From contig NZ_VJZZ01000001.1 of assembly GCF_009659535.1 (NCBI RefSeq), positions 697,424-761,423 of the forward strand: a stretch of DNA of 64,000 nt. The letters run 5' to 3'. Made by a program: the position numbers and the translations under genes. Below the pieces are notes generated by a model, which saw only the letters and a list, made by a program, of their open reading frames with translations, had not been told where the DNA came from and searched no databases. Below are positions 1 through 64,000 of the stretch, piece after piece (within the stretch, counting starts at the first letter, position 1; each line of letters opens with the position of its first letter). The DNA comes from Aggregicoccus sp. 17bor-14. Its GTDB lineage: Bacteria > Myxococcota > Myxococcia > Myxococcales > Myxococcaceae.

Positions 1-1
1 G

Positions 2-709
2 GAGGCCGCCCGCCTGCTCGGCGTGGCCTTCGTGCCGGGCATCGAGGTCTCCGCCTTCGTGGGGCGCAAGGAGGTGCACCTGCTCGGGCACTTCATCGAC
101 TCCGCGCACGCGGCCCTGCTCCAGGTCACCGAGCGCCTGCGCGGCGAGCGCAGCGGGCGCATGGAGGCGATGATCGCCCGCGCCCAGGCACTGGGCTTCC
201 CGCTGCACATGGAGCAGGTGCGCGCCATCGCCGGCGACGCCCAGCTGGGCCGCCCCCACCTCGCGCGCCTGCTGGTGGAGAGGGGCTACTGCACGAGCCT
301 GCAGGACGCCTTCGACCGCTACCTGGGCGAAGGGCGCCCCATGACCGTGGAGCGCGAGAAGCTGCAGGGCGCGGACGCCATCCGCCTCATCCGCGAGGCG
401 GGCGGCACCGCCACCCTCGCCCACCCGCAGTCGAGCCGCGTGGAGCTGCCCGAGCTGCAGCAGCTCGCGGCGGCGGGGCTCAGTGGCCTCGAGGTCTTCC
501 ACATGGATCACCACCCCAGCGTCCGGGAGAAGTGGAGCAAGCTCGCCCGCCAGCTGGACCTGGTCCCCACCGCTGGCAGCGACTTCCACGGGGCGAAGGT
601 GAGTCCGGGCCGCACGCCGGGCTGCGCCTCGATGCCACGCGCGAACCTGGCCGCGCTGATCGCACGCGCGCCGCGCCCGCAGTGGCATCCGGCCGGCCTA
701 TCCCTCTGA
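2..709 (+). CDS. PHP-domain phosphoesterase, C-terminal part (RNase AM/YciV-like)
   Basis: The frame is already open at the window edge, so only about 235 C-terminal residues are visible; the GTG at 23 is an internal valine rather than a start. The visible part has the late PHP-domain motifs: a strand ending LAHPQ, HMDHH, and TAGSDFHGAK near the end, which supply metal-binding Asp/His residues. The stretch GRPHLARLLVERGY followed by AFDRYLGEGRP is typical of the YciV/RNase AM branch, metal-dependent cytoplasmic enzymes that trim nucleic acid 5' ends or hydrolyse nucleoside 3',5'-bisphosphates. The family call rests on motifs; the exact substrate is inferred. It ends 103 bases before nuoA, which has its own promoter, so the two need not be co-transcribed. 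Confidence 0.8.
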   Translation, partial: EAARLLGVAFVPGIEVSAFVGRKEVHLLGHFIDSAHAALLQVTERLRGERSGRMEAMIARAQALGFPLHMEQVRAIAGDAQLGRPHLARLLVERGYCTSLQDAFDRYLGEGRPMTVEREKLQGADAIRLIREAGGTATLAHPQSSRVELPELQQLAAAGLSGLEVFHMDHHPSVREKWSKLARQLDLVPTAGSDFHGAKVSPGRTPGCASMPRANLAALIARAPRPQWHPAGLSL

Positions 710-774
710 GAAGGCGGGCTGTGGCCGCGCGACCTTTCCACCGTAGTCTCAACGGTTTAGGCCCCGAATTCCCT

Positions 775-803
775 TTGACACCCCGAGGGCCGGGCTTTAG
801 GTT
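775..803 (+). promoter_or_regulatory. sigma70-type promoter of nuoA
   Basis: A perfect -35 box TTGACA (775-780), a 17-base spacer and a -10-like TAGGTT (798-803) lie directly before nuoA. The -10 box ends 9 bases before the ATG, so transcription would start at or just before the start codon. No clear Shine-Dalgarno sequence lies in between, which suggests a leaderless nuoA message. Confidence 0.6.
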
Positions 804-812
804 CCGCCGCCG

Positions 813-1184
813 ATGAACCCGACCCCGCTGACGCCCTACCTGCCGCTGGCCGTCGTGCTGCTGCTCGCGGGCGTGATGGCCTGCGCCATCCCGCTCCTCG
901 CCGGCATGCTCGGCCCTCGCCGGCCGAGCAAGATCAAGTCGATGGCCTTCGAGGCCGGCTCCGAGTCGAGCGGACCCGCCCGCCAGCGCTTCGCCGTGAA
1001 GTTCTACGTCGTCGCGCTACTCTTCATCGTGTTCGATGTGGAGGCCGTGTTCCTCTACCCGTGGGCCGTGAACCTCCAGGCGCTGGGCTGGTTCGGCTAC
1101 ACCGAGATGATCGTCTTCGCGGCCACGCTCGTCGTGGGCCTCATTTACGTCTGGAAGAAGGGCGCCCTGGACTGGGAGAGCTGA
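813..1184 (+). CDS. nuoA: NADH-quinone oxidoreductase subunit A
   Basis: Membrane subunit of respiratory complex I, next to the quinone site between arm and membrane domain. At 123 residues it has the family length and three membrane helices (about 9-31, 63-85 and 96-114). The conserved loop between helices 1 and 2 carries FEAGSESSGPAR, and helix 2 carries the acidic FDVE motif (Asp75, Glu77). It starts at an ATG immediately after a strong promoter and is followed 7 bases later by nuoB, so the pair forms a two-gene unit. The other complex I genes of this locus resume only after two opposite-strand genes. Confidence 0.95.
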   Translation: MNPTPLTPYLPLAVVLLLAGVMACAIPLLAGMLGPRRPSKIKSMAFEAGSESSGPARQRFAVKFYVVALLFIVFDVEAVFLYPWAVNLQALGWFGYTEMIVFAATLVVGLIYVWKKGALDWES

Positions 1185-1191
1185 GAGCACC

Positions 1192-1761
<570 letters not shown>

Positions 1762-1785
1762 TCGGCGCGCCGCACCGCAGTGCTC

Positions 1786-1829
1786 CGGGCCCCGCACGGC
1801 TCTCCTCCACGGGAGAGCGGCGGGGCCCG
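1786..1829. terminator. two-step hairpin between nuoB and convergent thioesterase gene
   Basis: A 10-bp outer stem CGGGCCCCGC / GCGGGGCCCG (1786-1795, 1820-1829) encloses a 7-bp inner stem GCTCTCC / GGAGAGC (1799-1805, 1812-1818). It sits between two convergent genes, so it could end transcripts from both sides. A run of T is short (CTTTC), so it is a plausible but not textbook intrinsic terminator. Confidence 0.6.
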
Positions 1830-1842
1830 ATGCTTTCGGGGC

Positions 1843-2325
1843 TCACCAGCGGTGGTACGCGGGGTGCCCCTCCTTCACCGCCACGAAGGTGCCGCGGCAG
1901 GTGGCGCACACGCGGCCGCCCGCCGTGAGCGTGCCCTCGATGACGGCGCGGTCGCCCTTCACCTCCACCGCCTGCGCTCGCAGCTGCACCGGGCCCGTCA
2001 TGGGCGTGGGGCGCAGCAGCTTGATGGCGTAGTCCGCGGTGACCGTGCAGGGCGGCGAGGACGCGTTCGCCTCGCGCATCAGGCGGTAGGCCGCGGTCCA
2101 GTTGCAGTGGCAGTCCAGCAGCGCGCCGATGATCCCGCCGTTGAGCACGCCGGGGAAGGCCTGGTGGTGCGGCTCGGGCGTCCACTCCGCGACGACGATG
2201 CCGGAGTCCTCGCTCTCCGGGAGGCTGCGGATGCGCAGCCCCTTCGCGTTGGCGGGGCCGCAGCCGAAGCAGGCGTTGTGGGGGGCGTAGCGTTCCTGGA
2301 GGCTCGGGGTGGGGTTCGCGCTCAT
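1843..2325 (-). CDS. PaaI-family hotdog-fold thioesterase
   Basis: Likely hydrolyses acyl-CoA thioesters in the cytoplasm; substrate unknown. The 160-residue protein has the N-terminal CFGCGPANAKGLRIRS signature (Cys19, Cys22) shared by many PaaI-like proteins, then the hotdog helix segment FPGVLNGGIIGALLDCHCNW, where Asp71 is in the usual catalytic region, and closing strands with DYAIKLLRPTPM. I chose the ATG at 2325; a TTG three codons upstream is possible, but a -10-like TAAGTT ends 7 bases before the ATG. It is inserted, with the sulfatase-like gene, between nuoB and nuoC on the opposite strand. Confidence 0.85.
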   Translation of the reverse strand: MSANPTPSLQERYAPHNACFGCGPANAKGLRIRSLPESEDSGIVVAEWTPEPHHQAFPGVLNGGIIGALLDCHCNWTAAYRLMREANASSPPCTVTADYAIKLLRPTPMTGPVQLRAQAVEVKGDRAVIEGTLTAGGRVCATCRGTFVAVKEGHPAYHRW

Positions 2326-2332
2326 GCGGCCC

Positions 2333-2338
2333 AACTTA
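2333..2338 (-). promoter_or_regulatory. -10-like element of the thioesterase gene
   Basis: TAAGTT on the minus strand ends 7 bases before the ATG at 2325. There is no purine-rich ribosome site and no good -35 box. Confidence 0.3.
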
Positions 2339-2386
2339 CGTCAGCCCCCCGGGCCCCGGGAGTGTCCTTTGAGGGGCCGTCTCGCC

Positions 2387-4411
2387 TCAGGGCCCGCGCT
2401 GCAGCACCGCGTCGAACCAGGGCTCGAGCGCGGCGTTGCGGCAGGGCCCGCGGCAGCTGCGGTGCAGGCTGCCGTCGCTGCCGGGCCACTCCACCAGCCA
2501 GCTCTCGCCGTCGAAGGCGCCCCGGTCCTTCTCGCGCAGCATCGCCGCGTGCGCCTCCGGAGTGACCTCCACCACGCCGTCCGGGCGCAGCTGGTAGTTG
2601 TCGAAGCCGCGCGCGAGGCCCGGCAGGTGCGCGGGCTCGAACACCTCGGGGCTCGCGTGCGTGAAGCCCGTCTCGGCGTAGAGGCGCAGCGGCTCCGGCA
2701 GCGACTCCCCCTTGAGCAGCGGCGCGAGCGAGACGCCGTCCGCCCCGGGAAGCCCGGGCAGCCCGGCCACGCTCAGCAGCGTGGGCCCCACGTCGATGAG
2801 GCGCACCAGCGCGTCCACCTGCGCCGGGCCGCGGCCCCAGCTGCGCGGCAGCTTCACCGCGAGCAGGATGCGGTTCTCCTCCTCGTGCAGCCGCGCGCCG
2901 TGCACGGGCGTCGCGCCGGCGAGCTCCGGGTGATCCGAGTGGAAGCTCTCCCCGTGGTCCGAGAGCAGCACGATGAGCGCGTCGTCGTAGCGGCCGCTCT
3001 TCTTGAGTGCGTCCAGCAGCGCGCCCACCTGCGCGTCCGCCTGGGAGATGAGCTCGTCGTAGAGCCCCTCGGCCACGCGCACGCTGCCGCCGCCCTTCGC
3101 CCCTACGGCGATGGGCGAGAACTGCATGCGCACGCGCCGCTCGAGCGGCTCGGTGGCCGGCACCTCGCGCCGGTAGAAGGGGTAGACCGGGTCTCCGGGG
3201 AAGTGCGCCGCCGTCGCGTGGAAGGCGAGCAGCGCGGGGCCCGCCTCCGCCTGGCGCAGCATCCGCGAGGCGAGCCGGTCCGCGTAGCCGCGGGGGTCAT
3301 AGACGCCCGCGAGCGCCCGGTTCTCGATGAACTCGGGCAGCAGCCACGCCCCCAGCCGGTTGTCCGCGAACAGCCCCAGCGCCCGGTAGCGCAGCTTCTC
3401 CAGCAGGAAGTTCACCGCGCCGCGCGGCGGCTGCAGCCGCATCGCAAACCCCGAGGCCTCGCCCTCGAAGTGGAAGCGCGAGCAGTCGGTGGCCCACAGC
3501 GTCCCGTAGCCCGCCCGGCCGAAGGCCTGCGCGAAGGTGGGCGCCTCCACGATGCGCGCGTCCGCCGTGAGCGGGTAGCGCACGCCGGTGCGGTGCGGCC
3601 AGCGCGCGGTGAGCAGCGCGCGCCACGCGGGCTCCGTCTGCGCGATGGGCGTGTACGCGCGGGTGAAGAGCGTGGCCTCCTGCACGAAGGCGTCCAGGTG
3701 CGGCGCGACCTCGCCCGTGCCGCCCAGCGCCCGCAGCCGGTCCGGCCGGAACGCATCCACGCCGATGAGCACCACCAGCGGCGGCGGCGCGGGCGGCGCC
3801 TGCCCGGCCCCAGGCAGCGCCCACCCTCCTCCCATGAGCCCCACCGCGCCCGCCGCGGCGAGCGCGCCCACCGCAGCGCCGCGGCGCGAGCGCAGGAGCA
3901 GCGCCACCGCATGGCCGAGCAGCCACAGCGCCGCCGCCACCTGCGGCTGCCAGGGCTCACCGTGCAGCGTGAGCCACTCGAGCGCGCCGCGCACCGCCGG
4001 CACGTCGTCGAAGAGCGCCGGGCGCTGGATGGCGCGGTCCCACGCGAGGAGCGCGAAGAGCACCCCCCAGTGCAGCGTCACCGGGAGCACGCCCCTTCGC
4101 CCCCAGGCCCGGGCGAGCAGCCCCGCGCCCGCCCCGAGCACCGCGCCTCCCAGCAGGTAGGCGAGCAGCACCCGCGAGAGCAGCGGCGGGAGCAGCGGGC
4201 GCACCAGCGCCATGAGCGCCGCGTAGGGCCCGCTCACGTCCAGGTTCACCCCCACCGTGCCCGCGCGCACCAGCAGCGCGCTCTCGGCGAGGAAGAGGAC
4301 GAGCCCCAGCAGCGCCCCGCCGGCGAGCGGGGGCCAGAGGCCCCGGAGGCCCTGGAGTGCAGAGCGGAGGGGCGAGCGGGAGGGGCGGGACGGCAGCGGA
4401 CGGGGCGACAT
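2387..4411 (-). CDS. membrane-anchored sulfatase/alkaline-phosphatase superfamily protein
   Basis: A 674-residue protein with several N-terminal membrane helices (roughly residues 27-195) followed by a large catalytic domain probably outside the membrane. The catalytic part starts at VVLIGVDAFRPDRL (metal-binding Asp), has TEPAWRALLTARWPHRTGV, where Thr occupies the nucleophile position seen in phosphoethanolamine-transferase and LTA-synthase-like relatives, and later LLSDHGESFHSDHP with metal-binding Asp-His. It may transfer or hydrolyse a phosphate or sulfate group on an envelope or extracellular substrate; the reaction cannot be fixed from sequence. I chose the ATG at 4411 because the upstream 22 codons look non-coding. 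It is divergent from nuoC and 61 bases upstream of the thioesterase. Confidence 0.8.
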   Translation of the reverse strand: MSPRPLPSRPSRSPLRSALQGLRGLWPPLAGGALLGLVLFLAESALLVRAGTVGVNLDVSGPYAALMALVRPLLPPLLSRVLLAYLLGGAVLGAGAGLLARAWGRRGVLPVTLHWGVLFALLAWDRAIQRPALFDDVPAVRGALEWLTLHGEPWQPQVAAALWLLGHAVALLLRSRRGAAVGALAAAGAVGLMGGGWALPGAGQAPPAPPPLVVLIGVDAFRPDRLRALGGTGEVAPHLDAFVQEATLFTRAYTPIAQTEPAWRALLTARWPHRTGVRYPLTADARIVEAPTFAQAFGRAGYGTLWATDCSRFHFEGEASGFAMRLQPPRGAVNFLLEKLRYRALGLFADNRLGAWLLPEFIENRALAGVYDPRGYADRLASRMLRQAEAGPALLAFHATAAHFPGDPVYPFYRREVPATEPLERRVRMQFSPIAVGAKGGGSVRVAEGLYDELISQADAQVGALLDALKKSGRYDDALIVLLSDHGESFHSDHPELAGATPVHGARLHEEENRILLAVKLPRSWGRGPAQVDALVRLIDVGPTLLSVAGLPGLPGADGVSLAPLLKGESLPEPLRLYAETGFTHASPEVFEPAHLPGLARGFDNYQLRPDGVVEVTPEAHAAMLREKDRGAFDGESWLVEWPGSDGSLHRSCRGPCRNAALEPWFDAVLQRGP

Positions 4412-4547
4412 GGGCGGGCCGGATTCCCGTGTACCCGAAATGGGGCGCCGGGCGCCACGGCACCCCCGGGCGGCCAACCCCGCGCAATCCCACGTGCACC
4501 TGCGCTTCTCGGGCCCGTAAGTGCGCTGGATGGCTTGGGGTTTTCCG

Positions 4548-4577
4548 TTGACGGCCGGTTCGCGGCGTCCTTATAAG
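4548..4577 (+). promoter_or_regulatory. sigma70-type promoter of the nuoC-D-G-H-I operon
   Basis: TTGACG (4548-4553), an 18-base spacer and TATAAG (4572-4577). The predicted start near 4584 leaves a leader of about 24 bases with GGGG before the TTG start of nuoC. It shows that the second nuo block has its own promoter. Confidence 0.6.
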
Positions 4578-4607
4578 CCGCTGGTTTCTTTTGCCATCGG
4601 GGCTTCC

Positions 4608-5141
4608 TTGAGCACAGTCGCGTTGGACAGGGTCTCCGCCCAGTTTCCAGAGGCGGTCGCGGAGCGCTACGTGGACCGGGCGGGCGGGGCGTGGGCGGTC
4701 ATCCACCCCCAGCACCTGCGCCAGGTCGCCGCCTTCCTGAAGAGCGAGCCGGACCTGGAGTTCAAGCTGTTCCTCTCCGCGGACGGAGTGGACCGGCTGC
4801 ACCTCGCCGAGAACGATCCTCGCTTCGAGGTCGTCTACTTCCTCTACTCCCTCAAGCGCCACGAGCACGTGCGCCTCAAGGTGCGCGTCACCGAGGCGAA
4901 CCCGGTGGTGCCCTCCCTGGTGCCCGTGTTCCGGGGCGCGAACTGGTGGGAGCGCTTCGTCTGGGACTTCTACGGCGTGAAGTTCGACGGTCACCCGGAC
5001 CTGCGCCGCATCCTCATGTACGAGGAGTTCCAGGGCCACCCGCTGCGCAAGGACTACGCCATGCGCGACCGGCAGCCGCTCATCCCGCAGCGGCCCATCA
5101 AGGACATCTTCCGCGGCCCCGGCACCAGCGGCGTCGCCTGA
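4608..5141 (+). CDS. nuoC: NADH-quinone oxidoreductase subunit C
   Basis: Peripheral-arm 30-kDa-type subunit of complex I. The 177-residue protein ends with the family signature ERFVWDFYGVKFDGHPDLRR and the ILMYEEFQGHPLRKDY tail that contacts NuoD. The frame is open back to an ATG at 4521, but that codon lies upstream of the promoter at 4548-4577, and the extra 29 residues look unlike NuoC. I therefore place the start at the TTG at 4608, preceded by GGGG at 6 bases. It is followed 64 bases later by nuoD. Confidence 0.92.
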   Translation: MSTVALDRVSAQFPEAVAERYVDRAGGAWAVIHPQHLRQVAAFLKSEPDLEFKLFLSADGVDRLHLAENDPRFEVVYFLYSLKRHEHVRLKVRVTEANPVVPSLVPVFRGANWWERFVWDFYGVKFDGHPDLRRILMYEEFQGHPLRKDYAMRDRQPLIPQRPIKDIFRGPGTSGVA

Positions 5142-5205
5142 GCCGCCCGAGCGCCCTCCCCTCCTTCCGAGCTCCCCCAGCTTCTCCGAGCCTCCCGAGC
5201 ACACC

Positions 5206-6461
<1,256 letters not shown>

Positions 6462-6465
<4 letters not shown>

Positions 6466-8357
6466 GCGACACCGACAACAAGAACGGCGGCGGCAAGCCC
6501 ACGGGCGACGCGCAGAAGCCCCCCACGGGCAGCCCCACCAACGACCCGGCGGCCCAGCGTGGCCCCTCTCCGTCCAACCCGCCCGCGGGCGCGGTGAAGG
6601 ACCCGGCCCCCGCGCACCCCTCCAGCGTCACCGCGCCTCCCAAGGCCGCGGCGCCCCCGCCTGCGGGCCCCCCGAAGCCTCCGCCGCCCAAGAACCCGGG
6701 CTTCGTCACCGTCACCATCGACGGCAAGGAGGTCGTGGCCAAGCCGGGGACGAACATGATCGAGGCGGCCAAGTCGGTCGGCTCGGAGATCCCCTACTAC
6801 TGCTACCACCCTCGCCTCAGCATCGCGGCCAACTGCCGCATCTGCCTGGTGGAGGCCTCCAACGCGCCCAAGCTGGTGCCCGCGTGCCAGACCCCGCTCG
6901 CCGAGGGCCAGGTGGTGAAGACCACCACGCCCAAGGTGAAGGAGAACCAGCGCTCGGTGATGGAGTTCCTGCTGCTCAACCACCCGGTCGACTGCGCCAT
7001 CTGCGACCAGGCCGGTGAGTGCAAGCTGCAGGACTACTATATGAAGTACGACTACCGCCCCTCGCGGCTCGAGGGCGGCAAGGTCCTGAAGAACAAGCGC
7101 AAGGTGCTCGGCCCCCTCGTGGTGCTGGACCAGGAGCGCTGCATCATCTGCACGCGCTGCGTGCGCTTCATGAACGAGATCCCGAAGGAGCCGCAGCTCG
7201 GCGTCTTCGGCCGCGGCAGCCACGAGCGCATCGACGTGTTCCCGGGCAGCGAGCTCAACAGCAACTACTCGCTCAACACCGTGGACATCTGCCCGGTGGG
7301 CGCGCTGCTCAGCCGCGACTACCGCTTCCGGGCCCGCAGCTGGTTCCTCTCCGCCACCCCGTCCGTGTGCACCGGCTGCTCGCGCGGCTGCAACACCTAC
7401 GCGGACTGGATGGGCCAGGAGACCTACCGCTACCGCCCGCGCGAGAACGAGGCAGTGAACAAGAGCTGGATGTGCGACGCGGGCCGGCTCACCTACAAGT
7501 CCCTCAACAAGGGCCGCGTGCTCACGCCGGTCATCGGCCGCACGGGCGGCGCCGCCGCCACGGCGGAGATCACCCGCCTGGATGCGCTGCAGGCCGCGGC
7601 CAAGGCCCTCAAGGGCGCGGGCGCCGGCAAGGTCGCGGTGCTCGCGAGCGCGGTCGCTTCCAACGAGGACCTGCTCGGCGCGCTCTCCTTCGCCAAGAGC
7701 AGCCTGGGCGTGAAGGAGGTCTACGTGGGCGGCCGCCCGGACGGCGCGCCGGACCACTACCTCTACACCGCGGACAAGAACCCGAACCGCAACGGCCTCG
7801 AGATGGTCGCGGCGGGCCTGGGCCTCACCCTGCGTCCCTTCCAGGAGCTGGTGAAGGGGCTCGAGGGCGGCCGCGTGAAGGCGCTCTACGCCGTGGGCTG
7901 CGAGGTGCCCGTGGCGGACGAGGGCAGCTTCGCGAAGCTCGTGGGCGGCCTGGACGTGTTCGTGGCGCAGGCCATGAACGAGTCCGCCGTGACGGCGCAG
8001 GCCACCGTGCTGCTGCCGGCCAGCGTGCACGTGGAGGACGAGGGCAGCTTCGTCAACGTGGACGGGCTCATCCAGCGCTTCCGCAAGGCCTACCCCTCCA
8101 AGGGCGAGGCGATGCCGCACTGGAAGTGGGCGGCGGAGCTGGGCCGCGAGCTGGGGGCGAAGGAGCCCGCGCTGGCGAGCGCACGCGACGTGTTCCGCAC
8201 GCTGGGCGCGGCCGTCACGGGCTTCGCGGAGTTCAACTGGGACAAGGCGAGTCCGTCGGATCGCGAGAAGCCGGGCATCAATCCGCTGCCCGCGGGTGCG
8301 GACGGTCGTCCTCCGGGGTACCGCGAGTTCGGTGCTCCGCGCGTGAGGGGTCTCTAG
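6462..8357 (+). CDS. nuoG: NADH-quinone oxidoreductase subunit G
   Basis: Peripheral-arm electron-wire subunit. Residues 1-78 are an unusual Pro/Ala/Lys-rich extension. A plant-type ferredoxin domain follows with [2Fe-2S] ligands Cys114, Cys125, Cys128 and Cys142; then His174, Cys178, Cys181 and Cys187 for N5, and Cys227, Cys230, Cys233 and Cys277 for N4. Cys303-x2-Cys306-x3-Cys310-x27-Cys338 exactly matches the motif for the extra cluster N7. The remaining molybdopterin-oxidoreductase-like part is short, giving 631 residues against roughly 780-900 in many NuoG proteins. It starts with GTG overlapping the nuoD stop and touches nuoH directly. Confidence 0.94.
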
Positions 8358-9833
8358 ATGAAGCGTCTCATTGGCATCTTCACCGGCATCGCCGTCATGC
8401 TGGGCGCGATCGTCAGCATCCAGGCGCTCGCGTACGTGGTGGGCGGGCTCGCCGAGAACCTGTTCTCGGGCGCCAGCCGCCTGACCAACATCATCTTCCT
8501 GATGCTGGTCTTCGTGATGATCATGGCCACGCTGTTGACCATGGCGGAGCGCAAGTGGAGCGCGCTGATGCAGAACCGCATCGGCCCGAACCGCGCGAAG
8601 CTGGTGGTGGGCCCCATCAACAACTCGCTGATGGGCCTGCCGCACATCCTCACCGACTCGCTGAAGATGCTCACCAAGGAGCGCTTCCGGCCGGAGGGGG
8701 CGAACAAGTTCCTCTTCAACCTCGGCCCCATCCTGGCGTTCGCGCCGGTGTTCGCGCTCTTCGCCGTGGTGCCGGTGGGCCCCTCGGTGAAGTGGGACGG
8801 CCACGTCGTCGACATGGTCGTGGCGACGCCGGACTTCGGCATGCTCTACCTGCTGGGCATCGCCTCGCTCGCGGTGTACGGCACGGCGCTCGCGGGCTGG
8901 GCGTCCAACAACAAGTTCGCGCTGCTGGGCGGCGTGCGCGCCTCCTCGCAGATGATCTCCTACGAGGTCGCGCTGGGCCTGAGCCTGGTGGGCCTGATGG
9001 TGGCCTTCTCCACCGTGCAGCTGCCCGCCTTCGTGGGCAACATGGCGAACGAGGGCGCGGGCGTGGCGACGGGCCAGGCGCGCTTCCTCTGGGCGGCCAA
9101 CGCGAACGTGGGCCTGCCTGCGTGGGGCATCTTCCTGCAGCCCCTGGGCTTCATCCTCTTCTTCGCGGCCTCCTTCGCGGAGACGAAGCGCGCCCCCTTC
9201 GACTCTCCCGAGGGTGAGTCGGAGATCATCGGCTACTTCGTGGAGTACTCGGGCATGCAGTTCGGCCTGTTCATGATCTCCGAGTTCGTGGAGGTCGTGG
9301 TGCTCTCCGGCGTGCTCACGGTGCTCTTCTTCGGCGGCTGGCACCTGCCCATCTACGGCGAGGCGCTCGCGGCCAGTTCCTTCATGCAGGAGCACGGCTG
9401 GATCTACGGCACCATCCTGGGCACGGTGTTCTGGCTCAAGGTGCTGCTGCTCATCTGGCTGCAGCTGACCATCCGCTGGACCTTCCCGCGCTTCCGCTAC
9501 GACCAGATCATGACCCTGGGCTGGAAGATCCTCCTGCCCGCGGGCCTGGTGAACCTGTTCCTCAGCGCGGCGCTGGTGCTGTGGGATCCCTCGCTGCGCG
9601 CGCTCGCGGTGATGGGTCTGCTGGAGATCGGCTTCGTCATCGCGCTCACCCTCACCAAGCGCGAGACCGCCGGCGCGCACGGCGGCGGCCACGGCCACGG
9701 GGCCCACGGCGACCACGGCCACGGGGCGCTGGACCACGGCCACGGCGGCCACGCCATCGCGGCGCACGGGGCAACGGCTCACGCCGCCCACGCAGACGAC
9801 CACGCTCACGCGGCCCCTGCGGCCTCGCACTAA
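8358..9833 (+). CDS. nuoH: NADH-quinone oxidoreductase subunit H with His-rich tail
   Basis: Membrane subunit that completes the quinone chamber. It has about eight to nine helices, the AERKWSALMQNRIGPNRA loop, and the acidic EGESEIIGYFVEYSGMQF loop typical of NuoH. The 491-residue length exceeds the usual 320-420. Excess sits partly at the C-terminus: after KRETAG the last 55 or so residues are almost only Gly, Ala and His, with 15 histidines and a few Asp. That tail should lie outside the membrane core. The ATG follows the nuoG stop with no gap, so translation is coupled. Confidence 0.95.
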   Translation: MKRLIGIFTGIAVMLGAIVSIQALAYVVGGLAENLFSGASRLTNIIFLMLVFVMIMATLLTMAERKWSALMQNRIGPNRAKLVVGPINNSLMGLPHILTDSLKMLTKERFRPEGANKFLFNLGPILAFAPVFALFAVVPVGPSVKWDGHVVDMVVATPDFGMLYLLGIASLAVYGTALAGWASNNKFALLGGVRASSQMISYEVALGLSLVGLMVAFSTVQLPAFVGNMANEGAGVATGQARFLWAANANVGLPAWGIFLQPLGFILFFAASFAETKRAPFDSPEGESEIIGYFVEYSGMQFGLFMISEFVEVVVLSGVLTVLFFGGWHLPIYGEALAASSFMQEHGWIYGTILGTVFWLKVLLLIWLQLTIRWTFPRFRYDQIMTLGWKILLPAGLVNLFLSAALVLWDPSLRALAVMGLLEIGFVIALTLTKRETAGAHGGGHGHGAHGDHGHGALDHGHGGHAIAAHGATAHAAHADDHAHAAPAASH

Positions 9834-9863
9834 GCCTTCCGGAACCCGGAGACACTCCCGACC

Positions 9864-10664
9864 ATGGCCTACAAGGCAACCCAGGACCCCCGCGAAGACC
9901 TCCGCGAGCGCACGTACCTGCCCGAGCTGATCCGCGGGCTGGCCGTGTCCACGCGGCACTTCTTCCGCAACCTCTTCGGCACCCGCGACGAGAACGTGCA
10001 GGTGCTCGACCGCACCGGCACCAGCCTCGTGGCCACGGTGCAGTACCCGGAGGAGAAGACCCCCTACCCGCCCGGCTACCGCGGCCTGCACCGCCTGGTG
10101 CCGCGCGAGGACGGCAAGCCGCGCTGCGTGGCCTGCTACATGTGCGCCACCGTCTGCCCGGCGCAGTGCATCTACATCGAGGCGGGTGAGTACGACCCTG
10201 CGGACGTCTCCTCCGAGAGCCGCACGATCGAGAAGTTCCCCACCGCGTTCGTCATCGACGAGCTGCGCTGCATCGTGTGCGGCCTGTGCGTGGAGGCGTG
10301 CCCCAAGGACGCCATCCGCATGGACACGTACACGCACACCCCGAGCGAGTACAACCGCCAGGGCTTCGTCTACGACATCCCCAAGCTGCTCAAGGGTCCC
10401 GCGGTGAGCCATCCCTCGGACCCCTGGTACAAGCGCGAGGGCTCCGAGGAGCCGCACCACGGCCACAAGGAGGCCCACACGCGCATCGGCGAGGGGCTCG
10501 TCCCGCTCAAGGTGCCGGGCCCGCTGCACGCGGGCGACGCCCACGGGCACGCGGCCGGCCACGCTCACGCGGCCGCGGCGCACGCCCCCGCGGCGCTGCC
10601 CACCGGCCCTCGCACCGTGGTGCAGGACGACAAGCCGGTGAAGGTGACGAAGTTCATCAAGTAG
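9864..10664 (+). CDS. nuoI: NADH-quinone oxidoreductase subunit I with His-rich tail
   Basis: Ferredoxin-like TYKY subunit carrying clusters N6a and N6b. Ligands are Cys88, Cys91, Cys94 and Cys98 ([12 protein letters not shown]) and Cys136, Cys139, Cys142 and Cys146 ([12 protein letters not shown]). The N-terminal amphipathic segment [14 protein letters not shown] is as expected for membrane docking. A typical NuoI has about 160-230 residues; this one has 266, with a C-terminal extension bearing about 11 histidines ([11 protein letters not shown], then [16 protein letters not shown]) before a charged end. It is the last nuo gene here; subunits E, F and J-N are not in the window. Confidence 0.95.
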
Positions 10665-10689
10665 TCGCCTCCGGCCTGCGGCCCCTCTC

Positions 10690-10734
10690 CCGGCCTGCCC
10701 TCTCCCGCATCCCCGCGGGAGAACGGCAGGCCGG
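10690..10734 (+). terminator. hairpin after the nuoC-I operon
   Basis: An outer stem CCGGCCTGCC / GGCAGGCCGG (10690-10699, 10725-10734) and an inner stem TCTCCCGC / GCGGGAGA (10701-10708, 10715-10722) close on a 6-base loop. It is followed by GTCGTTTAA. It sits just after nuoI and before the EIIC gene, so it probably ends the nuo transcript. Confidence 0.65.
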
Positions 10735-10755
10735 AGTCGTTTAAGGTGCCCTCCC

Positions 10756-12063
10756 GTGCACCCGCTCCCCGCCACCTCCCCGGGCGAAAGCCCTGGCCTT
10801 CGCGCCCGCCTCCAGGCGGTGGCAGACTTCTTCACCCGGCAGCGCCACCTGGTGGCCGTGCGCGACGGCGTGGTGGGGGCGCTGCCGCTGGTGCTGGTGG
10901 GCTCGCTGTTCCTGCTCGCCGCGCAGCCGCCCTTCGCCCTGCTGCAGGCCTGGGTGGCGCCGTACGTGCCGCTGCTGCTCGTCCCCTACCGGATGCTGGG
11001 CGGGCTCATCGCCGTCTACGTCACCTTCTGCTGCGCGCACTCGCTCGCGAAGTCCTACGCGCTGGACCCGATGGCGGCGGGCCTGGTGGCGATGGCGGCC
11101 TACCTCGTGGCGGCCTACCCCACGCCGCTGCCGGGGCCCCCGCTTCCCCCCGCGCTGCCGCTCGCGCGCCTGGGGGCGGGCGGCATCTTCGCGGGGCTGC
11201 TGCTCGCGCTGTCGAGCGTGGAGCTGACCCGCCTCTTCGTGCGCCGCAACTGGACGCTGCGGCTTCCGGGCGGAGCGCCCGAGGCCGTGGTGCGCTCCTT
11301 CGTGGCGCTGCTGCCCTGCCTCGCCACCATCCTGCTCACCTTCCTCCTGGTGCACGTGGCCGGGGTGGACCTGGTGCACCTGCTCGAGCGCGCGGCGCAG
11401 CCCTTCCTCGTCGCGGCCGGAAGCCTCCCGGCGACGCTCGCGGTCGTCGCGGTGGACAGCACGCTGTGGCTGCTGGGCGTGCACGCGAGCGCCGCGCTCG
11501 CCACGCTGCGGCCGCTGTGGGAGTCGATGCTGGTGGAGAACATGGCCGCGTCCGCCGCGGGCCTGAAGCTGCCCCACCTCGCGCCCCTGCCCTTTTACTC
11601 GTGGTTCGTCTGGCAGGGAGGCTCGGGGGCGGCGCTGCCGCTCGCGCTGCTGCTGGTGCGCGCGAAGAGCGCGCAGCTGCGCGCGGTGGGCCGGGTGGGG
11701 CTGCTGCCCGCGCTCTGCAACGTGAACGAGCCCCTGCTCTTCGGCGTGCCCGTGGTGCTCAACGCCACGCTCGCCGTGCCCTTCATCCTGGTGCCGCTGC
11801 TCTCCAGCGCCGTGGCGTACGGGGCGCTCGCGGCGGGCTGGGTGAGCCCGCCCTTCCTCGAGATGCCCTGGACGCTGCCTGCCCCGCTCGGCGCCTTCCT
11901 CTCCACGAAGGACCCGCGTGCGGTGCTGCTGCAGATGTTCAACCTCGCGCTCGGGCTCGCGGTGTACTGGCCCTTCGTGCGCCGCTACGACCGCCGCCTG
12001 CTCGCAAAGGAGGCGGAGCAGGCAGGCGCGGCGCGGCTTTCCTCGGGGCCGCAGAGTCCGTAG
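10756..12063 (+). CDS. PTS EIIC component, cellobiose/lactose family (orphan)
   Basis: A membrane sugar-transport subunit of a phosphotransferase system, 435 residues with about ten hydrophobic helices. Family marks are NVNEPLLFGVPVVLN, close to the NINEP-FG-P-V-NP motif of CelB/LacE-type EIIC, and GGSGAALPLAL; LLGVHAS stands where G-x-HGS is usual. No EIIA, EIIB, HPr or EI gene is near, so phosphorylation partners must lie elsewhere or the protein works without them. It starts at GTG, preceded 8 bases earlier by a TAAGGT -10-like hexamer in the region just after the nuo terminator. Confidence 0.85.
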   Translation: MHPLPATSPGESPGLRARLQAVADFFTRQRHLVAVRDGVVGALPLVLVGSLFLLAAQPPFALLQAWVAPYVPLLLVPYRMLGGLIAVYVTFCCAHSLAKSYALDPMAAGLVAMAAYLVAAYPTPLPGPPLPPALPLARLGAGGIFAGLLLALSSVELTRLFVRRNWTLRLPGGAPEAVVRSFVALLPCLATILLTFLLVHVAGVDLVHLLERAAQPFLVAAGSLPATLAVVAVDSTLWLLGVHASAALATLRPLWESMLVENMAASAAGLKLPHLAPLPFYSWFVWQGGSGAALPLALLLVRAKSAQLRAVGRVGLLPALCNVNEPLLFGVPVVLNATLAVPFILVPLLSSAVAYGALAAGWVSPPFLEMPWTLPAPLGAFLSTKDPRAVLLQMFNLALGLAVYWPFVRRYDRRLLAKEAEQAGAARLSSGPQSP

Positions 12064-12066
12064 GGT
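12061..12066 (+). promoter_or_regulatory. -10-like element before the 2Fe-2S protein gene
   Basis: TAGGGT, overlapping the EIIC stop codon, ends 10 bases before the ATG at 12077. No Shine-Dalgarno sequence lies between them and no clear -35 box is seen. Confidence 0.25.
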
Positions 12067-12076
12067 CCTCGTCCTG

Positions 12077-12427
12077 ATGAAGCGCTACCGGATGGCCATC
12101 TGCAAGGGGATGGACTGCAAGGCAGATGGAGCCAACGAGCTCTTCGCGCAGGCGCGCGAGTCGCTCGCGAGCCGCGGCCTCACGGCGCGCTGCGAGCTGT
12201 ACCGCGGCGGCTGCTACGGCCTGTGCCACATGGGGCCCAACGTCGTCGTGCGCGAGGACACCGGCGGCAAGCGCGATCCCCTGAGCCGTGAGGACTTCCA
12301 GCTCATGGGCTGGGAGGGCGAGGCGTACTACGCGCGCATGACGCCGGAGAAGCTCGAGCGCGTGCTCGCCGAGCACATCGCGGAGGACCGGCCGGTCCCC
12401 GAGCTCTTCGGCCAGCCCGAGGAGTAG
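12077..12427 (+). CDS. small thioredoxin-like [2Fe-2S] ferredoxin
   Basis: A 116-residue protein with the four-cysteine pattern of thioredoxin-like 2Fe-2S ferredoxins (the NuoE-type fold): Cys9-x4-Cys14 near the start, and Cys46-x3-Cys50 in RGGCYGLCHMGPNVVV, after a helical segment of the right length. An additional Cys39 is present. It is probably a cytoplasmic electron-transfer protein; the partner is unknown. The chosen ATG at 12077 gives a protein that begins just before the first motif. It lies 13 bases after the EIIC stop. Confidence 0.8.
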   Translation: MKRYRMAICKGMDCKADGANELFAQARESLASRGLTARCELYRGGCYGLCHMGPNVVVREDTGGKRDPLSREDFQLMGWEGEAYYARMTPEKLERVLAEHIAEDRPVPELFGQPEE

Positions 12428-12486
12428 CGCCTCTCGGCCGCCGAGAAGCAGCGCTGCGCGTCCGGAGCGTGGGATGCGCGTCCCAC
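12426..12486. other. two inverted repeats in the 12428-12600 gap
   Basis: The first (12426-12455) has outer arms AGCGC/GCGCT and inner arms TCTCGG/CCGAGA right at the stop codon of the 2Fe-2S gene, so it may terminate that transcript. The second is GTGGGA-TGCGCG-TCCCAC (12469-12486). I see no promoter consensus in the remaining bases before the GTG at 12601. Confidence 0.35.
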
Positions 12487-12600
12487 CCGGCACCGCTGCA
12501 CGGGCTCACGGAGCCCCCGCGTCTCTCTGACGGTGTGCAGGCCCTCGCGTTGCAATGGCGCTCCGCTGCGCGAATGGCGCGCACAGCGGAGGGGTGAGGC

Positions 12601-13563
12601 GTGAGCGGAGGGATTCAGGGGGTGCGGGGCGGGACGGGGTGGGCACAGGCGCCGGAGCTGGACGAGCCGTCGCAGACGCCGGCGCAGGCGAGGGAGGCCC
12701 GCCGCGCGCAGGCCGTGTCGAGCGGAGGCGGGCTGTCGCTCCAGCCCGTCTACGAGGATGGGCAGGTGAACGTGGTCAGCGACGAGCCTCTGTCGTCGGC
12801 GCAGGCCAGAGCCCTCGCGCAGCGCATCGAGGCCGCGTACGCGTACGACGCAGCGGAGCAGCGCTGGAGGGACGGGGGCCCCCTGCACACGCCCCTCACG
12901 GTGGCCGTGCTCTCGGCGCAGGCCTTCGCGCGGGTGACGGGAGATGCGAGCGGCAGCACGGCGGGCGTGACGGCCGGCCCGAACCTCTTCGTCGTCCCGG
13001 ACTCGGTGCTCGGCCGGCGCCAGCCACAGGCGGAGGACACCATCGCCCACGAGCTCAGCCACGTGCAGGACTTCCGCGAAGCAGGTCCCCGGCTCGCGTC
13101 GGTGCCCATCTACCTGCAGGAGGGCAAGGCGTACCTGCTGGGCGACCGCTACCCGCAGAAGGAGGGCCTGGGCAACCCGCACGTGGCCTACGTGGCCCAG
13201 CAGCTCGGGGCGCTGACGGCGCGCGATGCGGCCGCCGTCATGACCCACTTCCGCGAGCCGCAGGACGAGACGCCCGGCGCCTTCGGCTTCATCGGCGAGG
13301 TGACGGGCTCGCTCTACGTCGAGTTCCTGCGCACCCGGCTGGGCGGCACGGGCTTCCCGGACGCGCTCGAGCGCGTGGCCGACACGGTCGCGGCGGTCGG
13401 GCGCGGCGTGTCCTACGAGCAGGCCTTCGTCCAGCGCTTCGGGCTTCCGCCCGCCGACGCCGAGCGCGCCTTCGTGCGCTACATCGGGGAAACGGAGGGC
13501 CGCCCCGACGAGCGGCTGCGCGGGACCGTCTACGCTTCGGCGAGGCGCACGTCCGCCGCGTGA
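12601..13563 (+). CDS. HEXXH metallopeptidase-like protein of unknown family
   Basis: A 320-residue protein starting at GTG. The N-terminal 45 residues are low-complexity and no signal peptide is evident. The centre has HELSH (His150, Glu151, His154) followed 19 residues later by QEGKAYLLG, where Glu174 could be a third zinc ligand in a gluzincin-type site. The C-terminal part is helical, with a YVEFLRTRLGGTGFPDALERV segment. I do not recognise a named family. It faces the M48 peptidase gene with only 22 bases between the stops, so the two lie in a patch of metallopeptidase genes, but substrate and location are unknown. Confidence 0.7.
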   Translation: MSGGIQGVRGGTGWAQAPELDEPSQTPAQAREARRAQAVSSGGGLSLQPVYEDGQVNVVSDEPLSSAQARALAQRIEAAYAYDAAEQRWRDGGPLHTPLTVAVLSAQAFARVTGDASGSTAGVTAGPNLFVVPDSVLGRRQPQAEDTIAHELSHVQDFREAGPRLASVPIYLQEGKAYLLGDRYPQKEGLGNPHVAYVAQQLGALTARDAAAVMTHFREPQDETPGAFGFIGEVTGSLYVEFLRTRLGGTGFPDALERVADTVAAVGRGVSYEQAFVQRFGLPPADAERAFVRYIGETEGRPDERLRGTVYASARRTSAA

Positions 13564-13585
13564 GGGCCTCGGCTCGCGCGCCGCG

Positions 13586-14683
13586 CTACTCGGGCTCCAG
13601 CTCGGCGTGCTCCTCTCCGAGTGGCGAGAGGGCCACCTCGAAGCGGCGCGTGCGCACGGCCAGCGCCTGGGCCTGCGGCTCGCGCTGCGCAGCCGTGAGC
13701 GCCGCGATGCGGGGCCTCACCGTCCGCAGGCGCGCGTCGTAGGACGGGTGGGTGCGTGAGTACGCGTCCGCGCCGTGGGCCTCCTTGCGCAGGCGCACGA
13801 AGAGGTCATCGAGCGCCGCAGGGCGGTAGCCCGCGCCGGCGAGGAAGCGCACCGCCATGCGGTCCGCCTCGAGCTCGAACTCCTCGGGGTAGCCCTGCTG
13901 GAACACGGCGAAGGCGCCCTCCGTGGCCTTCCCGAGCAGCTCCGCGAGCACGCTGGGATCATTCGTCGCGCGCAGTCCCACGGCCCCCAGCCCCGAGCGC
14001 ACGTTGCCCTCTACGTCCGCCGCGAAGGCCTTCACGCCGGCCGTGGCCTCGGACTTCGCGGCGTGCTGGCACATGTACGCCTTGAGCACCTCCACGCCAT
14101 GGCCGCGCTGGACATGGGCCACCTCGTGCGCGAGCACCGCCGCGAGCTCCTCCTCGCTCTTCAGCTCGCGCAGCAGCCCCGCCGTCACCATCACCGTGCC
14201 ACCGGGACTCGCGGTCGCGCGCGGCTCCGCCAAGGGCAGGACGAGGAACCGGTAGCCCGCGAGCGGCCAGGGGCGGTTGTCGAGCACGTGCTCGGGCCGG
14301 TCGCGCGCGCGGTCCGGTGCGCTCGCATTGCCGGTGGTCTCGGCGACGAGCGCGAGGAAGGTGCCCACGCGGCTCACGTAGCGTGCCGTGGGGTGCGTGG
14401 CGGGCAGCGGGGCCACGTCCAGCGCCGCGAGCTGGCGGGCGGCCACCGTGCGGCCGACGGAGTACTCCTGCTCGGCGTCCATCTCGTAGGCGCGGCGGCG
14501 GTCCAGGGTGCAGCCCGAGAGCGCCGCGCCCAGGGTACCCAGCTTGGCGCCGGTGCTCGCCGCCTCCTTCTGGATGCGGCCCTGGGAGGCGGCGAGCTCG
14601 CGGCTGAGCGTCTGCCCCAGCGGGGTCTGGCAGCCGGGCAGCGCGAGCGCGGCCGCCAGCAGGACGAGGCGACGGCAGCTCAC
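13586..14683 (-). CDS. M48-family metallopeptidase lipoprotein
   Basis: A zinc endopeptidase anchored in the envelope. It starts at GTG with a signal sequence ending in the lipobox LPGC (Cys18). The catalytic site is LAHEVAHVQRGHG (HExxH), and the third zinc ligand is supplied by ELEADRMAVRFLAGAGY, both classic for M48/BepA-LoiP-like proteases that help quality control of outer-membrane proteins. The mature protein, about 348 residues, has no TPR repeats. The start overlaps the stop of the SH3-like gene by four bases (GTGA), with GGAGGG 6 bases upstream, so it is the last gene of a translationally coupled cyclase-SH3-M48 operon. Confidence 0.9.
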   Translation of the reverse strand: MSCRRLVLLAAALALPGCQTPLGQTLSRELAASQGRIQKEAASTGAKLGTLGAALSGCTLDRRRAYEMDAEQEYSVGRTVAARQLAALDVAPLPATHPTARYVSRVGTFLALVAETTGNASAPDRARDRPEHVLDNRPWPLAGYRFLVLPLAEPRATASPGGTVMVTAGLLRELKSEEELAAVLAHEVAHVQRGHGVEVLKAYMCQHAAKSEATAGVKAFAADVEGNVRSGLGAVGLRATNDPSVLAELLGKATEGAFAVFQQGYPEEFELEADRMAVRFLAGAGYRPAALDDLFVRLRKEAHGADAYSRTHPSYDARLRTVRPRIAALTAAQREPQAQALAVRTRRFEVALSPLGEEHAELEPE

Positions 14684-15201
14684 GGCGTGCCCTCCTGCGG
14701 CAGGTGCAGACCGGCCGCCGAGAGGAAGCCGGCGAGGGCCGCGGGATCCTGAGGCATCGCGCTCACGCCCTCGGGGGACAGGGGCATGAAGGGCTCGAGG
14801 CGCGCGAAGGCCGTGTCCAGGTCCGGGTTCTGCGCCCGGAAGCGCTTCTCGGCCTCGGGGCTGAAGCCGCCCACGGCGAGGTTGTAGTTGCCGCTGATCT
14901 CGCTCTCCCCCTTCACCCCGCCGCTGCCCGCGCCCACGCGGAAGGCGCCGGGCCGGTCGCTCAGGTAGGTGAGGTGGATGAAGCCCTTCTCCTTCTCGAA
15001 TTGTGCCGCCAGCCACCCGGCGCGGTCCGGCACCTGCACCAGCACCTTCTGGCCGCGCAGGATGGGGCGAGAGGCGCGCGGGGCGAGGAAGCTGGGGCTC
15101 TTGACCAGGTACACGCTCGCCTTGGTGACGGTGCGCGGCTCGAGCTTCGCCGCGCCTCCCACCGCGAGCGCGAGGAGAACCGCTGGGGCCAGGGGCAGCA
15201 T
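14680..15201 (-). CDS. exported SH3-like domain protein
   Basis: A 173-residue protein with a signal peptide (MLPLAPAVLLALAVGGAAKL). Residues about 28-80 resemble a bacterial SH3 domain: YLVKSPSFLAPRASRPILRGQKVLVQVPD, then GWLAAQFEKEKGFIHLTYL. Bacterial SH3 domains commonly bind peptidoglycan. The rest (GESEISGNYNLAVGGFSPEAEKRFRAQNPDLD) looks like a segment found in secreted M48-linked proteins, but I cannot name it. It begins at ATG overlapping the cyclase stop (TGATG) and overlaps the M48 start, so the three proteins are made together. It could be a sensor or substrate-docking partner for the protease. Confidence 0.75.
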   Translation of the reverse strand: MLPLAPAVLLALAVGGAAKLEPRTVTKASVYLVKSPSFLAPRASRPILRGQKVLVQVPDRAGWLAAQFEKEKGFIHLTYLSDRPGAFRVGAGSGGVKGESEISGNYNLAVGGFSPEAEKRFRAQNPDLDTAFARLEPFMPLSPEGVSAMPQDPAALAGFLSAAGLHLPQEGTP

Positions 15202-17774
15202 CACTTCTCCTTCAGCGCGAAGACGCCGTCCCACTCGGGGGCGGGCGCGGCGGTGAGGTACCCGCGGCAGCGCTCGGCGTAGACGCGGCACACCGGGTCC
15301 TCGAAGCGCTCGGCGCCTTGCGAGAAGAGCGCGAGCGCCTCGTCGAAGCGGCGGGCATGGTAGGCCTCGAGCGCGCGGCCGTAGAGCGTGAGCTGCACCT
15401 CCTGCTCCGGGCTCAGCTCGTGGCGGCGCGCGAGCAACTCGTACACGCGGCTGGGCAGCTGCTTGCCCTTCACGCGCACGCGGTCCACCTCGCGGTAGAC
15501 GTACTCGGTGCGGGTGAGGTCCGCGGTGGCCTCGCCCACGAGGAGGAAGGTGCCGTAGGCCTTGTTCGCGCCCTCCAGGCGCGAGGCCACGTTCACCACG
15601 TCCCCCATCACGGTGTAGTTGCTCTTGAGCTGGCTGCCCATGTCGCCCACCACCACCTCGCCGCTGTTGATGCCGGCGCGGAAGTGGATGCGGTGGCCGT
15701 ACTTCTTCTGCCAGCGGTCCTGGTGCTTGAGCAGCGCCTCGCGCATCTGCAGCGCGCTCTCGCAGGCCTGGTGCGCGTGGCGCTCGGTGCGCACGGGGGC
15801 GCCCCAGAAGGCCATCACGGCGTCGCCGATGTACTTGTCCACCTGGCCCTCGTTGCGCCGCACCACCGCCGTCATCTCGGTGAGGTACTCGTTGAGGAAG
15901 GCCACCAGCTGCTCGGGGGGCAGCTGCTCGGAGAGGCTGGTGAAGCCCTCCACGTCCGAGAAGTACACCGTCATGTGGCGCCGCTCGGGGCGCATCAGGG
16001 TGAGGTCGCGCGTGACGAGCTTCGCCACCTCGGGGCTCACGTAGCGGCCCAGCGCGCTGTTGACGAAGTCGCGGATCTGCCGCTCGGTGCGGAAGGCGTA
16101 GATAGTGGTGGAGAGGAAGGTGGCCGCCATCGCGAGCAGCGGGCCCGCCACCGCGAGCCAGCGCTGCTGGTGGATGAACACGTACCAGGCGAAGAAGACG
16201 TAGCCGGCCGCGCCCGCCACCAGGCTGAGGAAGTACACGCCCGCGCCCGCCGCGGAGCGGAAGCGCTGCGAGAAGGTGAGCGCGAGGAAGGCCCCGAGGA
16301 AGGCCATGCCGAAGGTGAGCCAGAGGTCGTGCTGCGGCGTCTCGCGCCGGATGCCCTCGCCGAGCAGGATGTTGGCGAGGCTCTGGCCGAGGATGGAGCC
16401 GCCGGGGGTCACCTGCCCGATGGGCGTGGGCTTGAAGTCGGTCGCGTAGCTGGAGGTGTTGGTGAGCACCACCACGCGGCCGCTCAGGTCCTGCGCGTTG
16501 CGCGGGGGCACGCCCGAGATGACGTCGAAGAGGTTGGTGAGCACGTTCCACGCGGGAATCGCGCGCTTGAGCGAGCCGCGGCTGCCCCGCCCCACCTCGG
16601 GCGCATCCCAGCGCACGAGGCTGTAGCCCGTCGCGTCCATGGGGACGTGGAAGCGGTCGCCGATGTGCAGCTGTCCGTCCGCGTAGCGCAGGCGGCGCGT
16701 GCCGGCGAGCTTCATCGCGGCGGCGAGCGGCATCGAGGGCAGCAGGTGGCTCTCCCCCTGGCGCGGCACGTAGCGCACGAGGTGCGGGATGCCGCGCACC
16801 ACGCCGTCCGGGTCGGGGATGACCGTCACCGAGCCGTACTCGCTCTTCTCGCCGAGCAGCGGGGCCACCGGGTGCGCCAGCTGGCGCGCCTCGGGCAGCT
16901 GCTCCGGGTCCAGCCCCTCCACCTGCACCTCGGCCATGGACACCAGCAGGTCCACGGGGGTGACGCGGTGGGCGTCGTCCGCGGCGCGCCGCTCGCGCAC
17001 CAGCGGCGGCCCCTTGAGCTCGAGCAGGCCCGCGAAGGCGACGCCCTCGTCGGCATTGGCCACGCCCGCCCACACCTCCACGCCGTCCCCGGCCGGCAGC
17101 ACGTACGCGGGGCGCTGGTTCGCAAGCACCGCCTGCACCTGCGGCCGCGCGCCGGCGAGGTCCTGGAAGCGCCCCACCCGCACGCGGTGCGTCCACAGCC
17201 GGCTGCTGGGCGGCAGCGCGCGCGCGCCGCTCCACGAGAACGCGAGCAGCGAGGTGCCCGGCTTCTGGTCCAGCTGGGCGCGGAAGGCGGAGTCGTCGTC
17301 CGCGGTGCCCGCCGGCGAGAGCCCCTGCGTCGCGCAGGCGCGGGGGCTGAGCTCGGGGAAGAGGAGGTCGAGGATGACGAGCGAGGCGCCCTCGTCCACG
17401 AGCCGCCCGGTCATCCCGCCGACGATCTCGCGCGGCCAGGGGTGGCTCGCGATGCCCGGGTGCTCGCTCTGGCGTGCCTCGCCCAGCGTGGCGTCGTCGA
17501 TGGCCACCACCACCACGGAGTCCGAGCGGGTGGAGCGCCGGCCCAGCTCGCGGGCGCGCCAGTCGTAGGCGCCGCGCTCGAGCCCCTCGAGCCAGCCGGC
17601 GGGTCCCGCGAGCAGCGTGCGCGGCGCAGGCCCCTCGCCGTCGTCCACGCCGGGGCGCGGCGGGCGCAGCAGGACGAGCAGGCCCACCAGGCTGCCGAAG
17701 ATGGCTGCCTGCAAGAGCGAGAAGCCCAGGCGCTTGAAGAAGAGGCGACCGGCGGATTGGAGGGGACCGTGCAC
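15201..17774 (-). CDS. CHASE2-domain class IIIb adenylate cyclase
   Basis: An 857-residue membrane enzyme predicted to make cyclic AMP. One N-terminal helix (about 17-36) is followed by a periplasmic CHASE2 sensor domain to about 425, three membrane helices (about 455-530), then the cyclase domain (about 600-780). Catalytic residues are complete: metal Asp in FSDVEGFTSL and DKYIGDAVMAFWG, adenine-selecting Lys in DKYIGD and Thr in YTVMGD, and transition-state Asn/Arg in VNVASRLE. Lys/Thr places it in class IIIb. A TPR-like C-terminus ends with PEWDGVFALKEK, also seen in the second cyclase of this window. The GTG start heads an operon with the SH3 and M48 genes. Confidence 0.92.
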   Translation of the reverse strand: MHGPLQSAGRLFFKRLGFSLLQAAIFGSLVGLLVLLRPPRPGVDDGEGPAPRTLLAGPAGWLEGLERGAYDWRARELGRRSTRSDSVVVVAIDDATLGEARQSEHPGIASHPWPREIVGGMTGRLVDEGASLVILDLLFPELSPRACATQGLSPAGTADDDSAFRAQLDQKPGTSLLAFSWSGARALPPSSRLWTHRVRVGRFQDLAGARPQVQAVLANQRPAYVLPAGDGVEVWAGVANADEGVAFAGLLELKGPPLVRERRAADDAHRVTPVDLLVSMAEVQVEGLDPEQLPEARQLAHPVAPLLGEKSEYGSVTVIPDPDGVVRGIPHLVRYVPRQGESHLLPSMPLAAAMKLAGTRRLRYADGQLHIGDRFHVPMDATGYSLVRWDAPEVGRGSRGSLKRAIPAWNVLTNLFDVISGVPPRNAQDLSGRVVVLTNTSSYATDFKPTPIGQVTPGGSILGQSLANILLGEGIRRETPQHDLWLTFGMAFLGAFLALTFSQRFRSAAGAGVYFLSLVAGAAGYVFFAWYVFIHQQRWLAVAGPLLAMAATFLSTTIYAFRTERQIRDFVNSALGRYVSPEVAKLVTRDLTLMRPERRHMTVYFSDVEGFTSLSEQLPPEQLVAFLNEYLTEMTAVVRRNEGQVDKYIGDAVMAFWGAPVRTERHAHQACESALQMREALLKHQDRWQKKYGHRIHFRAGINSGEVVVGDMGSQLKSNYTVMGDVVNVASRLEGANKAYGTFLLVGEATADLTRTEYVYREVDRVRVKGKQLPSRVYELLARRHELSPEQEVQLTLYGRALEAYHARRFDEALALFSQGAERFEDPVCRVYAERCRGYLTAAPAPEWDGVFALKEK

Positions 17775-17799
17775 TTCGCGCCGGAGGATACCGGAAGTG
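17772..17799 (-). promoter_or_regulatory. inverted repeat and -10-like box at the cyclase start
   Basis: CACTTC (17772-17777) and GAAGTG (17794-17799) form 6-bp arms around the GTG start region. Between them lies TATCCT on the minus strand (17790 to 17785), ending 10 bases before the GTG. The arms could be an operator bracketing a promoter, or a hairpin sequestering the start if transcription begins further upstream. Confidence 0.35.
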
Positions 17800-17909
17800 C
17801 GGGCCGTTCCCAGCGCCGAGCGGGTCGCTTTCTGGGGGTTCTCCCTGGGCCCGGCGCTCGCCCCGGGCCCCAGGTGGGCGGCAGACGCACCCCGCGGCGG
17901 GTGGGCCGC

Positions 17910-18791
17910 TCAGCCCACCTCGACCTCGAGCGCGAGCCGGCCCTCCAGCTGCAGCCGCAGGAGCCGCCCCGTGCAGCGCTCCGCCTCCTCGCGGGTGAGC
18001 ACCGCGCGGAAGGCGCCGTCGTCCGCGACCTCCGCCTCGAGCACCGGCCCGCGCTGGCGGAAGCGGAACAGGGCCTCGCTCCCGTCCACGCGGGACACGA
18101 AGAGCGGGAGGAAGCCGCGCACCGGGAGGAAGGGCGCGCCCCGGCGCAGACGCGCTTCGAGCGCGGCGGCGTCCGGCCGCGTTTCCTCCTCCCCCACCCC
18201 CTCCTCCGCATAGAGCGGCGCGGGCTCGAGGCCGGCCTGCTCCGTGGCCTCGTCGTGCAGGAAGCCGTAGCGGGTGGGCAGCGCGCCCGTGAAGAGGCGC
18301 AAGAGCAGCACCGCGGCGTCGTCCGTGACGCGCGCGAGGTGCAGCACGCTGCGCCCGCCCCCCACGCGCCGGGGCATCAGGTGCAGCCGTGGCGGAGCCT
18401 GGGCGAGGTAGCGCTCGGCGCGCGCCAGCAGGGCCGCGCGCAGCTCGGCGTCCGCCGCGCGGTGGACCTCCTCCGCCGCCTGCTGCTCGCCCATGAGCCG
18501 CGCTCGCGCCTGCTGCAGCTTCGCTTCCGCCTCGCGCGCGAAGGTATCCAGCCGGGTGAGGGCCTCGGCCTGGGCACCAGGCGCGGGGGCCGCGGCCCGC
18601 ACTGCGCCCACCAGGAAGGCCCCCTGCTCCTCGAGGCGCTGCGCCTCCTCGCGCCAGCGCAGGCGCTGGGCGCCGTGCGCGAGGCGCAGCTCGAGCCATG
18701 CGGCGTACGCGGCCTCCAGCGTCTCGAGCGAGCGCACCCGCGCGAGCGCAGCCTCGGCGAGCGCCGGCAGGGGGACGAGCGGAGCGGACAT
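17910..18791 (-). CDS. coiled-coil protein of unknown function
   Basis: I do not recognise this 293-residue protein. The N-terminal half (about 1-135) is alpha-helical and rich in Ala, Glu, Arg and Leu with heptad-like spacing, so probably a coiled coil. The C-terminal half (about 140-293) is mixed, with strands such as RSVLHLARVTDDAAVLLLRL and a closing LRLQLEGRLALEVEVG. No signal peptide or membrane helix is seen, so it is likely cytoplasmic. It starts at ATG, with TAGAGT ending 8 bases before it and no ribosome site. It is 135 bases upstream of the cyclase gene on the same strand, so co-transcription is possible but not shown. Confidence 0.6.
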   Translation of the reverse strand: MSAPLVPLPALAEAALARVRSLETLEAAYAAWLELRLAHGAQRLRWREEAQRLEEQGAFLVGAVRAAAPAPGAQAEALTRLDTFAREAEAKLQQARARLMGEQQAAEEVHRAADAELRAALLARAERYLAQAPPRLHLMPRRVGGGRSVLHLARVTDDAAVLLLRLFTGALPTRYGFLHDEATEQAGLEPAPLYAEEGVGEEETRPDAAALEARLRRGAPFLPVRGFLPLFVSRVDGSEALFRFRQRGPVLEAEVADDGAFRAVLTREEAERCTGRLLRLQLEGRLALEVEVG

Positions 18792-18799
18792 GGCTGCGC

Positions 18800-18805
18800 A
18801 CTCTA
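18800..18805 (-). promoter_or_regulatory. -10-like element of the coiled-coil protein gene
   Basis: TAGAGT on the minus strand ends 8 bases before the ATG at 18791. No Shine-Dalgarno sequence is present and the -35 position has no consensus. Confidence 0.25.
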
Positions 18806-18850
18806 GCCCGGACGTGCGAAGGCGGGGCGAGCGGCCCTCGCAGGCCCCGT

Positions 18851-19150
18851 CTAGAGCGTGCGCGCGCCGGACGCGATCGCCGAGGGCGTCTCGGTGCTGC
18901 GCCCCGCGTCCGCTCCACCGGGCGAGGCCGCGAGGCCGCGCCCCGGGCCCCGCGCGCGGCCCGCCTTCGGCGCGAGCAGCAGCCCCAGCCCCGCGCCCAC
19001 CAGCACCCCCACCGCGAAGGCGCCCACCGCAGGCAGGAGCACGTCCGAGGGCGCGCGCCGCTCCTGCAGCCCGAGCACCTCGAGCAGGTCGTCCCTGTCC
19101 AGCTTCTGCAGGTCCTTCAGGCGCTTCGGCAGCTTCGCGGGCAGGTTCAA
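18851..19150 (-). CDS. small YtxH-like membrane protein
   Basis: A 99-residue protein with a TTG start. After a charged, helical N-terminus (KLPKRLKDLQKLDRDDLLEVLGL) there is one membrane helix (VLLPAVGAFAVGVLVGAGLGLLLAP, about 38-62), with the Gly-rich helix followed by APK, a pattern typical of YtxH-like stress proteins. The C-terminal 35 residues are Gly/Ala/Ser-rich and probably disordered. It is the last of five small membrane-protein genes in a row on the minus strand. Confidence 0.65.
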   Translation of the reverse strand: MNLPAKLPKRLKDLQKLDRDDLLEVLGLQERRAPSDVLLPAVGAFAVGVLVGAGLGLLLAPKAGRARGPGRGLAASPGGADAGRSTETPSAIASGARTL

Positions 19151-19177
19151 GGGGACTCCGGAGAGGACCGGGAGGGA

Positions 19178-19564
19178 CTAGACCGCGCTGGAGCCGCCGC
19201 CGCTGGCCGCGTCGCGGGCGCTGGCGAAGCCGTGCACCGCAGCCTCCGCCATGCCCATCAGCTCGTCCTTCACGAAGGGCAGCATCGCCATGCGCACGCC
19301 CACGCGCAGCATGCGCGCGGTGAGCGGGGTGAAGAGGCCGCCGCCGAGCACGTAGCCCACGCCGATGGCCGCGGCCACCATGCCGTAGGGGTTGCGCTGC
19401 ACGCGGCCCTTGAGGTCCAGGCCCGCGCCGAGGTCGTGGACGGCGCCGCGCGCGTCGCTGAAGAACTGCTGCGCGCTGTCGCCCAGCTGGTCCACCCGCT
19501 CGCCGACGCGGGGGCCCTGTGCGCCCTCGTGGCCGTTGCCCGACATGCTCTCGTGGTTCGACAT
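19178..19564 (-). CDS. small membrane protein, DUF883-like context
   Basis: A 128-residue protein. The N-terminus is hydrophilic (SMSGNGHEGAQGPRVGERVDQLGDSAQQFF), followed by an amphipathic segment and NPYGMVAAAIGVGYVLGGGL, a membrane helix preceded by the NPYG/NP-G turn that also marks DUF883 and ElaB/YqjD-type proteins. A second hydrophobic stretch follows at about 80-97. Function is unknown; such proteins are often stress-induced and can associate with ribosomes or membranes. It lies 27 bases upstream of the YtxH-like gene. Confidence 0.65.
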   Translation of the reverse strand: MSNHESMSGNGHEGAQGPRVGERVDQLGDSAQQFFSDARGAVHDLGAGLDLKGRVQRNPYGMVAAAIGVGYVLGGGLFTPLTARMLRVGVRMAMLPFVKDELMGMAEAAVHGFASARDAASGGGSSAV

Positions 19565-19623
19565 GAGTTCGTGCTCCTGATTGCTTCGGAGTGTCTGGTG
19601 AGGAAGGTGCGGGGCGGGAGGGA

Positions 19624-19833
19624 CTAGCGGCGCGAGGCCAGCTTGCCCACGAGGAAGCCGACGGCGACCGCGCCGATGAGGCAGGTGCCGGGGTTGGCGC
19701 GGATGAAGCTCACCACCCGGTTGTTGAGGTCGGTGAGGTTCTGCGCCGCCTCCTCGAGCTGCGGCACCACGCGCTGCTGGAGCTCGCGGGCCTTGTCCTG
19801 GAACTGCTGCGGGTTGGTCTCCATCGAAGCCAT
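19624..19833 (-). CDS. DUF883/ElaB-YqjD-like small membrane protein
   Basis: A 69-residue protein: a helical, Gln/Glu-rich N-terminus (QQFQDKARELQQRVVPQLEEA), then IRANPGTCLIGAVAVGFLVG, a C-terminal membrane helix, and a short basic tail (KLASRR). This is the ElaB/YqjD layout of C-tail-anchored inner-membrane proteins. A second ATG four codons in is equally possible as start. Its position between other small membrane genes suggests a common stress or envelope role. Confidence 0.7.
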   Translation of the reverse strand: MASMETNPQQFQDKARELQQRVVPQLEEAAQNLTDLNNRVVSFIRANPGTCLIGAVAVGFLVGKLASRR

Positions 19834-19877
19834 CTCCTGTCTCTCGAGGTGTCCTGCGGGGTACGGGGGGAAAGCGT

Positions 19878-20090
19878 TCAGCTGCGGTCGGCGAGCAGGA
19901 AGCCGAGCACGAAGGCGCCGGCGACGAAGCCCACCGGGTGCTCGCGCACCCAGCCGCGCCAGTCCGTGGCGCGGTCCATCTCCTGGCGCAGCGCGGTCAC
20001 CTGCAGCGCGAGGTCCGCGCGCGTGCGCTCGATCTCCGCCCGCACCTGCTCGGGCGTCCTCTGCAGCTTCGCGTTCGAGTCAGCGGCCAT
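19878..20090 (-). CDS. DUF3618-like small membrane protein
   Basis: A 70-residue protein with the DUF3618 hallmark RTPEQVRAEIERTRADLALQVTALRQEM, a coiled-coil helix, then WVREHPVGFVAGAFVLGFLLADRS, a membrane anchor. In known genomes DUF3618 genes usually sit with a holin-like phage_holin_3_6 (DUF1469) gene, and that is the case here: the start overlaps the end of the holin-like gene by 11 bases. Function is unknown. Confidence 0.8.
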   Translation of the reverse strand: MAADSNAKLQRTPEQVRAEIERTRADLALQVTALRQEMDRATDWRGWVREHPVGFVAGAFVLGFLLADRS

Positions 20091-20529
20091 CGGGGCCCTC
20101 CGTGGGTGCGCGCGGCGGGGCGGCGAGCGCCGCGGCGCTGCGGTTGAGCTCTTCCTGGGTGCCGTGCATCACCTTCACGCTGCGCAGGCCCTGCAGCGCG
20201 CGTGCGAGCCCGAGCCCGCCGCCCACCACGTTGGCCGCGCCCACGAGCGCGAGCCCTCCGGCCAGGCCCACCCAGCGCGCGAGCACGAGCGAGAGCGCGC
20301 CGCACAGCAGCGCGTAGCCGGTGAGCACGAAGGGCAGGAAGGCGGCGATGCGGCCCAGGCCCGCGCCCATCTGGCGCGCGTCCTCGGCGAGCTCGAGGCG
20401 CGCGAGCGCGATGTGCTGGGTGACGAGCCGGCTGAAGCCGTCCGCCATGCGGCTGATCAGGGCGGTGATCCCGCGGTCCGGTATCTCGGTTCCCAAGACG
20501 CTGCGCTCCCTCGTCGCCGCACGTGTCAT
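20080..20529 (-). CDS. phage-holin-like (DUF1469) membrane protein
   Basis: A 149-residue protein with the DUF1469 pattern: helix LVTQHIALARLELAEDARQMGAGLGRI, then two membrane helices (about 60-82, AAFLPFVLTGYALLCGALSLVLA, and about 84-106, GLAGGLALVGAANVVGGGLGL), ending in a hydrophilic tail. The family name is historical; these chromosomal genes are not shown to be lytic. The ATG at 20529 is preferred over 14 codons upstream, which read as proline-rich filler. It is the first gene of the small-membrane-protein group. Confidence 0.78.
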   Translation of the reverse strand: MTRAATRERSVLGTEIPDRGITALISRMADGFSRLVTQHIALARLELAEDARQMGAGLGRIAAFLPFVLTGYALLCGALSLVLARWVGLAGGLALVGAANVVGGGLGLARALQGLRSVKVMHGTQEELNRSAAALAAPPRAPTEGPDGR

Positions 20530-20656
20530 CACAGGCCCGGCCAACGTAGGCACCAGGGTGGGGAGCGGCAACCGGGCAGGCGTGGATCTGTCCGCAGGCG
20601 GCCAGCGTCAGGGAGCGGACGTCTGCTGCCCGACGCCCCCGGCGGGCCGCCCTGCC

Positions 20657-21421
20657 CTAGCCGATCAGCTCGACCGGGGCAGCGGGCTCCATCCCGGCGC
20701 CCACGGGCGCCTCGAAGCGCAGCACCACCGGCAGGTGGTCCGAGGCGCGCACGCTCAGGGGCGTGCGGTGCGCACGGATGCTCACGGGCCGCACGCCCGC
20801 GTCCACGTAGACGCGGTCCAGGCGCAGGAAGGGCAGGCGCGAGGGGTAGCTGGGCACGATGGTGCCCAGCTCCATCGCGGCGTCCACGAAGGCGCGCCGC
20901 ACGAAGCTCGCCACGGGCCCGCGGCCCCAGTGGTTGAAGTCGCCGCACACCACCACGGGGTCGCTGCGCACCGCATCGCGCAGGATGTCCGAGCCCAGCA
21001 GCAGCGACTCCTGCGCGCGGCGCTCGCCGCTTCCCAGCCCCAGGTGCAGCGCGAAGACGTGCAGCGGCCGGCCGTTGCCCAGGTCCAGGTCGCAGCGCAG
21101 CGCGCCGCGCGGCTCGCGCCTGGGCACGCTCAGGTCGTAGTTCTTGCTCTTGAGGATGGGCAGGCGGGTGAGGATGGCGTTGCCGTAGCGCCGCCCGTTC
21201 TTCACTACGTTGGGGCCGTAGGCCATGTGCAGCCCGAGCAGCTCGGCGAGGTGCTCGGGCTGGTCCTCCCGGCTCGTCTTGCCGCGGAAGTCGCCCACCT
21301 CCTGCAGGGCGATGATGTCCGCGTCCAGCTCGCGCAGCACCTCGCCCACGCGGTGCAGGTCGAACTTACCGTCCGTCCCGATGCCACTGTGGATGTTGTA
21401 CGAGACGAGCGTCAGTTCCAC
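20657..21421 (-). CDS. endonuclease/exonuclease/phosphatase-family protein
   Basis: A 254-residue metal-dependent phosphodiesterase of the EEP superfamily. Motifs in order: LVSYNIHSGIG at the start, ADIIALQEV with the metal-binding Glu, NAILTRLPI, VVVCGDFNHWG with catalytic Asp/Asn, LDRVYVD, and the closing SVRASDHLPVVLRF with the Asp-His pair. No signal peptide is visible, so it is likely cytoplasmic; substrate could be nucleic acid, phosphoinositide-like or another phosphodiester. It lies 15 bases after the stop of an unknown gene on the same strand and is probably in its operon. Confidence 0.88.
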   Translation of the reverse strand: MELTLVSYNIHSGIGTDGKFDLHRVGEVLRELDADIIALQEVGDFRGKTSREDQPEHLAELLGLHMAYGPNVVKNGRRYGNAILTRLPILKSKNYDLSVPRREPRGALRCDLDLGNGRPLHVFALHLGLGSGERRAQESLLLGSDILRDAVRSDPVVVCGDFNHWGRGPVASFVRRAFVDAAMELGTIVPSYPSRLPFLRLDRVYVDAGVRPVSIRAHRTPLSVRASDHLPVVLRFEAPVGAGMEPAAPVELIG

Positions 21422-21436
21422 CCGGGCCCTCCCGCC

Positions 21437-21976
21437 CTAGCCGTGAACGAGGTGCAGCCGCTGCGCCGCGAGCCGAGCCGCCTCGCGCACCGCCTCGAGC
21501 GGGAGCGAGGCGAGCCTTCCTGCCGCCGCGCGCGCATCGCCCAGCGCGCCCTGCAGGGCGCGCAGCTGGCGCTGGCCCTCGTCCAGCACGCCCCACAGCC
21601 CCTGGCCCTCGGGCGACTCGGCCACCGGGGCCTCGTCCAGGGTGGGCAGCGCGCCGATGGGCGCGGTGGGGCCGGTGCTCGCAGCCTTCTCCGCGGCCGC
21701 CGCGGCCTTCTTCTTCGAGCGCCGGGACTCGGCGGGCCTGGAGAGCTTCTCCTCCCCGGCAAGCGTGGGCGCGGCGAGCTCCTCGAGCTGGCGCGCCATC
21801 TTGCGCGCCTGGAGGATGTGCTCCGTCTCCGCGTGGCTCTTCCCGTAGTGCACGCCCGTGTTCCCCACGCTGGTGACCTCGCTCAGGTGCTGTTTGTCCT
21901 CGTCGCGCAGGCTGGCCTGCTGCTTCGGCAGGGACTTCGGAACCTGGAAGTGGTCGTAGCTGTAAGTACGGGGCAT
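21437..21976 (-). CDS. conserved-looking protein of unknown function
   Basis: I do not recognise this 179-residue protein. The N-terminal 60 residues are polar and look folded or conserved (YSYDHFQVPKSLPKQQASL, then GNTGVHYGKSHAETEHILQARK). A Lys/Ala-rich low-complexity stretch follows (SRRSKKKAAAAAEKAAS), then helices rich in Leu, Ala and Arg to the end. No membrane helix or signal peptide. AAGAGGAGAC gives a good ribosome site before the ATG at 21976, and a perfect 12-base palindrome sits just upstream of that site, suggesting specific regulation. It heads a two-gene unit with the EEP-family gene. Confidence 0.6.
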   Translation of the reverse strand: MPRTYSYDHFQVPKSLPKQQASLRDEDKQHLSEVTSVGNTGVHYGKSHAETEHILQARKMARQLEELAAPTLAGEEKLSRPAESRRSKKKAAAAAEKAASTGPTAPIGALPTLDEAPVAESPEGQGLWGVLDEGQRQLRALQGALGDARAAAGRLASLPLEAVREAARLAAQRLHLVHG

Positions 21977-21996
21977 CCGTGTCTCCTCTTGGGAAA

Positions 21997-22008
21997 GGAC
22001 AATTGTCC
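21997..22008. promoter_or_regulatory. 12-base perfect palindrome (candidate operator)
   Basis: GGACAATTGTCC lies 20 bases upstream of the ATG at 21976, immediately before its ribosome site. Its centre AATT is rare in this GC-rich sequence. The location fits a repressor operator over the transcription start of the downstream gene. Confidence 0.45.
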
Positions 22009-22152
22009 CTGGAAGGTAGGGCCCGCGGACCCGGGTCGGAACGGTGCGTCACGCATGCACGCGCCTGCCCTCCTGCTCCCTCGCCGGGCGCGGGGGCCAG
22101 GTGTCGCTGGAGGTCACTCGGGCTCCATTGACCCTTCCCTCCCTGCCTCGCC

Positions 22153-23031
22153 ATGCTTGCGCGGGTGCGTCCGCTGCTGCGTCCCTCCCTCCCCCCGGTC
22201 TCCTCCCTGCTGCTGCTCCTGCTGCTCGCGCTCCCGGCGCGTGCAGAGGGCCCGCGCCTGAGCGTGCAGCCCATGCGCGCGAAGCCCGGCGACCCGGTGC
22301 TGGTGCGCGTGGAGGGCGTGCGCGAGGCTCCCACGGGGACGCTCGCGGGCCGCGCCCTGCACTTCGTCGCCGCGCCCGGCGGCTTCCTCGCCGTGACGGG
22401 ACTGCCGGTCGAGCAGGCTCCCGGCGCGCTCGCGGTGACGGTGCAGGCCGAGGCCCCGCCCTCCCCGCCGCTGAGCGCCGAGCTGCAGGTGGTGGACCCG
22501 GCCTACCCCGCGAGCGAGCTGAAGGTGGACTCGCAGTTCGTCGACCCGCCGCCCGAGCTCAAGGCCCGCATCCAGGCGGACCAGGAGGCGCTCGCGCGCG
22601 CCTACGGGCAGCCCTCGCAGCCGCTGCTCTTCCAGGGGGCCTTCGCCTGGCCGCGCAAGGCGAAGCTCACCGCGCACTACGGGCAGCGGCGCACCTTCAA
22701 CGGGCAGCTCAAGAGCCAGCACTACGGCGCGGACCTCGACGGACGCATCGGGGCGCCGGTGGCCGCGGCGAACGCGGGCACGGTGGTGCTGGTGCGCGAC
22801 TGCCTCGGCTCGGGCCAGACGGTGCTGCTGCACCACGGCGCCGGGCTCTACACCGCGTACTTCCACCTGAGCGAAGTGCTGGTGAAGGAGGGGCAGCAGC
22901 TCGCGCGCGGCCAGCCGCTGGGCAAGGTGGGCAACACGGGCCGCGTGACGGGCCCGCACCTGCACTGGGGCGCGAAGGCGGACGGGCTCTGGGTGGACCC
23001 GGAGACGCTGCTCGCCCTGCCCTTCCCCTAG
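22153..23031 (+). CDS. M23-family (LytM) peptidase
   Basis: A 292-residue exported protein with a signal peptide (hydrophobic run SSLLLLLLLALPARAEG). Residues about 35-150 form a beta-rich region, perhaps a Big-like domain. The LytM domain occupies about 175-285, with HYGADLDGRIG (zinc His and Asp) and TGPHLHWGAKADG (H-x-H), both zinc and catalytic sites intact. These enzymes cleave peptide bridges in peptidoglycan or activate amidases. The ATG at 22153 precedes the signal peptide. It ends 3 bases before the stop of the convergent BKACE gene. Confidence 0.92.
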   Translation: MLARVRPLLRPSLPPVSSLLLLLLLALPARAEGPRLSVQPMRAKPGDPVLVRVEGVREAPTGTLAGRALHFVAAPGGFLAVTGLPVEQAPGALAVTVQAEAPPSPPLSAELQVVDPAYPASELKVDSQFVDPPPELKARIQADQEALARAYGQPSQPLLFQGAFAWPRKAKLTAHYGQRRTFNGQLKSQHYGADLDGRIGAPVAAANAGTVVLVRDCLGSGQTVLLHHGAGLYTAYFHLSEVLVKEGQQLARGQPLGKVGNTGRVTGPHLHWGAKADGLWVDPETLLALPFP

Positions 23032-23034
23032 CCG

Positions 23035-23946
23035 CTACCAGGCCTGCGGCAGCGAGAGGGCGCGGCGCGCCTCGTCCGGGCTCATGGGCTCGCGGCCCGC
23101 GTCGCGCGCGAGCCGCACCGCCTTCTCCACGAGCGGGCCGTTGCCCTGGGCCATCTGGGTGCCGGCCACGTCCAGGTAGAAGTTGTCCTCGAGCCCCACG
23201 CGGATGTTGCCGCCCAGGGTGAGCGCCGCCATCACCAGCGGCCACTGCACCTTGGAGATGCCGATGACCTCCCAGGTGTCCCCGGGGCGGATCTGCGCGG
23301 CCATGTGCGCGAGGTTCTGCGCCGTGGGCGCGACGCCTCCGAGCACGCCGAGGATGAACGAGTACTGCAGCGGGCCCTTGAGCGCGCCCATCGCGAGCAG
23401 CGGCTCGGCGTTGTGGATGTGCCCGAGGTCGAAGCACTCCAGCTCCGGCTTCACCCCGCCCTCGCGCATGGCGCGCGCCGCCATGAGGATGTCCGAGAAG
23501 GGGTTGGGGAAGACGAAGTCGAAGACGAAGTCGCGGCGCTTCTCCGAGTACTTCGCGTAGTTCATCGAGCCCATGTTGAGCGCGGCCATCTCGGGCCGCG
23601 TCTTCCACACGTACGCGAGCCGCTCCTGCTTCGCCGCGTCCCCCTCCACCCCCATGTTGAAGCCGCCGGTGGAGAAGTTGATGACGATGGGGCAGCGCTT
23701 CTGCACCTCGGCCTTGATCTGCCCGTAGATATCCGCGCTCCAGCTCTGCTCGCCGGTGTCCGGCTCGCGGCCGTGGATGTGCACCACCGCGGCGCCCGCC
23801 TCGTACGCGCGCCGCGCCTCCTCGGCGATCTCCACCGGCGAGTACGGCAGGTGGGGACACTGCTCGCGGCGCGCGAGCACGCCCGTGAGCGCGCACGTCA
23901 CGATGACCTTGTCGCCGGAGGCCCTGCTCTGCGTGCTGCTTGCCAT
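23035..23946 (-). CDS. BKACE-family beta-keto acid cleavage enzyme (DUF849)
   Basis: A 303-residue TIM-barrel enzyme of the family of 3-keto-5-aminohexanoate cleavage enzyme (Kce). Kce uses zinc to react a beta-keto acid with acetyl-CoA. Visible family motifs are VIVTCALTGV at the first strand, GAAVVHIHGREPDTG with the metal-binding H-x-H, INFSTGG, NMGSMNYAK, and GDTWEVIGISK. The actual keto acid is unknown, because this family has many specificities. ATG start with GGGGAGAG upstream. It follows the crotonase gene on the same strand by 26 bases. Confidence 0.88.
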   Translation of the reverse strand: MASSTQSRASGDKVIVTCALTGVLARREQCPHLPYSPVEIAEEARRAYEAGAAVVHIHGREPDTGEQSWSADIYGQIKAEVQKRCPIVINFSTGGFNMGVEGDAAKQERLAYVWKTRPEMAALNMGSMNYAKYSEKRRDFVFDFVFPNPFSDILMAARAMREGGVKPELECFDLGHIHNAEPLLAMGALKGPLQYSFILGVLGGVAPTAQNLAHMAAQIRPGDTWEVIGISKVQWPLVMAALTLGGNIRVGLEDNFYLDVAGTQMAQGNGPLVEKAVRLARDAGREPMSPDEARRALSLPQAW

Positions 23947-23972
23947 GGTGTCTCTCCCCTACCGGGTGTGCT

Positions 23973-24755
23973 TCAGCGGTCCTTCCACTGCGGCGCGCGC
24001 TTCTCCAGGAACGCCGTCACGCCCTCGGCGGCGTCCTCGGTGAGCACGTTGAGCGAGAGCTGGCTGGCGAGGTGCTCGAGCGCGGCCGGCAGGGGCAGAT
24101 CTTCGGCCGCGAAGAAGGCGCGCCGCCCCAGCCGCAGCACCGCCTGGCTCTTGCCCGCGAGCTTCCCCGCGAGCGCCGCCACGGCCGCGTCCAGCTCGGC
24201 CGCGGGCACCACGCGGTTGAGCAGCCCCAGCGCGAACGCCTCGCGGGCGGGCAGCCGGTCCCCGGTGAGCACCAGCTCCAGCGCGCGCTTGCGCCCCAGG
24301 TGCCGCTGCAGCAGCGCCATCAGCATCATGGGGAACAGCCCCACGTCCACCTCGGGGGTACCCAGCTCCGCGCCCTCCACCGCCACGGCGAGGTCGCACG
24401 CGAGCACCAGGCCCAGGCCGCCCGCGAGCGCGTGGCCGTTGACGCGCGCGATCGTGGGCTTGCCCACCCCCTGCAGCCGCAGGAGCAGCTCGGCGTAGGC
24501 GCGCCGCCCGTCGTGGCCCGCGAGGAAGCCGCCTTCCGCCGAGAGGCTGCCCAGGTCTCCGCCCGCGCAGAAGGCGCGGTCCCCGGCGCCGGTGAGCACG
24601 ATGACGCGCACGGCCGGGTCCGCCTCGGCCCGCGCGAGCGCAGCCATCAGCCCCTGCAGGAGCACGGGCGAGAGCGCGTTGCGCGCCCGCGGCCGCGAGA
24701 GCGTCAGGAGCGCTTGCTGGCCTTCAGCTTGGTAGAGGACTTCTCCGGCTTCCAC
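23973..24755 (-). CDS. enoyl-CoA hydratase/isomerase (crotonase family)
   Basis: A 260-residue crotonase-fold enzyme. It has the oxyanion-hole segments DRAFCAGGDL and NGHALAGGLGLVLACDLAVA, and GTPEVDVGLFPMML, where Glu occupies the second catalytic position; the first acidic position is less clear. It most likely hydrates or isomerises an acyl-CoA. The GTG start is required to include the first strand (VLYQAEGQQALLTLSRP), which makes the gene overlap the TetR gene by 52 bases, so the two are surely coupled. With the BKACE enzyme it suggests a short acyl-CoA/keto-acid degradation route under TetR control. Confidence 0.88.
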   Translation of the reverse strand: MEAGEVLYQAEGQQALLTLSRPRARNALSPVLLQGLMAALARAEADPAVRVIVLTGAGDRAFCAGGDLGSLSAEGGFLAGHDGRRAYAELLLRLQGVGKPTIARVNGHALAGGLGLVLACDLAVAVEGAELGTPEVDVGLFPMMLMALLQRHLGRKRALELVLTGDRLPAREAFALGLLNRVVPAAELDAAVAALAGKLAGKSQAVLRLGRRAFFAAEDLPLPAALEHLASQLSLNVLTEDAAEGVTAFLEKRAPQWKDR

Positions 24756-25447
24756 GCGAGCTCCGTTCCGGCGCCCGAGTGGACGCCGCGCAGAAAGGAC
24801 TCGGCGATCTGGGCCTGCGCCCGCTCGAGCGCCGCCGTGTCGCGCGAGTCCATGAGGCCCACGACGAAGGCGGTGAGGCCCATCTCGATGGCGCCGAAGA
24901 GCAGCGCCGCGGCGAGCAGCGGGTCCACGTCCGCGCGCAGCTCACCCGCTCCTTGCGCCTGGGCGAGCATCTGCGCGGACATCTTGATCACCTCGGAGAA
25001 CGCCGTCTCGCGGTTCACCCGGCTGCCGGCCGGGCTGCGGGCGATCTCCAGGATGAGCACGCGCACCGCGCGCGGGTCCACCCGGTACGCCTCGAAGGCC
25101 ACCGCCGAGATGCCGTACACCTTCTGCACGAGGCTGCCCTCGCCCTCGGCCACCGCGCGCAGGCGGGTGACGAAGCCCGTCCAGCCTGCGTCGAACACGG
25201 ACTCGAGCAGCTCGTCCTTGTTCTTGAAGTAGTGGTAGACGAGCCCGTAGGCGACGCCCGCCTCGCGCGCCACGTCCGCGATGCGGCAGCCGTGGTAGCC
25301 CTTGCGCGCGAACACGTCGATCGCGGCGCGCAGGATGGTGCGGCGCCGGTCGCCTTCCTTCGGGGCCGGGTTCTTGGGCGCCGGCTCCTTCGGCCCCGCG
25401 CCCCCTGCTGCCGCCGCCACCGCCGTCGCCTTGCGCTGCTGGGTCAC
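24704..25447 (-). CDS. TetR-family transcriptional regulator
   Basis: A 247-residue repressor-type protein. After a Lys/Pro/Ala-rich N-terminal tail of about 32 residues comes the TetR helix-turn-helix (ILRAAIDVFARKGYHGCRIADVAREAGVAYGLVYHYFKNKDELL, about 38-82). The ligand domain follows. It begins at GTG with GGAGG upstream. A cis element (25462-25479) with CGATTG arms lies directly upstream. The regulator is co-transcribed with crotonase and BKACE genes, so it probably controls acyl-CoA degradation and itself; a fatty-acid or acyl-CoA ligand is inferred from neighbours. Confidence 0.9.
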   Translation of the reverse strand: MTQQRKATAVAAAAGGAGPKEPAPKNPAPKEGDRRRTILRAAIDVFARKGYHGCRIADVAREAGVAYGLVYHYFKNKDELLESVFDAGWTGFVTRLRAVAEGEGSLVQKVYGISAVAFEAYRVDPRAVRVLILEIARSPAGSRVNRETAFSEVIKMSAQMLAQAQGAGELRADVDPLLAAALLFGAIEMGLTAFVVGLMDSRDTAALERAQAQIAESFLRGVHSGAGTELAWKPEKSSTKLKASKRS

Positions 25448-25461
25448 GTCTGCCTCCGCCG

Positions 25462-25479
25462 CGATTGATTTTCCAATCG
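25462..25479. promoter_or_regulatory. candidate TetR operator
   Basis: Inverted repeat CGATTG-ATTTTC-CAATCG, 14 bases upstream of the GTG start of the TetR gene. It is AT-rich against a GC-rich background and has the size and symmetry of a TetR-family operator. Confidence 0.55.
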
Positions 25480-25543
25480 GTCAGGACACCCTAACGAGCG
25501 CACGCGGGTGCGGTCAACCGGGGGCGTGGGCGAGCACGCGCGC

Positions 25544-27061
25544 TCAGAGCACGGTGCCGAACACGCGCGGGGCGAACACCGACACCACGTGCCCATCCTT
25601 GTCCGAGGCGGTGAAGCTGCACCGGGGGGTGGTCTCCCAGGCCACGGCGCTCGGGAATGGGGCGGGCTGGGGGTTGGATGCCGGGTCGTGCACGTCCTCC
25701 ACCCGGTACACGAGCGGGGCGGCGGGCGCGTAGGTGAAGCGCATCCCGAACAGGGTCTCGCTCGTCACCCGCACCACGCTGTCGGTGGAGGCGCAGCCAT
25801 CGCCCTCGCCGTTCTGCGCCGGAGGGTTGAACCAGGGGTCGTCGATGAGGATGACCACCTTCTGGCGGCCGAAGTGCCCCAGCGCGATGGCACCTGCCGC
25901 GGGGGAGACCTGGCGCACGGTGGGGGTGTTGGCGGGGTCGCGGTCGCGGTCGTCCGGCCAGCCGGTCCAGAGGATGCGCTCCTGCGCCCAGATGAGGGTG
26001 CTCGCGTCGTAGCGGCCGTTCTTGCCGTCCCAGGTGCCGTTGCCGTTCGCGTCCACGAAGCGCTCGCCGGGCTCCCAGGTGCCGCTGTCGTTCGCGTCCA
26101 CGAAGGGCTCGGTGAGGTCCACGAAGGGCTCGCCCGTGTCCCAGGTGCCGTTGTTGTTGCGGTCCTCGAAGGCCTCCTCGCCCGTGGTGATGGCAATGAG
26201 CGTGACCAGGTTGTCGCGGGGGTTGTTCACCCGGCCGGGGAGGATGGGATCCGGGCGCCGCGGCTCCTCGAGGGTGGCGGCCGTGCCGTAGCCCGCGACG
26301 GGGTTCTGCATCCACTCGAAGGGGTGCATCCAGAGCGGGGCGACGAGCTCGCCGGTGTGGGTGGCGTCCACCGGAGGGGTCCAGCTGAAGGTGGCCGGCT
26401 CCACGTCCACGGGCAGGGGCAGCGAGGTCTTGTAGAGCACCGCGGCGTTGCCCACCACGTCGGTGAGCGAGGTGCTGCTGGGCCCGATGGTGCCCGCCTC
26501 GGTGAGGAAGGACACCTGCACGCCCGGCACGCCGTCGCCGTTGCGGTCGCCGAGGTGGGCCGTGCACTCGAGCTTCACGCCCGCGATGAGGCTGCGCGTG
26601 CTGTCGTACGCCCCGATGGCGTGGCGCCCGCCGGAGGCCGCGCCCGCGACGGGGCCGCACTGGAAGGTGAGCTGGCGGGAGCTGGCCTCGGCGCCGGCGA
26701 AGGAGATGGGCTGGCTGAGCGCCTGCGTGTTGCCCGCCTTCGCCACGACCACGGCCGAGGCCACGCGGCCGGTCGCCTTGAGCGTGGTGATGGCGAGGCC
26801 GTCACCCACCGTGGTGCGCACCTCGGTGTCGCCCAGCTCGACCCCGGGGGGCTCGCCCTGGAGCGAGAAGGTCACGGGGGTGCCCTGCTGGGGCTCGCCC
26901 CGCTCGTCCACGGCCCGGAAGCGCACGGTGACCGTCTCCCCGAGCCGCGGCTGCGCGGGCGCCAGGTCCACGAACTCGAGGGAGGCGGGATCTCCCTGGG
27001 AGCATCCGAGCAGGCTGCAGGACAGGGCCACACACACCGCGAGTCCGCGAGGCATCGACAC
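25544..27061 (-). CDS. lipoprotein with Ig-like region and Asp/Asn-rich NGTWD repeats
   Basis: A 505-residue lipoprotein: signal sequence with lipobox LLGC (Cys20). Residues about 28-120 resemble a bacterial Ig-like (invasin-type) domain with PRLGETVTVRFRAVD and GDGLAITTLKATGRV. A second such unit may span about 165-215 (GDRNGDGVPGVQVSFLTEAGT). Around 296-352 lie three units of D-x-N-x-x-GTWD/E-x-GExFVD, resembling calcium-binding loops. The rest has no match I know. It probably sits on the outer membrane or cell surface. The start is GTG at 27061 with AAGGAG close upstream; an ATG two codons later is an alternative. Function unknown. Confidence 0.7.
   Translation of the reverse strand: MSMPRGLAVCVALSCSLLGCSQGDPASLEFVDLAPAQPRLGETVTVRFRAVDERGEPQQGTPVTFSLQGEPPGVELGDTEVRTTVGDGLAITTLKATGRVASAVVVAKAGNTQALSQPISFAGAEASSRQLTFQCGPVAGAASGGRHAIGAYDSTRSLIAGVKLECTAHLGDRNGDGVPGVQVSFLTEAGTIGPSSTSLTDVVGNAAVLYKTSLPLPVDVEPATFSWTPPVDATHTGELVAPLWMHPFEWMQNPVAGYGTAATLEEPRRPDPILPGRVNNPRDNLVTLIAITTGEEAFEDRNNNGTWDTGEPFVDLTEPFVDANDSGTWEPGERFVDANGNGTWDGKNGRYDASTLIWAQERILWTGWPDDRDRDPANTPTVRQVSPAAGAIALGHFGRQKVVILIDDPWFNPPAQNGEGDGCASTDSVVRVTSETLFGMRFTYAPAAPLVYRVEDVHDPASNPQPAPFPSAVAWETTPRCSFTASDKDGHVVSVFAPRVFGTVL
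26005..26165 (-). repeat. imperfect repeat coding for NGTWD units
   Basis: Three diverged copies of a unit encoding Asp/Asn-rich loops. CCCAGGTGCCG occurs three times and CGTTCGCGTCCACGAAG twice. The repeats are in frame with the lipoprotein gene. Confidence 0.6.
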
Positions 27062-27202
27062 GTGCTCCTTCGGGGGAACGCACAGCAGGCGAGCTGGCGA
27101 GCGGCATCTTCCCGGCCCGCTCTCGAACCCGTCAAGCCATGTGCGCGCCCGGCCGGAGATGCCGGAGCGTGTCGCTGGAGAATTGCGCTGCCGCTATGCC
27201 GC

Positions 27203-27553
27203 TCAGGCCGCGGAGCCGCTGAACATCACGCGGGCCACGCCCAGGAGGCGGTCCACGTCGCGCGAGGTCAGCCCGCGGGCGCGGGCGAAGTCGGACAGGG
27301 GGCGCAGCAGATCCTCGGTCTGCGCCGGGGACTGCTCCGTGCCGGCGAAGAGCTCCCCGAGGCTGACGCCCAGGGCGCTCGCCAGCGCGGCGAGCGTCTC
27401 CAGGTGGGCGACGCGCTCACCGCGCTCGATCATGGAGAGGAACGACACGCTGATCTGCGCGCGCTCCGCGAGCTCTTCCTGGGTCCAGCGCTCGGGCCGC
27501 TGCGTGCGCAGCTCGCGGATTCGCTGACCGATCCTCTTTCCAAGTTCCGACAA
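27203..27553 (-). CDS. XRE-family helix-turn-helix regulator
   Basis: A 116-residue cytoplasmic DNA-binding protein. Residues 5-65 form a Cro/CI-type helix-turn-helix: ELGKRIGQRIRELRTQR, then TQEELAERAQISVSFLSMIE and LGVSLGELFAG. The rest (about 70-116) is a short helical region with no ligand-binding domain. I chose the TTG at 27553 because it gives the normal family N-terminus; the open frame extends 19 codons further, but that part is not protein-like. It lies downstream of lptD on the same strand by 69 bases. Target genes are unknown. Confidence 0.8.
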   Translation of the reverse strand: MSELGKRIGQRIRELRTQRPERWTQEELAERAQISVSFLSMIERGERVAHLETLAALASALGVSLGELFAGTEQSPAQTEDLLRPLSDFARARGLTSRDVDRLLGVARVMFSGSAA

Positions 27554-27622
27554 GACGCCCCTACCCTCCGTATGTGCTGCGGCACACAAGAACCCGCCGC
27601 CCACCCGCACGATTCCGGGCGC

Positions 27623-30193
27623 TCAGGTCCCGAAGGAGCCGAAGCGCGCGATGGTGAAGTTGGCCCCGAAATCGAGGCCGGGCACGTCCCGGCGCTTGAT
27701 GAGCACGCCCTCGAGGCGCCAGCAGTCACAGGCGGGGCCGTAGGACAGGCCGAACACCTGCTGCGCGAGGACGTTCTTCGGATCCAGCGGTTGCACGATG
27801 GCCTCGTACCGCAACCCGAGGCCGATGCCCATCGTCAATCGCGCGCCGGTGAAGAGCTGCCGAGCACGCGCCGTGCTGGTCGCCGGGGGACCGACCAGGG
27901 CGTCGATCCCCCGGCGCAGCGCGTCCGAGCCCACGTTCACGAGGTCGTCGTACTGGGCGAAGAGCAGCTCGCCCTTGCCGTTGTCGATGGTGACGTTGCC
28001 GCTGATCTGGGTGAACTGCCCCGAGGGCAGGTCGTAGCGGGCGATGCCGGTGGCGCGGAAGGGCCCGCTCTGGGCGCTGAGGCGGGCGTAGGTGTCGCGC
28101 AGGCGCGAGCCCTCGGCGGGCGCATCCGACTGCAGCACGCGGTCCGCGAGCGAGCTGAGGTCGAAGCCCTGGCCCAGGTCCAGGCGCAGCACCTCCTGGG
28201 TCGCCCCGTCGCGCCGGTGGAAGAGGCGCTGGTCCACCTCCACCACGGCGTGCAGGAAGCCGGGGGCGCGCGGGTCGCTCGCGCGCGGCAGCGCCGCGTC
28301 GATCTCGTCGTACACGGTGCCCGGCGCGCGCCCGGCGACGCTGCGCCCGGTGCCCAGCAGGCCGCCCCAGGTGAGCGGCACCATGCGCAGCTCCACGCGC
28401 GGCGCGACCACGTGGCGGAACAGCGCCTTGTGCTTCCAGTCGTAGGTGCGCGCCAGCTCGCTGTCGAGCACCACCCCTGCGAGCGGGTAGCCGCGCTGGG
28501 CGAAGCGCCCGGTGAGCTCGCCGAACGCGAGATCCTGGCGCACCGCGAGCGAGGGCGTGAGCCGCAGGTAGGGCCCCAGCGCCCAGGAGCCCGAGAGGCG
28601 GGGGAAGAGGTCCAGCCGGTCGCGCGACTCGCGGTCCGCGCCGTCGTAGCGGCCGTTGGCCTGCAGCGTGTCCGTGACGATGCGCGGCGGCGCGTCCGGG
28701 GCATCGCGCACCAGGTAGATGCCGCGCTCGTCCACGAGGCCGTTCTCGCCCGCGTCGTCGAAGGAGCTCGTGAGGGGCGACAGCCGGCTGAACTCCACCC
28801 GCAGGCTGCCGGAGAGCACGCGGCCCAGGGCACGCTCGGGCAGGGCCCAGGTGAGGGCCGGCAGCCGGTGCAGCGTGCCCGGCTGGATGATGACGTCGCC
28901 TGCGCGGGGCCCGTTGGGCAGCTCGGCGATGCCCGCGGGGTAGCGGTCCGTGCCCAGGAAGCTGTAGCCGTTGCGCAGATCCTGGCGCAGCGAGATGTCC
29001 AGGCCCAGGTAGTGGTCGTCGTCGCGGTGGTAGGCCACGCCGGTGCTGCGCAGGTAGCCCACCTCTCGCGCGATGATGTCCGCGATGAGGTCGCGCGTGT
29101 AGTAGCCGTCCGAGACGAACGACGCGTCCACGCGGTCGTGGAAGCCTCCGCCCAGGTCCTGCACGTGCTGCAGGCTCGCCTCGCCGCGCAGGCCGCGCTG
29201 GGCCTGCACGATGCGGCCGTCCGCGTCGCGGAAGAAGGCGAAGGCGAGCGGGTCGCGGCGCGGGCGCGAGTCGTCGATGAGGCCGAGGCTGAGCCGCCCC
29301 GAGGTGCGCTCGCTGGGCACGTAGCGGAACTCGGTGTGCAGCCGGGGCCCCCGCACGCCCACCAGGTTCGGCTCGCGCCGGTCCACGTCCGGGTTCGGGT
29401 CCACGTCGCGCGCGGACGAGCCCAGGTAGAAGCCCGGCGTGAGGGTGAGATCGTAGCTGCGGCCCAGCGTGAGGAAGAAGGGCTGCTCGAGCTGGGGGCC
29501 GTTGAGGGCGGTCTTCGTGATCTTGGGCACCAGCACGCCCGAGCGCCGCTCGGACAGGGGCAGGTAGAGCCAGGGCAGCGCGAACACCGGCACCGAGTAC
29601 ACGTAGACGACCGGCCAGCTGAGGATGGCGCGCTCGCCCACCTCCACCTTCGCGCGCTTGGCCTCCACGCGCCACGAGGGCTCCTTCGGGTCGCACTCGC
29701 AAGGCGTGAAGGCGAGGTCGTCCACCGCGAAGCCGTTGGCCCCGGTGCGCCGGATGCGGGTGCCGGTGATGATCACCGGGGTTTCGCCTATCTCGCGCAG
29801 CTCCTTGGGCGTCTTCGTGGCGAGCAGCTGCTCCACCGAGACGTTCTTCTTCTGCATGAAGACGCCGCCCTTGACGTTGGCCTCGAAGGACTTGATGTCC
29901 ACCGAGATCTCGTCCGCCACGGCGGCGAAGAGCCCGCGCACCAGCATCACGTTGCCGCGCGCGACCGCCCGCTCCTGCGTCTGGTCGTAGCTCAGCTCGT
30001 CGGCGCGCAGCAGCAGCTCACCGGTGCGCATCACCGTGTGGCCGCGCGCCGAGAGGCTCTGGAAGCCGTTCTCCACCACGAGCTCGTCCGCCGAGAGCTC
30101 GGCGACGTCTCCCGTGGGCAGCTCCAGCTGCATCGACAGCGGAATCTGCGCCGAAACGAGCAGCGCAGCGGTCACGGGGAGCAGGAGGATCAT
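27623..30193 (-). CDS. lptD: LPS-assembly outer-membrane protein LptD
   Basis: The beta-barrel that inserts lipopolysaccharide into the outer leaflet of the outer membrane. At 856 residues it has a signal peptide, an OstA/LptA-like beta-jellyroll domain (about 25-130, with ELSADELVVENGFQSLSARGH and ERAVARGNVML), a segment YSVPVFALPWLYLPLSERRSGVLVPK that is typical of LptD, and a long barrel with alternating strands to the C-terminus, including YGPACDCWRLEGVL near the end. The cysteines at about 184-186 (CECDP) and the CDC pair could form the inter-domain disulfides known in LptD. It follows the AMIN-protein gene by 36 bases. No LptE is seen. Confidence 0.88.
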   Translation of the reverse strand: MILLLPVTAALLVSAQIPLSMQLELPTGDVAELSADELVVENGFQSLSARGHTVMRTGELLLRADELSYDQTQERAVARGNVMLVRGLFAAVADEISVDIKSFEANVKGGVFMQKKNVSVEQLLATKTPKELREIGETPVIITGTRIRRTGANGFAVDDLAFTPCECDPKEPSWRVEAKRAKVEVGERAILSWPVVYVYSVPVFALPWLYLPLSERRSGVLVPKITKTALNGPQLEQPFFLTLGRSYDLTLTPGFYLGSSARDVDPNPDVDRREPNLVGVRGPRLHTEFRYVPSERTSGRLSLGLIDDSRPRRDPLAFAFFRDADGRIVQAQRGLRGEASLQHVQDLGGGFHDRVDASFVSDGYYTRDLIADIIAREVGYLRSTGVAYHRDDDHYLGLDISLRQDLRNGYSFLGTDRYPAGIAELPNGPRAGDVIIQPGTLHRLPALTWALPERALGRVLSGSLRVEFSRLSPLTSSFDDAGENGLVDERGIYLVRDAPDAPPRIVTDTLQANGRYDGADRESRDRLDLFPRLSGSWALGPYLRLTPSLAVRQDLAFGELTGRFAQRGYPLAGVVLDSELARTYDWKHKALFRHVVAPRVELRMVPLTWGGLLGTGRSVAGRAPGTVYDEIDAALPRASDPRAPGFLHAVVEVDQRLFHRRDGATQEVLRLDLGQGFDLSSLADRVLQSDAPAEGSRLRDTYARLSAQSGPFRATGIARYDLPSGQFTQISGNVTIDNGKGELLFAQYDDLVNVGSDALRRGIDALVGPPATSTARARQLFTGARLTMGIGLGLRYEAIVQPLDPKNVLAQQVFGLSYGPACDCWRLEGVLIKRRDVPGLDFGANFTIARFGSFGT

Positions 30194-30229
30194 GACCGTT
30201 TCGAACGCCGTCCTCCGCGGCGTGCGCGG

Positions 30230-31768
30230 TCAGCGCCGGGACGGGCGCGGGAACTCCAGCGACACCTCGTTGCCCTCCTGCCGCGCCTGGTAGGGCACCT
30301 GCGACTTGAGGCGGATCGCGATCCGCACGGTGCGAGACGGCCCCGCCGACGGGTCCACCGCCGCGACCGCAGTATCGAAGAACGAGGTGTCCAGCGCGCG
30401 CGTATTGTTGGTGAGGCCGATCCGGGTGTTCTCCAGTTCAAGGATCAGCGTGCCGCCCTCGCCCTCGCTCACCGTGTAGCGGACGGGGGCGGAGGTGCGC
30501 ACGAACACGCGCGAGCTGCTCGCCTCCTGCTTGAAGCCCACGAAGGTCATGGTGCTGCGGCCCCCGCGCACGGCGAGCTGCCCGTCCCCGGAGCCCTCGG
30601 CCCCCTGGGACGCCTGCGCCTCGCGCTTGGCGCGCGCCGCCTCGGCCCGCTCGGCACGCGCGTCCGCGAGCGCCTGCTTCTTCGCCTCGGCGTCCGCGCG
30701 CTTCTTCTCCTGCGCCTCGGCGGCCGCCTGGCGCCGGGCCTCGGCGTCGGCCTGCTTCTTGTCGGCAGCCTCCGCCGCGCGCGCCTGCGCCTCCTTCTGG
30801 GCCTCGGCCTTCTTTGCGTCGGCCGCGGCGCGCGCCTCCTCGGCGGCGCGCTGCTTCTCCGCCTGCGCCTGGGCCTTCTTCTCGGCCTCGGCCTTCCTGG
30901 CCTCCTCGGCGAGCCGCTGCTTCTCGGCCTTCGCCGCGGCAGCCGCATCGGCCTGGGCCTGCTTCTCGGCCTGCGCCTGCTTCGCCGCGTCGGCCTTGGC
31001 CTGCTTCTCGGCGTCCGCCTTCGCCTGGGCCTGCTCGCGCCGCTGCTGATCGTTGCGCGCCGTGGCCTCCGCCGCGGCCTTCTGCAGCGCCTCCTGGTCC
31101 GCCTTCGCCGCGGCCGCGGCCTGCGCCGCCGCCTTCTCCTGCGCGTCGCGGTCCGCCTTCGCCGCGGCGGCCGCCTGGGCCGCGGCCTTCTCCTGCGCGT
31201 CGCGGTCCGCGCGCGCGGCCGCCGTCGCATCGCCCGTGGTGCCGGCATCGGCCGGGGCCGCGGGAGCGGCCGCCACGGGCGCAGGGCCCGCGGGCTTCGC
31301 CGCGGCGGGCTGCTGCGCGGGGGCGGGCTGCTGCGCCGCAGGCTGCTGCGCGGGGGCCTGCGGCGCCGCCTGGGCCACGGCCGCGGGCTCGCCGAGCACC
31401 TTCACCACCAGGGTGGTGCCGTCGGCCTGGAAGTCGGTCTCCACCTCGCGCGAGAAGCCGATGAGCACGCGCGCGATGGCGGTGGCCTCGGAGCCGTAGC
31501 TCGCGGTGCGGATGCCGGTGACGGTGCCGTTGGTCACCGGCAGCTCCTCGGGCACGCCGGAGAAGACGGCCTCGGAGATGTCGATCACGAGCCGCGCGGG
31601 GTCGGTCATCGTGAAGGTGGTGAAGTTCGGCTTCTTCGTCCCGGTGATCACCACCGAGTTGCCGCGCACCTCTACCCGGGTGATGGTGTTGAGGTCCGCC
31701 GGACCCTGCGCGAGCGCGAGGAACGGGGTGAGCACGAGAGCGAGCAGGGACAGCGCCGAGGCCTTCAT
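30230..31768 (-). CDS. AMIN-domain protein with long Ala/Lys/Glu coiled coil
   Basis: A 512-residue exported protein: signal peptide (ALSLLALVLTPFLALAQ), then an AMIN-like domain (about 25-125; VEVRGNSVVITGTKKPNFTTF and PARLVIDISEAVFSG), an Ala/Pro/Gln linker, a helical region of near-continuous Ala, Lys, Glu, Gln and Arg (about 170-385), and a second AMIN-like unit (about 400-510; TFVGFKQEASSSRVFVRTSAP, then TLILELENTRIG and VRIAIRLKSQVPY). AMIN domains occur in PilQ secretins and amidases and can bind peptidoglycan. The first AMIN shape is strong, the second is inferred from strand pattern. It lies just upstream of lptD. The ATG at 31768 has GGAG 7 bases upstream. Confidence 0.8.
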   Translation of the reverse strand: MKASALSLLALVLTPFLALAQGPADLNTITRVEVRGNSVVITGTKKPNFTTFTMTDPARLVIDISEAVFSGVPEELPVTNGTVTGIRTASYGSEATAIARVLIGFSREVETDFQADGTTLVVKVLGEPAAVAQAAPQAPAQQPAAQQPAPAQQPAAAKPAGPAPVAAAPAAPADAGTTGDATAAARADRDAQEKAAAQAAAAAKADRDAQEKAAAQAAAAAKADQEALQKAAAEATARNDQQRREQAQAKADAEKQAKADAAKQAQAEKQAQADAAAAAKAEKQRLAEEARKAEAEKKAQAQAEKQRAAEEARAAADAKKAEAQKEAQARAAEAADKKQADAEARRQAAAEAQEKKRADAEAKKQALADARAERAEAARAKREAQASQGAEGSGDGQLAVRGGRSTMTFVGFKQEASSSRVFVRTSAPVRYTVSEGEGGTLILELENTRIGLTNNTRALDTSFFDTAVAAVDPSAGPSRTVRIAIRLKSQVPYQARQEGNEVSLEFPRPSRR

Positions 31769-31877
31769 CGACCACTCCAGGGGCAGGTCAGCAACCCCGG
31801 AATGGTAGCACGCGGGTGGCAGCCAGGAACTTTTCCACCCCCCTGCCCTGCCCACGGCGGGAAAGAGCGCCGCGCGC

Positions 31878-33137
31878 TCAGCGCGTGCGCGCCATCGAGG
31901 GCGGGCGCGCGCGGTGGGTGCACGCGTACTCGATGAGGTTCTTGATGTCGTAGCAGATCTGCCGGATGTCGTGCCCCATGGTGAGCTCGATGTGGCTGTT
32001 GCCCTTCACCGGCCGCCAGAGGAGATATTCGCTCTGCGCGGCGCGGTACACGCTGCGCGTGGAGGCCACCGAGGCGAGCGGATCCAGGTCCCCGAAGATG
32101 ATCGCCATGGGGACGCGGATCTTCGCGAAGCCGCGCTTGAAGTCGTAGCCGGTGCGGTAGCAGGTGAGCTCGCCCTTGCGGATCCACCGCGCGAACTGCT
32201 CCATCACCTTGCGCGGCTCGCGCTCACCGCCCTCGCGCAGCAGCCAGCGGATGTCCTGGGCGCTCACCCGCTTCGGGTTGGACAGCCAGTTCACCCGCGT
32301 GGTGACGCGCTCGTAGAGCGGGAACTCCTCGGCGCGCGCGAGCTGGCGCTCGAGGAAGCGCAGCCAGCTGTTCACCGGCACGTAGCGGAAGGACACCGGC
32401 TCGCGGGGGGCCTCGCGCGGGCGGCCCAGCAGCGCGCGCGCCCCGTTGGCGAGCCGCTGCTGCCCCCCGCGTCCCAGGTTCACCCCGGCGAGCGCCGCGT
32501 CGATGAGGCCCCCCACCGCGGGCGCCGTGAGCGCGAGCGCGCGCAGCGCGAGGAAGCCGCGCCCCAGGTCCGCCGGCGCACCGATGGTGATGAGCCCCTC
32601 GAAGTCGTCGCGGAGGCCGGCGTAGCCGTAGCCGAGCATGCCTCCCATGGAGTGGCCGCAGTAGAAGATGCGCTCGCGGCCCGTCACCCGCTTCACCGCG
32701 GCCACCGCCGCGGGCAGGTCGTAGAGGAAGTAGCTGTCCAGGTCCCAGCCGTAGTCGAGGTCCGCCGGCAGGGGCCGCCCGAAGTGCCGTGCGCGCTCAC
32801 GCTGCAGCGCGAGCGAGCTCTTGCCGTGGCCGCGCAGCTCCAGCACGTGGATGTCCACGCCGAAGTACAGCAGGTTCTTCACGAACTCGCCGCTCGTCCA
32901 CGTGTGGCGGTTCTGCGAGAAGCCGTGCACGAGCAGCAGCGGCTCGCCGAACAGCGGCTGCGCGAAGGGCTGCTCCAGCGGGCGGTAGCGGGTGACGGCC
33001 AGCGACCAGCCGTCCTCCGTCTCCACCACGTACTGCGTCTTCGCGTACAGCGAGCGGAAGCTCACCTCGTCCACCGTGGGCGCACGGGTGCCCGCGGAGC
33101 TCTCGGACGGCGTGGCGCGCGGGTGGGGGAGGCGCAT
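31878..33137 (-). CDS. alpha/beta-hydrolase
   Basis: A 419-residue cytoplasmic-looking alpha/beta hydrolase. It shows the oxyanion segment LLLVHGFSQNRHTW, the nucleophile elbow FYCGHSMGGMLGYGYAGL (Ser in G-H-S-M-G), the acid IIFGDLDPLAS, and a catalytic His near the end in GNSHIELTMGHD. An insert of about 130 residues forms the cap region between elbow and acid. Substrate is unknown; hydrophobic cap suggests a lipid or polyester substrate. The ATG at 33137 is chosen because an upstream extension of the frame overlaps folC. A promoter-like TTGGCG-N17-TAGATT lies just before it. Confidence 0.85.
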   Translation of the reverse strand: MRLPHPRATPSESSAGTRAPTVDEVSFRSLYAKTQYVVETEDGWSLAVTRYRPLEQPFAQPLFGEPLLLVHGFSQNRHTWTSGEFVKNLLYFGVDIHVLELRGHGKSSLALQRERARHFGRPLPADLDYGWDLDSYFLYDLPAAVAAVKRVTGRERIFYCGHSMGGMLGYGYAGLRDDFEGLITIGAPADLGRGFLALRALALTAPAVGGLIDAALAGVNLGRGGQQRLANGARALLGRPREAPREPVSFRYVPVNSWLRFLERQLARAEEFPLYERVTTRVNWLSNPKRVSAQDIRWLLREGGEREPRKVMEQFARWIRKGELTCYRTGYDFKRGFAKIRVPMAIIFGDLDPLASVASTRSVYRAAQSEYLLWRPVKGNSHIELTMGHDIRQICYDIKNLIEYACTHRARPPSMARTR

Positions 33138-33145
33138 CTCGCGCC

Positions 33146-33174
33146 AATCTACGGTCGCTGCTGCAGCGCGCCAA
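33146..33174 (-). promoter_or_regulatory. promoter of the alpha/beta-hydrolase gene
   Basis: On the minus strand TTGGCG (33174 to 33169), a 17-base spacer, and TAGATT (33151 to 33146), ending 8 bases before the ATG at 33137. There is no good ribosome site, suggesting a leaderless transcript. Confidence 0.45.
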
Positions 33175-33177
33175 GGC

Positions 33178-34491
33178 TCAGGCGCGCGCGCGTGCGAGCC
33201 CGGACACCGCGCCCACGAGGAAGAGCGAGCCGGTGCACAGCAGCAGCTCCCCCGGACCGCACGCGGCCGCCGCCCCCGCCAGCGCAGCGTCCAGCACCGG
33301 ATAGGCCGACACCTGCCCACACAGGGAGCGGGCGAGGTCCAGGTAGCGCTCGGGGGGCAGGGAGCGCGGGGTGTCCAGCGGCGTGAGGTGCAGCGAGGCG
33401 AGGCGCGGGAAGAGCGCGCGCGCCATCGGCTCCAGCGCCTTGTCCGCCACCACCCCGAACACCGCGTGTACGCGGCGCCCCGGATACTCGGCGTCGAGCG
33501 CGGCGAGCAGGGCCTGCACGCCCGCGGGGTTGTGCGCACCGTCCAGCAGCACGGTCGCCTGGGGGGCGAGCCCGAGGCCTCCGAGGCCTCCGAGGCCTCC
33601 GAGCTCTTCGAGCCGCCCGGGCCAGCGCGCCTGCAGGAGCCCCTCGCGCGCCGCGCGCGCGCTCACGCCCAGGCCGCGTTGCGAGAGCTGCTCCAGCGCC
33701 GCGAGCGCCACGGCCGCGTTCTGGCGCTGGTGCGGGCCGCGAAGGGAGAGCACCAGGCGCTCCAGGTGCCCGGAGGCGCTGCGGTAGTGCAGCCCCGCGC
33801 CCTGCCCCTCCATCGCGAAGTCGCGCCCCTCGAGCAGCAGCGGCGCGCCCACTGCGGCCGCGCGCGCCTCGATGACGGCGAGCGCCTCGGGCGCCTGGCG
33901 CGCGCACACCGCCGGCACGCCCGGCTTGAGGATGCCCGCCTTCTCACCCGCGATGGCCGCGAGCGTGTCCCCCAGCAGCGCCTGGTGGTCCATCGAGATG
34001 GGGGTGAGCGCGGTGACGAGCGGGCGCGCGGTGTTGGTGGCGTCCAGCCGGCCGCCCAGCCCCGTCTCGAGCACCGCCACGTCCACCGCCTCGCTCGCGA
34101 AGTGCCAGAGCGCGACCACCGTGCCGAACTCGAAGTAGGTCAGCTCCTCGGCGGCCCCGGGCGCGCGCTCGAGCACCTCGAGGATGCGCCTGCCCAGCAC
34201 CGCGTCCTCGATCTCCTCGCCGTCCACCTGGATGCGCTCGTTCACGCGCACCAGGTGCGGCGAGGTGTAGAGCGCCACGCGGTGGCCCGCCGCGCGCAGC
34301 GCCGCGGCGGCGAAGGCGCAGGTGCTGCCCTTGCCGTTGGTGCCCGCCACGTGCAGCGCGGGGTAGCGGCGCTCGGGGTGGCCCAGCTGGGCGAGCACCG
34401 CCTGCACGCGCTCGAGGCCCAGGCGGATGGTGGAGGGCGAGAGGCTGGCGAGGAAGGTCAGCGCCTCGTCCGGCGTGCGCGGGAGCGGCAT
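33178..34491 (-). CDS. folC: bifunctional dihydrofolate/folylpolyglutamate synthase
   Basis: Cytoplasmic ATP-dependent ligase that adds glutamate to dihydropteroate and folates. The 437-residue protein has the Mur-ligase-like P-loop AGTNGKGSTCAFAA, TSPHLVRVNERIQVDG, LETGLGGRLDATN, SMDHQALLGDTLAAIAGEKAGI, and the C-terminal domain motif LDGAHNPAG. All are typical of FolC. An internal 9-base tandem repeat encodes LGGLGGLGG, an odd low-complexity insert at a domain junction. It starts 16 bases after the accD stop, a common gene order in proteobacteria, so the two are one operon. Confidence 0.95.
   Translation of the reverse strand: MPLPRTPDEALTFLASLSPSTIRLGLERVQAVLAQLGHPERRYPALHVAGTNGKGSTCAFAAAALRAAGHRVALYTSPHLVRVNERIQVDGEEIEDAVLGRRILEVLERAPGAAEELTYFEFGTVVALWHFASEAVDVAVLETGLGGRLDATNTARPLVTALTPISMDHQALLGDTLAAIAGEKAGILKPGVPAVCARQAPEALAVIEARAAAVGAPLLLEGRDFAMEGQGAGLHYRSASGHLERLVLSLRGPHQRQNAAVALAALEQLSQRGLGVSARAAREGLLQARWPGRLEELGGLGGLGGLGLAPQATVLLDGAHNPAGVQALLAALDAEYPGRRVHAVFGVVADKALEPMARALFPRLASLHLTPLDTPRSLPPERYLDLARSLCGQVSAYPVLDAALAGAAAACGPGELLLCTGSLFLVGAVSGLARARA
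33573..33603 (-). repeat. 9-base tandem repeat within folC
   Basis: Three full copies and a partial copy of CGAGGCCTC, coding in frame for Leu-Gly-Gly units. Length could vary between strains without frameshift. Confidence 0.75.
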
Positions 34492-34507
34492 CGTCCCCGG
34501 CCCTCGC

Positions 34508-35368
34508 CTAGCCGAGCAGGCCGATGACCTGGGCGAGCTTCGTGCGCATCTCCTTGCGGTGCACGATGGCGTCGATCATCCCGTGCTCGAGGAGGAACTC
34601 CGAGCGCTGGAAGCCCTCGGGCAGCTTCTGGCGGATGGTCTGCTCGATCACGCGCGGCCCCGCGAAGCCGATCAGCGCCTTGGGCTCGGCGAGGATGATG
34701 TCGCCCAGCCAGGAGAAGGAGGCCGCGACGCCGCCCGTGGTCGGGTGCAGGAGCACCGAGACGTAGGGCTTGGTGCCGGTGCGGAAGCGCGCGATGGCCG
34801 CAGAGGTCTTCGCCATCTGCATGAGGCTGAAGATGCCCTCCTGCATGCGCGCGCCGCCCGAGGCGCTGAACACAATGGCCGGGCACTTGAGCTCGTGCGC
34901 GCGCTCGAACACGCGCGTCACCTTCTCGCCCACCACCGAGCCCATGGAGCCGCCCATGAACTCGAACACGAAGCAGCCCACCGAGACCGGGTGGTTCTCG
35001 ATGCGGCCCACGCCGGAGATGAAGGCGTCGTTCTCGCCGAGCGCCTTGCGGGTACTCTTGAGGCGGTCCTTGTACTTCTTGGAGTCGCTGAAGCCGAGCG
35101 GGTCCTCGGGCTCGAGCTCCTTGTCGAACTCCTCGAAGCTGCCCTCGTCCAGCAACGCCTGCAGCCGGACGCGCGCGGGCCAGTTCATGTGGTGGCCGCA
35201 CAGCGGGCACACGTTCCAGTTCTTCTCCAGCTCCTGGCGGTAGATGATCTCGTCGCAGCTCTCGCACTTGGCCCACAGCCCCTGCATGCGGCTGGGAGCG
35301 GAGCGGGTGTCCGCGGGCGCTTCGGTGTCCACGGCGATGCGGGGCTTCTTCGAGAACCAGGCGGCCAT
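34508..35368 (-). CDS. accD: acetyl-CoA carboxylase carboxyltransferase subunit beta
   Basis: Beta subunit of the transferase that moves the carboxyl group from biotin to acetyl-CoA, starting fatty-acid synthesis. The 286-residue protein has the N-terminal zinc ribbon (Cys35, Cys38, Cys54, Cys57) typical of bacterial AccD, then the crotonase-like domain with [16 protein letters not shown] and [21 protein letters not shown]. Length and ends are normal. A strong promoter (TTGACG-N17-TTAACC) lies just upstream, with the -10 box 9 bases before the ATG, so the message appears leaderless. folC follows. Confidence 0.96.
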
Positions 35369-35377
35369 GGGGCGGCG

Positions 35378-35406
35378 GGTTAAACCGCCGGGGCCGCCTC
35401 CGTCAA
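35378..35406 (-). promoter_or_regulatory. sigma70-type promoter of accD-folC
   Basis: On the minus strand TTGACG (35406 to 35401), exactly 17 bases of spacer, and TTAACC (35383 to 35378). The -10 box ends 9 bases before the accD ATG and no ribosome site intervenes. Confidence 0.6.
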
Positions 35407-35438
35407 CCGTTCCCTCGTGCCGCGCTGCGCCGTCTTGC

Positions 35439-35444
35439 TACAGT
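35439..35444 (+). promoter_or_regulatory. -10-like element of the RDD-protein gene
   Basis: TACAGT, extended upstream as TTGCTACAGT, ends 10 bases before the ATG at 35455. No Shine-Dalgarno sequence and no clear -35 box. Confidence 0.3.
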
Positions 35445-35454
35445 CCCCACCGCC

Positions 35455-36747
35455 ATGAGCGCCCCCTCCTCCCCGTCCGGTCCCCCCACCCCCGAGACTC
35501 CCACCGCGCCGTTGGTCGCCGCCGGGACGCCCCCCGCGGCCCTCGCCCCCGCGGCGGGCCACGGCAGCGCGCACGGCGCGGCGCACGCCGGGACCCACGG
35601 CGACGAGCCCCACCTGCACCCCGAGCACTTCACGCTCTCGCCCGACGTGGCCCGGCTCCCGCTCGCCCGCCGCCGCCAGCGCCTGGGCGCCATCCTGGTG
35701 GACCTCGCGCTGGTGGGCGTGCTCAGCCTGGCCTTCAGCTCGCTCGCGCTGCTCGCCGGGGCCTTCGCAGGCACCCTCCTCTACTGGGCAGCCGGCCGGC
35801 CCTTCGCGCCCACGTGGATGCGCCAGAAGACCACGCGCATCGCGCTCGCCTTCGCCCTCTGCATCGCCTTCATCGGCGTGGGGCGCATGGTCACGCGCGT
35901 GCACGAGAAGCAGGAGGCACAGGAGAAGGCCCGCGAGGACGAGGAGGAGATCGCCTCCGACGCGCGCGAGCGCGCCGAGGGGAGGCACGGCGAGTCCCCC
36001 ATCACCTTCAACACGCTGGGCCTGGGCGCAGGCGAGCTGATGCGCCTGGCCACCACGACGAGCCCGGAGGAGGCGCGCGCGCTCGCCGAGAAGCTGGGCG
36101 CCCGGGTGAAGAAGGAGAAGGACCCTGCGCGCGCGGCCGGGATGCTGCTCGAGATGGTGGACAACGAGGACGTGCCCATCTCGGACGTCTCGCGCGCCGA
36201 GCTCACGCGCGTGCTCTCGCCGCTGGCGGGCGCCCCGGCGCAGCCCGTGGCCGCCCCGGCTGACGCGGCGGCGGCGGGCGCGGCCCCGGATCCGCACCTC
36301 GCGGAGCTCGCGACCCTGCAGCGGCGCAACCTCACGCTCGCGGCGCAGGTGGCGCGCCTGGACAAGACGAAGGACCGGCTGGAGGAGGAGCTCAAGGAGG
36401 CCCAGGAGGAGCACGGCATCCGCCACTTCCTCATGGTCAGCGTGCACGACCTGGGCTTCGGCATCGGCTGGAGCTACGTGTACTTCATCGGCTTCCTCGT
36501 GCTCTGGAAGGGCCACACCCCGGGCAAGCGCCTCTTTGGCATCCGCGTGGTGCGCATCGACGGCCGCCCCATGACGCTGTGGCGCTCCTTCGAGCGCTTC
36601 CACGGCTACGCCGCGTCCATGCTCACCGGCTTCATGGGCTTCATCCAGGTGATGTGGGACCCGAGCCGCCAGTGCCTGCACGACAAGGTGGCCGAGACCG
36701 TGGTGGTGCAGGACCGCCACCACGAGACCGACGCCGTCGTGCGCTGA
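35455..36747 (+). CDS. RDD-family membrane protein with large cytoplasmic insert
   Basis: A 430-residue protein. The N-terminal 60 residues are Pro/Ala/His-rich. Two membrane helices lie at about 74-103 and 125-141. Then comes a soluble insert of about 200 residues with charged helices and a coiled coil (LATLQRRNLTLAAQVARLDKTKDRLEEELKEA). The C-terminal part is a clear RDD-type domain: a helix (GWSYVYFIGFLVLWKG), TPGKRLFGIRVVRIDG, a hydrophobic segment, and QCLHDKVAETVVV. So the family's helix bundle seems split by the insert. Function of RDD proteins is mostly unknown; transport or stress roles are reported for some. It is divergent from accD. Confidence 0.8.
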   Translation: MSAPSSPSGPPTPETPTAPLVAAGTPPAALAPAAGHGSAHGAAHAGTHGDEPHLHPEHFTLSPDVARLPLARRRQRLGAILVDLALVGVLSLAFSSLALLAGAFAGTLLYWAAGRPFAPTWMRQKTTRIALAFALCIAFIGVGRMVTRVHEKQEAQEKAREDEEEIASDARERAEGRHGESPITFNTLGLGAGELMRLATTTSPEEARALAEKLGARVKKEKDPARAAGMLLEMVDNEDVPISDVSRAELTRVLSPLAGAPAQPVAAPADAAAAGAAPDPHLAELATLQRRNLTLAAQVARLDKTKDRLEEELKEAQEEHGIRHFLMVSVHDLGFGIGWSYVYFIGFLVLWKGHTPGKRLFGIRVVRIDGRPMTLWRSFERFHGYAASMLTGFMGFIQVMWDPSRQCLHDKVAETVVVQDRHHETDAVVR

Positions 36748-36759
36748 GCCTCCGACGCC

Positions 36760-37515
36760 CTAGAACTCGAAGGTGTCGCCCAGCTCCAGCACCTCGACCG
36801 GCAGGTGTTTGAGCTCGCGCTTGAGCTCCGCCACGAAGGCCGGCTTGAGGTGGTAGAGCAGCACCTCGGCGCCGTTGCGGCGGAACTTGGCCAGCTCGGT
36901 GCCGAGCGTCTGCGGGGTGAGGTGCCCGGACACGTCCGCGAGCGCCTGCATCCCGTTGGGAAAGCTGGTCTCGAGCAGCAGCGCCTTGAGGTCCGGGGTC
37001 TGGTTGAGCACCTTCCAGAGGCGCTCGGTGGGCCCGGTGTCGCCGCTCATCGCGAGCGTGCTCTGCCCGTCCGAGATGACGAAGCCGCAGGACTCCACCG
37101 GGTGGCTCACCGGAACGCTGCGGACCTTGTAGGGGCCCACCTGGAAGGAGCTCCCGGCGCGGAAGGTCTTGATCTGCAGCACGGGCTTGCGGCGCGAGGG
37201 GATGCGCGTGAAGTCCGGCCACAGCGCGTCGTTGAACATGTTCTCGCGCAGCGCCCGGGCGCACTCGCGCGAGGCCCAGATGGTGACCGGCCGCTCGCGG
37301 CGCCCGATGACCAGGTCCGCGAGCAGCGGCAGGTCCTTCACGTGGTCGAAGTGGCTGTGGCCCACGAGGATGTGGTCCACCTTGCACAGGCGCTCGAGCG
37401 TGAGCGTGCCGGTGAGCGCGCCGGCGTCCAGCGCGAGCACGTCATCGACGAGGAAGCACGTGGTGCGGCACGTGGGCAGCTCCCCTCCATGACAGCCGAG
37501 CACTTGGAGCTTCAC
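36760..37515 (-). CDS. class II-type cyclic-nucleotide phosphodiesterase (MBL fold)
   Basis: A 251-residue metallo-beta-lactamase-fold enzyme predicted to hydrolyse cyclic AMP. GHSHFDHVKDLPLLADL supplies the H-x-H-x-D-H metal site (His53, His55, Asp57, His58), with AMSGDTGPTERLW and LLETSFPN further on, as in class II phosphodiesterases related to yeast PDE1. The GTG start lies one base after the stop of the Crp-type regulator gene. That regulator is itself downstream of an adenylate cyclase gene, so the three genes can make, sense and destroy cAMP. Another MBL substrate cannot be excluded from sequence alone. Confidence 0.85.
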   Translation of the reverse strand: MKLQVLGCHGGELPTCRTTCFLVDDVLALDAGALTGTLTLERLCKVDHILVGHSHFDHVKDLPLLADLVIGRRERPVTIWASRECARALRENMFNDALWPDFTRIPSRRKPVLQIKTFRAGSSFQVGPYKVRSVPVSHPVESCGFVISDGQSTLAMSGDTGPTERLWKVLNQTPDLKALLLETSFPNGMQALADVSGHLTPQTLGTELAKFRRNGAEVLLYHLKPAFVAELKRELKHLPVEVLELGDTFEF

Positions 37516-37516
37516 G

Positions 37517-38167
37517 CTAGAGGTCTCCGAACTTCCACTTCATCTCGAGGTACTGCAGGAAGTCCTGCAGGCGCGCCGTGTCGTAGACCGTGAGCCGGTC
37601 CCCGCTGCGCTCGATGAGGCCGGCGCGGGTGAGCCGGTCCAGCATGCTGCGGATGGCGGGCTCTCCCACGCCGATCTGCCGCGGCAGCTCGCGCACGGGC
37701 AGCTCGATCTCCACGCCCTCCTCGAGCGCCCGGCCGCGCGTCTGCGCCGCCTGGAGGATCTGGTGCACCACGCGGCTGGAGGGGTCGGAGAGCAGCAGGT
37801 TCTCGATCTGCGCGTCCGCCTCGCTCAGGCGCTCGGCGAGCTTCTTGATCATCCGCACCGCGATCTCGCTGTTGCCGCGGATCATCCCCTCGAAGGTCTT
37901 GGGGTCGATGACCAGCAGCTTCGCATCCTCGCTCACCGTGGCCGAGGCGTTGCGCGGCTTGTTGGAGATGATCGCCATCTCGCCGAAGAACTCGCCGGGC
38001 CCGAGCACCGCGAGCACCTTCTGCACGTCGCGCACCTGCTTGGAGATGGTCACGCGCCCCGACTGCAGGACGTACATCTCCTTGCCGGGCTCGCCCTCGC
38101 TGAAGAGGACCGTGCCGCGGGCGAACTCCTTGCCGAATCGCTGGAAGAGGGTTTCCTCGGCGCCCAT
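37517..38167 (-). CDS. Crp/Fnr-family cyclic-nucleotide-responsive regulator
   Basis: A 216-residue DNA-binding regulator. Residues 10-115 form a cyclic-nucleotide-binding beta-roll whose phosphate-binding cassette is FGEMAIISNKPRNASATV, with Glu63 and Arg72 at the positions that contact ribose and phosphate of cAMP. A long dimer helix follows, then a Crp-type helix-turn-helix (LPVRELPRQIGVGEPAIRSMLDRLTRAGLIER, about 157-190). No Fnr cysteines are present. The ATG has TGGAG upstream. Placed between an adenylate cyclase and a phosphodiesterase gene, it very likely responds to cAMP. Its promoter carries two tandem 12-base repeats. Confidence 0.92.
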   Translation of the reverse strand: MGAEETLFQRFGKEFARGTVLFSEGEPGKEMYVLQSGRVTISKQVRDVQKVLAVLGPGEFFGEMAIISNKPRNASATVSEDAKLLVIDPKTFEGMIRGNSEIAVRMIKKLAERLSEADAQIENLLLSDPSSRVVHQILQAAQTRGRALEEGVEIELPVRELPRQIGVGEPAIRSMLDRLTRAGLIERSGDRLTVYDTARLQDFLQYLEMKWKFGDL

Positions 38168-38178
38168 GAAGTCTCCAG

Positions 38179-38222
38179 ACTTAAGCTGCCCTCTTCCCGA
38201 GGGTCAAATAGAGGGTCAAATA
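38179..38222 (-). promoter_or_regulatory. Crp-gene promoter with tandem 12-base direct repeats
   Basis: GAGGGTCAAATA occurs twice head to tail (38199-38210 and 38211-38222). On the minus strand the copy nearer the gene contains a -35 box TTGACC (38207 to 38202), 17 bases from TTAAGT (38184 to 38179), which lies just upstream of the regulator's start. The repeats would be bound by a regulator of this gene. Confidence 0.55.
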
Positions 38223-38236
38223 AGTGATGGTGCGGC

Positions 38237-40597
38237 CTACTTGCGCGTGGCCGTGTACACCCCATCCCACCCGGGCCCCGGAGGCTGGGCCTTGAGCGCC
38301 TCGAGCTCCGCGAGGTAGCGGCGGCTCGGCGCATCCTCGGGCCACAGCTGCAGCACGCGCTCGAAGGCGCCCTGCGCCTCGTCGAACGCTTGCGCCTCGA
38401 AGTGGTCCACGCCGGCCTCGAACGCCCCGAGCGCCTCGGCGTCCGCGCCCTGCGCTTGGCCCAGCGCGCGCAGCTCGTAGATGCGCACCGGGCGGCGCTT
38501 GCCCTTCACGCGCACCGCGCCGAGCCGGCGCGCCACCACCTGCTCGCGCACCCGCTGCCAGGTGGCCTCGGAGATGAGCACGCGTGTCTCGTACTCCTTG
38601 TTCGTGCCCTCCAGGCGGCTCGCCAGGTTCACCGCGTCGCCCATCACGGTGTAGTTGAAGCGCCCGTGGGTGCCCATGTTGCCCACGTTCATGGGGCCGC
38701 TGTTGATGCCCACCCCGATGTCGAACTCGGGCAGCCCCTGCGCGCGCCACTGGGCCTTGAGCTCCTCGAGCTTCTCCAGGAAGCGCAGCGCCGCGCGGCA
38801 GGCGCGCAGCGCGTGGTCCGGCTGGTCCACCGGCGCACCCCAGAAGGCCATGATCGCGTCGCCGATGTACTTGTCGAGCGTGCCGCCCTGCTCGAACACG
38901 ATGTCCGTCATCGGCGTGAGGTAGGCGTTGACGAACTTCACCAGCCCCTCGGGCGTCATCCGCTCGCTCAGCGTGGTGAAGCCTCGGATGTCCGAGAAGA
39001 GGACCGTCAGCTCCTTCTTCTCGCCGCCCAGCTTCAGCTTCTCGGGGTGCGCGAGCATCTGCTCCATCACGCTCGCGTCGAGGTAGTGCTTGAAGGTCTG
39101 GCGCAGCACGCCCTTCTCGCGGTCCACCGAGAGGTAGCCGAGGAAGATGGTGCCGAAGGCCACCGAGAGCAGGTTCACCAGCGGCAGCACCGTGGCCACC
39201 TGCAGCCCGCGCTCGAAGAGCAGCTGGTCCAGCGCGAGCCAGCCCGCGCCCAGCAGCGCCACCGCACCCAGCTTCCAGGCGTAGGAGACGCGCGGCAGCA
39301 GCACCCCGAGCGCGAGCGCGCTCAGGAGCATGAAGAGCAGCTCGAGCCCGCGCAGGGACGCAGGCCGGGTGAGGAAGTCCTGCGAGAGGATGTTGGAGAG
39401 GAAGCTCGCGTGCACGTACACGCCGGCCTCCATCTCCTTGAAGGGGGTGACGCGCTGATCGTAGTCCCCCACCAGCGTCACGCCGAAGAGCACCGCCTTG
39501 CCCGCGAGCTCGCGCTTCCCCACCTTGCCGTCGAGCACGTCCGAGAGGCTGTAGGTGCGAAAGGCGCTGCTGGGCCCCAGGTGGTTGATGAGGGTGTAGG
39601 GCTCGGAGGTCTGCAGCGGGACGAAGTACGGCGCCCCGCTCGCGCGCCGCAGCCGCACGCCGGTGAGCTTGCCCAGTTCCGGGTCGAACACCGGCTCCAC
39701 GCTGGCGTCGAGGTAGGCGGCGGCCGTCTGCACCTCGAGCGCGGCGAGGAAGCCGCCGTGGGCCTCGAGCTTCGCGAGCGTGGGCACGCGCCGCAGGGTG
39801 CCGTCCGGGTCCGGCGCGGTGTTGAAGTAGCCCACGCGCGGGGAGGCTCGCGCGATGACCGGCAGCGCCATCTGGGCGCTGTACATGCGCCAGCCGGGCA
39901 CCTGGCGGAAGTCCACCTCCAGCTGCGAGCCGGGCACGCTGCCCGGGAAGCGGCGCAAGAGGTGCGGCTCGAGCAGGGCGCGCTGCTCGGCGGCGCGCTC
40001 GGTGAAGGCCTCGCGGCCCGCCTCGTCGTAGGCGATGACGCCCTGGACCACGAAGGGGGCGCGCGAGAGCGCCTGGGCGAGCTGCTCGTCCGGGTTCTTC
40101 AGGCTCTGCTCGGCCAGCAGCGCGCGGAAGGCCTCGAGGCTGCTTCCGGGCGGCGGGCGCTGCGGGCTCGCGCGGTCGAAGGCGAGCAGCGCGTCCGCGT
40201 ACGCGTGCATGCGCCCGTCCCCCGCCGCGTCCGTGAAGATCGCGTCCAGACCCACCGCGCGCACGCCCGCCTCGCGCAGCCGGTCCACCGCCTGCGCCAT
40301 GCGCTCGCGCGGCCAGGGCCACAGCCCGTAGGCCTGCGCGCTCTTCTCGTCCACGGCCACCACCACCACGTCGGGGTGCGGCGCGCGGGGCCCGCGCAGG
40401 CGGAACTTCAGGTCCGTCGCGCGCCCCTCGAGGATCTGCGCGCCGCGCACCAGCGTCTCGCCCACGCCGGCGGCCCGCGCGGCGCCCTCCGCCCCGGGGT
40501 TGGTGGGCGTGGTGTCCGCGAGCCAGTGCAGCGTGCAGAGCACCGCGGCGAGCGCGAGGGCGAGGACTTCGAAGCGGCGGCGGGAGAGGAGGCTCAT
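38237..40597 (-). CDS. CHASE2-domain class IIIb adenylate cyclase
   Basis: A 786-residue membrane cyclase, paralogous to the one at 15201-17774. After an N-terminal helix comes a CHASE2 domain (about 45-410; VVVVAVDEKSAQAYGLWPWPRE), three helices (about 415-500), then the cyclase (about 530-710). The active site is complete: FSDIRGFTTL and DKYIGDAIMAFWG (metal Asp, adenine-selecting Lys), NYTVMGDAVNLASRLEG (Thr, Asn, Arg). The C-terminal TPR-like part ends GPGWDGVYTATRK, matching the tail of the first cyclase. The ATG at 40597 is preferred to one 15 codons upstream that would overlap the divergent purM region. It leads a cassette with the Crp-type regulator and phosphodiesterase. Confidence 0.92.
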   Translation of the reverse strand: MSLLSRRRFEVLALALAAVLCTLHWLADTTPTNPGAEGAARAAGVGETLVRGAQILEGRATDLKFRLRGPRAPHPDVVVVAVDEKSAQAYGLWPWPRERMAQAVDRLREAGVRAVGLDAIFTDAAGDGRMHAYADALLAFDRASPQRPPPGSSLEAFRALLAEQSLKNPDEQLAQALSRAPFVVQGVIAYDEAGREAFTERAAEQRALLEPHLLRRFPGSVPGSQLEVDFRQVPGWRMYSAQMALPVIARASPRVGYFNTAPDPDGTLRRVPTLAKLEAHGGFLAALEVQTAAAYLDASVEPVFDPELGKLTGVRLRRASGAPYFVPLQTSEPYTLINHLGPSSAFRTYSLSDVLDGKVGKRELAGKAVLFGVTLVGDYDQRVTPFKEMEAGVYVHASFLSNILSQDFLTRPASLRGLELLFMLLSALALGVLLPRVSYAWKLGAVALLGAGWLALDQLLFERGLQVATVLPLVNLLSVAFGTIFLGYLSVDREKGVLRQTFKHYLDASVMEQMLAHPEKLKLGGEKKELTVLFSDIRGFTTLSERMTPEGLVKFVNAYLTPMTDIVFEQGGTLDKYIGDAIMAFWGAPVDQPDHALRACRAALRFLEKLEELKAQWRAQGLPEFDIGVGINSGPMNVGNMGTHGRFNYTVMGDAVNLASRLEGTNKEYETRVLISEATWQRVREQVVARRLGAVRVKGKRRPVRIYELRALGQAQGADAEALGAFEAGVDHFEAQAFDEAQGAFERVLQLWPEDAPSRRYLAELEALKAQPPGPGWDGVYTATRK

Positions 40598-40643
40598 CGG
40601 GCAGGTGGCATCGTACGTCCAAAGTCGGTAGAAGGCCCGCACC

Positions 40644-41681
40644 GTGGGAACGACCTACAAGCAGAGCGGCGTGGACATCGAGGCGGGCGACGCGCTCGTC
40701 GAGCGGATCAAACCCTTTGCGGCGCGCACCACCCGCCCCGAGGTGATGGGCGGCGTGGGCGGGTTCGGCGGCCTGTTCGCCCTGCCGCCGGGCAAGTACA
40801 AGGAGCCGGTGCTCGTGGCCGGCACCGACGGCGTGGGCACCAAGCTGAAGGTCGCCTTCATGGCGGGGCGCCACTCCACCATCGGCATCGACCTGGTGGC
40901 GATGAGCGTCAACGACATCCTCACCTGCGGCGCCGAGCCCCTCTTCTTCCTCGACTACTTCGCCACCAGCCGGCTCGAGGTGGACGCGGCCGCCGAGGTC
41001 ATCCGCGGCATCGCGGATGGCTGCGAGCAGGCGGGCTGCACGCTCCTGGGCGGCGAGACGGCGGAGCTGCCCGGCTTCTACGCGCGCGGCGAGTACGATC
41101 TCGCCGGCTTCTGCGTGGGCGTGGCGGAGAAGAGCGCGCTCATCACCGGCAAGCAGATCGTCCCGGGCGACGCGCTCATCGGCCTGCCCTCGAGCGGCCT
41201 GCACTCCAACGGCTACTCGCTCGCGCGCAAGGTGCTGCTGGACGACGCGAAGCTCGCGCTGGACCAGGTGCCCGAGGGGCTGGACCGCCCGCTCGTGGAC
41301 GCGCTGCTCGAGCCCACCCGCATCTACGTGAAGGACGCGCTCGCGCTGATGGCCGAGGTGAAGGTGAAGGGCTTCGCGCACATCACTGGCAGCGGCATCC
41401 CCGGCAACATGCCGCGCTGCCTGCCGGACGGCACCCGCGCGGTGCTGGACGAGAAGACGTGGAAGCGCCCCGCCATCTACGGGCTCATCCAGAAGCTCGG
41501 CCGCGTGGAGCGCGACGAGATGTACAGCACCTTCAACATGGGCCTGGGCCTCATCGCCGTGGTCGCCCGCGCGGACGTCCCGCGCGCGCTCGAGGTGCTG
41601 CGCGCGCGCGGCGTGGACGCGAGCGAGGTGGGTCGCATCGAGCAGGGCACGGGCGAGGCCACGGCGGTCGTGCAGCCGTGA
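40644..41681 (+). CDS. purM: phosphoribosylformylglycinamidine cyclo-ligase
   Basis: Cytoplasmic enzyme of purine synthesis that closes the imidazole ring to form AIR. The 345-residue protein has the standard start [13 protein letters not shown], the ATP-binding [34 protein letters not shown], and [15 protein letters not shown], with normal length. GTG start, with AGAAGG upstream. It is divergent from the cyclase gene (46 bases) and overlaps purN by four bases (GTGA), so purM-purN are coupled. Confidence 0.96.
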
Positions 41682-42337
41682 CGGCGCGTCGGCGCCTGGG
41701 CGTCCTGGTCTCGGGCAGCGGCAGCAACCTGCAGGCCCTGCTGGACGCCTGCGCCCAGCCGGACTTCCCGGCGGAGGTCGTGCTCGTCGTCTCCAACAAG
41801 CCGGAGGCCTTCGCGCTCGAGCGCGCGCGCCGCGCGGGCGTCCCCACCCTGGTGCTCGAGCACCAGGGCTACGGGAGCCGCGAGGCCTTCGACGCGGCGC
41901 TGCTCGCCGCGCTGCAGGCGGCGGGCGTGGAGCTGGTCTGCCTCGCGGGCTTCATGCGCCTGCTGAGCCGGCCCTTCATCGACTTCTGGGCGGGCCGCAT
42001 CCTCAACATCCACCCCTCGCTGCTGCCCGCCTTCCCGGGGCTGCACGCCCAGCGCCAGGCGCTCGAGCGCGGGGTGAAGGTGGCCGGCTGCACCGTGCAC
42101 TTCGTGGACGCGGGCACCGACACGGGGCCGATCATCGCCCAGGCCGCCGTGCCCGTGCTCCCCGGGGACGACGAGGCGGCCCTCACCGCGCGCATCCTCA
42201 CCGAGGAGCACCAGCTCTACCCGCTCGCGGTGCGGCTCGTGGCCCAGGGCGCGGTGGCGCTCGAGGGCGCGCGCACCCGGGTGAGCGCGAGCCCCTCCGT
42301 CGGCGAGCTCTCCCTGCGCAGCCCCGGGCGCGCCTAG
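41678..42337 (+). CDS. purN: phosphoribosylglycinamide formyltransferase
   Basis: Transfers a formyl group from 10-formyl-tetrahydrofolate to GAR in purine synthesis. The 219-residue protein has [18 protein letters not shown] at the N-terminus, the catalytic [18 protein letters not shown] with Asn and His, and [15 protein letters not shown] with the catalytic Asp. GTG start overlaps the purM stop. Length and motifs are typical; the last 20 residues are a variable Ser/Arg-rich tail. folC in this window supplies related folate chemistry, but it is not in the same operon. Confidence 0.96.
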
Positions 42338-42378
42338 GGCCCCCCTCACTGCATTCCCCCGGGGCTGCGCCCGTTGTG

Positions 42379-42384
42379 TAGTCT
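42379..42384 (+). promoter_or_regulatory. -10-like element of the desaturase-like gene
   Basis: TAGTCT, extended as TTGTGTAGTCT, ends 9 bases before the ATG at 42394. No Shine-Dalgarno sequence is visible. Confidence 0.3.
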
Positions 42385-42393
42385 GCGGCCCCG

Positions 42394-43950
42394 ATGCAGC
42401 CCCCCGCCCGACCGAAGATCCCCGCCGGCCCCTCCCGCCACGTCTACGACGTCATCGTCCTGGGCAGCCAGCTGGGCGGTGCGCTCGCCGGGGCGCTGCT
42501 CGCCAAGCGCGGCCACCGCGTGCTCTTCGTCGAGCACGACGGCATGGGCCCGGGCTACGAGCACGGCCGCTACCTGCTGCCCTACGCGCCCAGCCTCATC
42601 CCCAGCCTGAAGACGATGCCCGCGGTGGAGGAGGCCTTCACGGAGCTGGGGCTCTCCACCGCCGTGCAGCGCGCGCTCAAGCCCCACCACCCCGACCTGC
42701 AGCTGGTGCTGCCGCGCCACCGCGTGGACCTGCACGCGGACGAGGCGCGCCGCCGCGCGGAGCTCGCGCGCGAGTTCGGCGACGGGGCGGCCGCGCTGCA
42801 GGAGGCGCTCACCCAGGCCTCGCGCCAGCACGAGGAGGGGGACGCCTTCTTCAAGGCCGGCCCCGAGCTGCCCCCGGACGGCATGTTCGAGACCTGGGCC
42901 TTCCGCAAGCAGGTGCGCCAGCACCCGGCGCTCGAGGCCCCCTCGCGCCTGGGCGGCGACGACGCGGCGAGCGCGCTGCTGCGCGGGCTGCTGCCCTTCG
43001 TCACGCACCTGGACGCGCCGCAGGGCCCGCTCGCCCTCACGCGGCCGCTCTCCCAGGCGCTGCGCTCCCCGTACCGCTTCCCCGGCGGGCGCGAGGGGCT
43101 GCGCGAGCTGCTCGCCAAGCGCATCACCGAGCTGGGCGGGGACGTGCTCACCCGCGAGGGCGGAGAGGCCTTCATCGTGGAGGAGCTCTCCTTCGAGGGC
43201 GGCAAGTTCGCGGGCCTCAAGGTGCTGCGCTCGGACACGCTGTACCGCGGCAACTGCCTCGTCGCGGCCACGGATGCGGGCGCGCTGCGCCGCCTCATCG
43301 CGGACAAGAAGCGCCAGAGCAGCCTCGCCACCCACCTGGACCTCTCCACCACCAAGCGCTTCCTCTTCACCGTGAACTGGGTGGTCCCCGCGGAGCTGCT
43401 GCCCAAGGGGCTCGGAGAGCTCACGCTGGTGCAGCCCTCGGGCAGCGAGGCGCAGGCGGCCGATGCGCTGGGGCCGCTGCTCCTGCAGCAACACCCCGCG
43501 CGCCTGCTGCCCGGCAAGGAGCAGGCGGGCAAGGACGTGGCGCCGCGCGAGGACGAGAGCCAGCGCGTGATCTGCGCAGGGGCCTTCGTGCCCGCGAGCG
43601 CGCGCGACCTGGGCGAGGATCACCTCAAGGAGCTCGCCGAGCGCATCGACGCGCAGCTCTCGCACCTGCTGCCTTTCGTGAAGGAGAAGCGGTTCCTGCG
43701 CTCCGCGCCCTACCTGGACGCGGGCGGCGTGCGCGGCAGCCGCCTGCTCCCCCACCCCCTCTACGCCTTCGAGGCGGAAGCCTTCCTGGGTGTCAGCGGG
43801 TTGGGCCAGCGCACCCCGGTGAAGAACCTGCTGCTCGCCGGGCGCGAGGTGCTGCCCGGCCTGGGGCTGGAGGGCGAGCTGCTCGCGGGCATGCGCGCCG
43901 CGCGGCTGGTGCAGGAGACCCTGAAGAAGAAGGACCCTCTGAAGGGCTAG
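42394..43950 (+). CDS. phytoene-desaturase-like FAD-dependent oxidoreductase
   Basis: A 518-residue flavoprotein. The N-terminal Rossmann motif VIVLGSQLGGALAGALLAKRGHRVLFVEHDG matches the dinucleotide-binding loop of phytoene desaturase/carotenoid isomerase-like proteins, and the C-terminal KNLLLAGREVLPGLGLEGELLAGMRAARLV matches the family's FAD/C-terminal signature. The middle, with YRFPGGREGLRELLAKRITELGGDVLTREG, also fits. It may act in carotenoid or other isoprenoid oxidation, but no carotenoid genes are near. The cysteine-poor protein has no signal peptide. It stands alone between purN and rpmB. Confidence 0.82.
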   Translation: MQPPARPKIPAGPSRHVYDVIVLGSQLGGALAGALLAKRGHRVLFVEHDGMGPGYEHGRYLLPYAPSLIPSLKTMPAVEEAFTELGLSTAVQRALKPHHPDLQLVLPRHRVDLHADEARRRAELAREFGDGAAALQEALTQASRQHEEGDAFFKAGPELPPDGMFETWAFRKQVRQHPALEAPSRLGGDDAASALLRGLLPFVTHLDAPQGPLALTRPLSQALRSPYRFPGGREGLRELLAKRITELGGDVLTREGGEAFIVEELSFEGGKFAGLKVLRSDTLYRGNCLVAATDAGALRRLIADKKRQSSLATHLDLSTTKRFLFTVNWVVPAELLPKGLGELTLVQPSGSEAQAADALGPLLLQQHPARLLPGKEQAGKDVAPREDESQRVICAGAFVPASARDLGEDHLKELAERIDAQLSHLLPFVKEKRFLRSAPYLDAGGVRGSRLLPHPLYAFEAEAFLGVSGLGQRTPVKNLLLAGREVLPGLGLEGELLAGMRAARLVQETLKKKDPLKG

Positions 43951-44051
43951 CTGCACTTTAACGGCTGGATTTCCAGGCGGTTTCTGGTAGGTTCCGCCCC
44001 TCGTTTCTATGGGCGGCGATATTTCGCCCTGTTTTCAAGGAGTTAGCGGTC

Positions 44052-44243
44052 ATGGCGTGGAAGTGTGACATCTGTGGGAAGCGTCCGCTGGTGGGTAACA
44101 ACGTCAGCCACGCGAACAACAAGACCAAGAAGCGCACCCTGCCGAACCTGCAGAAGGTCCGCGCGAACGTCGCTGGCAGCACCCAGCGCGTGCTGGCCTG
44201 CACCCGCTGCATCAAGGCGGGCAAGGTGACCAAGGCCGCTTGA
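44052..44243 (+). CDS. rpmB: 50S ribosomal protein L28
   Basis: A 63-residue large-subunit ribosomal protein. The two zinc-ribbon pairs are C-D-I-C near the start and CTRC near the end, so this is a zinc-binding (C+) form. [19 protein letters not shown] is the family's core. AAGGAG lies 9 bases before the ATG. The upstream leader (43951-44051) contains a small hairpin (GGGCG/CGCCC around 44010-44031) and TAGGTT as a possible -10 box. Its stop overlaps the TTG start of murQ (TTGA). Confidence 0.97.
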
Positions 44244-45166
44244 GTCGCAAGCGCTCTGCTGGCGGAGGCGCGCGTCCCTCGAGGACCGCGCTCCTGCCCA
44301 CGGAGCGGCTGCACCCGCTGGCGGATGACCTCGACCTCCTCCCCGTGGAGTCGGTCGTCCGTCGGCTGCATCAAGCCGATCTCGCTGCCGTGCGCGCAGT
44401 GGGCGCGGCGCTCCCGGACGTGGCCCGCGCGGCCTCCCGGGTGGCGCGTGCCCTGCGTGACGGCGGTCGTCTGCTCTACGTCGGCGCGGGAACCAGCGGC
44501 CGGCTCGGCGTGCTGGACGCGAGCGAGTGCCCGCCCACCTTCGGTGCCCCGCCCCGCCAGGTCCAGGCGCTGATCGCCGGAGGGCGCGCGGCGCTCACGC
44601 GCGCCGTGGAGGGCGCGGAGGACAGCGCGGAGGATGGCGCGGCACGACTTCGCCGGCTCTCCCCCACCCCTCGCGACGTCGTCTGCGGCATCACCGCGAG
44701 CGGGCGCACGCCCTTCGTGCGCGGAGCGCTGGGAGAGGCGCGCCGCGCGGGCGCCACCACGCTGCTGCTCTGCTGCAACCCGCCGCCCGCATGGGCGCGG
44801 GGCGTGGACCAGGTGATCCACGTGGCCACCGGGCCGGAGCTCGTCTCGGGCTCCACGCGCCTCAAGGCGGGGACCGCGACGAAGCTGGTGCTCAACGCCC
44901 TCACCACGGCGGCCTTCGTGCAGCTGGGCAGCGTCTTTCGCGGGCGCATGGTGGGCCTGCAGCCCACGAACGCGAAGCTGCGGGCGCGGGCGGCGCGCAC
45001 CGTGGCGGAGCTGACCGGCCTCGTCCCTGCGCGGGCTGCGAGGCTGCTCGCCGAGGCCGGCGGAGAGGTGCGGCTCGCGCTCGCCATGCACTTCACGGGG
45101 CTTCCCCGCCCCGAGGCCGCCCGCGCGCTGCGACGGCGCTCCCTGCGAGACCTCGAGCCCTGCTGA
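44240..45166 (+). CDS. murQ: N-acetylmuramic acid 6-phosphate etherase
   Basis: Cytoplasmic enzyme that removes lactate from MurNAc-6-phosphate, giving GlcNAc-6-phosphate in peptidoglycan recycling. The 308-residue protein has the SIS-domain hallmark [38 protein letters not shown] and [17 protein letters not shown]. An N-terminal 15-residue basic tail is extra. TTG start overlaps the rpmB stop, so L28 and MurQ are translationally coupled, an unusual pairing. anmK, the matching kinase, follows 169 bases later. Confidence 0.95.
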
Positions 45167-45169
45167 GTC

Positions 45170-45212
45170 CCCCTCTGCCTCTGGGAGAGGGCTGGGGTGA
45201 GGGTGCCGGGCG
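45170..45212. repeat. REP-like sequence after murQ
   Basis: CCCCTCTGCCTCTGGGAGAGGGCTGGGGTGAGGG-type sequence, with arms CCCTCT (45171-45176) and AGAGGG (45186-45191). It resembles a short hairpin repeat common in GC-rich proteobacterial genomes. It lies right after the murQ stop and could act as a terminator or mRNA-stabilising hairpin. The remaining bases up to 45335 hold no clear feature beyond GGTTAACT just before anmK. Confidence 0.4.
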
Positions 45213-45335
45213 AAGCGCTGTCCCCGTGGCCGGGGCCAGCGTGGCACCCGGGACTGCAGCGCTCCCGCCCACCTGCCGAGCGAGCACTGGAGCCCCGTTT
45301 GGCAGCCCGGCCGCCTTCCCGGTTAACTCGGGGGC

Positions 45336-46490
45336 ATGGCCCCAGCTGCAGAGCCCGGCGTGCGCCTGTGCGTGGGAGTGCTCTCGGGCACCAGCGTGGA
45401 CGCGGCCGAGGCGGCGGTGTGCCGCATCGAGGGCACGGGGGCGAGCCTCCGCCTCACGCTCCTCGCGCACGTCTCCGAGCCCTTCACGCCCGAGTTCACC
45501 CACCGGGTGCTCGCGCTGCACGACGTGCGCGAGGCCTGCGAGCTGAACTTCCTGCTCGGCGAGCACTTCGCGCGCGCCGCGCTCGCGGCCATCGCGAAGG
45601 CGGGCCTCACCCCCGCGGCCATCGCGGCCATCGGCTCGCACGGGCAGACGGTGGCGCACCTGCCGCCGAGCCTCGCCGAGGCGCCGGGCCACGTGGCCTC
45701 CACGCTGCAGCTCGGTGAGCCCGCGGTCATCGCCGAGCGCACGGGTTGCCCGGTGGTGAGCGACTTCCGCACGCGCGACATCGCGGCCGGCGGCGAGGGC
45801 GCTCCGCTCGTGCCCTACCTCGACTGGGCGCTGTTCCGGCTCCCGGGCCACACGCGCGCGCTGCTCAACGTGGGCGGCATCGCGAACGTGAGCGTGGTGG
45901 GCGACCGGCTCGAGGACACGCTCGCCTTCGACACGGGGCCCGGCAACATGGTGCTGGACGGGCTCGCACAGCGCGCCTCGGACGGCCAGCTGCGCTGCGA
46001 CGTGGACGGGCGGCTCGCGCGCGCAGGGCGCGTGGACGCGGCGCTGCTGCAGCGCCTGCTCGCGCACCCCTTCCTCCAGCAGCCCCCGCCGCGCAGCGCG
46101 GGGCGCGAGGGCTTCGGCGAGCCGCTGGTGGAGCGGCTGTGGGCCGAGCGCGGCCCCCTGCGGGCCGAGGACCTGCTCGCCACCGCGGCCGCGTTCACCG
46201 TGGAGGCCACGGCGCGCGCGCTGGAGGCCTGGGTGCTTCCGCACGCACATCCGGAGGCCGTGTACGTCTCGGGCGGAGGCACGCGCAACCCCGTGCTCTG
46301 GGAGGGGCTGACCCGGAGGCTCGCGCCCCTGCCGGTGCGCCCGCTGGACGCGCTGGGCTTCCCCGAGGCGGCGAAGGAGGCGGCCTGCTTCGCGCTGCTC
46401 GCGAGCGAGTTTCTGGCCGGGACGCCGGCGAATGTGCCGTCGGCAACTGGCGCGCGGCGCCAAGTCGTTCTAGGAAAGCTCTCTCCGTGA
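45336..46490 (+). CDS. anmK: anhydro-N-acetylmuramic acid kinase
   Basis: Kinase that converts 1,6-anhydroMurNAc (released by lytic transglycosylases) to MurNAc-6-phosphate, the substrate of MurQ. The 384-residue protein has the GVLSGTSVDAAEAAVCRIEG start, IGSHGQTVAHLP, and DTGPGNMVLDGLAQR. All are typical AnmK motifs. The two peptidoglycan-recycling enzymes are therefore neighbours. The stop overlaps the GTG start of the MglA-like gene (GTGA), so AnmK and the GTPase are made together. Confidence 0.95.
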   Translation: MAPAAEPGVRLCVGVLSGTSVDAAEAAVCRIEGTGASLRLTLLAHVSEPFTPEFTHRVLALHDVREACELNFLLGEHFARAALAAIAKAGLTPAAIAAIGSHGQTVAHLPPSLAEAPGHVASTLQLGEPAVIAERTGCPVVSDFRTRDIAAGGEGAPLVPYLDWALFRLPGHTRALLNVGGIANVSVVGDRLEDTLAFDTGPGNMVLDGLAQRASDGQLRCDVDGRLARAGRVDAALLQRLLAHPFLQQPPPRSAGREGFGEPLVERLWAERGPLRAEDLLATAAAFTVEATARALEAWVLPHAHPEAVYVSGGGTRNPVLWEGLTRRLAPLPVRPLDALGFPEAAKEAACFALLASEFLAGTPANVPSATGARRQVVLGKLSP

Positions 46491-47614
46491 GCAGCGTGAA
46501 CCTCATGGCCCGCGAGGTGGCCGCGAAGATCGTCTTCTACGGACCGGGTCTGTCCGGGAAGACCACCAGCCTGCGCAAGGTCTACGAGACCGTGCGCCCG
46601 GCGCACCGCGGCGAGATGATGTCCATCGCCACCGAGGGCGACCGCACGCTCTTCTTCGACTTCCTGCCCATCAAGGTGGAGAAGGTCGGCGACTGCTCGG
46701 TGCGGCTCGCGCTCTACACCGTGCCCGGCCAGGTCTTCTACAACGCCACCCGCAAGCTGGTGCTGCAGGGCGCCGACGGCGTGGTCTTCGTCGCGGACTC
46801 CCAGCCCGAGGCGATGGACGCGAACCGCGAGTCGCTCGCGAACCTGCAGGAGAACCTGCTCGAGCAGGGCATCCGGCTCGAGCGCTTCCCGCTCGTCATC
46901 CAGTACAACAAGCGCGACCTCGAGAGCGCGCTGCCCGTGGAGCAGCTGCGCGCGGAGCTCAACCCGCGCGGCGTGCCGGACTTCGCCACCGAGGCGACGA
47001 GCGGAGTGGGCGTGCTGGACGCGCTCAAGGCCATCACCCGCCTGGTCATCAAGGACCTGCGCGCCAAGCGCATCGTCCCTGCCCCGCGCGCGGCGCCCCA
47101 GGCGCCGGTGTTCGGCGCGGCGGGGGGCGGCAGCGCGGGCCTCGAGGCCCAGCTCACCCAGCACCTCGCGAGCCGCCCGCAGCAGGCGCCTGCCTCGGCT
47201 CAGGCCCAGGCCACCGGCCCGCGCGCCCCGGCCGCCCGCACGGTGCAGCCCGTGGCGCCCCCTGCCCTCACCGGCCAGCTCCCGCTGGGCGCCGCGAGCG
47301 CGCTCGCGCCCGGAGACCTCTTCGATCACGCGCGCGCCGCCGAGGCCGCCTTCGCGAGCGGCGACAACGCGGCCTGCGTGCTGGCCTGCCTCGAGGCGGT
47401 GCGCCGCGGTCTCGCCTTCGCCGGCGAGGGGCCTCCGGAGCGCCAGTCCTTCCTGCTGCGCGTGGACGGCGGAGACCTGCTGCGGCTCGAGGGGCTCGCC
47501 ACGCGCACCCACCTGCGCGTGGACGACGCGGCCTTCAGCCTCTACGTGCTGATGCAGGTGTTCGCCCGCCTGCACGCCGCGGGGCTGCCGGATACGGACG
47601 CAGGCCGTCCCTAG
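46487..47614 (+). CDS. MglA-like small GTPase with C-terminal extension
   Basis: A 375-residue Ras-like GTPase. Residues 1-195 follow MglA (the gliding-motility polarity switch of myxobacteria): P-loop GPGLSGKT (19-26), GDRTLFFDFLP with Arg53, TVPGQ with Gln82, and NKRD (141-144). Arg53 and Gln82 have the same numbers as the MglA residues used for catalysis. After a Pro/Ala-rich linker (about 200-275) comes a helical domain (about 280-375) absent from MglA, perhaps a localisation or effector domain. The GTG at 46487 overlaps the anmK stop; a downstream ATG at 46505 is a weaker alternative. A MglB-type activator is not in the window. Confidence 0.88.
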   Translation: MSSVNLMAREVAAKIVFYGPGLSGKTTSLRKVYETVRPAHRGEMMSIATEGDRTLFFDFLPIKVEKVGDCSVRLALYTVPGQVFYNATRKLVLQGADGVVFVADSQPEAMDANRESLANLQENLLEQGIRLERFPLVIQYNKRDLESALPVEQLRAELNPRGVPDFATEATSGVGVLDALKAITRLVIKDLRAKRIVPAPRAAPQAPVFGAAGGGSAGLEAQLTQHLASRPQQAPASAQAQATGPRAPAARTVQPVAPPALTGQLPLGAASALAPGDLFDHARAAEAAFASGDNAACVLACLEAVRRGLAFAGEGPPERQSFLLRVDGGDLLRLEGLATRTHLRVDDAAFSLYVLMQVFARLHAAGLPDTDAGRP

Positions 47615-47622
47615 GCGGGTGG

Positions 47623-48702
47623 CTAGTACGCCTGCTGCAGCAGCCCCAGCCGGGTGAGCTTCGCGAGCGTGCGCAGCGTGTCCAGCTCGCGCGCGGGGCT
47701 CGCGAGCACGATGGTGGACACGTCCCACTGCCCGTTCACCAGGCTCGCGATCTGCCGCTCCTCGGGCTTGAGGAGGGCGAGCGCGGCCGGATCGTGGAAG
47801 AGCTGCGGCACGGACAGCGGCGGCAGCTCCGCGTAGAGCGCCGCCACGTGCTCCTGCTGCACCAGGCGCGCGAACTCGCGCACGCGCCGGTCCGAGGGGT
47901 CGCTCGCGAGCAGGGAGCTGGCCACCAGCGCCGCCGCGTCGTGCTGGCCCTCGCGCACCAGCACCGCGCCCTTCTCCAGCATGTCCGAGATGGGGTCCGC
48001 CTCGAGCTGGGGCGCGCCGTCCACCGCCACCAGCTTCACCCGCCGCATCTCGTAGATGCGCCGGGTGACGGCGGTGCGGCTGAGGCCGAGCGAGAGCCGC
48101 AGCCGCCCCAGGCTCTGCCCACCCGCGCTCAGCTGCAGCACCGCGCGCTGCAGCGTGGGCGTCTTCGCGCCGGGCTTGGCCAGCGCGCGCACCTGCAGCG
48201 AGTCCGCGGGCAGGGTCTTCTCCACGTCCGGCTGCTCGTCCACCCAGCGCAGCGACTCGAAGAGCAGCTCGCGCATGCCCATCTCGGCCGGGGTCCACTC
48301 CTCGCCGGACAGGTCCGCGTCCTCGGTCCAGTGGAACTGGCCGTCGCCCGCCTGGATGAGGTCCGCGGTCGCGGCGCACAGCTCGTCGCGCGCGAGCTCG
48401 CGCACCCAGCGCGACTCCACGCCCACGCCGGCGAAGGTGGGGTCGGCGTCGCCTGCGGATTTGAGCGCGGCAAAGGCCCCCAGCACGCGTGAGCCGGTGG
48501 ACAGTCCGGTGAGCTCGAGCAGCCGCGCGATGCGCTCGCGCTGGCCGACGCTCGCGGTCGCCATCACCTGTCCGCTGAGCACGAAGACGATTCGCTGCCC
48601 ACCTTCCCACGAGACCTGCAGGGCGCCGGTCTTGCGCGAGCTGTCCAGCCACTGCAGCAGCTCGGGGAGCGGGAAGCTGAAGAGGTCGCCGTGGAGGGCC
48701 AT
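47623..48702 (-). CDS. DUF4388-domain protein
   Basis: A 359-residue protein. The N-terminal region MALHGDLFSFPLPELLQWLDSSRKTGALQVS is the DUF4388 (PatA-like N-terminal) signature found in many signalling proteins of myxobacteria. The middle and C-terminal parts are helical: repeated winged-helix-like turns (GRLRLSLGLSRTAVTRRIYEMRR) and a region ending LLKPEERQIASLVNGQWDVSTIVLASP. No membrane helix. It probably works as a cytoplasmic scaffold or regulator; mechanism unknown. It converges with the MglA-like gene (8 bases between stops) and is divergent from the phosphomutase-like gene. Confidence 0.75.
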   Translation of the reverse strand: MALHGDLFSFPLPELLQWLDSSRKTGALQVSWEGGQRIVFVLSGQVMATASVGQRERIARLLELTGLSTGSRVLGAFAALKSAGDADPTFAGVGVESRWVRELARDELCAATADLIQAGDGQFHWTEDADLSGEEWTPAEMGMRELLFESLRWVDEQPDVEKTLPADSLQVRALAKPGAKTPTLQRAVLQLSAGGQSLGRLRLSLGLSRTAVTRRIYEMRRVKLVAVDGAPQLEADPISDMLEKGAVLVREGQHDAAALVASSLLASDPSDRRVREFARLVQQEHVAALYAELPPLSVPQLFHDPAALALLKPEERQIASLVNGQWDVSTIVLASPARELDTLRTLAKLTRLGLLQQAY

Positions 48703-48719
48703 GGTTCCAGGAACGAGGA

Positions 48720-48725
48720 TACAGT
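48720..48725 (+). promoter_or_regulatory. -10-like element of the phosphomutase-like gene
   Basis: TACAGT ends 8 bases before the GTG at 48734. The same few bases, read on the other strand, give TATCCT toward the DUF4388 gene, so the 31-base gap may hold two back-to-back promoters. Confidence 0.3.
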
Positions 48726-48733
48726 CGCTTCCC

Positions 48734-49675
48734 GTGCGCGTCGCGCTCCTGTTCATCGATGGGGTGGGAGTGGGTCGGCAGGCACCCGACGAGAACCCGC
48801 TCGCCCGGGCAGGCCACCTGCTCTCCCAGTTCCACGACGCGCCCGGCGAGCCCCTCCCGCACGGCGGGCGCTGCCTGCCGGTGGACACCACCTTCGGCGT
48901 GCCGGGGCGCCCTCAGTCGGCGAGCAACCAGACGGCCATCCTCACCGGCCTGCCCGCCCCGGCGCAGCTGGGCAAGCACGTGCTGGGCTTTCCCAACGCC
49001 CCCCTGCGCGCACTGCTCGCCGAGCACTCGCTCGTGCGCAGGCTGGTGGAGGCGGGCCGCAGCGCCACCTTCGCCAACGCCTACCCCGCCGCCTACCTCG
49101 ATGCGCTGGGACTCGCGCGCCGCGCCTCCGCGGGGCCCGACCTGCAGCTGCCCCCCGCGGCCACGCGGCGGCTGCGCGCCTCGGCCTCCACGCTCTCTTT
49201 CGCCGCGGCGAAGGTCCCCCTGCGCACGCTGGACGACGCTCGCGCGGGGCTGGGCCTGAGCCACGACGTCACGGGCGAGCGCCCGCGGGCACGCGGGCTC
49301 GACCTCCCCCCGCGCACGCCCGAGGAGGCCGCGCAGGTGTTCTGGCGCATCGCCGAGGGCCACGACTTCACCCTCTTCGAGCACTACCTCGCCGACGAGG
49401 CGGGCCACGCCCAGGACTGGGACGCTGCGCTCCAGGCGCTGGGCACCTTCGACGCCTTCGCCCGCGAGGTGGTGCGGCTGCGGCCGCCGGACGCGCGGGT
49501 GCTGGTGTGTAGCGATCATGGCAATGTGGAGGACCTCCGCACGCGCCAGCACACCCTCAACCGCGTGCCCGTGCTGTACTTCGGCGAGCCGCAGCCGCTG
49601 GGGACCCTGGCCACCGTGGCGGACGTGGGGCTGCAGGTGCTGCGGTGGCTCGGAGTGGAGCGGGGAGACGCGTGA
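48734..49675 (+). CDS. alkaline-phosphatase-superfamily metalloenzyme (phosphomutase-like)
   Basis: A 313-residue enzyme of the alkaline phosphatase/phosphoglycerate mutase superfamily. The first metal-binding motif is ALLFIDGVGVG, followed by QSASNQTAILTG with the likely Ser/Thr nucleophile, HYLADEAGHAQD, and VLVCSDHGNVEDL with the metal-binding Asp-His. No signal peptide, so cytoplasmic. It could be a phosphomutase or phosphatase; substrate unknown. GTG start 31 bases from the DUF4388 gene on the other strand; the stop overlaps the next gene by four bases (GTGA). Confidence 0.8.
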   Translation: MRVALLFIDGVGVGRQAPDENPLARAGHLLSQFHDAPGEPLPHGGRCLPVDTTFGVPGRPQSASNQTAILTGLPAPAQLGKHVLGFPNAPLRALLAEHSLVRRLVEAGRSATFANAYPAAYLDALGLARRASAGPDLQLPPAATRRLRASASTLSFAAAKVPLRTLDDARAGLGLSHDVTGERPRARGLDLPPRTPEEAAQVFWRIAEGHDFTLFEHYLADEAGHAQDWDAALQALGTFDAFAREVVRLRPPDARVLVCSDHGNVEDLRTRQHTLNRVPVLYFGEPQPLGTLATVADVGLQVLRWLGVERGDA

Positions 49676-50586
49676 GGAAGGCCGCAGGGAAAAGGGGAAC
49701 GGGGCATGTCCGGTGGGCGCTGGCGCTCACCCTGCTCTGGCTGGGGACGGGCTGCGCCACGAGCACCCCCGAGCTGCGCGGGCACCTCGCGGCGAGGACG
49801 GCCGTGGGGCAGTTCCAGCTCGCCTACGCCCAGGGCGACGACGAGGCGACGGCGCAGGTGCGCGAGGCACTGGAGCGCGCCGGCCCCCGCCTCGCGCGCT
49901 GGGGCGCGCTGGATGAGCCCGTGCAGGTGCAGGTGCTGCCCAGCCACCGCGCGCTGGAGCACGCGGTGGACCGCTCGGGCTACGGCTGGCTGCGCGCGTG
50001 GGCGCGCTACGACGAGGTGTTCGTGCAGTCTCCGAGCACCTGGTACCTGGGCAGCGCGGCGCAGCGCGAGGTGAACGAGCTGATGCTGCACGAGCTCACC
50101 CACTGCCTCATGTACCAGCTCGCCGCCTCGCGCCTGAGCTGGTCGCGCAAGCGCATCCCGCTCTGGTTCCGCGAGGGCATGGCCTCGTACACGGCCGAGC
50201 AGGGCAGCCGCTGGGCCAGCCTCGAGGATCTCGCGCGCCACCTCGAGTCCTCTCCGGGCGAGGATCCCCTGCGCGCAGGGGACGAGCTGTACCGCGACGA
50301 GAGCGACCTCGTGTACGGCGCGGCGCACCAGGCCTTCACCTTCCTGGTGCTGCGCTACGGCGAGCCGCGCGTGCGGGCGCTGCTCGCCGAGATGAAGCGC
50401 GGGCCCACGTTCCCCGAGGCCTTCGCGTCCGTGGTGGGCCTGCCGGTGGACAGCTTCCTGCAGGACTTCCTGCGCTACGTGCGCCTGCGCGGCTTCCGGC
50501 CCGGGCGGCTGCGGCACACCGTGGCGCTGCCCGGTGATCCGATTCAGCCGCCCGCGCCCGCTCCGGCTCCGGTCGCGCCGCGCTGA
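49672..50586 (+). CDS. lipoprotein peptidase, MA-like HELTH site
   Basis: A 304-residue lipoprotein with signal sequence and lipobox (LWLGTGC). It has LMLHELTHCLMYQL (HExxH) and, about 25 residues later, LWFREGMASYTAEQ, with a Glu able to act as third zinc ligand in gluzincins; this resembles peptidase MA-like proteins. The C-terminal part is helical and ends with a Pro/Ala tail. It probably acts in the periplasm or at the outer membrane. GTG start overlaps the phosphomutase-like stop. Its stop lies 4 bases from the convergent TldD-like gene. Confidence 0.82.
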   Translation: MRKAAGKRGTGHVRWALALTLLWLGTGCATSTPELRGHLAARTAVGQFQLAYAQGDDEATAQVREALERAGPRLARWGALDEPVQVQVLPSHRALEHAVDRSGYGWLRAWARYDEVFVQSPSTWYLGSAAQREVNELMLHELTHCLMYQLAASRLSWSRKRIPLWFREGMASYTAEQGSRWASLEDLARHLESSPGEDPLRAGDELYRDESDLVYGAAHQAFTFLVLRYGEPRVRALLAEMKRGPTFPEAFASVVGLPVDSFLQDFLRYVRLRGFRPGRLRHTVALPGDPIQPPAPAPAPVAPR

Positions 50587-50590
50587 GCCC

Positions 50591-52387
50591 TCAGGGCGTG
50601 GGCGCCTGGGCGCGCGCGGCAGCCGCCGCGGGGCTGGGCAGGAGCGGCGGACGGTCCTTGCCCTCCACCGCGCGCTGCAGCTCCAGCTCCTGCAGCAGGG
50701 TGGACGGAGCCACGGTGGACACCGGCACGTTGCCGCTCTCCGCGCCGCAGAAGCCGTTGAACACCCCCGCCTTCTTGCCGGTGGCGAGGATGCGGTTCAT
50801 CGCGGACAGCGGCGTGCCCACGATCTCCACGCCGCGCACCAGGGTCTCCTTCCCGTCGCGCACGTCCACCCGGTACACCATGCGCGGCACGCCCTTGAAG
50901 GCCTGGTAGCCGTAGCTCGAGGTGTTGGTGTTGCCGCCGGTGATGTCGCGGATGATGAGCCCGTAGGGCTTGCCCTGGCGCTTGGCCTCGGCGATCAGCA
51001 TGCGCTTGAGCTCGGCGTCGCTCACCTGGCGCTTGGACTCCACGATGAGGTTCGCCATGCGCGCGATGGAGCGCAGCGCGCCCTGGCTGCGGCCGTGGCC
51101 GTTGGAGTGCAGGAAGCCCTCCACCGGGTGGCGCGAGAGCAGGTAGGTGCGCAGCACGCCGTTCTCCACCAGGTCCGCGCGCTGGGCCTTCACGCCCTCG
51201 TCGTCGTAGAGGTAGTAGCCGTTGAGCGGCTCGCCCTCCACCTGCGCGCGGGTGGGATCGTCCACGAGGCTGATGAAGGGCGGGAGCATCTGCTTGCCCA
51301 GCTGCCCCACGAAGGTCTTCCCCTCGTTGTCGTCGTCCTGGCGCTCGCCCTCAAGCCGGTGGCCCACCGCCTCGTGGAAGAGGACGCCCGCGGCCTCGGG
51401 CGCGAGGATGGCGGGGCCCGTGTACGGGTCGATGGCCGGCGCCTCGCGCAGGGCGAGCAGCTCGGTGATGACCTTCTGCGCGGCCTCGGCGATCGCTGCG
51501 TCGCCGGGGAGCCCTGCCTCGGTGGGGGCGTAGAAGTCGCGCGAGTCGTCCAGCAGCTGCCCGTCCGGCGCACGCGTGAGCGCGCTGATGTGCACGCCGT
51601 ACAGCGTGCTCTCGGTGATGAGGCGCGCGCCCTCGCTGGAGACGAAGGTGCGCACCACCTTGTCCGCGGTGATGCGCACCTCGGAGTCGAAGATCTCGGG
51701 GTGCGCGTTGAAGCGCGCGCTCGTCGCGCGGGCGAGCTGCACCCAGCGCTCGCGCGCGAAGGAGAAGGGCTTGGCCGGCTCCACGAACTGGTGCGGCTGT
51801 TCCTTGCTGAAGGAGGGCGGGCGCTTGGGGTCGTCCACCGTGTAGACGCTGTCGCCCTTCTTCTTGAGGAACTGGAAGAGCGCGGACTTGTACTTGCTGT
51901 CGGTGGCGAGCCACAGCGCGGTGCGCAGCGCGAGCGGCGAGTCGTCCAGCGGCGCGTCGTTGCGCGCCATGTAGCTCTGGCCCTTGGTGGAGAAGTTCAT
52001 CTCGAACTCGTTCTCCGCCACCGAGCTGTCGAAGTCGTAGGAGCCCACGCGCGCGTCCACGTAGAGCTTGCGCTGGCGGCTGCCATCGTCCTCGAAGAGC
52101 GCGCCGAAGCGGGCGGCCACCTGGTACTCGTCGTAGTCCTTGAGCTGGTAGCTCAGGAAGTACGGCGGCTCGTGGCTCTGCAGGCGCAGCTGCTGCTGGT
52201 TTCGGGCGAGCTCCGTGGCCATCGCGTCCAGCAGCGCCACGCGCGGGTCGCGCGCCGCGACAGTGACGGGCTCGGTCACGGGCTCGGTGGATGCGGCGGC
52301 CGGCGCGGGCGCGGCGGCGGCGGCGCCCGCCAGAGGGAGGGAGAGCGAGAGGAGGGCGAGGGGCAGGCGAAGGCGGAGGATCACCAC
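50591..52387 (-). CDS. exported TldD/PmbA-family metalloprotease
   Basis: A 598-residue member of the TldD/PmbA family. It carries the zinc motif HEAVGH (in GVLFHEAVGHRLEGERQDD) and the C-terminal FCGAESGNV with the family cysteine, plus GYYLYDDEGVKAQRADLVENG and RSIARMANLIVES. Unlike classic cytoplasmic TldD it starts with a hydrophobic signal peptide (LRLPLALLSLSLPLAGAAAA), so it is likely exported, and the N-terminal 200 residues differ. Target proteins are unknown; no PmbA partner gene is in the window. Confidence 0.87.
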   Translation of the reverse strand: MVILRLRLPLALLSLSLPLAGAAAAAPAPAAASTEPVTEPVTVAARDPRVALLDAMATELARNQQQLRLQSHEPPYFLSYQLKDYDEYQVAARFGALFEDDGSRQRKLYVDARVGSYDFDSSVAENEFEMNFSTKGQSYMARNDAPLDDSPLALRTALWLATDSKYKSALFQFLKKKGDSVYTVDDPKRPPSFSKEQPHQFVEPAKPFSFARERWVQLARATSARFNAHPEIFDSEVRITADKVVRTFVSSEGARLITESTLYGVHISALTRAPDGQLLDDSRDFYAPTEAGLPGDAAIAEAAQKVITELLALREAPAIDPYTGPAILAPEAAGVLFHEAVGHRLEGERQDDDNEGKTFVGQLGKQMLPPFISLVDDPTRAQVEGEPLNGYYLYDDEGVKAQRADLVENGVLRTYLLSRHPVEGFLHSNGHGRSQGALRSIARMANLIVESKRQVSDAELKRMLIAEAKRQGKPYGLIIRDITGGNTNTSSYGYQAFKGVPRMVYRVDVRDGKETLVRGVEIVGTPLSAMNRILATGKKAGVFNGFCGAESGNVPVSTVAPSTLLQELELQRAVEGKDRPPLLPSPAAAAARAQAPTP

Positions 52388-52426
52388 CCAAGCCTAGCGC
52401 GGCCGCGGCTCCTGCAGACGCGCAAA

Positions 52427-52461
52427 GGCCCCTGCCCCGCCGTGGGCGGAGAGCAGGGGCC
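52427..52461 (-). terminator. intrinsic terminator of the nucleotide-sugar dehydrogenase gene
   Basis: Perfect 9-bp arms GGCCCCTGC / GCAGGGGCC (52427-52435, 52453-52461), with inner CCGCC/GGCGG pairing. On the minus strand the stem is followed by TTTGCG. It lies about 30 bases downstream of the stop at 52492. Confidence 0.65.
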
Positions 52462-52491
52462 ATCTGCCTACCCGGCGAGCGGGCGGGCCCG

Positions 52492-53817
52492 TCAGGCCTT
52501 GGTGACCTTCTCGCGGCCGCGGGTGACCTTCTTGGTCGCGTTGCGGGTGTCCACCACCACCTGGGCGCGCTCGACCAGCATGTTGTAGTCGATGCTGGAG
52601 TGGTCGGTGAGGATGACCACCGCGTCGTACTGGGCGATGGACTCCTCGGTGAGCGGCACGCTCTTCATGTCGAAGTTGAAGCCGTGGCCCGCGTGCAGCT
52701 CGGGCACGTAGGGGTCGTGGTACTCGACCTCGGCGCCCTTCTCCTTGAGCAGCGTGATCACGCGGAGGCTGGGGCTCTCGCGCATGTCGTCGATGTCCTT
52801 CTTGTACGCCGCACCCAGCGCGAGCACCCGGGCGCCATTCAGCGTCTTCTTGTGCTTGTTGAGCGCCTCCATGGTGCGCTGCACCACGTAGTAGGGCATC
52901 TGCGTGTTCACCTCACCGGCGAGCTCGATGAACTTGGTGTGGAACTCGAACTCGCGCGCCTTCCACGTCAGGTAGAAGGGATCGATGGGGATGCAGTGCC
53001 CGCCGAGGCCGGGGCCCGGGTAGAAGGGCATGAAGCCGAAGGGCTTGGTGCTCGCCGCCTGGATGACCTCCCACACGTCCAGGTTCATGCGGTCGCAGAG
53101 CATCTTCATCTCGTTGACCATGGCGATGTTCACGCAGCGGAAGATGTTCTCCAGCAGCTTGGAGAGCTCCGCCACGCGGGTGCTGGACACGGGCACCGTG
53201 TCCTTGAGCGCGTTGCCGTAGAGCGCCTGGGCCACCTCGAGGCAGGCGGGGGTGTAGCCGCCGACGATCTTCGGGATGGTCTTGGTGTTGAAGCTCTTGT
53301 TGCCCGGGTCCTCGCGCTCGGGGCTGAAGGCCAGGTGGAAGTCCACGCCCGCCTTGAGGCCGCCCTTCTCCAGGATGGGCTTGAGGACCTCGTCCGTGGT
53401 GCCCGGGTAGGTGGTGGACTCGAGGATGTAGAGCTGGCCTGCGCGCACGTGCGGCGCCAGCGCCTCGCCGGTCTTGATGATGTAGCTCATGTCCGGCTCA
53501 CGCGACGCGGTCAGCGGCGTGGGCACGCAGATGATGAGGCAGTCCAGATCCTTGGCGCGGGCGAAGTCCGTGGTCGCCTTGAGGCGGCCCTCGCCGGACA
53601 GCTTCGCGAGCGGCTCGGAGGGGATGTGCTTGATGTAGCTCTCCCCCTTCTCGATCTTCTCGATCTTGCGGTTGTCGATGTCGAGCCCCAGCACCGGGTA
53701 GCCGGCCTCCGCGAACGCCATCCCCAGCGGAAGACCCACGTAGCCCAGCCCCACCACGCCCACCTTCGCCTCCCGCTTGCGGATCTTGTCCAACAGCGGG
53801 CTCACCATGACGCGCAT
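52492..53817 (-). CDS. nucleotide-sugar dehydrogenase (UDP-GlcNAc/UDP-glucose dehydrogenase family)
   Basis: A 441-residue NAD-dependent enzyme that oxidises the C6 hydroxyl of a UDP-sugar to an acid. It has the Rossmann start VGVVGLGYVGLPLGMAFAEAG, ESTTYPGTTDEV, ELSKLLENIFRCVNIAMVNE, catalytic cysteine in GLGGHCIPIDPFYLTWKA, and the C-terminal ALGAAYKKDIDDMRESPS. These features are closest to WbpA-type UDP-N-acetylglucosamine 6-dehydrogenase, but UDP-glucose cannot be excluded. The ATG at 53817 has GGAGAGGAAC upstream. It lies 58 bases after the heparinase-like gene and is followed by a terminator. Likely role: uronic-acid sugars for exopolysaccharide or O-antigen. Confidence 0.92.
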   Translation of the reverse strand: MRVMVSPLLDKIRKREAKVGVVGLGYVGLPLGMAFAEAGYPVLGLDIDNRKIEKIEKGESYIKHIPSEPLAKLSGEGRLKATTDFARAKDLDCLIICVPTPLTASREPDMSYIIKTGEALAPHVRAGQLYILESTTYPGTTDEVLKPILEKGGLKAGVDFHLAFSPEREDPGNKSFNTKTIPKIVGGYTPACLEVAQALYGNALKDTVPVSSTRVAELSKLLENIFRCVNIAMVNEMKMLCDRMNLDVWEVIQAASTKPFGFMPFYPGPGLGGHCIPIDPFYLTWKAREFEFHTKFIELAGEVNTQMPYYVVQRTMEALNKHKKTLNGARVLALGAAYKKDIDDMRESPSLRVITLLKEKGAEVEYHDPYVPELHAGHGFNFDMKSVPLTEESIAQYDAVVILTDHSSIDYNMLVERAQVVVDTRNATKKVTRGREKVTKA

Positions 53818-53875
53818 CTGATGTTCCTCTCCCTCTAAGGTCGCCCCGCCGCTCTGGACGGGACGCCCAAGCCCT

Positions 53876-55951
53876 TCACCTGAAAACAACGACCCACCTC
53901 AAACACGCCGGCGGCGCCACGCGCCCCCGGAACACCACCACCCGCGCCTCGCGCGACTGCCCGTAGCCCGGCGAGTACCGGGAGGGCAGCAGCTCGGGCT
54001 CGAGCCCCTCGGCGAAGAGCAGCACCGCGTGGTGCGCTCCCTCGGGGCCCAGCTCCACCGCCACGGGCGAGAACACTTCGGGAGCCTGCGGGACGCCCAG
54101 GGCCCGCGCACGCTCCTGCGCGGTCGGCGCCCGCAGGCGCGCTGAATCGTGCGCAAGGTGGATCCGCCCCACGACTTCGTGAAGCCCCACCCCCGTCAAA
54201 GTGTCGCTCACGCCCAGCGCGCGCTCGCGCTTGTCCAGCACGAAGCTGCGCTGCACGCCCACCGGCGCCGGCAGGAAGCGGTAGCCGTCATGGCGCACCA
54301 CGAGCCGGTCCAGCTGGGCGCCGCCGTGGAACAGCTCCACGCGGGCGCGCGCCGCCTCGGGCAGCGCAAAGAGGCGCTGCGGGTCCAGGGGCGTCTGCTC
54401 CTGCCCATCCACCTCGAGCGTGTTGTGGGCGCCGGTGGCGCGGAACGCGTTGCGCTCGCCGGCGTCGCGCGTGTACGTGGGGCTGCCCGGGTCCACGATC
54501 ACCGGCACGCCGTGCAGGTGCAGCTCGAAGGAGAGCTTGTCGTTGTGGTTGTGGCCGCCCACGCCCATCTGGCCCTGGGTGCCCGCGCTCACGGTCACGA
54601 CTGCGCCCGCGCCGCGCAGGACCTGCAGCCCGCCGTCCGGAAACACCCGCGAGCGCGGCTCGGGCGCCTGCCCCAGGCGCCGGTAGCGCTCGAGGCCCGG
54701 CGCACCCAGCAGCCACGCCGCCTCGTCCGGAAAGCGCCCGCCCGCGAGCGCCCCGTCCTCGAAGAGCGCGGCGCCCAGGGGCGCGAGGTAGCCGTGGTCC
54801 AGGCTCTCGCGGTCGCACAGGGTGAGCACGCGCCCCGAGTCGTTGTCCCCCACCTGCGGCGCGAGCCCGCCTTCCGAGCACAGGGTGCGCGAGGCGGCGA
54901 ACATGGCCTGCAGCCGCGCCTCGTACGCGTCCCCCAGGCCCACGCCACTGCCGCGCGCCACGAGGTGCGCGAGCGTGAGCAGCTCCACCGCGAGCCGGTG
55001 GTAGGGCACGGAGCCCTCGAAGGAGAGGCCGTCCGGGTGCACCTGCGCGAGCGCCTCGCGTGCGAGTCCCTCGCGCGCGAGCTGCACCTGGCGCGCTGCG
55101 CCCGGCAGCTCCGGGAAGAGCAGCCCCACCACCAGCAGCCCCACGTAGTTGGAGAGCAGGTGGTTGTTGGGCACCGCGCCCTGGTCCTCCAGGTGCGCCT
55201 CCACGAAGGCCGCGTGGTCCGCGAGCGCGCCGAGCGCCGCGAGGGCGAACTCGGGCGTGCGCACCTCGGGGGCATCCGCGAACATGGCGAGCGCCTGCGC
55301 GAGGTTCGCCGCGCGCAGGGCGATCTCCATGGGGCAGGTCCAGTGCACCCCCTGCCCCACCGGGTTCGCCGCGAGGAAGTCCAGCGTCTGGGCCACGAAG
55401 GCGCGCGCACAGCGCGAGCGCTCGGCGGGCTCGCGGTGCACCCAGTAGCCCTGCGCGAGCGCCAGCGCACTGTCGAGCCGCCCCAGCACCCAGGGGAACT
55501 TGGGATCCACCCCCGGGCGCAACAGCCGCAGCGACTCCACCGGCTCGAGCGGGTAGCGGTGGCCGCTCACCACGTCCAGACCCCAGTCCACGGGGCGGCC
55601 CTCACCAAAGGTGACGGAGGTGCCGAACACGTCGAAGCGCTGGGCGAGCGCGGCCCCGGCGCGCGCGAGCGCCCGGCCTTCCGCGCCAGGCAGCTGCGCG
55701 AGCGCCTCGAGCACCGCGGCGCGCTGATCCACCTCGCACCACGCGGCCCCGGGCCTCACCCCGAGCGCCCGCTCCGGCAGCGCCTGCGCGTGCTGCACGC
55801 CGTAGGCGCGCAGGAGCGCGAGCTCGTCGGTGGGCTCTCTGCGGCGGTAGAGCGCCTGGCGCGCCACCCCCTGCACCCGCCGCGCGGGGACGCGGGCCAG
55901 CGCCCCGGGGGCCAGCCGCGCAATCGTCGTGTAGTAGCCCAGTGTCCCCAT
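53876..55951 (-). CDS. heparinase II/III-family protein
   Basis: A 691-residue protein. The N-terminal helical toroid region (about 130-330, with FLAANPVGQGVHWTCPMEIALRAANL and AVPNNHLLSNYVGLLV) and the beta-sheet C-terminal part (about 420-560, with GGHNHNDKLSFELHLHGVPVIVDPGSPTY) match heparinase II/III-like lyases. The catalytic His/Tyr region HNHNDKLSFEL is present. No signal peptide, so it may be cytoplasmic or exported differently. It probably modifies a uronic-acid-containing polysaccharide, fitting with the downstream dehydrogenase. The ATG at 55951 is the first of a two-gene unit. Confidence 0.88.
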   Translation of the reverse strand: MGTLGYYTTIARLAPGALARVPARRVQGVARQALYRRREPTDELALLRAYGVQHAQALPERALGVRPGAAWCEVDQRAAVLEALAQLPGAEGRALARAGAALAQRFDVFGTSVTFGEGRPVDWGLDVVSGHRYPLEPVESLRLLRPGVDPKFPWVLGRLDSALALAQGYWVHREPAERSRCARAFVAQTLDFLAANPVGQGVHWTCPMEIALRAANLAQALAMFADAPEVRTPEFALAALGALADHAAFVEAHLEDQGAVPNNHLLSNYVGLLVVGLLFPELPGAARQVQLAREGLAREALAQVHPDGLSFEGSVPYHRLAVELLTLAHLVARGSGVGLGDAYEARLQAMFAASRTLCSEGGLAPQVGDNDSGRVLTLCDRESLDHGYLAPLGAALFEDGALAGGRFPDEAAWLLGAPGLERYRRLGQAPEPRSRVFPDGGLQVLRGAGAVVTVSAGTQGQMGVGGHNHNDKLSFELHLHGVPVIVDPGSPTYTRDAGERNAFRATGAHNTLEVDGQEQTPLDPQRLFALPEAARARVELFHGGAQLDRLVVRHDGYRFLPAPVGVQRSFVLDKRERALGVSDTLTGVGLHEVVGRIHLAHDSARLRAPTAQERARALGVPQAPEVFSPVAVELGPEGAHHAVLLFAEGLEPELLPSRYSPGYGQSREARVVVFRGRVAPPACLRWVVVFR

Positions 55952-56170
55952 CGCCTCGCCGTCCCCGTGCCGCAGTGCTCGCGCCTCTGGGCGGTGGCCC
56001 TAAGCAATCGGCCTGCCACGCGGCGACGCTGCGAAATTGCTGGGCTTTCCCCTCCCTCCCGGGGCCCCGCTCGGTAAAAAAGCGGGTGCAGGCGCCACCC
56101 GCGGCGGGAAAGCCTTTCCGCACCGTCGGCCGACAGCTGCCCACGCCGTTGCGCCCATTGCGCCCTCGCG
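55952..56170. other. divergent intergenic region before the histidine-kinase-like gene
   Basis: 219 bases between divergent genes. It holds one short A-rich run (GGTAAAAAAGCGGG near 56073) and scattered GC-rich inverted repeats, but no clear sigma70 promoter or small gene that I can support. Confidence 0.4.
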
Positions 56171-57190
56171 GTGGCGTGCACACCCCTTCCGACCGTGCGC
56201 GAGGGACTCCACAGGGAAAGACGGGCCACAGCAGCAGGGCCCGGGGTTGCGGAGCGCGCAGCGGCAGCGCGTGCCCTGCAGAGCGTCAACGAGCGGGCAC
56301 TGCGCTCGGGCGCACAGGCGGGGCTCGAGGCGCTGGCGCAGGCTGCGCTCGAGCTGAGCGGCGCCACGGGCGCCCTGCTGTGCGAGGGGCGACAGAGCCT
56401 CGGCCGCGCGGGGCTCCTTCCGCCGGCCCTCCACGAGCGCGCAGGCGTGGAGCGGCTCTCGCGGGGCCCGCACCGGCTGCTGCTGCGCACCCCTGCCCTC
56501 GCACCTTCCCAGCGCGCCGAGCTCGAGGCGCTGCTGCGCGGGCTGCCCGCCCTGCTCGCCGCGCGCGAGCGCGAGCGCGAGGCGCGGGCGGAGCAAACGC
56601 GGCTGCGGCTCGAGCTGCGCACGGTGTCCGAGCGCGCGGCGCGGCTCGAGGCCCACCGCTCGCGGGCCTCGCACGACCTGCGCACCCCGCTGGTGGTGAT
56701 GAAGGGCTACGTGGACATGATCCAGCGCGGGCTCGCCGGGCCCCTCTCCCCCGCGCTGCAGCGCTACGCGGACCGCCTCTCGCGCGCCGTGGAGGAGCAG
56801 AACGGGCTCATCGCGCGCCACCTCGCGCCCGAGCGCGGCGCCTGCACGCCGCTGCTCCCCGCGCTGCGCTCGGGCCTCGCGCGCGCCCTCGCCGCGGGCC
56901 TCCCCCTGCACGCTCCGGCGGGAGGCGTGAGCGTGCGGGCGACGCGCGCGCAGGTGCGGCTGCTCGCGCGCGGCCTCGCCCAGGCGCTGCACGGGGTGAG
57001 CGGCGCCGCCCTGCACGTGCGTGGGCCCGAGGCAGCGCCCGGCCCCTGCCAGCTCGAGCTGCGCTGGCCCCGGGGCGCGGCGCTCGCGCAGGCGGACACC
57101 CGCCGCCTCTCGGCACTCGCGCAGGCGCTGGGCGGCAGGCTCGAGCTCTGGGCCGAGGGCCTCACCCTGCTGCTGCCCGCCGCGGGCTAG
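56171..57190 (+). CDS. histidine-kinase-like protein with degenerate ATPase domain
   Basis: A 339-residue protein. Residues about 30-130 may form a GAF-like region, then comes a coiled helix (AREREREARAEQTRLRLELR) and a dimerisation/phosphoacceptor domain with H-box RASHDLRTPLVVMKGYVDM (His168). After that the usual ATP-binding domain is reduced: I cannot see the N-box, the G1 D-x-G-x-G motif or the G2 box; the region ends WPRGAALAQADTRRLSALAQALGGRLELW. It may be a phosphotransfer or pseudokinase protein. The GTG start is uncertain, no ribosome site is visible. It converges with the cheA gene (4 bases between stops). Confidence 0.72.
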   Translation: MACTPLPTVREGLHRERRATAAGPGVAERAAAARALQSVNERALRSGAQAGLEALAQAALELSGATGALLCEGRQSLGRAGLLPPALHERAGVERLSRGPHRLLLRTPALAPSQRAELEALLRGLPALLAAREREREARAEQTRLRLELRTVSERAARLEAHRSRASHDLRTPLVVMKGYVDMIQRGLAGPLSPALQRYADRLSRAVEEQNGLIARHLAPERGACTPLLPALRSGLARALAAGLPLHAPAGGVSVRATRAQVRLLARGLAQALHGVSGAALHVRGPEAAPGPCQLELRWPRGAALAQADTRRLSALAQALGGRLELWAEGLTLLLPAAG

Positions 57191-57194
57191 CGGC

Positions 57195-59765
57195 TCAGGC
57201 GGAAGGCAGCAGCTGGCGCACGAGGTCCAGCAGCTTGCCGCGCTGCACGTCCTTCTTGACGATGTAGCCGTCCGCGCCGGCCTCGAGCCCCGCGGCGCGG
57301 TCCTCGGGGCTGTCCAGGCTCGTCACCAGGATGATGGGCGTGCGCGCGAGCGTGGGGTGCGCCTTGATGCGGCGCGCGAGCCCCACGCCGTCCAGGCGCG
57401 GCATCTGCCAGTCGCTCACCACCAGCTGGCAGCGCGTGCGCTCGAGCACCTCGAAGGCCTCCTCGCCGTCCGCCGCGGTGACCACGGGGTAGCCCGCGAT
57501 CTCCAGCAGCGCCTTCATCGCGAAGCGCGTGGTGAGCGAGTCGTCGCACACCAGCACCCGCGGGCGCTGCGTCTGGGCGCTGCCCTGCAGCGTGGGCGCC
57601 GCGGCGCGCAGCAGCTCCGGTGCGTTGAGCACGGGCACGAGCCGGCCGTCGTCCAGCACGCTCGCACCCGCCAGGTGCGGCACGCCGTTGAGGTGGCGGC
57701 CCAGCGGGCGCACCACGATCTCCTGCTGGCCCACGATCTCGTCGATCGCGAACACGGCCCGGTCCTCGCCCAGCTGCAGCAGCACCGCGGGCTGCACCCG
57801 CCCCGCGTCCAGCGCGTGGGGCAGGCGCGGCATCCCGATGGCCTCGGAGAGCGTGTGGAAGGGCAGCTGCTCCTGGTCCACCTTCACCAGCACGCGCCCC
57901 GCCACCGTGCCCACGTCCGCGGGCGGCAGGCGCAGCACCCGCTTCACCGCGTCCGAGGGCAGCGCCACCACGCTGGTGCCCGTGCGCACCAGCAGGCCCA
58001 GCGCCGCGGCGAGCGTGAGCGGCAGGTCCACGGTGAAGCGCGTGCCCTGGCCCGGCGTGAAGTGGATGTGCACCGCGCCCTGCAGGCGGGTGGCGGTGGA
58101 CTGCACCACGTCCAGGCCCACGCCGCGGCCGGAGATGTTCGTCACCGACTCGCGGGTGCTGAAGCCCGGCTGGAACACGAGCCGCGCCGCCTGCGCGTCC
58201 GTCAGCTGCGCCGCGGCCTCGGCGCTCAGGAGCCCGCGGCGCACGGCGGTCGCGCGCACGCGCTCGGGGTCCAGCCCCGCGCCGTCGTCCGAGACCACCA
58301 CCGCGATGCGCGTGCCGCGCGGCTCCACGCGAACCTCGAGCCGGCCGCGCGGATCCTTGCCCGCCGCCGCGCGCTGCTCCGGCGTCTCGAGCCCGTGGTC
58401 CACCGCGTTGCGCACCAGGTGCATGAGCGGGTCGCGCAGCGCCTCGAGGATGCGCCGGTCGATGCGCACCTCGGTGCCGCCCAGCACCAGCTCCACGTCC
58501 TTGCCCAGCTTGCCGCTCACCTCGCGCACCGCGCGCTTGAGCGGCTCGAGCAGCTGCGAGGCCGGCACCATGCGCAGGTCGCGCAGGTCGTCGCGCACCA
58601 CCTGGGACACCAGCCCCAGCTGCTCCGTCTCGCGGCCGCTCACCTTGGCCAGCTCGAGCAGCCCCTTCTGCAGGCGGCGGACCTCCGCCACGCCCGCGCG
58701 CAGGGGCTCGAGCGAGTTCTCGTCTCCCGCCAGCGTGAGCTGCGAGGCCACGCGCTCGAGCTGCAGCAGCGCCTGGTTCGCGATCTCCAGCAGCTCGCGC
58801 TGGTTCTCGTGCCGGCGCGCCTGCTGCGCGCGGCCGGACACCAGCTGCTCCACCTGCAGCGCGAGCGAGTCCAGCGTCTTCTCCGAGACGCGCACCACCT
58901 TGTCGCCGCTGCCGCCGGCGCCGGTCGCCTCGGCGCGCGGGGGCGCCGCGGGCTCGGCCTTCGCGGCAGGAGCGGCGGGCGCCGGTGCCGGGGCCGCAGT
59001 CTTGGCGGCGCGCGGCGCAGGCGCGCGCGCAGGCTTCGGAGCGGGCGTGGGCGCAGCGCTCGCGCTCAGGGCCGTGCGCAGCTCCACCAGCGCGCCGGCG
59101 AGGTTCGAGGCCACCTGGCCCACCGCGTCGCCGCCGCCCACGAGGTCCGAGAAGCCGCGCGCCGCGTCCTCGGCGAGCCGGCCCACCGTGAAGTCGCCGT
59201 TCGCCTCGGCCGCGGACTGCAGCGCCTGCGCGAGCTCCACGGCGCTGCCCACCTTGGCGGCGCGGTCCTCCACGCGCGGGCTGCACAGCTCGCCCAGGGC
59301 GGCCTCCAGCGCACCCAGCGTGGAGAGGCCGCGCGTGGAGAAGGTCTCGGCGGCGCCCGCGCCCTGCTCCGCCCCCGGCCCGCCCGCGCCCAGCGCCGCG
59401 AGCAGGTCCTCGAGGCCGCTGATGAGGGGGGTCTCGCCCATGTCGCCGCGGGCCACCGCCGCCTCGATGGCGCTCAGGCCCTGCAGCGTGGTCTGCACCA
59501 CGTCGCGCGAGAGCTTCGCGGTCGGCTCGAAGCGCTCGATGCCGTCCTCGATGGCGTGCGCCACCTTCTCGATGTCCTCGAGCCCGAGGCTGCCGGCCGA
59601 GCCCTTGAGGCTGTGCACCAGCCGCTTCAGGGTGACCATCAGGTCCGGGTCGCGCCCGGCCGGGTCCTCCTCGAGGCCCAGCACCTTGGCCCCGATGGTC
59701 TGGATCTGCTCGCGCGTCTCCGCGGAGAACACGGGCCAGATGCTGCGCAGCACCTGCAAGTCCAT
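57195..59765 (-). CDS. cheA: CheA-type histidine kinase with C-terminal receiver
   Basis: An 856-residue chemotaxis hub like FrzE. Domains: Hpt (1-110, phosphoacceptor His51 in RLVHSLKGSAGSLGL), Pro/Ala linker (about 235-285), dimerisation (about 290-400), ATP-binding with HLVRNAVDHGLE, SDDGAGLD and GRGVGLDVV, CheW-like domain (about 600-725), and a receiver (about 738-856, Asp785 in VVSDWQMP). CheY output is thus built in. It is the last gene of a minus-strand operon cheW-cheR-MCP-receiver-cheW-cheA. The ATG is 7 bases from the cheW stop. Confidence 0.93.
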   Translation of the reverse strand: MDLQVLRSIWPVFSAETREQIQTIGAKVLGLEEDPAGRDPDLMVTLKRLVHSLKGSAGSLGLEDIEKVAHAIEDGIERFEPTAKLSRDVVQTTLQGLSAIEAAVARGDMGETPLISGLEDLLAALGAGGPGAEQGAGAAETFSTRGLSTLGALEAALGELCSPRVEDRAAKVGSAVELAQALQSAAEANGDFTVGRLAEDAARGFSDLVGGGDAVGQVASNLAGALVELRTALSASAAPTPAPKPARAPAPRAAKTAAPAPAPAAPAAKAEPAAPPRAEATGAGGSGDKVVRVSEKTLDSLALQVEQLVSGRAQQARRHENQRELLEIANQALLQLERVASQLTLAGDENSLEPLRAGVAEVRRLQKGLLELAKVSGRETEQLGLVSQVVRDDLRDLRMVPASQLLEPLKRAVREVSGKLGKDVELVLGGTEVRIDRRILEALRDPLMHLVRNAVDHGLETPEQRAAAGKDPRGRLEVRVEPRGTRIAVVVSDDGAGLDPERVRATAVRRGLLSAEAAAQLTDAQAARLVFQPGFSTRESVTNISGRGVGLDVVQSTATRLQGAVHIHFTPGQGTRFTVDLPLTLAAALGLLVRTGTSVVALPSDAVKRVLRLPPADVGTVAGRVLVKVDQEQLPFHTLSEAIGMPRLPHALDAGRVQPAVLLQLGEDRAVFAIDEIVGQQEIVVRPLGRHLNGVPHLAGASVLDDGRLVPVLNAPELLRAAAPTLQGSAQTQRPRVLVCDDSLTTRFAMKALLEIAGYPVVTAADGEEAFEVLERTRCQLVVSDWQMPRLDGVGLARRIKAHPTLARTPIILVTSLDSPEDRAAGLEAGADGYIVKKDVQRGKLLDLVRQLLPSA

Positions 59766-59772
59766 GGCGTTC

Positions 59773-60357
59773 CTACTCCCGCCGCGCCGCGCCGGCGTCG
59801 CCGAGCTGCTCGAGGTCCAGAATGGTCAGTCGCTGCGGGCCCAGGTGGCTGAAGGGGCCCGGAGGCGGGCGCATCAGCTCGGCGCGCGGCAGCTCGAGCC
59901 GGCCGTCCACCGACTCGGCCGCGAGCCCGAAGGACTCCTCGCCCACGTCCACCACCACCACCCGCGTGAGGTCGGACATGCCGCCGCCCTCGAGCCCGAG
60001 CAGCTGGCGCAGGTCCAGCACCGCCACCACGCGCGAGCGGCTCACCAGCGCCCCCAGCACGTGGCGCGGCGCGCCCGGCAGCGGGCAGAGGCCGCGCGCC
60101 TCCAGCACGTGGTCCACCGCCGCGAGCGGCACCGCGTAGCGCTCGCCGCCCACCTGGAAGGCGAGCACGCTGAGCAGCTCCTGGCGCACCTCCTCGCGCG
60201 AGCCCGCGAGCGCCTTCGCGCGCGCTGCGAGCACCTCCTTGCGGTGCCCCTCGCTGACGGCCTGGCCGCGCTCGAGCACGGCGCGCGCCTCGTCGAGCCG
60301 GCGGTAGAGCTCGGCGAAGTTGACCTGGGCGCTGGAGGGGGAGGACTCGGCGGACAT
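59773..60357 (-). CDS. cheW: CheW-domain coupling protein
   Basis: A 194-residue protein. The N-terminal 60 residues are helical and charged. Residues about 62-190 form a CheW domain: LLSVLAFQVGGERYAVPLAAVDHVLEARG, GAPRHVLGALVSRSRVVAVLDLRQLLGL and VVVVDVGEESFGLAAESVDG. CheW docks receptors to CheA. It lies between the receiver and cheA genes, so it probably serves this pathway. The N-terminal extension is unusual for CheW but occurs in myxobacteria. Confidence 0.9.
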   Translation of the reverse strand: MSAESSPSSAQVNFAELYRRLDEARAVLERGQAVSEGHRKEVLAARAKALAGSREEVRQELLSVLAFQVGGERYAVPLAAVDHVLEARGLCPLPGAPRHVLGALVSRSRVVAVLDLRQLLGLEGGGMSDLTRVVVVDVGEESFGLAAESVDGRLELPRAELMRPPPGPFSHLGPQRLTILDLEQLGDAGAARRE

Positions 60358-60378
60358 GAGCGTCTCGGGAGGGGCGGG

Positions 60379-60759
<381 letters not shown>

Positions 60760-60788
60760 GGTGCCTCCGCGAGGCGCGGGCGCCGCGC

Positions 60789-62477
60789 TCACAGCTGGTA
60801 GCTCGCGACCAGTTCGGAGAAGCGCTTGGAAAGAGCGGAGAGGTTGCCCGCCACCTGCTCGATGCGGCGCGTGCCCTCCACGCTGTCGGACATGGCGGTG
60901 GACAGCTCGGTCATCGCCGCGGCGATCTGCTCCACGCCGATGGTCTGCTGGCGGGTGTTGCCGGCGATCTGCCGCGCCGCCGCGCTGGAGTCCTTGATCA
61001 GCTCCGAGAGCCCGAGGATGGCCGAGCCCGCGCTCTGCGCGAGCGCCGTGGCGGCCTGGGCGCGCCGGCTGCCCTCCTCCGTGGCGCTCACCGCCGTGCG
61101 GGTGCCCTTCTGCACCTCACCCAGCAGGCCGCGCACCTGGTTCGCGGCCACCTTGGACTGCTCGGCCAGGGTGCGCATCTCGGTGGCCACCACCGCGAAG
61201 CCGCGGCCGTGCTCGCCCGCCTTCGCCGCCTCGATGGAGGCGTTGAGCGCGAGCAGGTTGGACTGCTCGGCCACGTCCTTCACCGTGGCGATGATGTCGC
61301 CGATCTGCAGGGTGCGCTCGGAGAGGTCGGTGATGGCGAGCGCGATGTTCTTCACCTGCTCGCCCAGCTTGTTCATGCCCTCCACGCTCTCGCCCACCAC
61401 CTGCTGGCCCTCGGCGCTGAGCGCCTCGGACTTCTGGGTGCCGGAGATGACGTTGTCCGCGTAGGTGGTGGCCTGCTTGGAGGTCTGCGCGATCTCGGCC
61501 ACCGTGGAGCTGGTCTCGTTGATGGCGCTGGCCTGCTGGTGCGCCATGGCGCTCTGCTGCGTGCTGGTGGTGAGCACGCTGGCCGCCTCGCGCTCGATGT
61601 CCGCCGCCGCGCCGCGCAGGTCCGCAATCAGCGTGCTGAGCGCCTGGGACATGGTGAAGAAGGAGCGCGCGAGCTCGCCGATCTCGTCCCCGCCCCGCGT
61701 GTCGATGCGCTGGCGCAGGTCGCCCGCGGCGATGCCCGCGGCCGCGTGCGCGAGCCGCTCGAGCGGGATGATGAGCAGGCGCGCGAGCACCGCGGCCGCC
61801 GCGAGGCAGCCCAGGAGCACCAGCATGCCCAGCGCGAGCGCGCTCAGGGTGATGGACGAGGTGGTGGAGTTGAGCGTGTCCAGCTTCAGGCCCACCTGCA
61901 CCGTGCCCACCTGCACCCGGTCCTCGGGCTTGGCGCCGGCGCCCGGGGCGTTGCTGCCGAGCCCGTTGCTGCCCAGCCCATCGAAAGGGTTCGCCGCGTC
62001 GCCCGAGCGCTGCTCGAACACCACGGGGCTCGCGGCCTCGAACACCGCCACGCCGCTCACGCGGATGTCGCGGGTGACGAGCTTGTCCGCCTCCTTGAGC
62101 GCCACCTGGTCGGCCGCGTCGAAGCCCTTGCCGTTCGCGCGCGCCAGGATCTCGCCCTTGGAGTCGCGCACCAGCACGTAGGCCACGTCCGGCACGTCGC
62201 GCTGGGTGGCGAGCGCCGCGCGCTGCAGCCCCTCCTTGTCACCGGAGAAGGTGGCGAAGGCGAGGTTGTTGGCGAGCTCCACCGCCACGGCGTTGGCGCG
62301 CTTGCCGAGCTCGTCGTGGAGCGCGTCCTTCATCTGCAGCGAGAAGGCGATGACCAGGATGGTCGCCACCAGCGCGCCGGTGAAGCCGGTCACCCCGACG
62401 ATCTTCGAGCGCAGGCTGAAGCGCCCCAGCCCGGCACGCTCCCGCTTGGAGGCTGCCCCTTCAGTCACTTCCACCAC
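60789..62477 (-). CDS. methyl-accepting chemotaxis protein
   Basis: A 562-residue receptor. One membrane helix (about 25-50), a periplasmic sensor of about 165 residues (with a [11 protein letters not shown] low-complexity run), a second helix (about 215-240), HAMP domain, and the cytoplasmic signalling domain with hairpin tip [38 protein letters not shown]. Methylation helices flank it. I chose the GTG at 62477 because GGAGG lies 4 bases upstream; a GTG at 62498 overlapping the cheR stop is the alternative. Followed by the response-regulator gene. Confidence 0.92.
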
Positions 62478-62494
62478 GTGTCCTCCTTCACTGC

Positions 62495-63817
62495 TCACGT
62501 CTCACCCCACCGCTCGCGGCGCTGGGCCGGCTCGAGCGCGCGGCGCAGGCCACCGGCCGTCACCGCCTCCACTCCGCGAAGCAACTCGTCGTCCTCGAGT
62601 CCCTCGAGCGCCCGCAGCGCGTTGGTGCGCGCGCGCTCGGCCTCCGAGGGCTGCCGCAGTCTTCCGTACAGGCTCACCAGCGCCGCGTGGCCCATGGCCA
62701 GCTGCGGCTCCAGGTAGAGCGCCTTGCGCACCGCGCTCACCGCGGCGTCGAGGTCCCCGCGCCCCTCGGCCACCATGCTCAGCAGCAGGTAGGCCTCGGG
62801 CGAGAGCTGGCGCGCGGCCGCCTGCGCGAGCCGCTCGGCCGCCTCGTAGCGGCCCTCGCGCGCCGCCTCCAGTGCCTGCTCCAGCTCCGAGCCCGCTCGG
62901 GGCCCGGCCACGTCCACCACCTCCGCCGCCTGCGAGGCGCTGGGCAGCGGGCTGCGCATGGGGATGGGCGTCAGGTACAGCGAGGGAGGGGGCGTGCGCG
63001 CGCTGAGCGGCAGGCGCAGATACGGCGTGCCGCGCAGCTCGTGCTGCTCGAGCCCGAGCCCCGCGGCCATCGGGATCTCCGCGGGCGCGAGGAAGAGCAG
63101 GCCTCCGGGCACCAGCGTGCCCACGAGCTTCTGCAGCACCGTGCGCACCAGCTCCGGCGGGAAGTAGATGAGCACGTTGCGGCAGAACACCGCCTGCACG
63201 CCGGACACCGGTGCCGGGTCGGTCGCGAGGTTGTGGCGCCGCAGCTCCACGCGCGCCGTCACCTCGGGGCTCACGGTGACGAAGGGCCCGTCCGGCCGCA
63301 GGTAGCGCCGCTCGAGCTCCGGCAGGATGCGGCGCATGGACCACTGGCCGTAGCGCGCGGCGCGCGCGCGGGCGAGTGCGCGGTTGGACACGTCCGTGGC
63401 CACCACCTTGAAGCGCAAGGGGGGCACGCCCGCGGCGATCATCGCCATGGAGACGCTGTAGGGCTCCTCGCCGGTGGCGCAGCCCGCGCTCCACACCCGC
63501 AGGGGCGCCGGGTCCTGGCGCCCCTGCGCGTACTTCGTGAGCACCTCGAGGTGCTCGGGGTGCCGGCAGAAGTAGGTCTCGCCGATCAGCGCCTGCTCGA
63601 TGAAGGACTCCACCGCGGCGGGCTCGCGCGCGAGCAGCCGCTCGAGGAAGAGCTCGGGCGCGGCGGCGCGCTGGTGTGCGGCGCGCACCAGCGCGGGCTC
63701 GAGCGAGCGGCGCAGGCCCGGCGCGAGCGTGAGCCCGCAGGCCGCGCGCAACAGCGCCTCCAGGCTCTGCAGCGCCCCCTCGTCCAGCAGCGGCCCGGTG
63801 CGCGGCGCAGCGCTCAC
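62495..63817 (-). CDS. cheR: CheR-type chemoreceptor methyltransferase with TPR tail
   Basis: A 440-residue protein. The N-terminal helical domain (about 10-75) and SAM-binding domain (about 95-265) match CheR: NH2-end [18 protein letters not shown] loop [35 protein letters not shown], and [15 protein letters not shown]. The C-terminal part contains TPR-like helices (about 340-420). It methylates receptor glutamates. GTG start overlaps the stop of the upstream cheW-like gene by four bases; GGAGG precedes it. No cheB methylesterase is visible in the window. Confidence 0.92.
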
Positions 63818-64000
63818 ACGCCCTCCTGCACGGCGCCACCGGACGCGGGAACGAAGAGCACGGTGGAGGCGCGCAGCAGCGGCACCAGCCCCGCAGGCGT
63901 GCGGCACAGCCCGGCCATGAGCCCCGTGCGATCCCACGCGGTGCGCTCGCCCTCCGCGGCGGCGTCCACCAGCGTGGGCTGCTCCACGATGTCGCGCACG
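63814..64000 (-). CDS. CheW-like protein, C-terminal part (runs off the window)
   Basis: Only about 61 residues are visible; the gene continues beyond base 64000. The segment GLMAGLCRTPAGLVPLLRASTVLFVP resembles the final strand and helix of CheW domains. The GTG at 63999 is probably an internal valine. Its stop overlaps the cheR start (GTGA), so it belongs to the same operon. The assignment is moderate because the more diagnostic N-terminal CheW strands are missing. Confidence 0.5.
   Translation of the reverse strand, partial: VRDIVEQPTLVDAAAEGERTAWDRTGLMAGLCRTPAGLVPLLRASTVLFVPASGGAVQEGV

Follow-up and report, generated by a model that had tools for sequence, protein, structure and literature searches.

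Most work on bacterial cAMP concerns scattered cyclases and a DNA-binding Crp. Among the nearest described arrangements is cyaD1-spdA of Sinorhizobium meliloti, where cyclase and phosphodiesterase genes likewise share a locus within a cAMP/Crp pathway (PMC4222275). The differences lie in SpdA, a class III metallophosphoesterase that acts specifically on 2',3'-cNMP (PMC4222275), and in Clr, which is a Crp that binds DNA (structure with DNA 7pzb). The individual proteins can be set beside the CHASE2 class III adenylate cyclases, the Crp/Fnr cAMP receptors E. coli CRP, MtbCRP and GlxR, and the class II phosphodiesterases yeast PDE1 and M. xanthus PdeE. A search of the open literature found no paper on this cyclase-crp-pde cassette. 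The window, a stretch of 64,000 nucleotides from Aggregicoccus sp. 17bor-14, carries the following features:

38237..40597, minus strand: membrane adenylate cyclase, CHASE2 class III (Pfam CHASE2 and Guanylate_cyc)
37517..38167, minus strand: Crp-derived cyclic-nucleotide receptor, crp (Pfam cNMP_binding, AF2 model, residue controls)
36760..37515, minus strand: class II-like cyclic nucleotide phosphodiesterase of metallo-beta-lactamase fold, pde (Pfam PDEase_II, Lactamase_B_2)
38179..38207, minus strand: predicted crp-pde promoter, TTGACC, 17 nt, TTAAGT (comparison of relatives)
40598..40643, no strand: divergent cyclase/purM spacer of 46 bp, presumed site of the cyclase promoter (coordinates; purM orientation)

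The first-pass annotation had described these genes as a set to make, sense and destroy cAMP, and the domains found bear out the three roles as well as the minus strand, the place and the order given. It had also put the start of the phosphodiesterase one base behind the receptor gene, and the GTG start codon of pde does lie one base past the TAG stop of crp. Upstream, purM is divergent from the cyclase in most relatives, and the cyclase promoter presumably lies in the spacer between them. We give a probability of roughly 60% to the reading that the locus is an old cAMP receptor-phosphodiesterase module of Myxococcota, fed by a replaceable membrane cyclase and with its output through receptor contacts. 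In such a module, the membrane class III cyclase with its CHASE2 sensor would make cAMP, the Crp-derived, dimeric receptor would bind it, and the class II-like metallo-phosphodiesterase, encoded together with the receptor in one short operon, would remove it; cAMP would thus be both receptor ligand and phosphodiesterase substrate.

Gene order was surveyed in 146 Myxococcota genomes. Receptor and phosphodiesterase are both present in 107, and in 101 of these crp and pde are adjacent, in the same order and on the same strand; the gap between them is 3-10 nt in all 62 Myxococcaceae pairs. The complete trio occurs in 41 of the 146 genomes (20 in the window's family, 21 outside it), and 56 genomes have the crp-pde pair without a local cyclase. 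Given the adjacency of crp and pde and the number of genomes with the trio, the three-gene association is far beyond chance. Because this synteny is phylum-wide, the trio cannot be put down to the peculiarity of one strain; together with the domains and the invariant active-site residues, it also supports the make, sense and destroy roles. It appears very improbable that the three genes have no functional coupling and owe their proximity only to inheritance within a block that rearranges slowly. The flanking purM, accD and folC are likewise conserved neighbours (block order purM, then cyclase-crp-pde-accD-folC), as such a block would lead one to expect, but the crp-pde linkage outlasts changes of the flanks: it is kept in 39 genomes outside the window's family, with short gaps, on the same strand and often with different flanks. 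Mere co-inheritance also fits poorly with the fact that all three genes encode cyclic-nucleotide proteins, and that the genes inserted at the locus, where present, again encode cyclic-nucleotide or signalling proteins (TPR plus tandem cNMP-binding, GAF-HD).

The cyclase has the domain order, membrane topology and complete class IIIb catalytic residues of the CHASE2 class III adenylate cyclases. Pfam scores are 6.9e-51 for CHASE2 and 2.5e-25 for Guanylate_cyc, and the periplasmic CHASE2 domain lies between one N-terminal TM helix and three further TM helices that lead into the class III cyclase domain (hydrophobic segments 9-27, 417-435, 443-461 and 467-485); the C-terminal tail is conserved. 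The two metal Asp residues, the transition-state Asn/Arg and the Lys plus Thr/Asp adenine pair of class III adenylate cyclases are all in place, with D536, K576, D580, T650 and R661 at 100% and N657 at 98% among 49 homologues. A Lys/Thr pair, as found in this cyclase, is the mark of class IIIb adenylate rather than guanylate cyclases. Unlike other CHASE2 cyclases, the enzyme here is fixed ahead of a receptor and a phosphodiesterase and has been lost repeatedly in Myxococcaceae.

The cyclase is in fact the loosest part of the trio. On the crp+pde tree of the window's family, it switches between present and absent at least 5 times, with receptor and phosphodiesterase retained throughout. When 17 cyclase-less loci were searched for remnants, a coding remnant was found in only one; its 23 residues show that a cyclase was lost there. 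The crp gene has a conserved promoter of its own, predicted to be sigma-70-like and identified by comparing relatives: of 33 loci, some with a cyclase and some lacking it, 31 have TTGAC in the 90 nt ahead of crp, whereas shuffles gave 3.3 on average. A strict consensus promoter scan did not call the copy in the window. We infer that crp and pde are co-transcribed from this promoter. Since the cyclase is repeatedly lost while crp and pde remain, and since crp has its own promoter, the closed cAMP circuit proposed earlier is weakened, even though its three roles are all represented; the core unit is the receptor plus the phosphodiesterase, not a closed three-gene loop. The neighbouring cyclase would then be one replaceable input, and the genome's other cyclases could feed the pair as well; the window's genome has nine class III cyclase domains.

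The phosphodiesterase belongs to the PDEase_II family (Pfam 1.7e-13; 50.8 bits against a cut-off of 23.7), as do 61 of 61 homologues, and also matches Lactamase_B_2 (3.6e-18). It has this family membership in common with yeast PDE1 and M. xanthus PdeE, and likewise a full set of dimetal ligands, the eight positions being 97-100% conserved. Yeast PDE1 comes first both by sequence, as the best PDB match of the phosphodiesterase profile (3e-15), and by structure, as the closest solved fold (Z 28.0, tied with YhfI and RNase Z). Identity as RNase Z was rejected, the NCBIfam equivalog score being 42.7 bits against a cut-off of 293. The window's protein differs from PDE1 in length (~250 against 369 residues), and at the site of the class II motif, HXHLDH (PMC4222275), both it and the family consensus read HSHFDH; the class II label of the earlier annotation therefore holds for the family and fails for the motif.

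This departure in the motif could mean that the enzyme's main substrate is something else (a different cyclic nucleotide, a 2',3'-cNMP or a folC/accD-linked metabolite), in which case there would be no cAMP make-and-destroy set. We regard this as improbable. The metallo-beta-lactamase fold does not fix the substrate, because RNase Z, YhfI, Apyc1 and PhnP share it and reach similar Z, nucleases among them. In other lineages, moreover, pde adjoins folC/accD without receptor or cyclase; accD or folC comes next after pde in 13 of 27 assessable crp-less loci, many of which are titled outside Myxococcota. The phosphodiesterase encoded beside a cyclase in Sinorhizobium, too, is 2',3'-specific (PMC4222275). 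Set against these points are the leading position of yeast PDE1 in both comparisons, the FNxxWPDF motif that the two enzymes have in common, and the 101 of 107 genomes in which pde adjoins a cyclic-nucleotide receptor. In addition, PDEase_II genes number one per genome in five complete Myxococcaceae genomes and in the window, so M. xanthus PdeE is probably the orthologue of this phosphodiesterase, by elimination only. The study of PdeE is reportedly Kimura 2011, J Bacteriol 193:2053. Going by a title cited in PMC13087886, PdeE was published as a class II 3',5'-cyclic nucleotide phosphodiesterase.

The receptor has the ligand domain (Pfam cNMP_binding, 2.1e-24) and C-helix of E. coli CRP, MtbCRP and GlxR. 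Its Glu63, Arg72 and Arg113, equivalent to E. coli CRP Glu72, Arg82 and Arg123, are found in 73 of 73 receptors, even where cyclase or pde has been lost; the intact cAMP-binding Arg/Glu pair seen in the first pass is Glu63 with Arg72, the phosphate-binding pair of Crp/Fnr proteins. Were cAMP supplied by the local cyclase alone, cyclase-less lineages would be expected to have lost ligand residues, and no such loss was seen among the 73 receptors. The DNA-binding half is another matter, in that the receptor differs from the three Crps by a missing Arg180/Arg185 signature, a fast-evolving HTH and an added C-terminal helix. Recognition-helix contacts of the Arg180-Glu181-Arg185 type are not a feature of this family: the Arg180 equivalent occurs in 0 of 73 receptors against 29 of 31 control Crps, the Glu181 equivalent in 15 against 27, and the position of Arg185, Arg in 25 of the 31 controls, is mostly Glu, Ser or Asp. 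In 16 matched genomes, the HTH is the least conserved receptor domain (34% identity, against 64% for the ligand domain and 72% for the C-terminal helix), whereas the canonical Crps of the same genomes have 60% in the HTH and 58% in the ligand domain. With the DNA-reading signature absent and the HTH so far behind the ligand domain, the output is probably not ordinary Crp transcription, and the receptor may pass its signal on in some other way.

A classical circuit, in which the receptor is a DNA-binding Crp regulator of changed site preference that controls the cassette as well as further genes while the phosphodiesterase supplies negative feedback, is nevertheless worth weighing, although we think it rather unlikely. 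HTH_Crp_2 scores 25.2 bits in the window, under the Pfam cut-off of 27, but matches at E<0.01 in 56 of 62 homologues, and AF2 predicts a complete winged helix past the C-helix (helices 158-165 and 169-181, wing strands 185-188 and 191-194); for these two reasons, the receptor may still bind DNA. The best fold matches are MtbCRP and GlxR, and a recognition helix VGEPA[IV]R of GntR-like look is conserved in the window's family. Such a circuit is difficult to reconcile with the acidic replacements at the Arg180/Arg185 positions, with a recognition-helix charge of -0.1 against +1.3 in the controls, or with an HTH that lags behind the ligand domain here but not in the control Crps. Nor did inspection by eye reveal a palindromic autoregulatory site common to several genera upstream of crp, where only the promoter is shared. 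Of the Crp-type regulator first proposed, then, the ligand pocket stands and the DNA-contact residues do not; for the interpretation as a whole, the make, sense and destroy roles hold, and both the closed circuit and the ordinary Crp regulator are weakened.

To return to the receptor-phosphodiesterase module, cAMP binding would most likely alter how the receptor contacts a partner protein or an unusual DNA site rather than how it contacts ordinary Crp boxes, since the Crp DNA contacts are absent while the ligand pocket, C-helix and C-terminal helix are kept. More tentatively, the output could run through protein contact: the protein would be a Crp-derived cAMP receptor without sequence-specific transcription control, whose conserved C-terminal helix (197-213 in the AF2 model) acts on a protein partner. 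Candidate partners for this helix are the phosphodiesterase, the cyclase, and the neighbouring AccD or FolC. If this is true, the receptor would be the bacterial equivalent of cAMP receptors that work outside transcription, PKA regulatory subunits for example, and if it no longer reads DNA as Crp does, there would be a large class of Crp-fold cAMP effectors. Throughout a phylum of social and predatory bacteria, receptor and phosphodiesterase keep together as a tiny predicted operon, beside which a cyclase may be present or missing. Some genomes have the cyclase and others lack it, and the same goes for the phosphodiesterase, which makes this set of genomes a ready-made natural experiment.

Two smaller features were seen upstream of crp. 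Immediately ahead of the crp promoter, at 38211-38222, TATTTGACCCTC occurs in a second, tandem copy, and the dyad CTGTCCCAC...CGCACAG occurs in one genus group only.

The cassette is best read as a conserved module that pairs an unusual cAMP receptor with a phosphodiesterase and takes an exchangeable cyclase. The first-pass annotation placed its three genes on the minus strand, and coordinates and Pfam domains agree:

38237-40597, minus strand: CHASE2 adenylate cyclase (Pfam CHASE2 and Guanylate_cyc)
37517-38167, minus strand: Crp-like gene, the receptor (Pfam cNMP_binding; HTH_Crp_2 slightly under the cut-off)
36760-37515, minus strand: metallo-beta-lactamase-fold phosphodiesterase (Pfam Lactamase_B_2 and PDEase_II)

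As also read earlier, the phosphodiesterase begins one base past the crp stop codon, with a GTG. The 6.9 Mb genome holds nine class III cyclase domains and sixteen cNMP-binding domains, and only three of its proteins join a cNMP-binding domain to a Crp-type HTH (the cassette receptor, an MrpC-like one, and one other).

Of 146 Myxococcota genomes, 111 have the phosphodiesterase, 114 the receptor, and 63 a cyclase match at E<1e-100. From the coordinates, crp and pde are neighbours in the same order in 101 of the 107 genomes holding both, with 62 adjacent pairs inside the Myxococcaceae and 39 outside; match ends in the family are 3-10 nt apart, with a spacing of 4 nt in 47. In 44 genomes a cyclase lies ≤400 nt upstream. 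Synteny of the trio had been suggested as a check, and it extends well beyond one strain: the complete trio occurs in 41 genomes, 21 of them outside the Myxococcaceae. The conserved block order is purN-purM (divergent) followed by cyclase-crp-pde-accD-folC, with accD or folC ≤3.5 kb after at 27/32 assessable family loci and 46/63 elsewhere. We note that the window has a convergent gene (35455-36747, plus strand) between pde and accD, whereas in most of the other loci of the family accD follows pde by ∼20-110 nt. Record BNCN01000003.1, labelled Comamonas sp. KCTC 72670, also has a crp-pde-accD-folC locus typical of the Myxococcaceae (82% identical), and for that reason we regard the record as mislabelled or contaminated.

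Catalytic and ligand-contacting residues are largely retained. In the cyclase, metal-binding Asp536/Asp580, adenine-contacting Lys576/Thr650, Arg661, and Asn657 are 98-100% conserved; in the phosphodiesterase, H53, H55, D57, H58, H138, D159, H198, and H222 are 97-100% conserved. All 73 receptor sequences have E63, R72, and R113 (Glu72, Arg82, and Arg123 in the E. coli protein CRP), which bears out the intact Arg/Glu pair described earlier; the Thr127/Ser128 positions are mostly Ala/Asp, as in other Crp proteins of the phylum. These residues support cAMP as the probable ligand and, by inference from sequence, the proposed roles of making, sensing, and destroying it.

The receptor departs from canonical Crp in its DNA-binding part: domain by domain, conservation is high in the ligand domain and in the C-terminal tail, whereas the HTH between them varies. 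Arg180 (E. coli numbering) is present in 29/31 controls, comprising other Crp-type proteins of Myxococcota together with the CRPs of E. coli and M. tuberculosis, vs 0/73 cassette receptors; Glu181 is present in 27/31 vs 15/73, and Arg185, found in 25/31 controls, is mostly Glu/Ser/Asp in the cassette family. The recognition helix has a mean charge of -0.1, compared with +1.3 in controls (Mann-Whitney 1e-9, indicative because rows are related). In 16 genomes with both kinds, pairwise identity is 64% in the ligand domain and 34% in the HTH of the cassette receptor, compared with 58% and 60% for canonical Crp. An AF2 model (pLDDT 87) retains the winged-helix shape and adds a helix at 197-213. This extra C-terminal helix is the most conserved part besides the ligand domain and reaches 72% identity in the matched genomes. 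Together, these data indicate a Crp-like fold that lacks the canonical DNA readout. Thus, of the Crp-type regulator originally described, the fold and ligand pocket stand, but the transcription step is doubtful. A GntR-like VGEPA[IV]R helix is conserved in the Myxococcaceae, so the receptor may bind DNA in an altered way.

A closed circuit as a fixed unit is not supported, since cyclase presence changes at least five times within the Myxococcaceae (forced by starred branches of the receptor and phosphodiesterase tree) and crp-pde apparently has its own promoter. Because purM sits directly beside crp in nearly all cyclase-less family loci and one genome (G121) keeps a 23-residue cyclase remnant directly before crp, at least some absences are losses. 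At that locus (L040, 1751-5892), ∼4 kb of other DNA stands in the cyclase's place, including a 466-aa ORF that matches no Pfam family, and only the cyclase tail is left. In total, 56 genomes have crp-pde without a matched cyclase within 3.5 kb, a count from best candidates per genome at a strict cut-off that may miss a few diverged cyclases. Some Anaeromyxobacter-like genomes keep the receptor with both cyclase and phosphodiesterase absent at the locus, and receptor ligand residues are retained in all cases lacking either gene. A TTGAC box with a -10-like hexamer ∼17 nt on precedes crp in 31/33 loci, whether or not they hold a cyclase, compared with a shuffle expectation of 3.3 for the box; kinship inflates this count, though the genera covered are widely spread. 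The pattern points to a promoter that probably belongs to crp-pde itself. In the window, the TATTTGACCCTC block carrying its -35 box is present as a tandem duplication (38199-38222), which the relatives compared do not share.

In some Myxococcota relatives, signalling-type genes are inserted between cyclase and crp, encoding a TPR protein that has two cNMP-binding domains, a GAF-GAF-HD (HD-GYP-like) protein, or both:

L097, 2613-5733
L106, 2873-5823 (reverse orientation)
L091
L096
L115, 4068-5696

These insertions hint at cAMP/c-di-GMP cross-talk. A published relative in kind is CbpB of M. xanthus, which has two cAMP-binding domains (Kimura 2005, as cited in PMC10313047).

Yeast PDE1 is the best PDB match to the phosphodiesterase by sequence (profile, 3e-15) and ranks first by structure (AF2 model, pLDDT 97; Z 28.0 and rmsd 2.1 across 246 residues), in a tie with YhfI and RNase Z. 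RNase Z itself was rejected, its equivalog scores being far under cut-off. The protein reads HSHFDH where the strict class II motif is HXHLDH (PMC4222275). It is the single PDEase_II protein in the window, and its counterpart is likewise the only one in each of the five Myxococcaceae examined as complete genomes; none was found in two Anaeromyxobacter-like genomes searched. Given one such protein per Myxococcaceae genome tested, PdeE of M. xanthus, which a title cited in PMC13087886 (Kimura 2011) calls a class II 3',5'-cyclic nucleotide phosphodiesterase, is probably its orthologue. In three related genomes (L109, L110, and L111) the phosphodiesterase carries an insertion of ∼15-50 residues near residues 125-134 that splits the match in two. 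Outside the cassette, with neither receptor nor cyclase nearby, phosphodiesterase relatives adjoin folC or accD in records that bear the names Syntrophaceae, Smithella, and Deltaproteobacteria (Deltaproteobacteria-type MAGs; loci L160, L162, L169, L178, L179, L187, L189, L197, and L198), and Acidobacteria records hold relatives that lack these neighbours.
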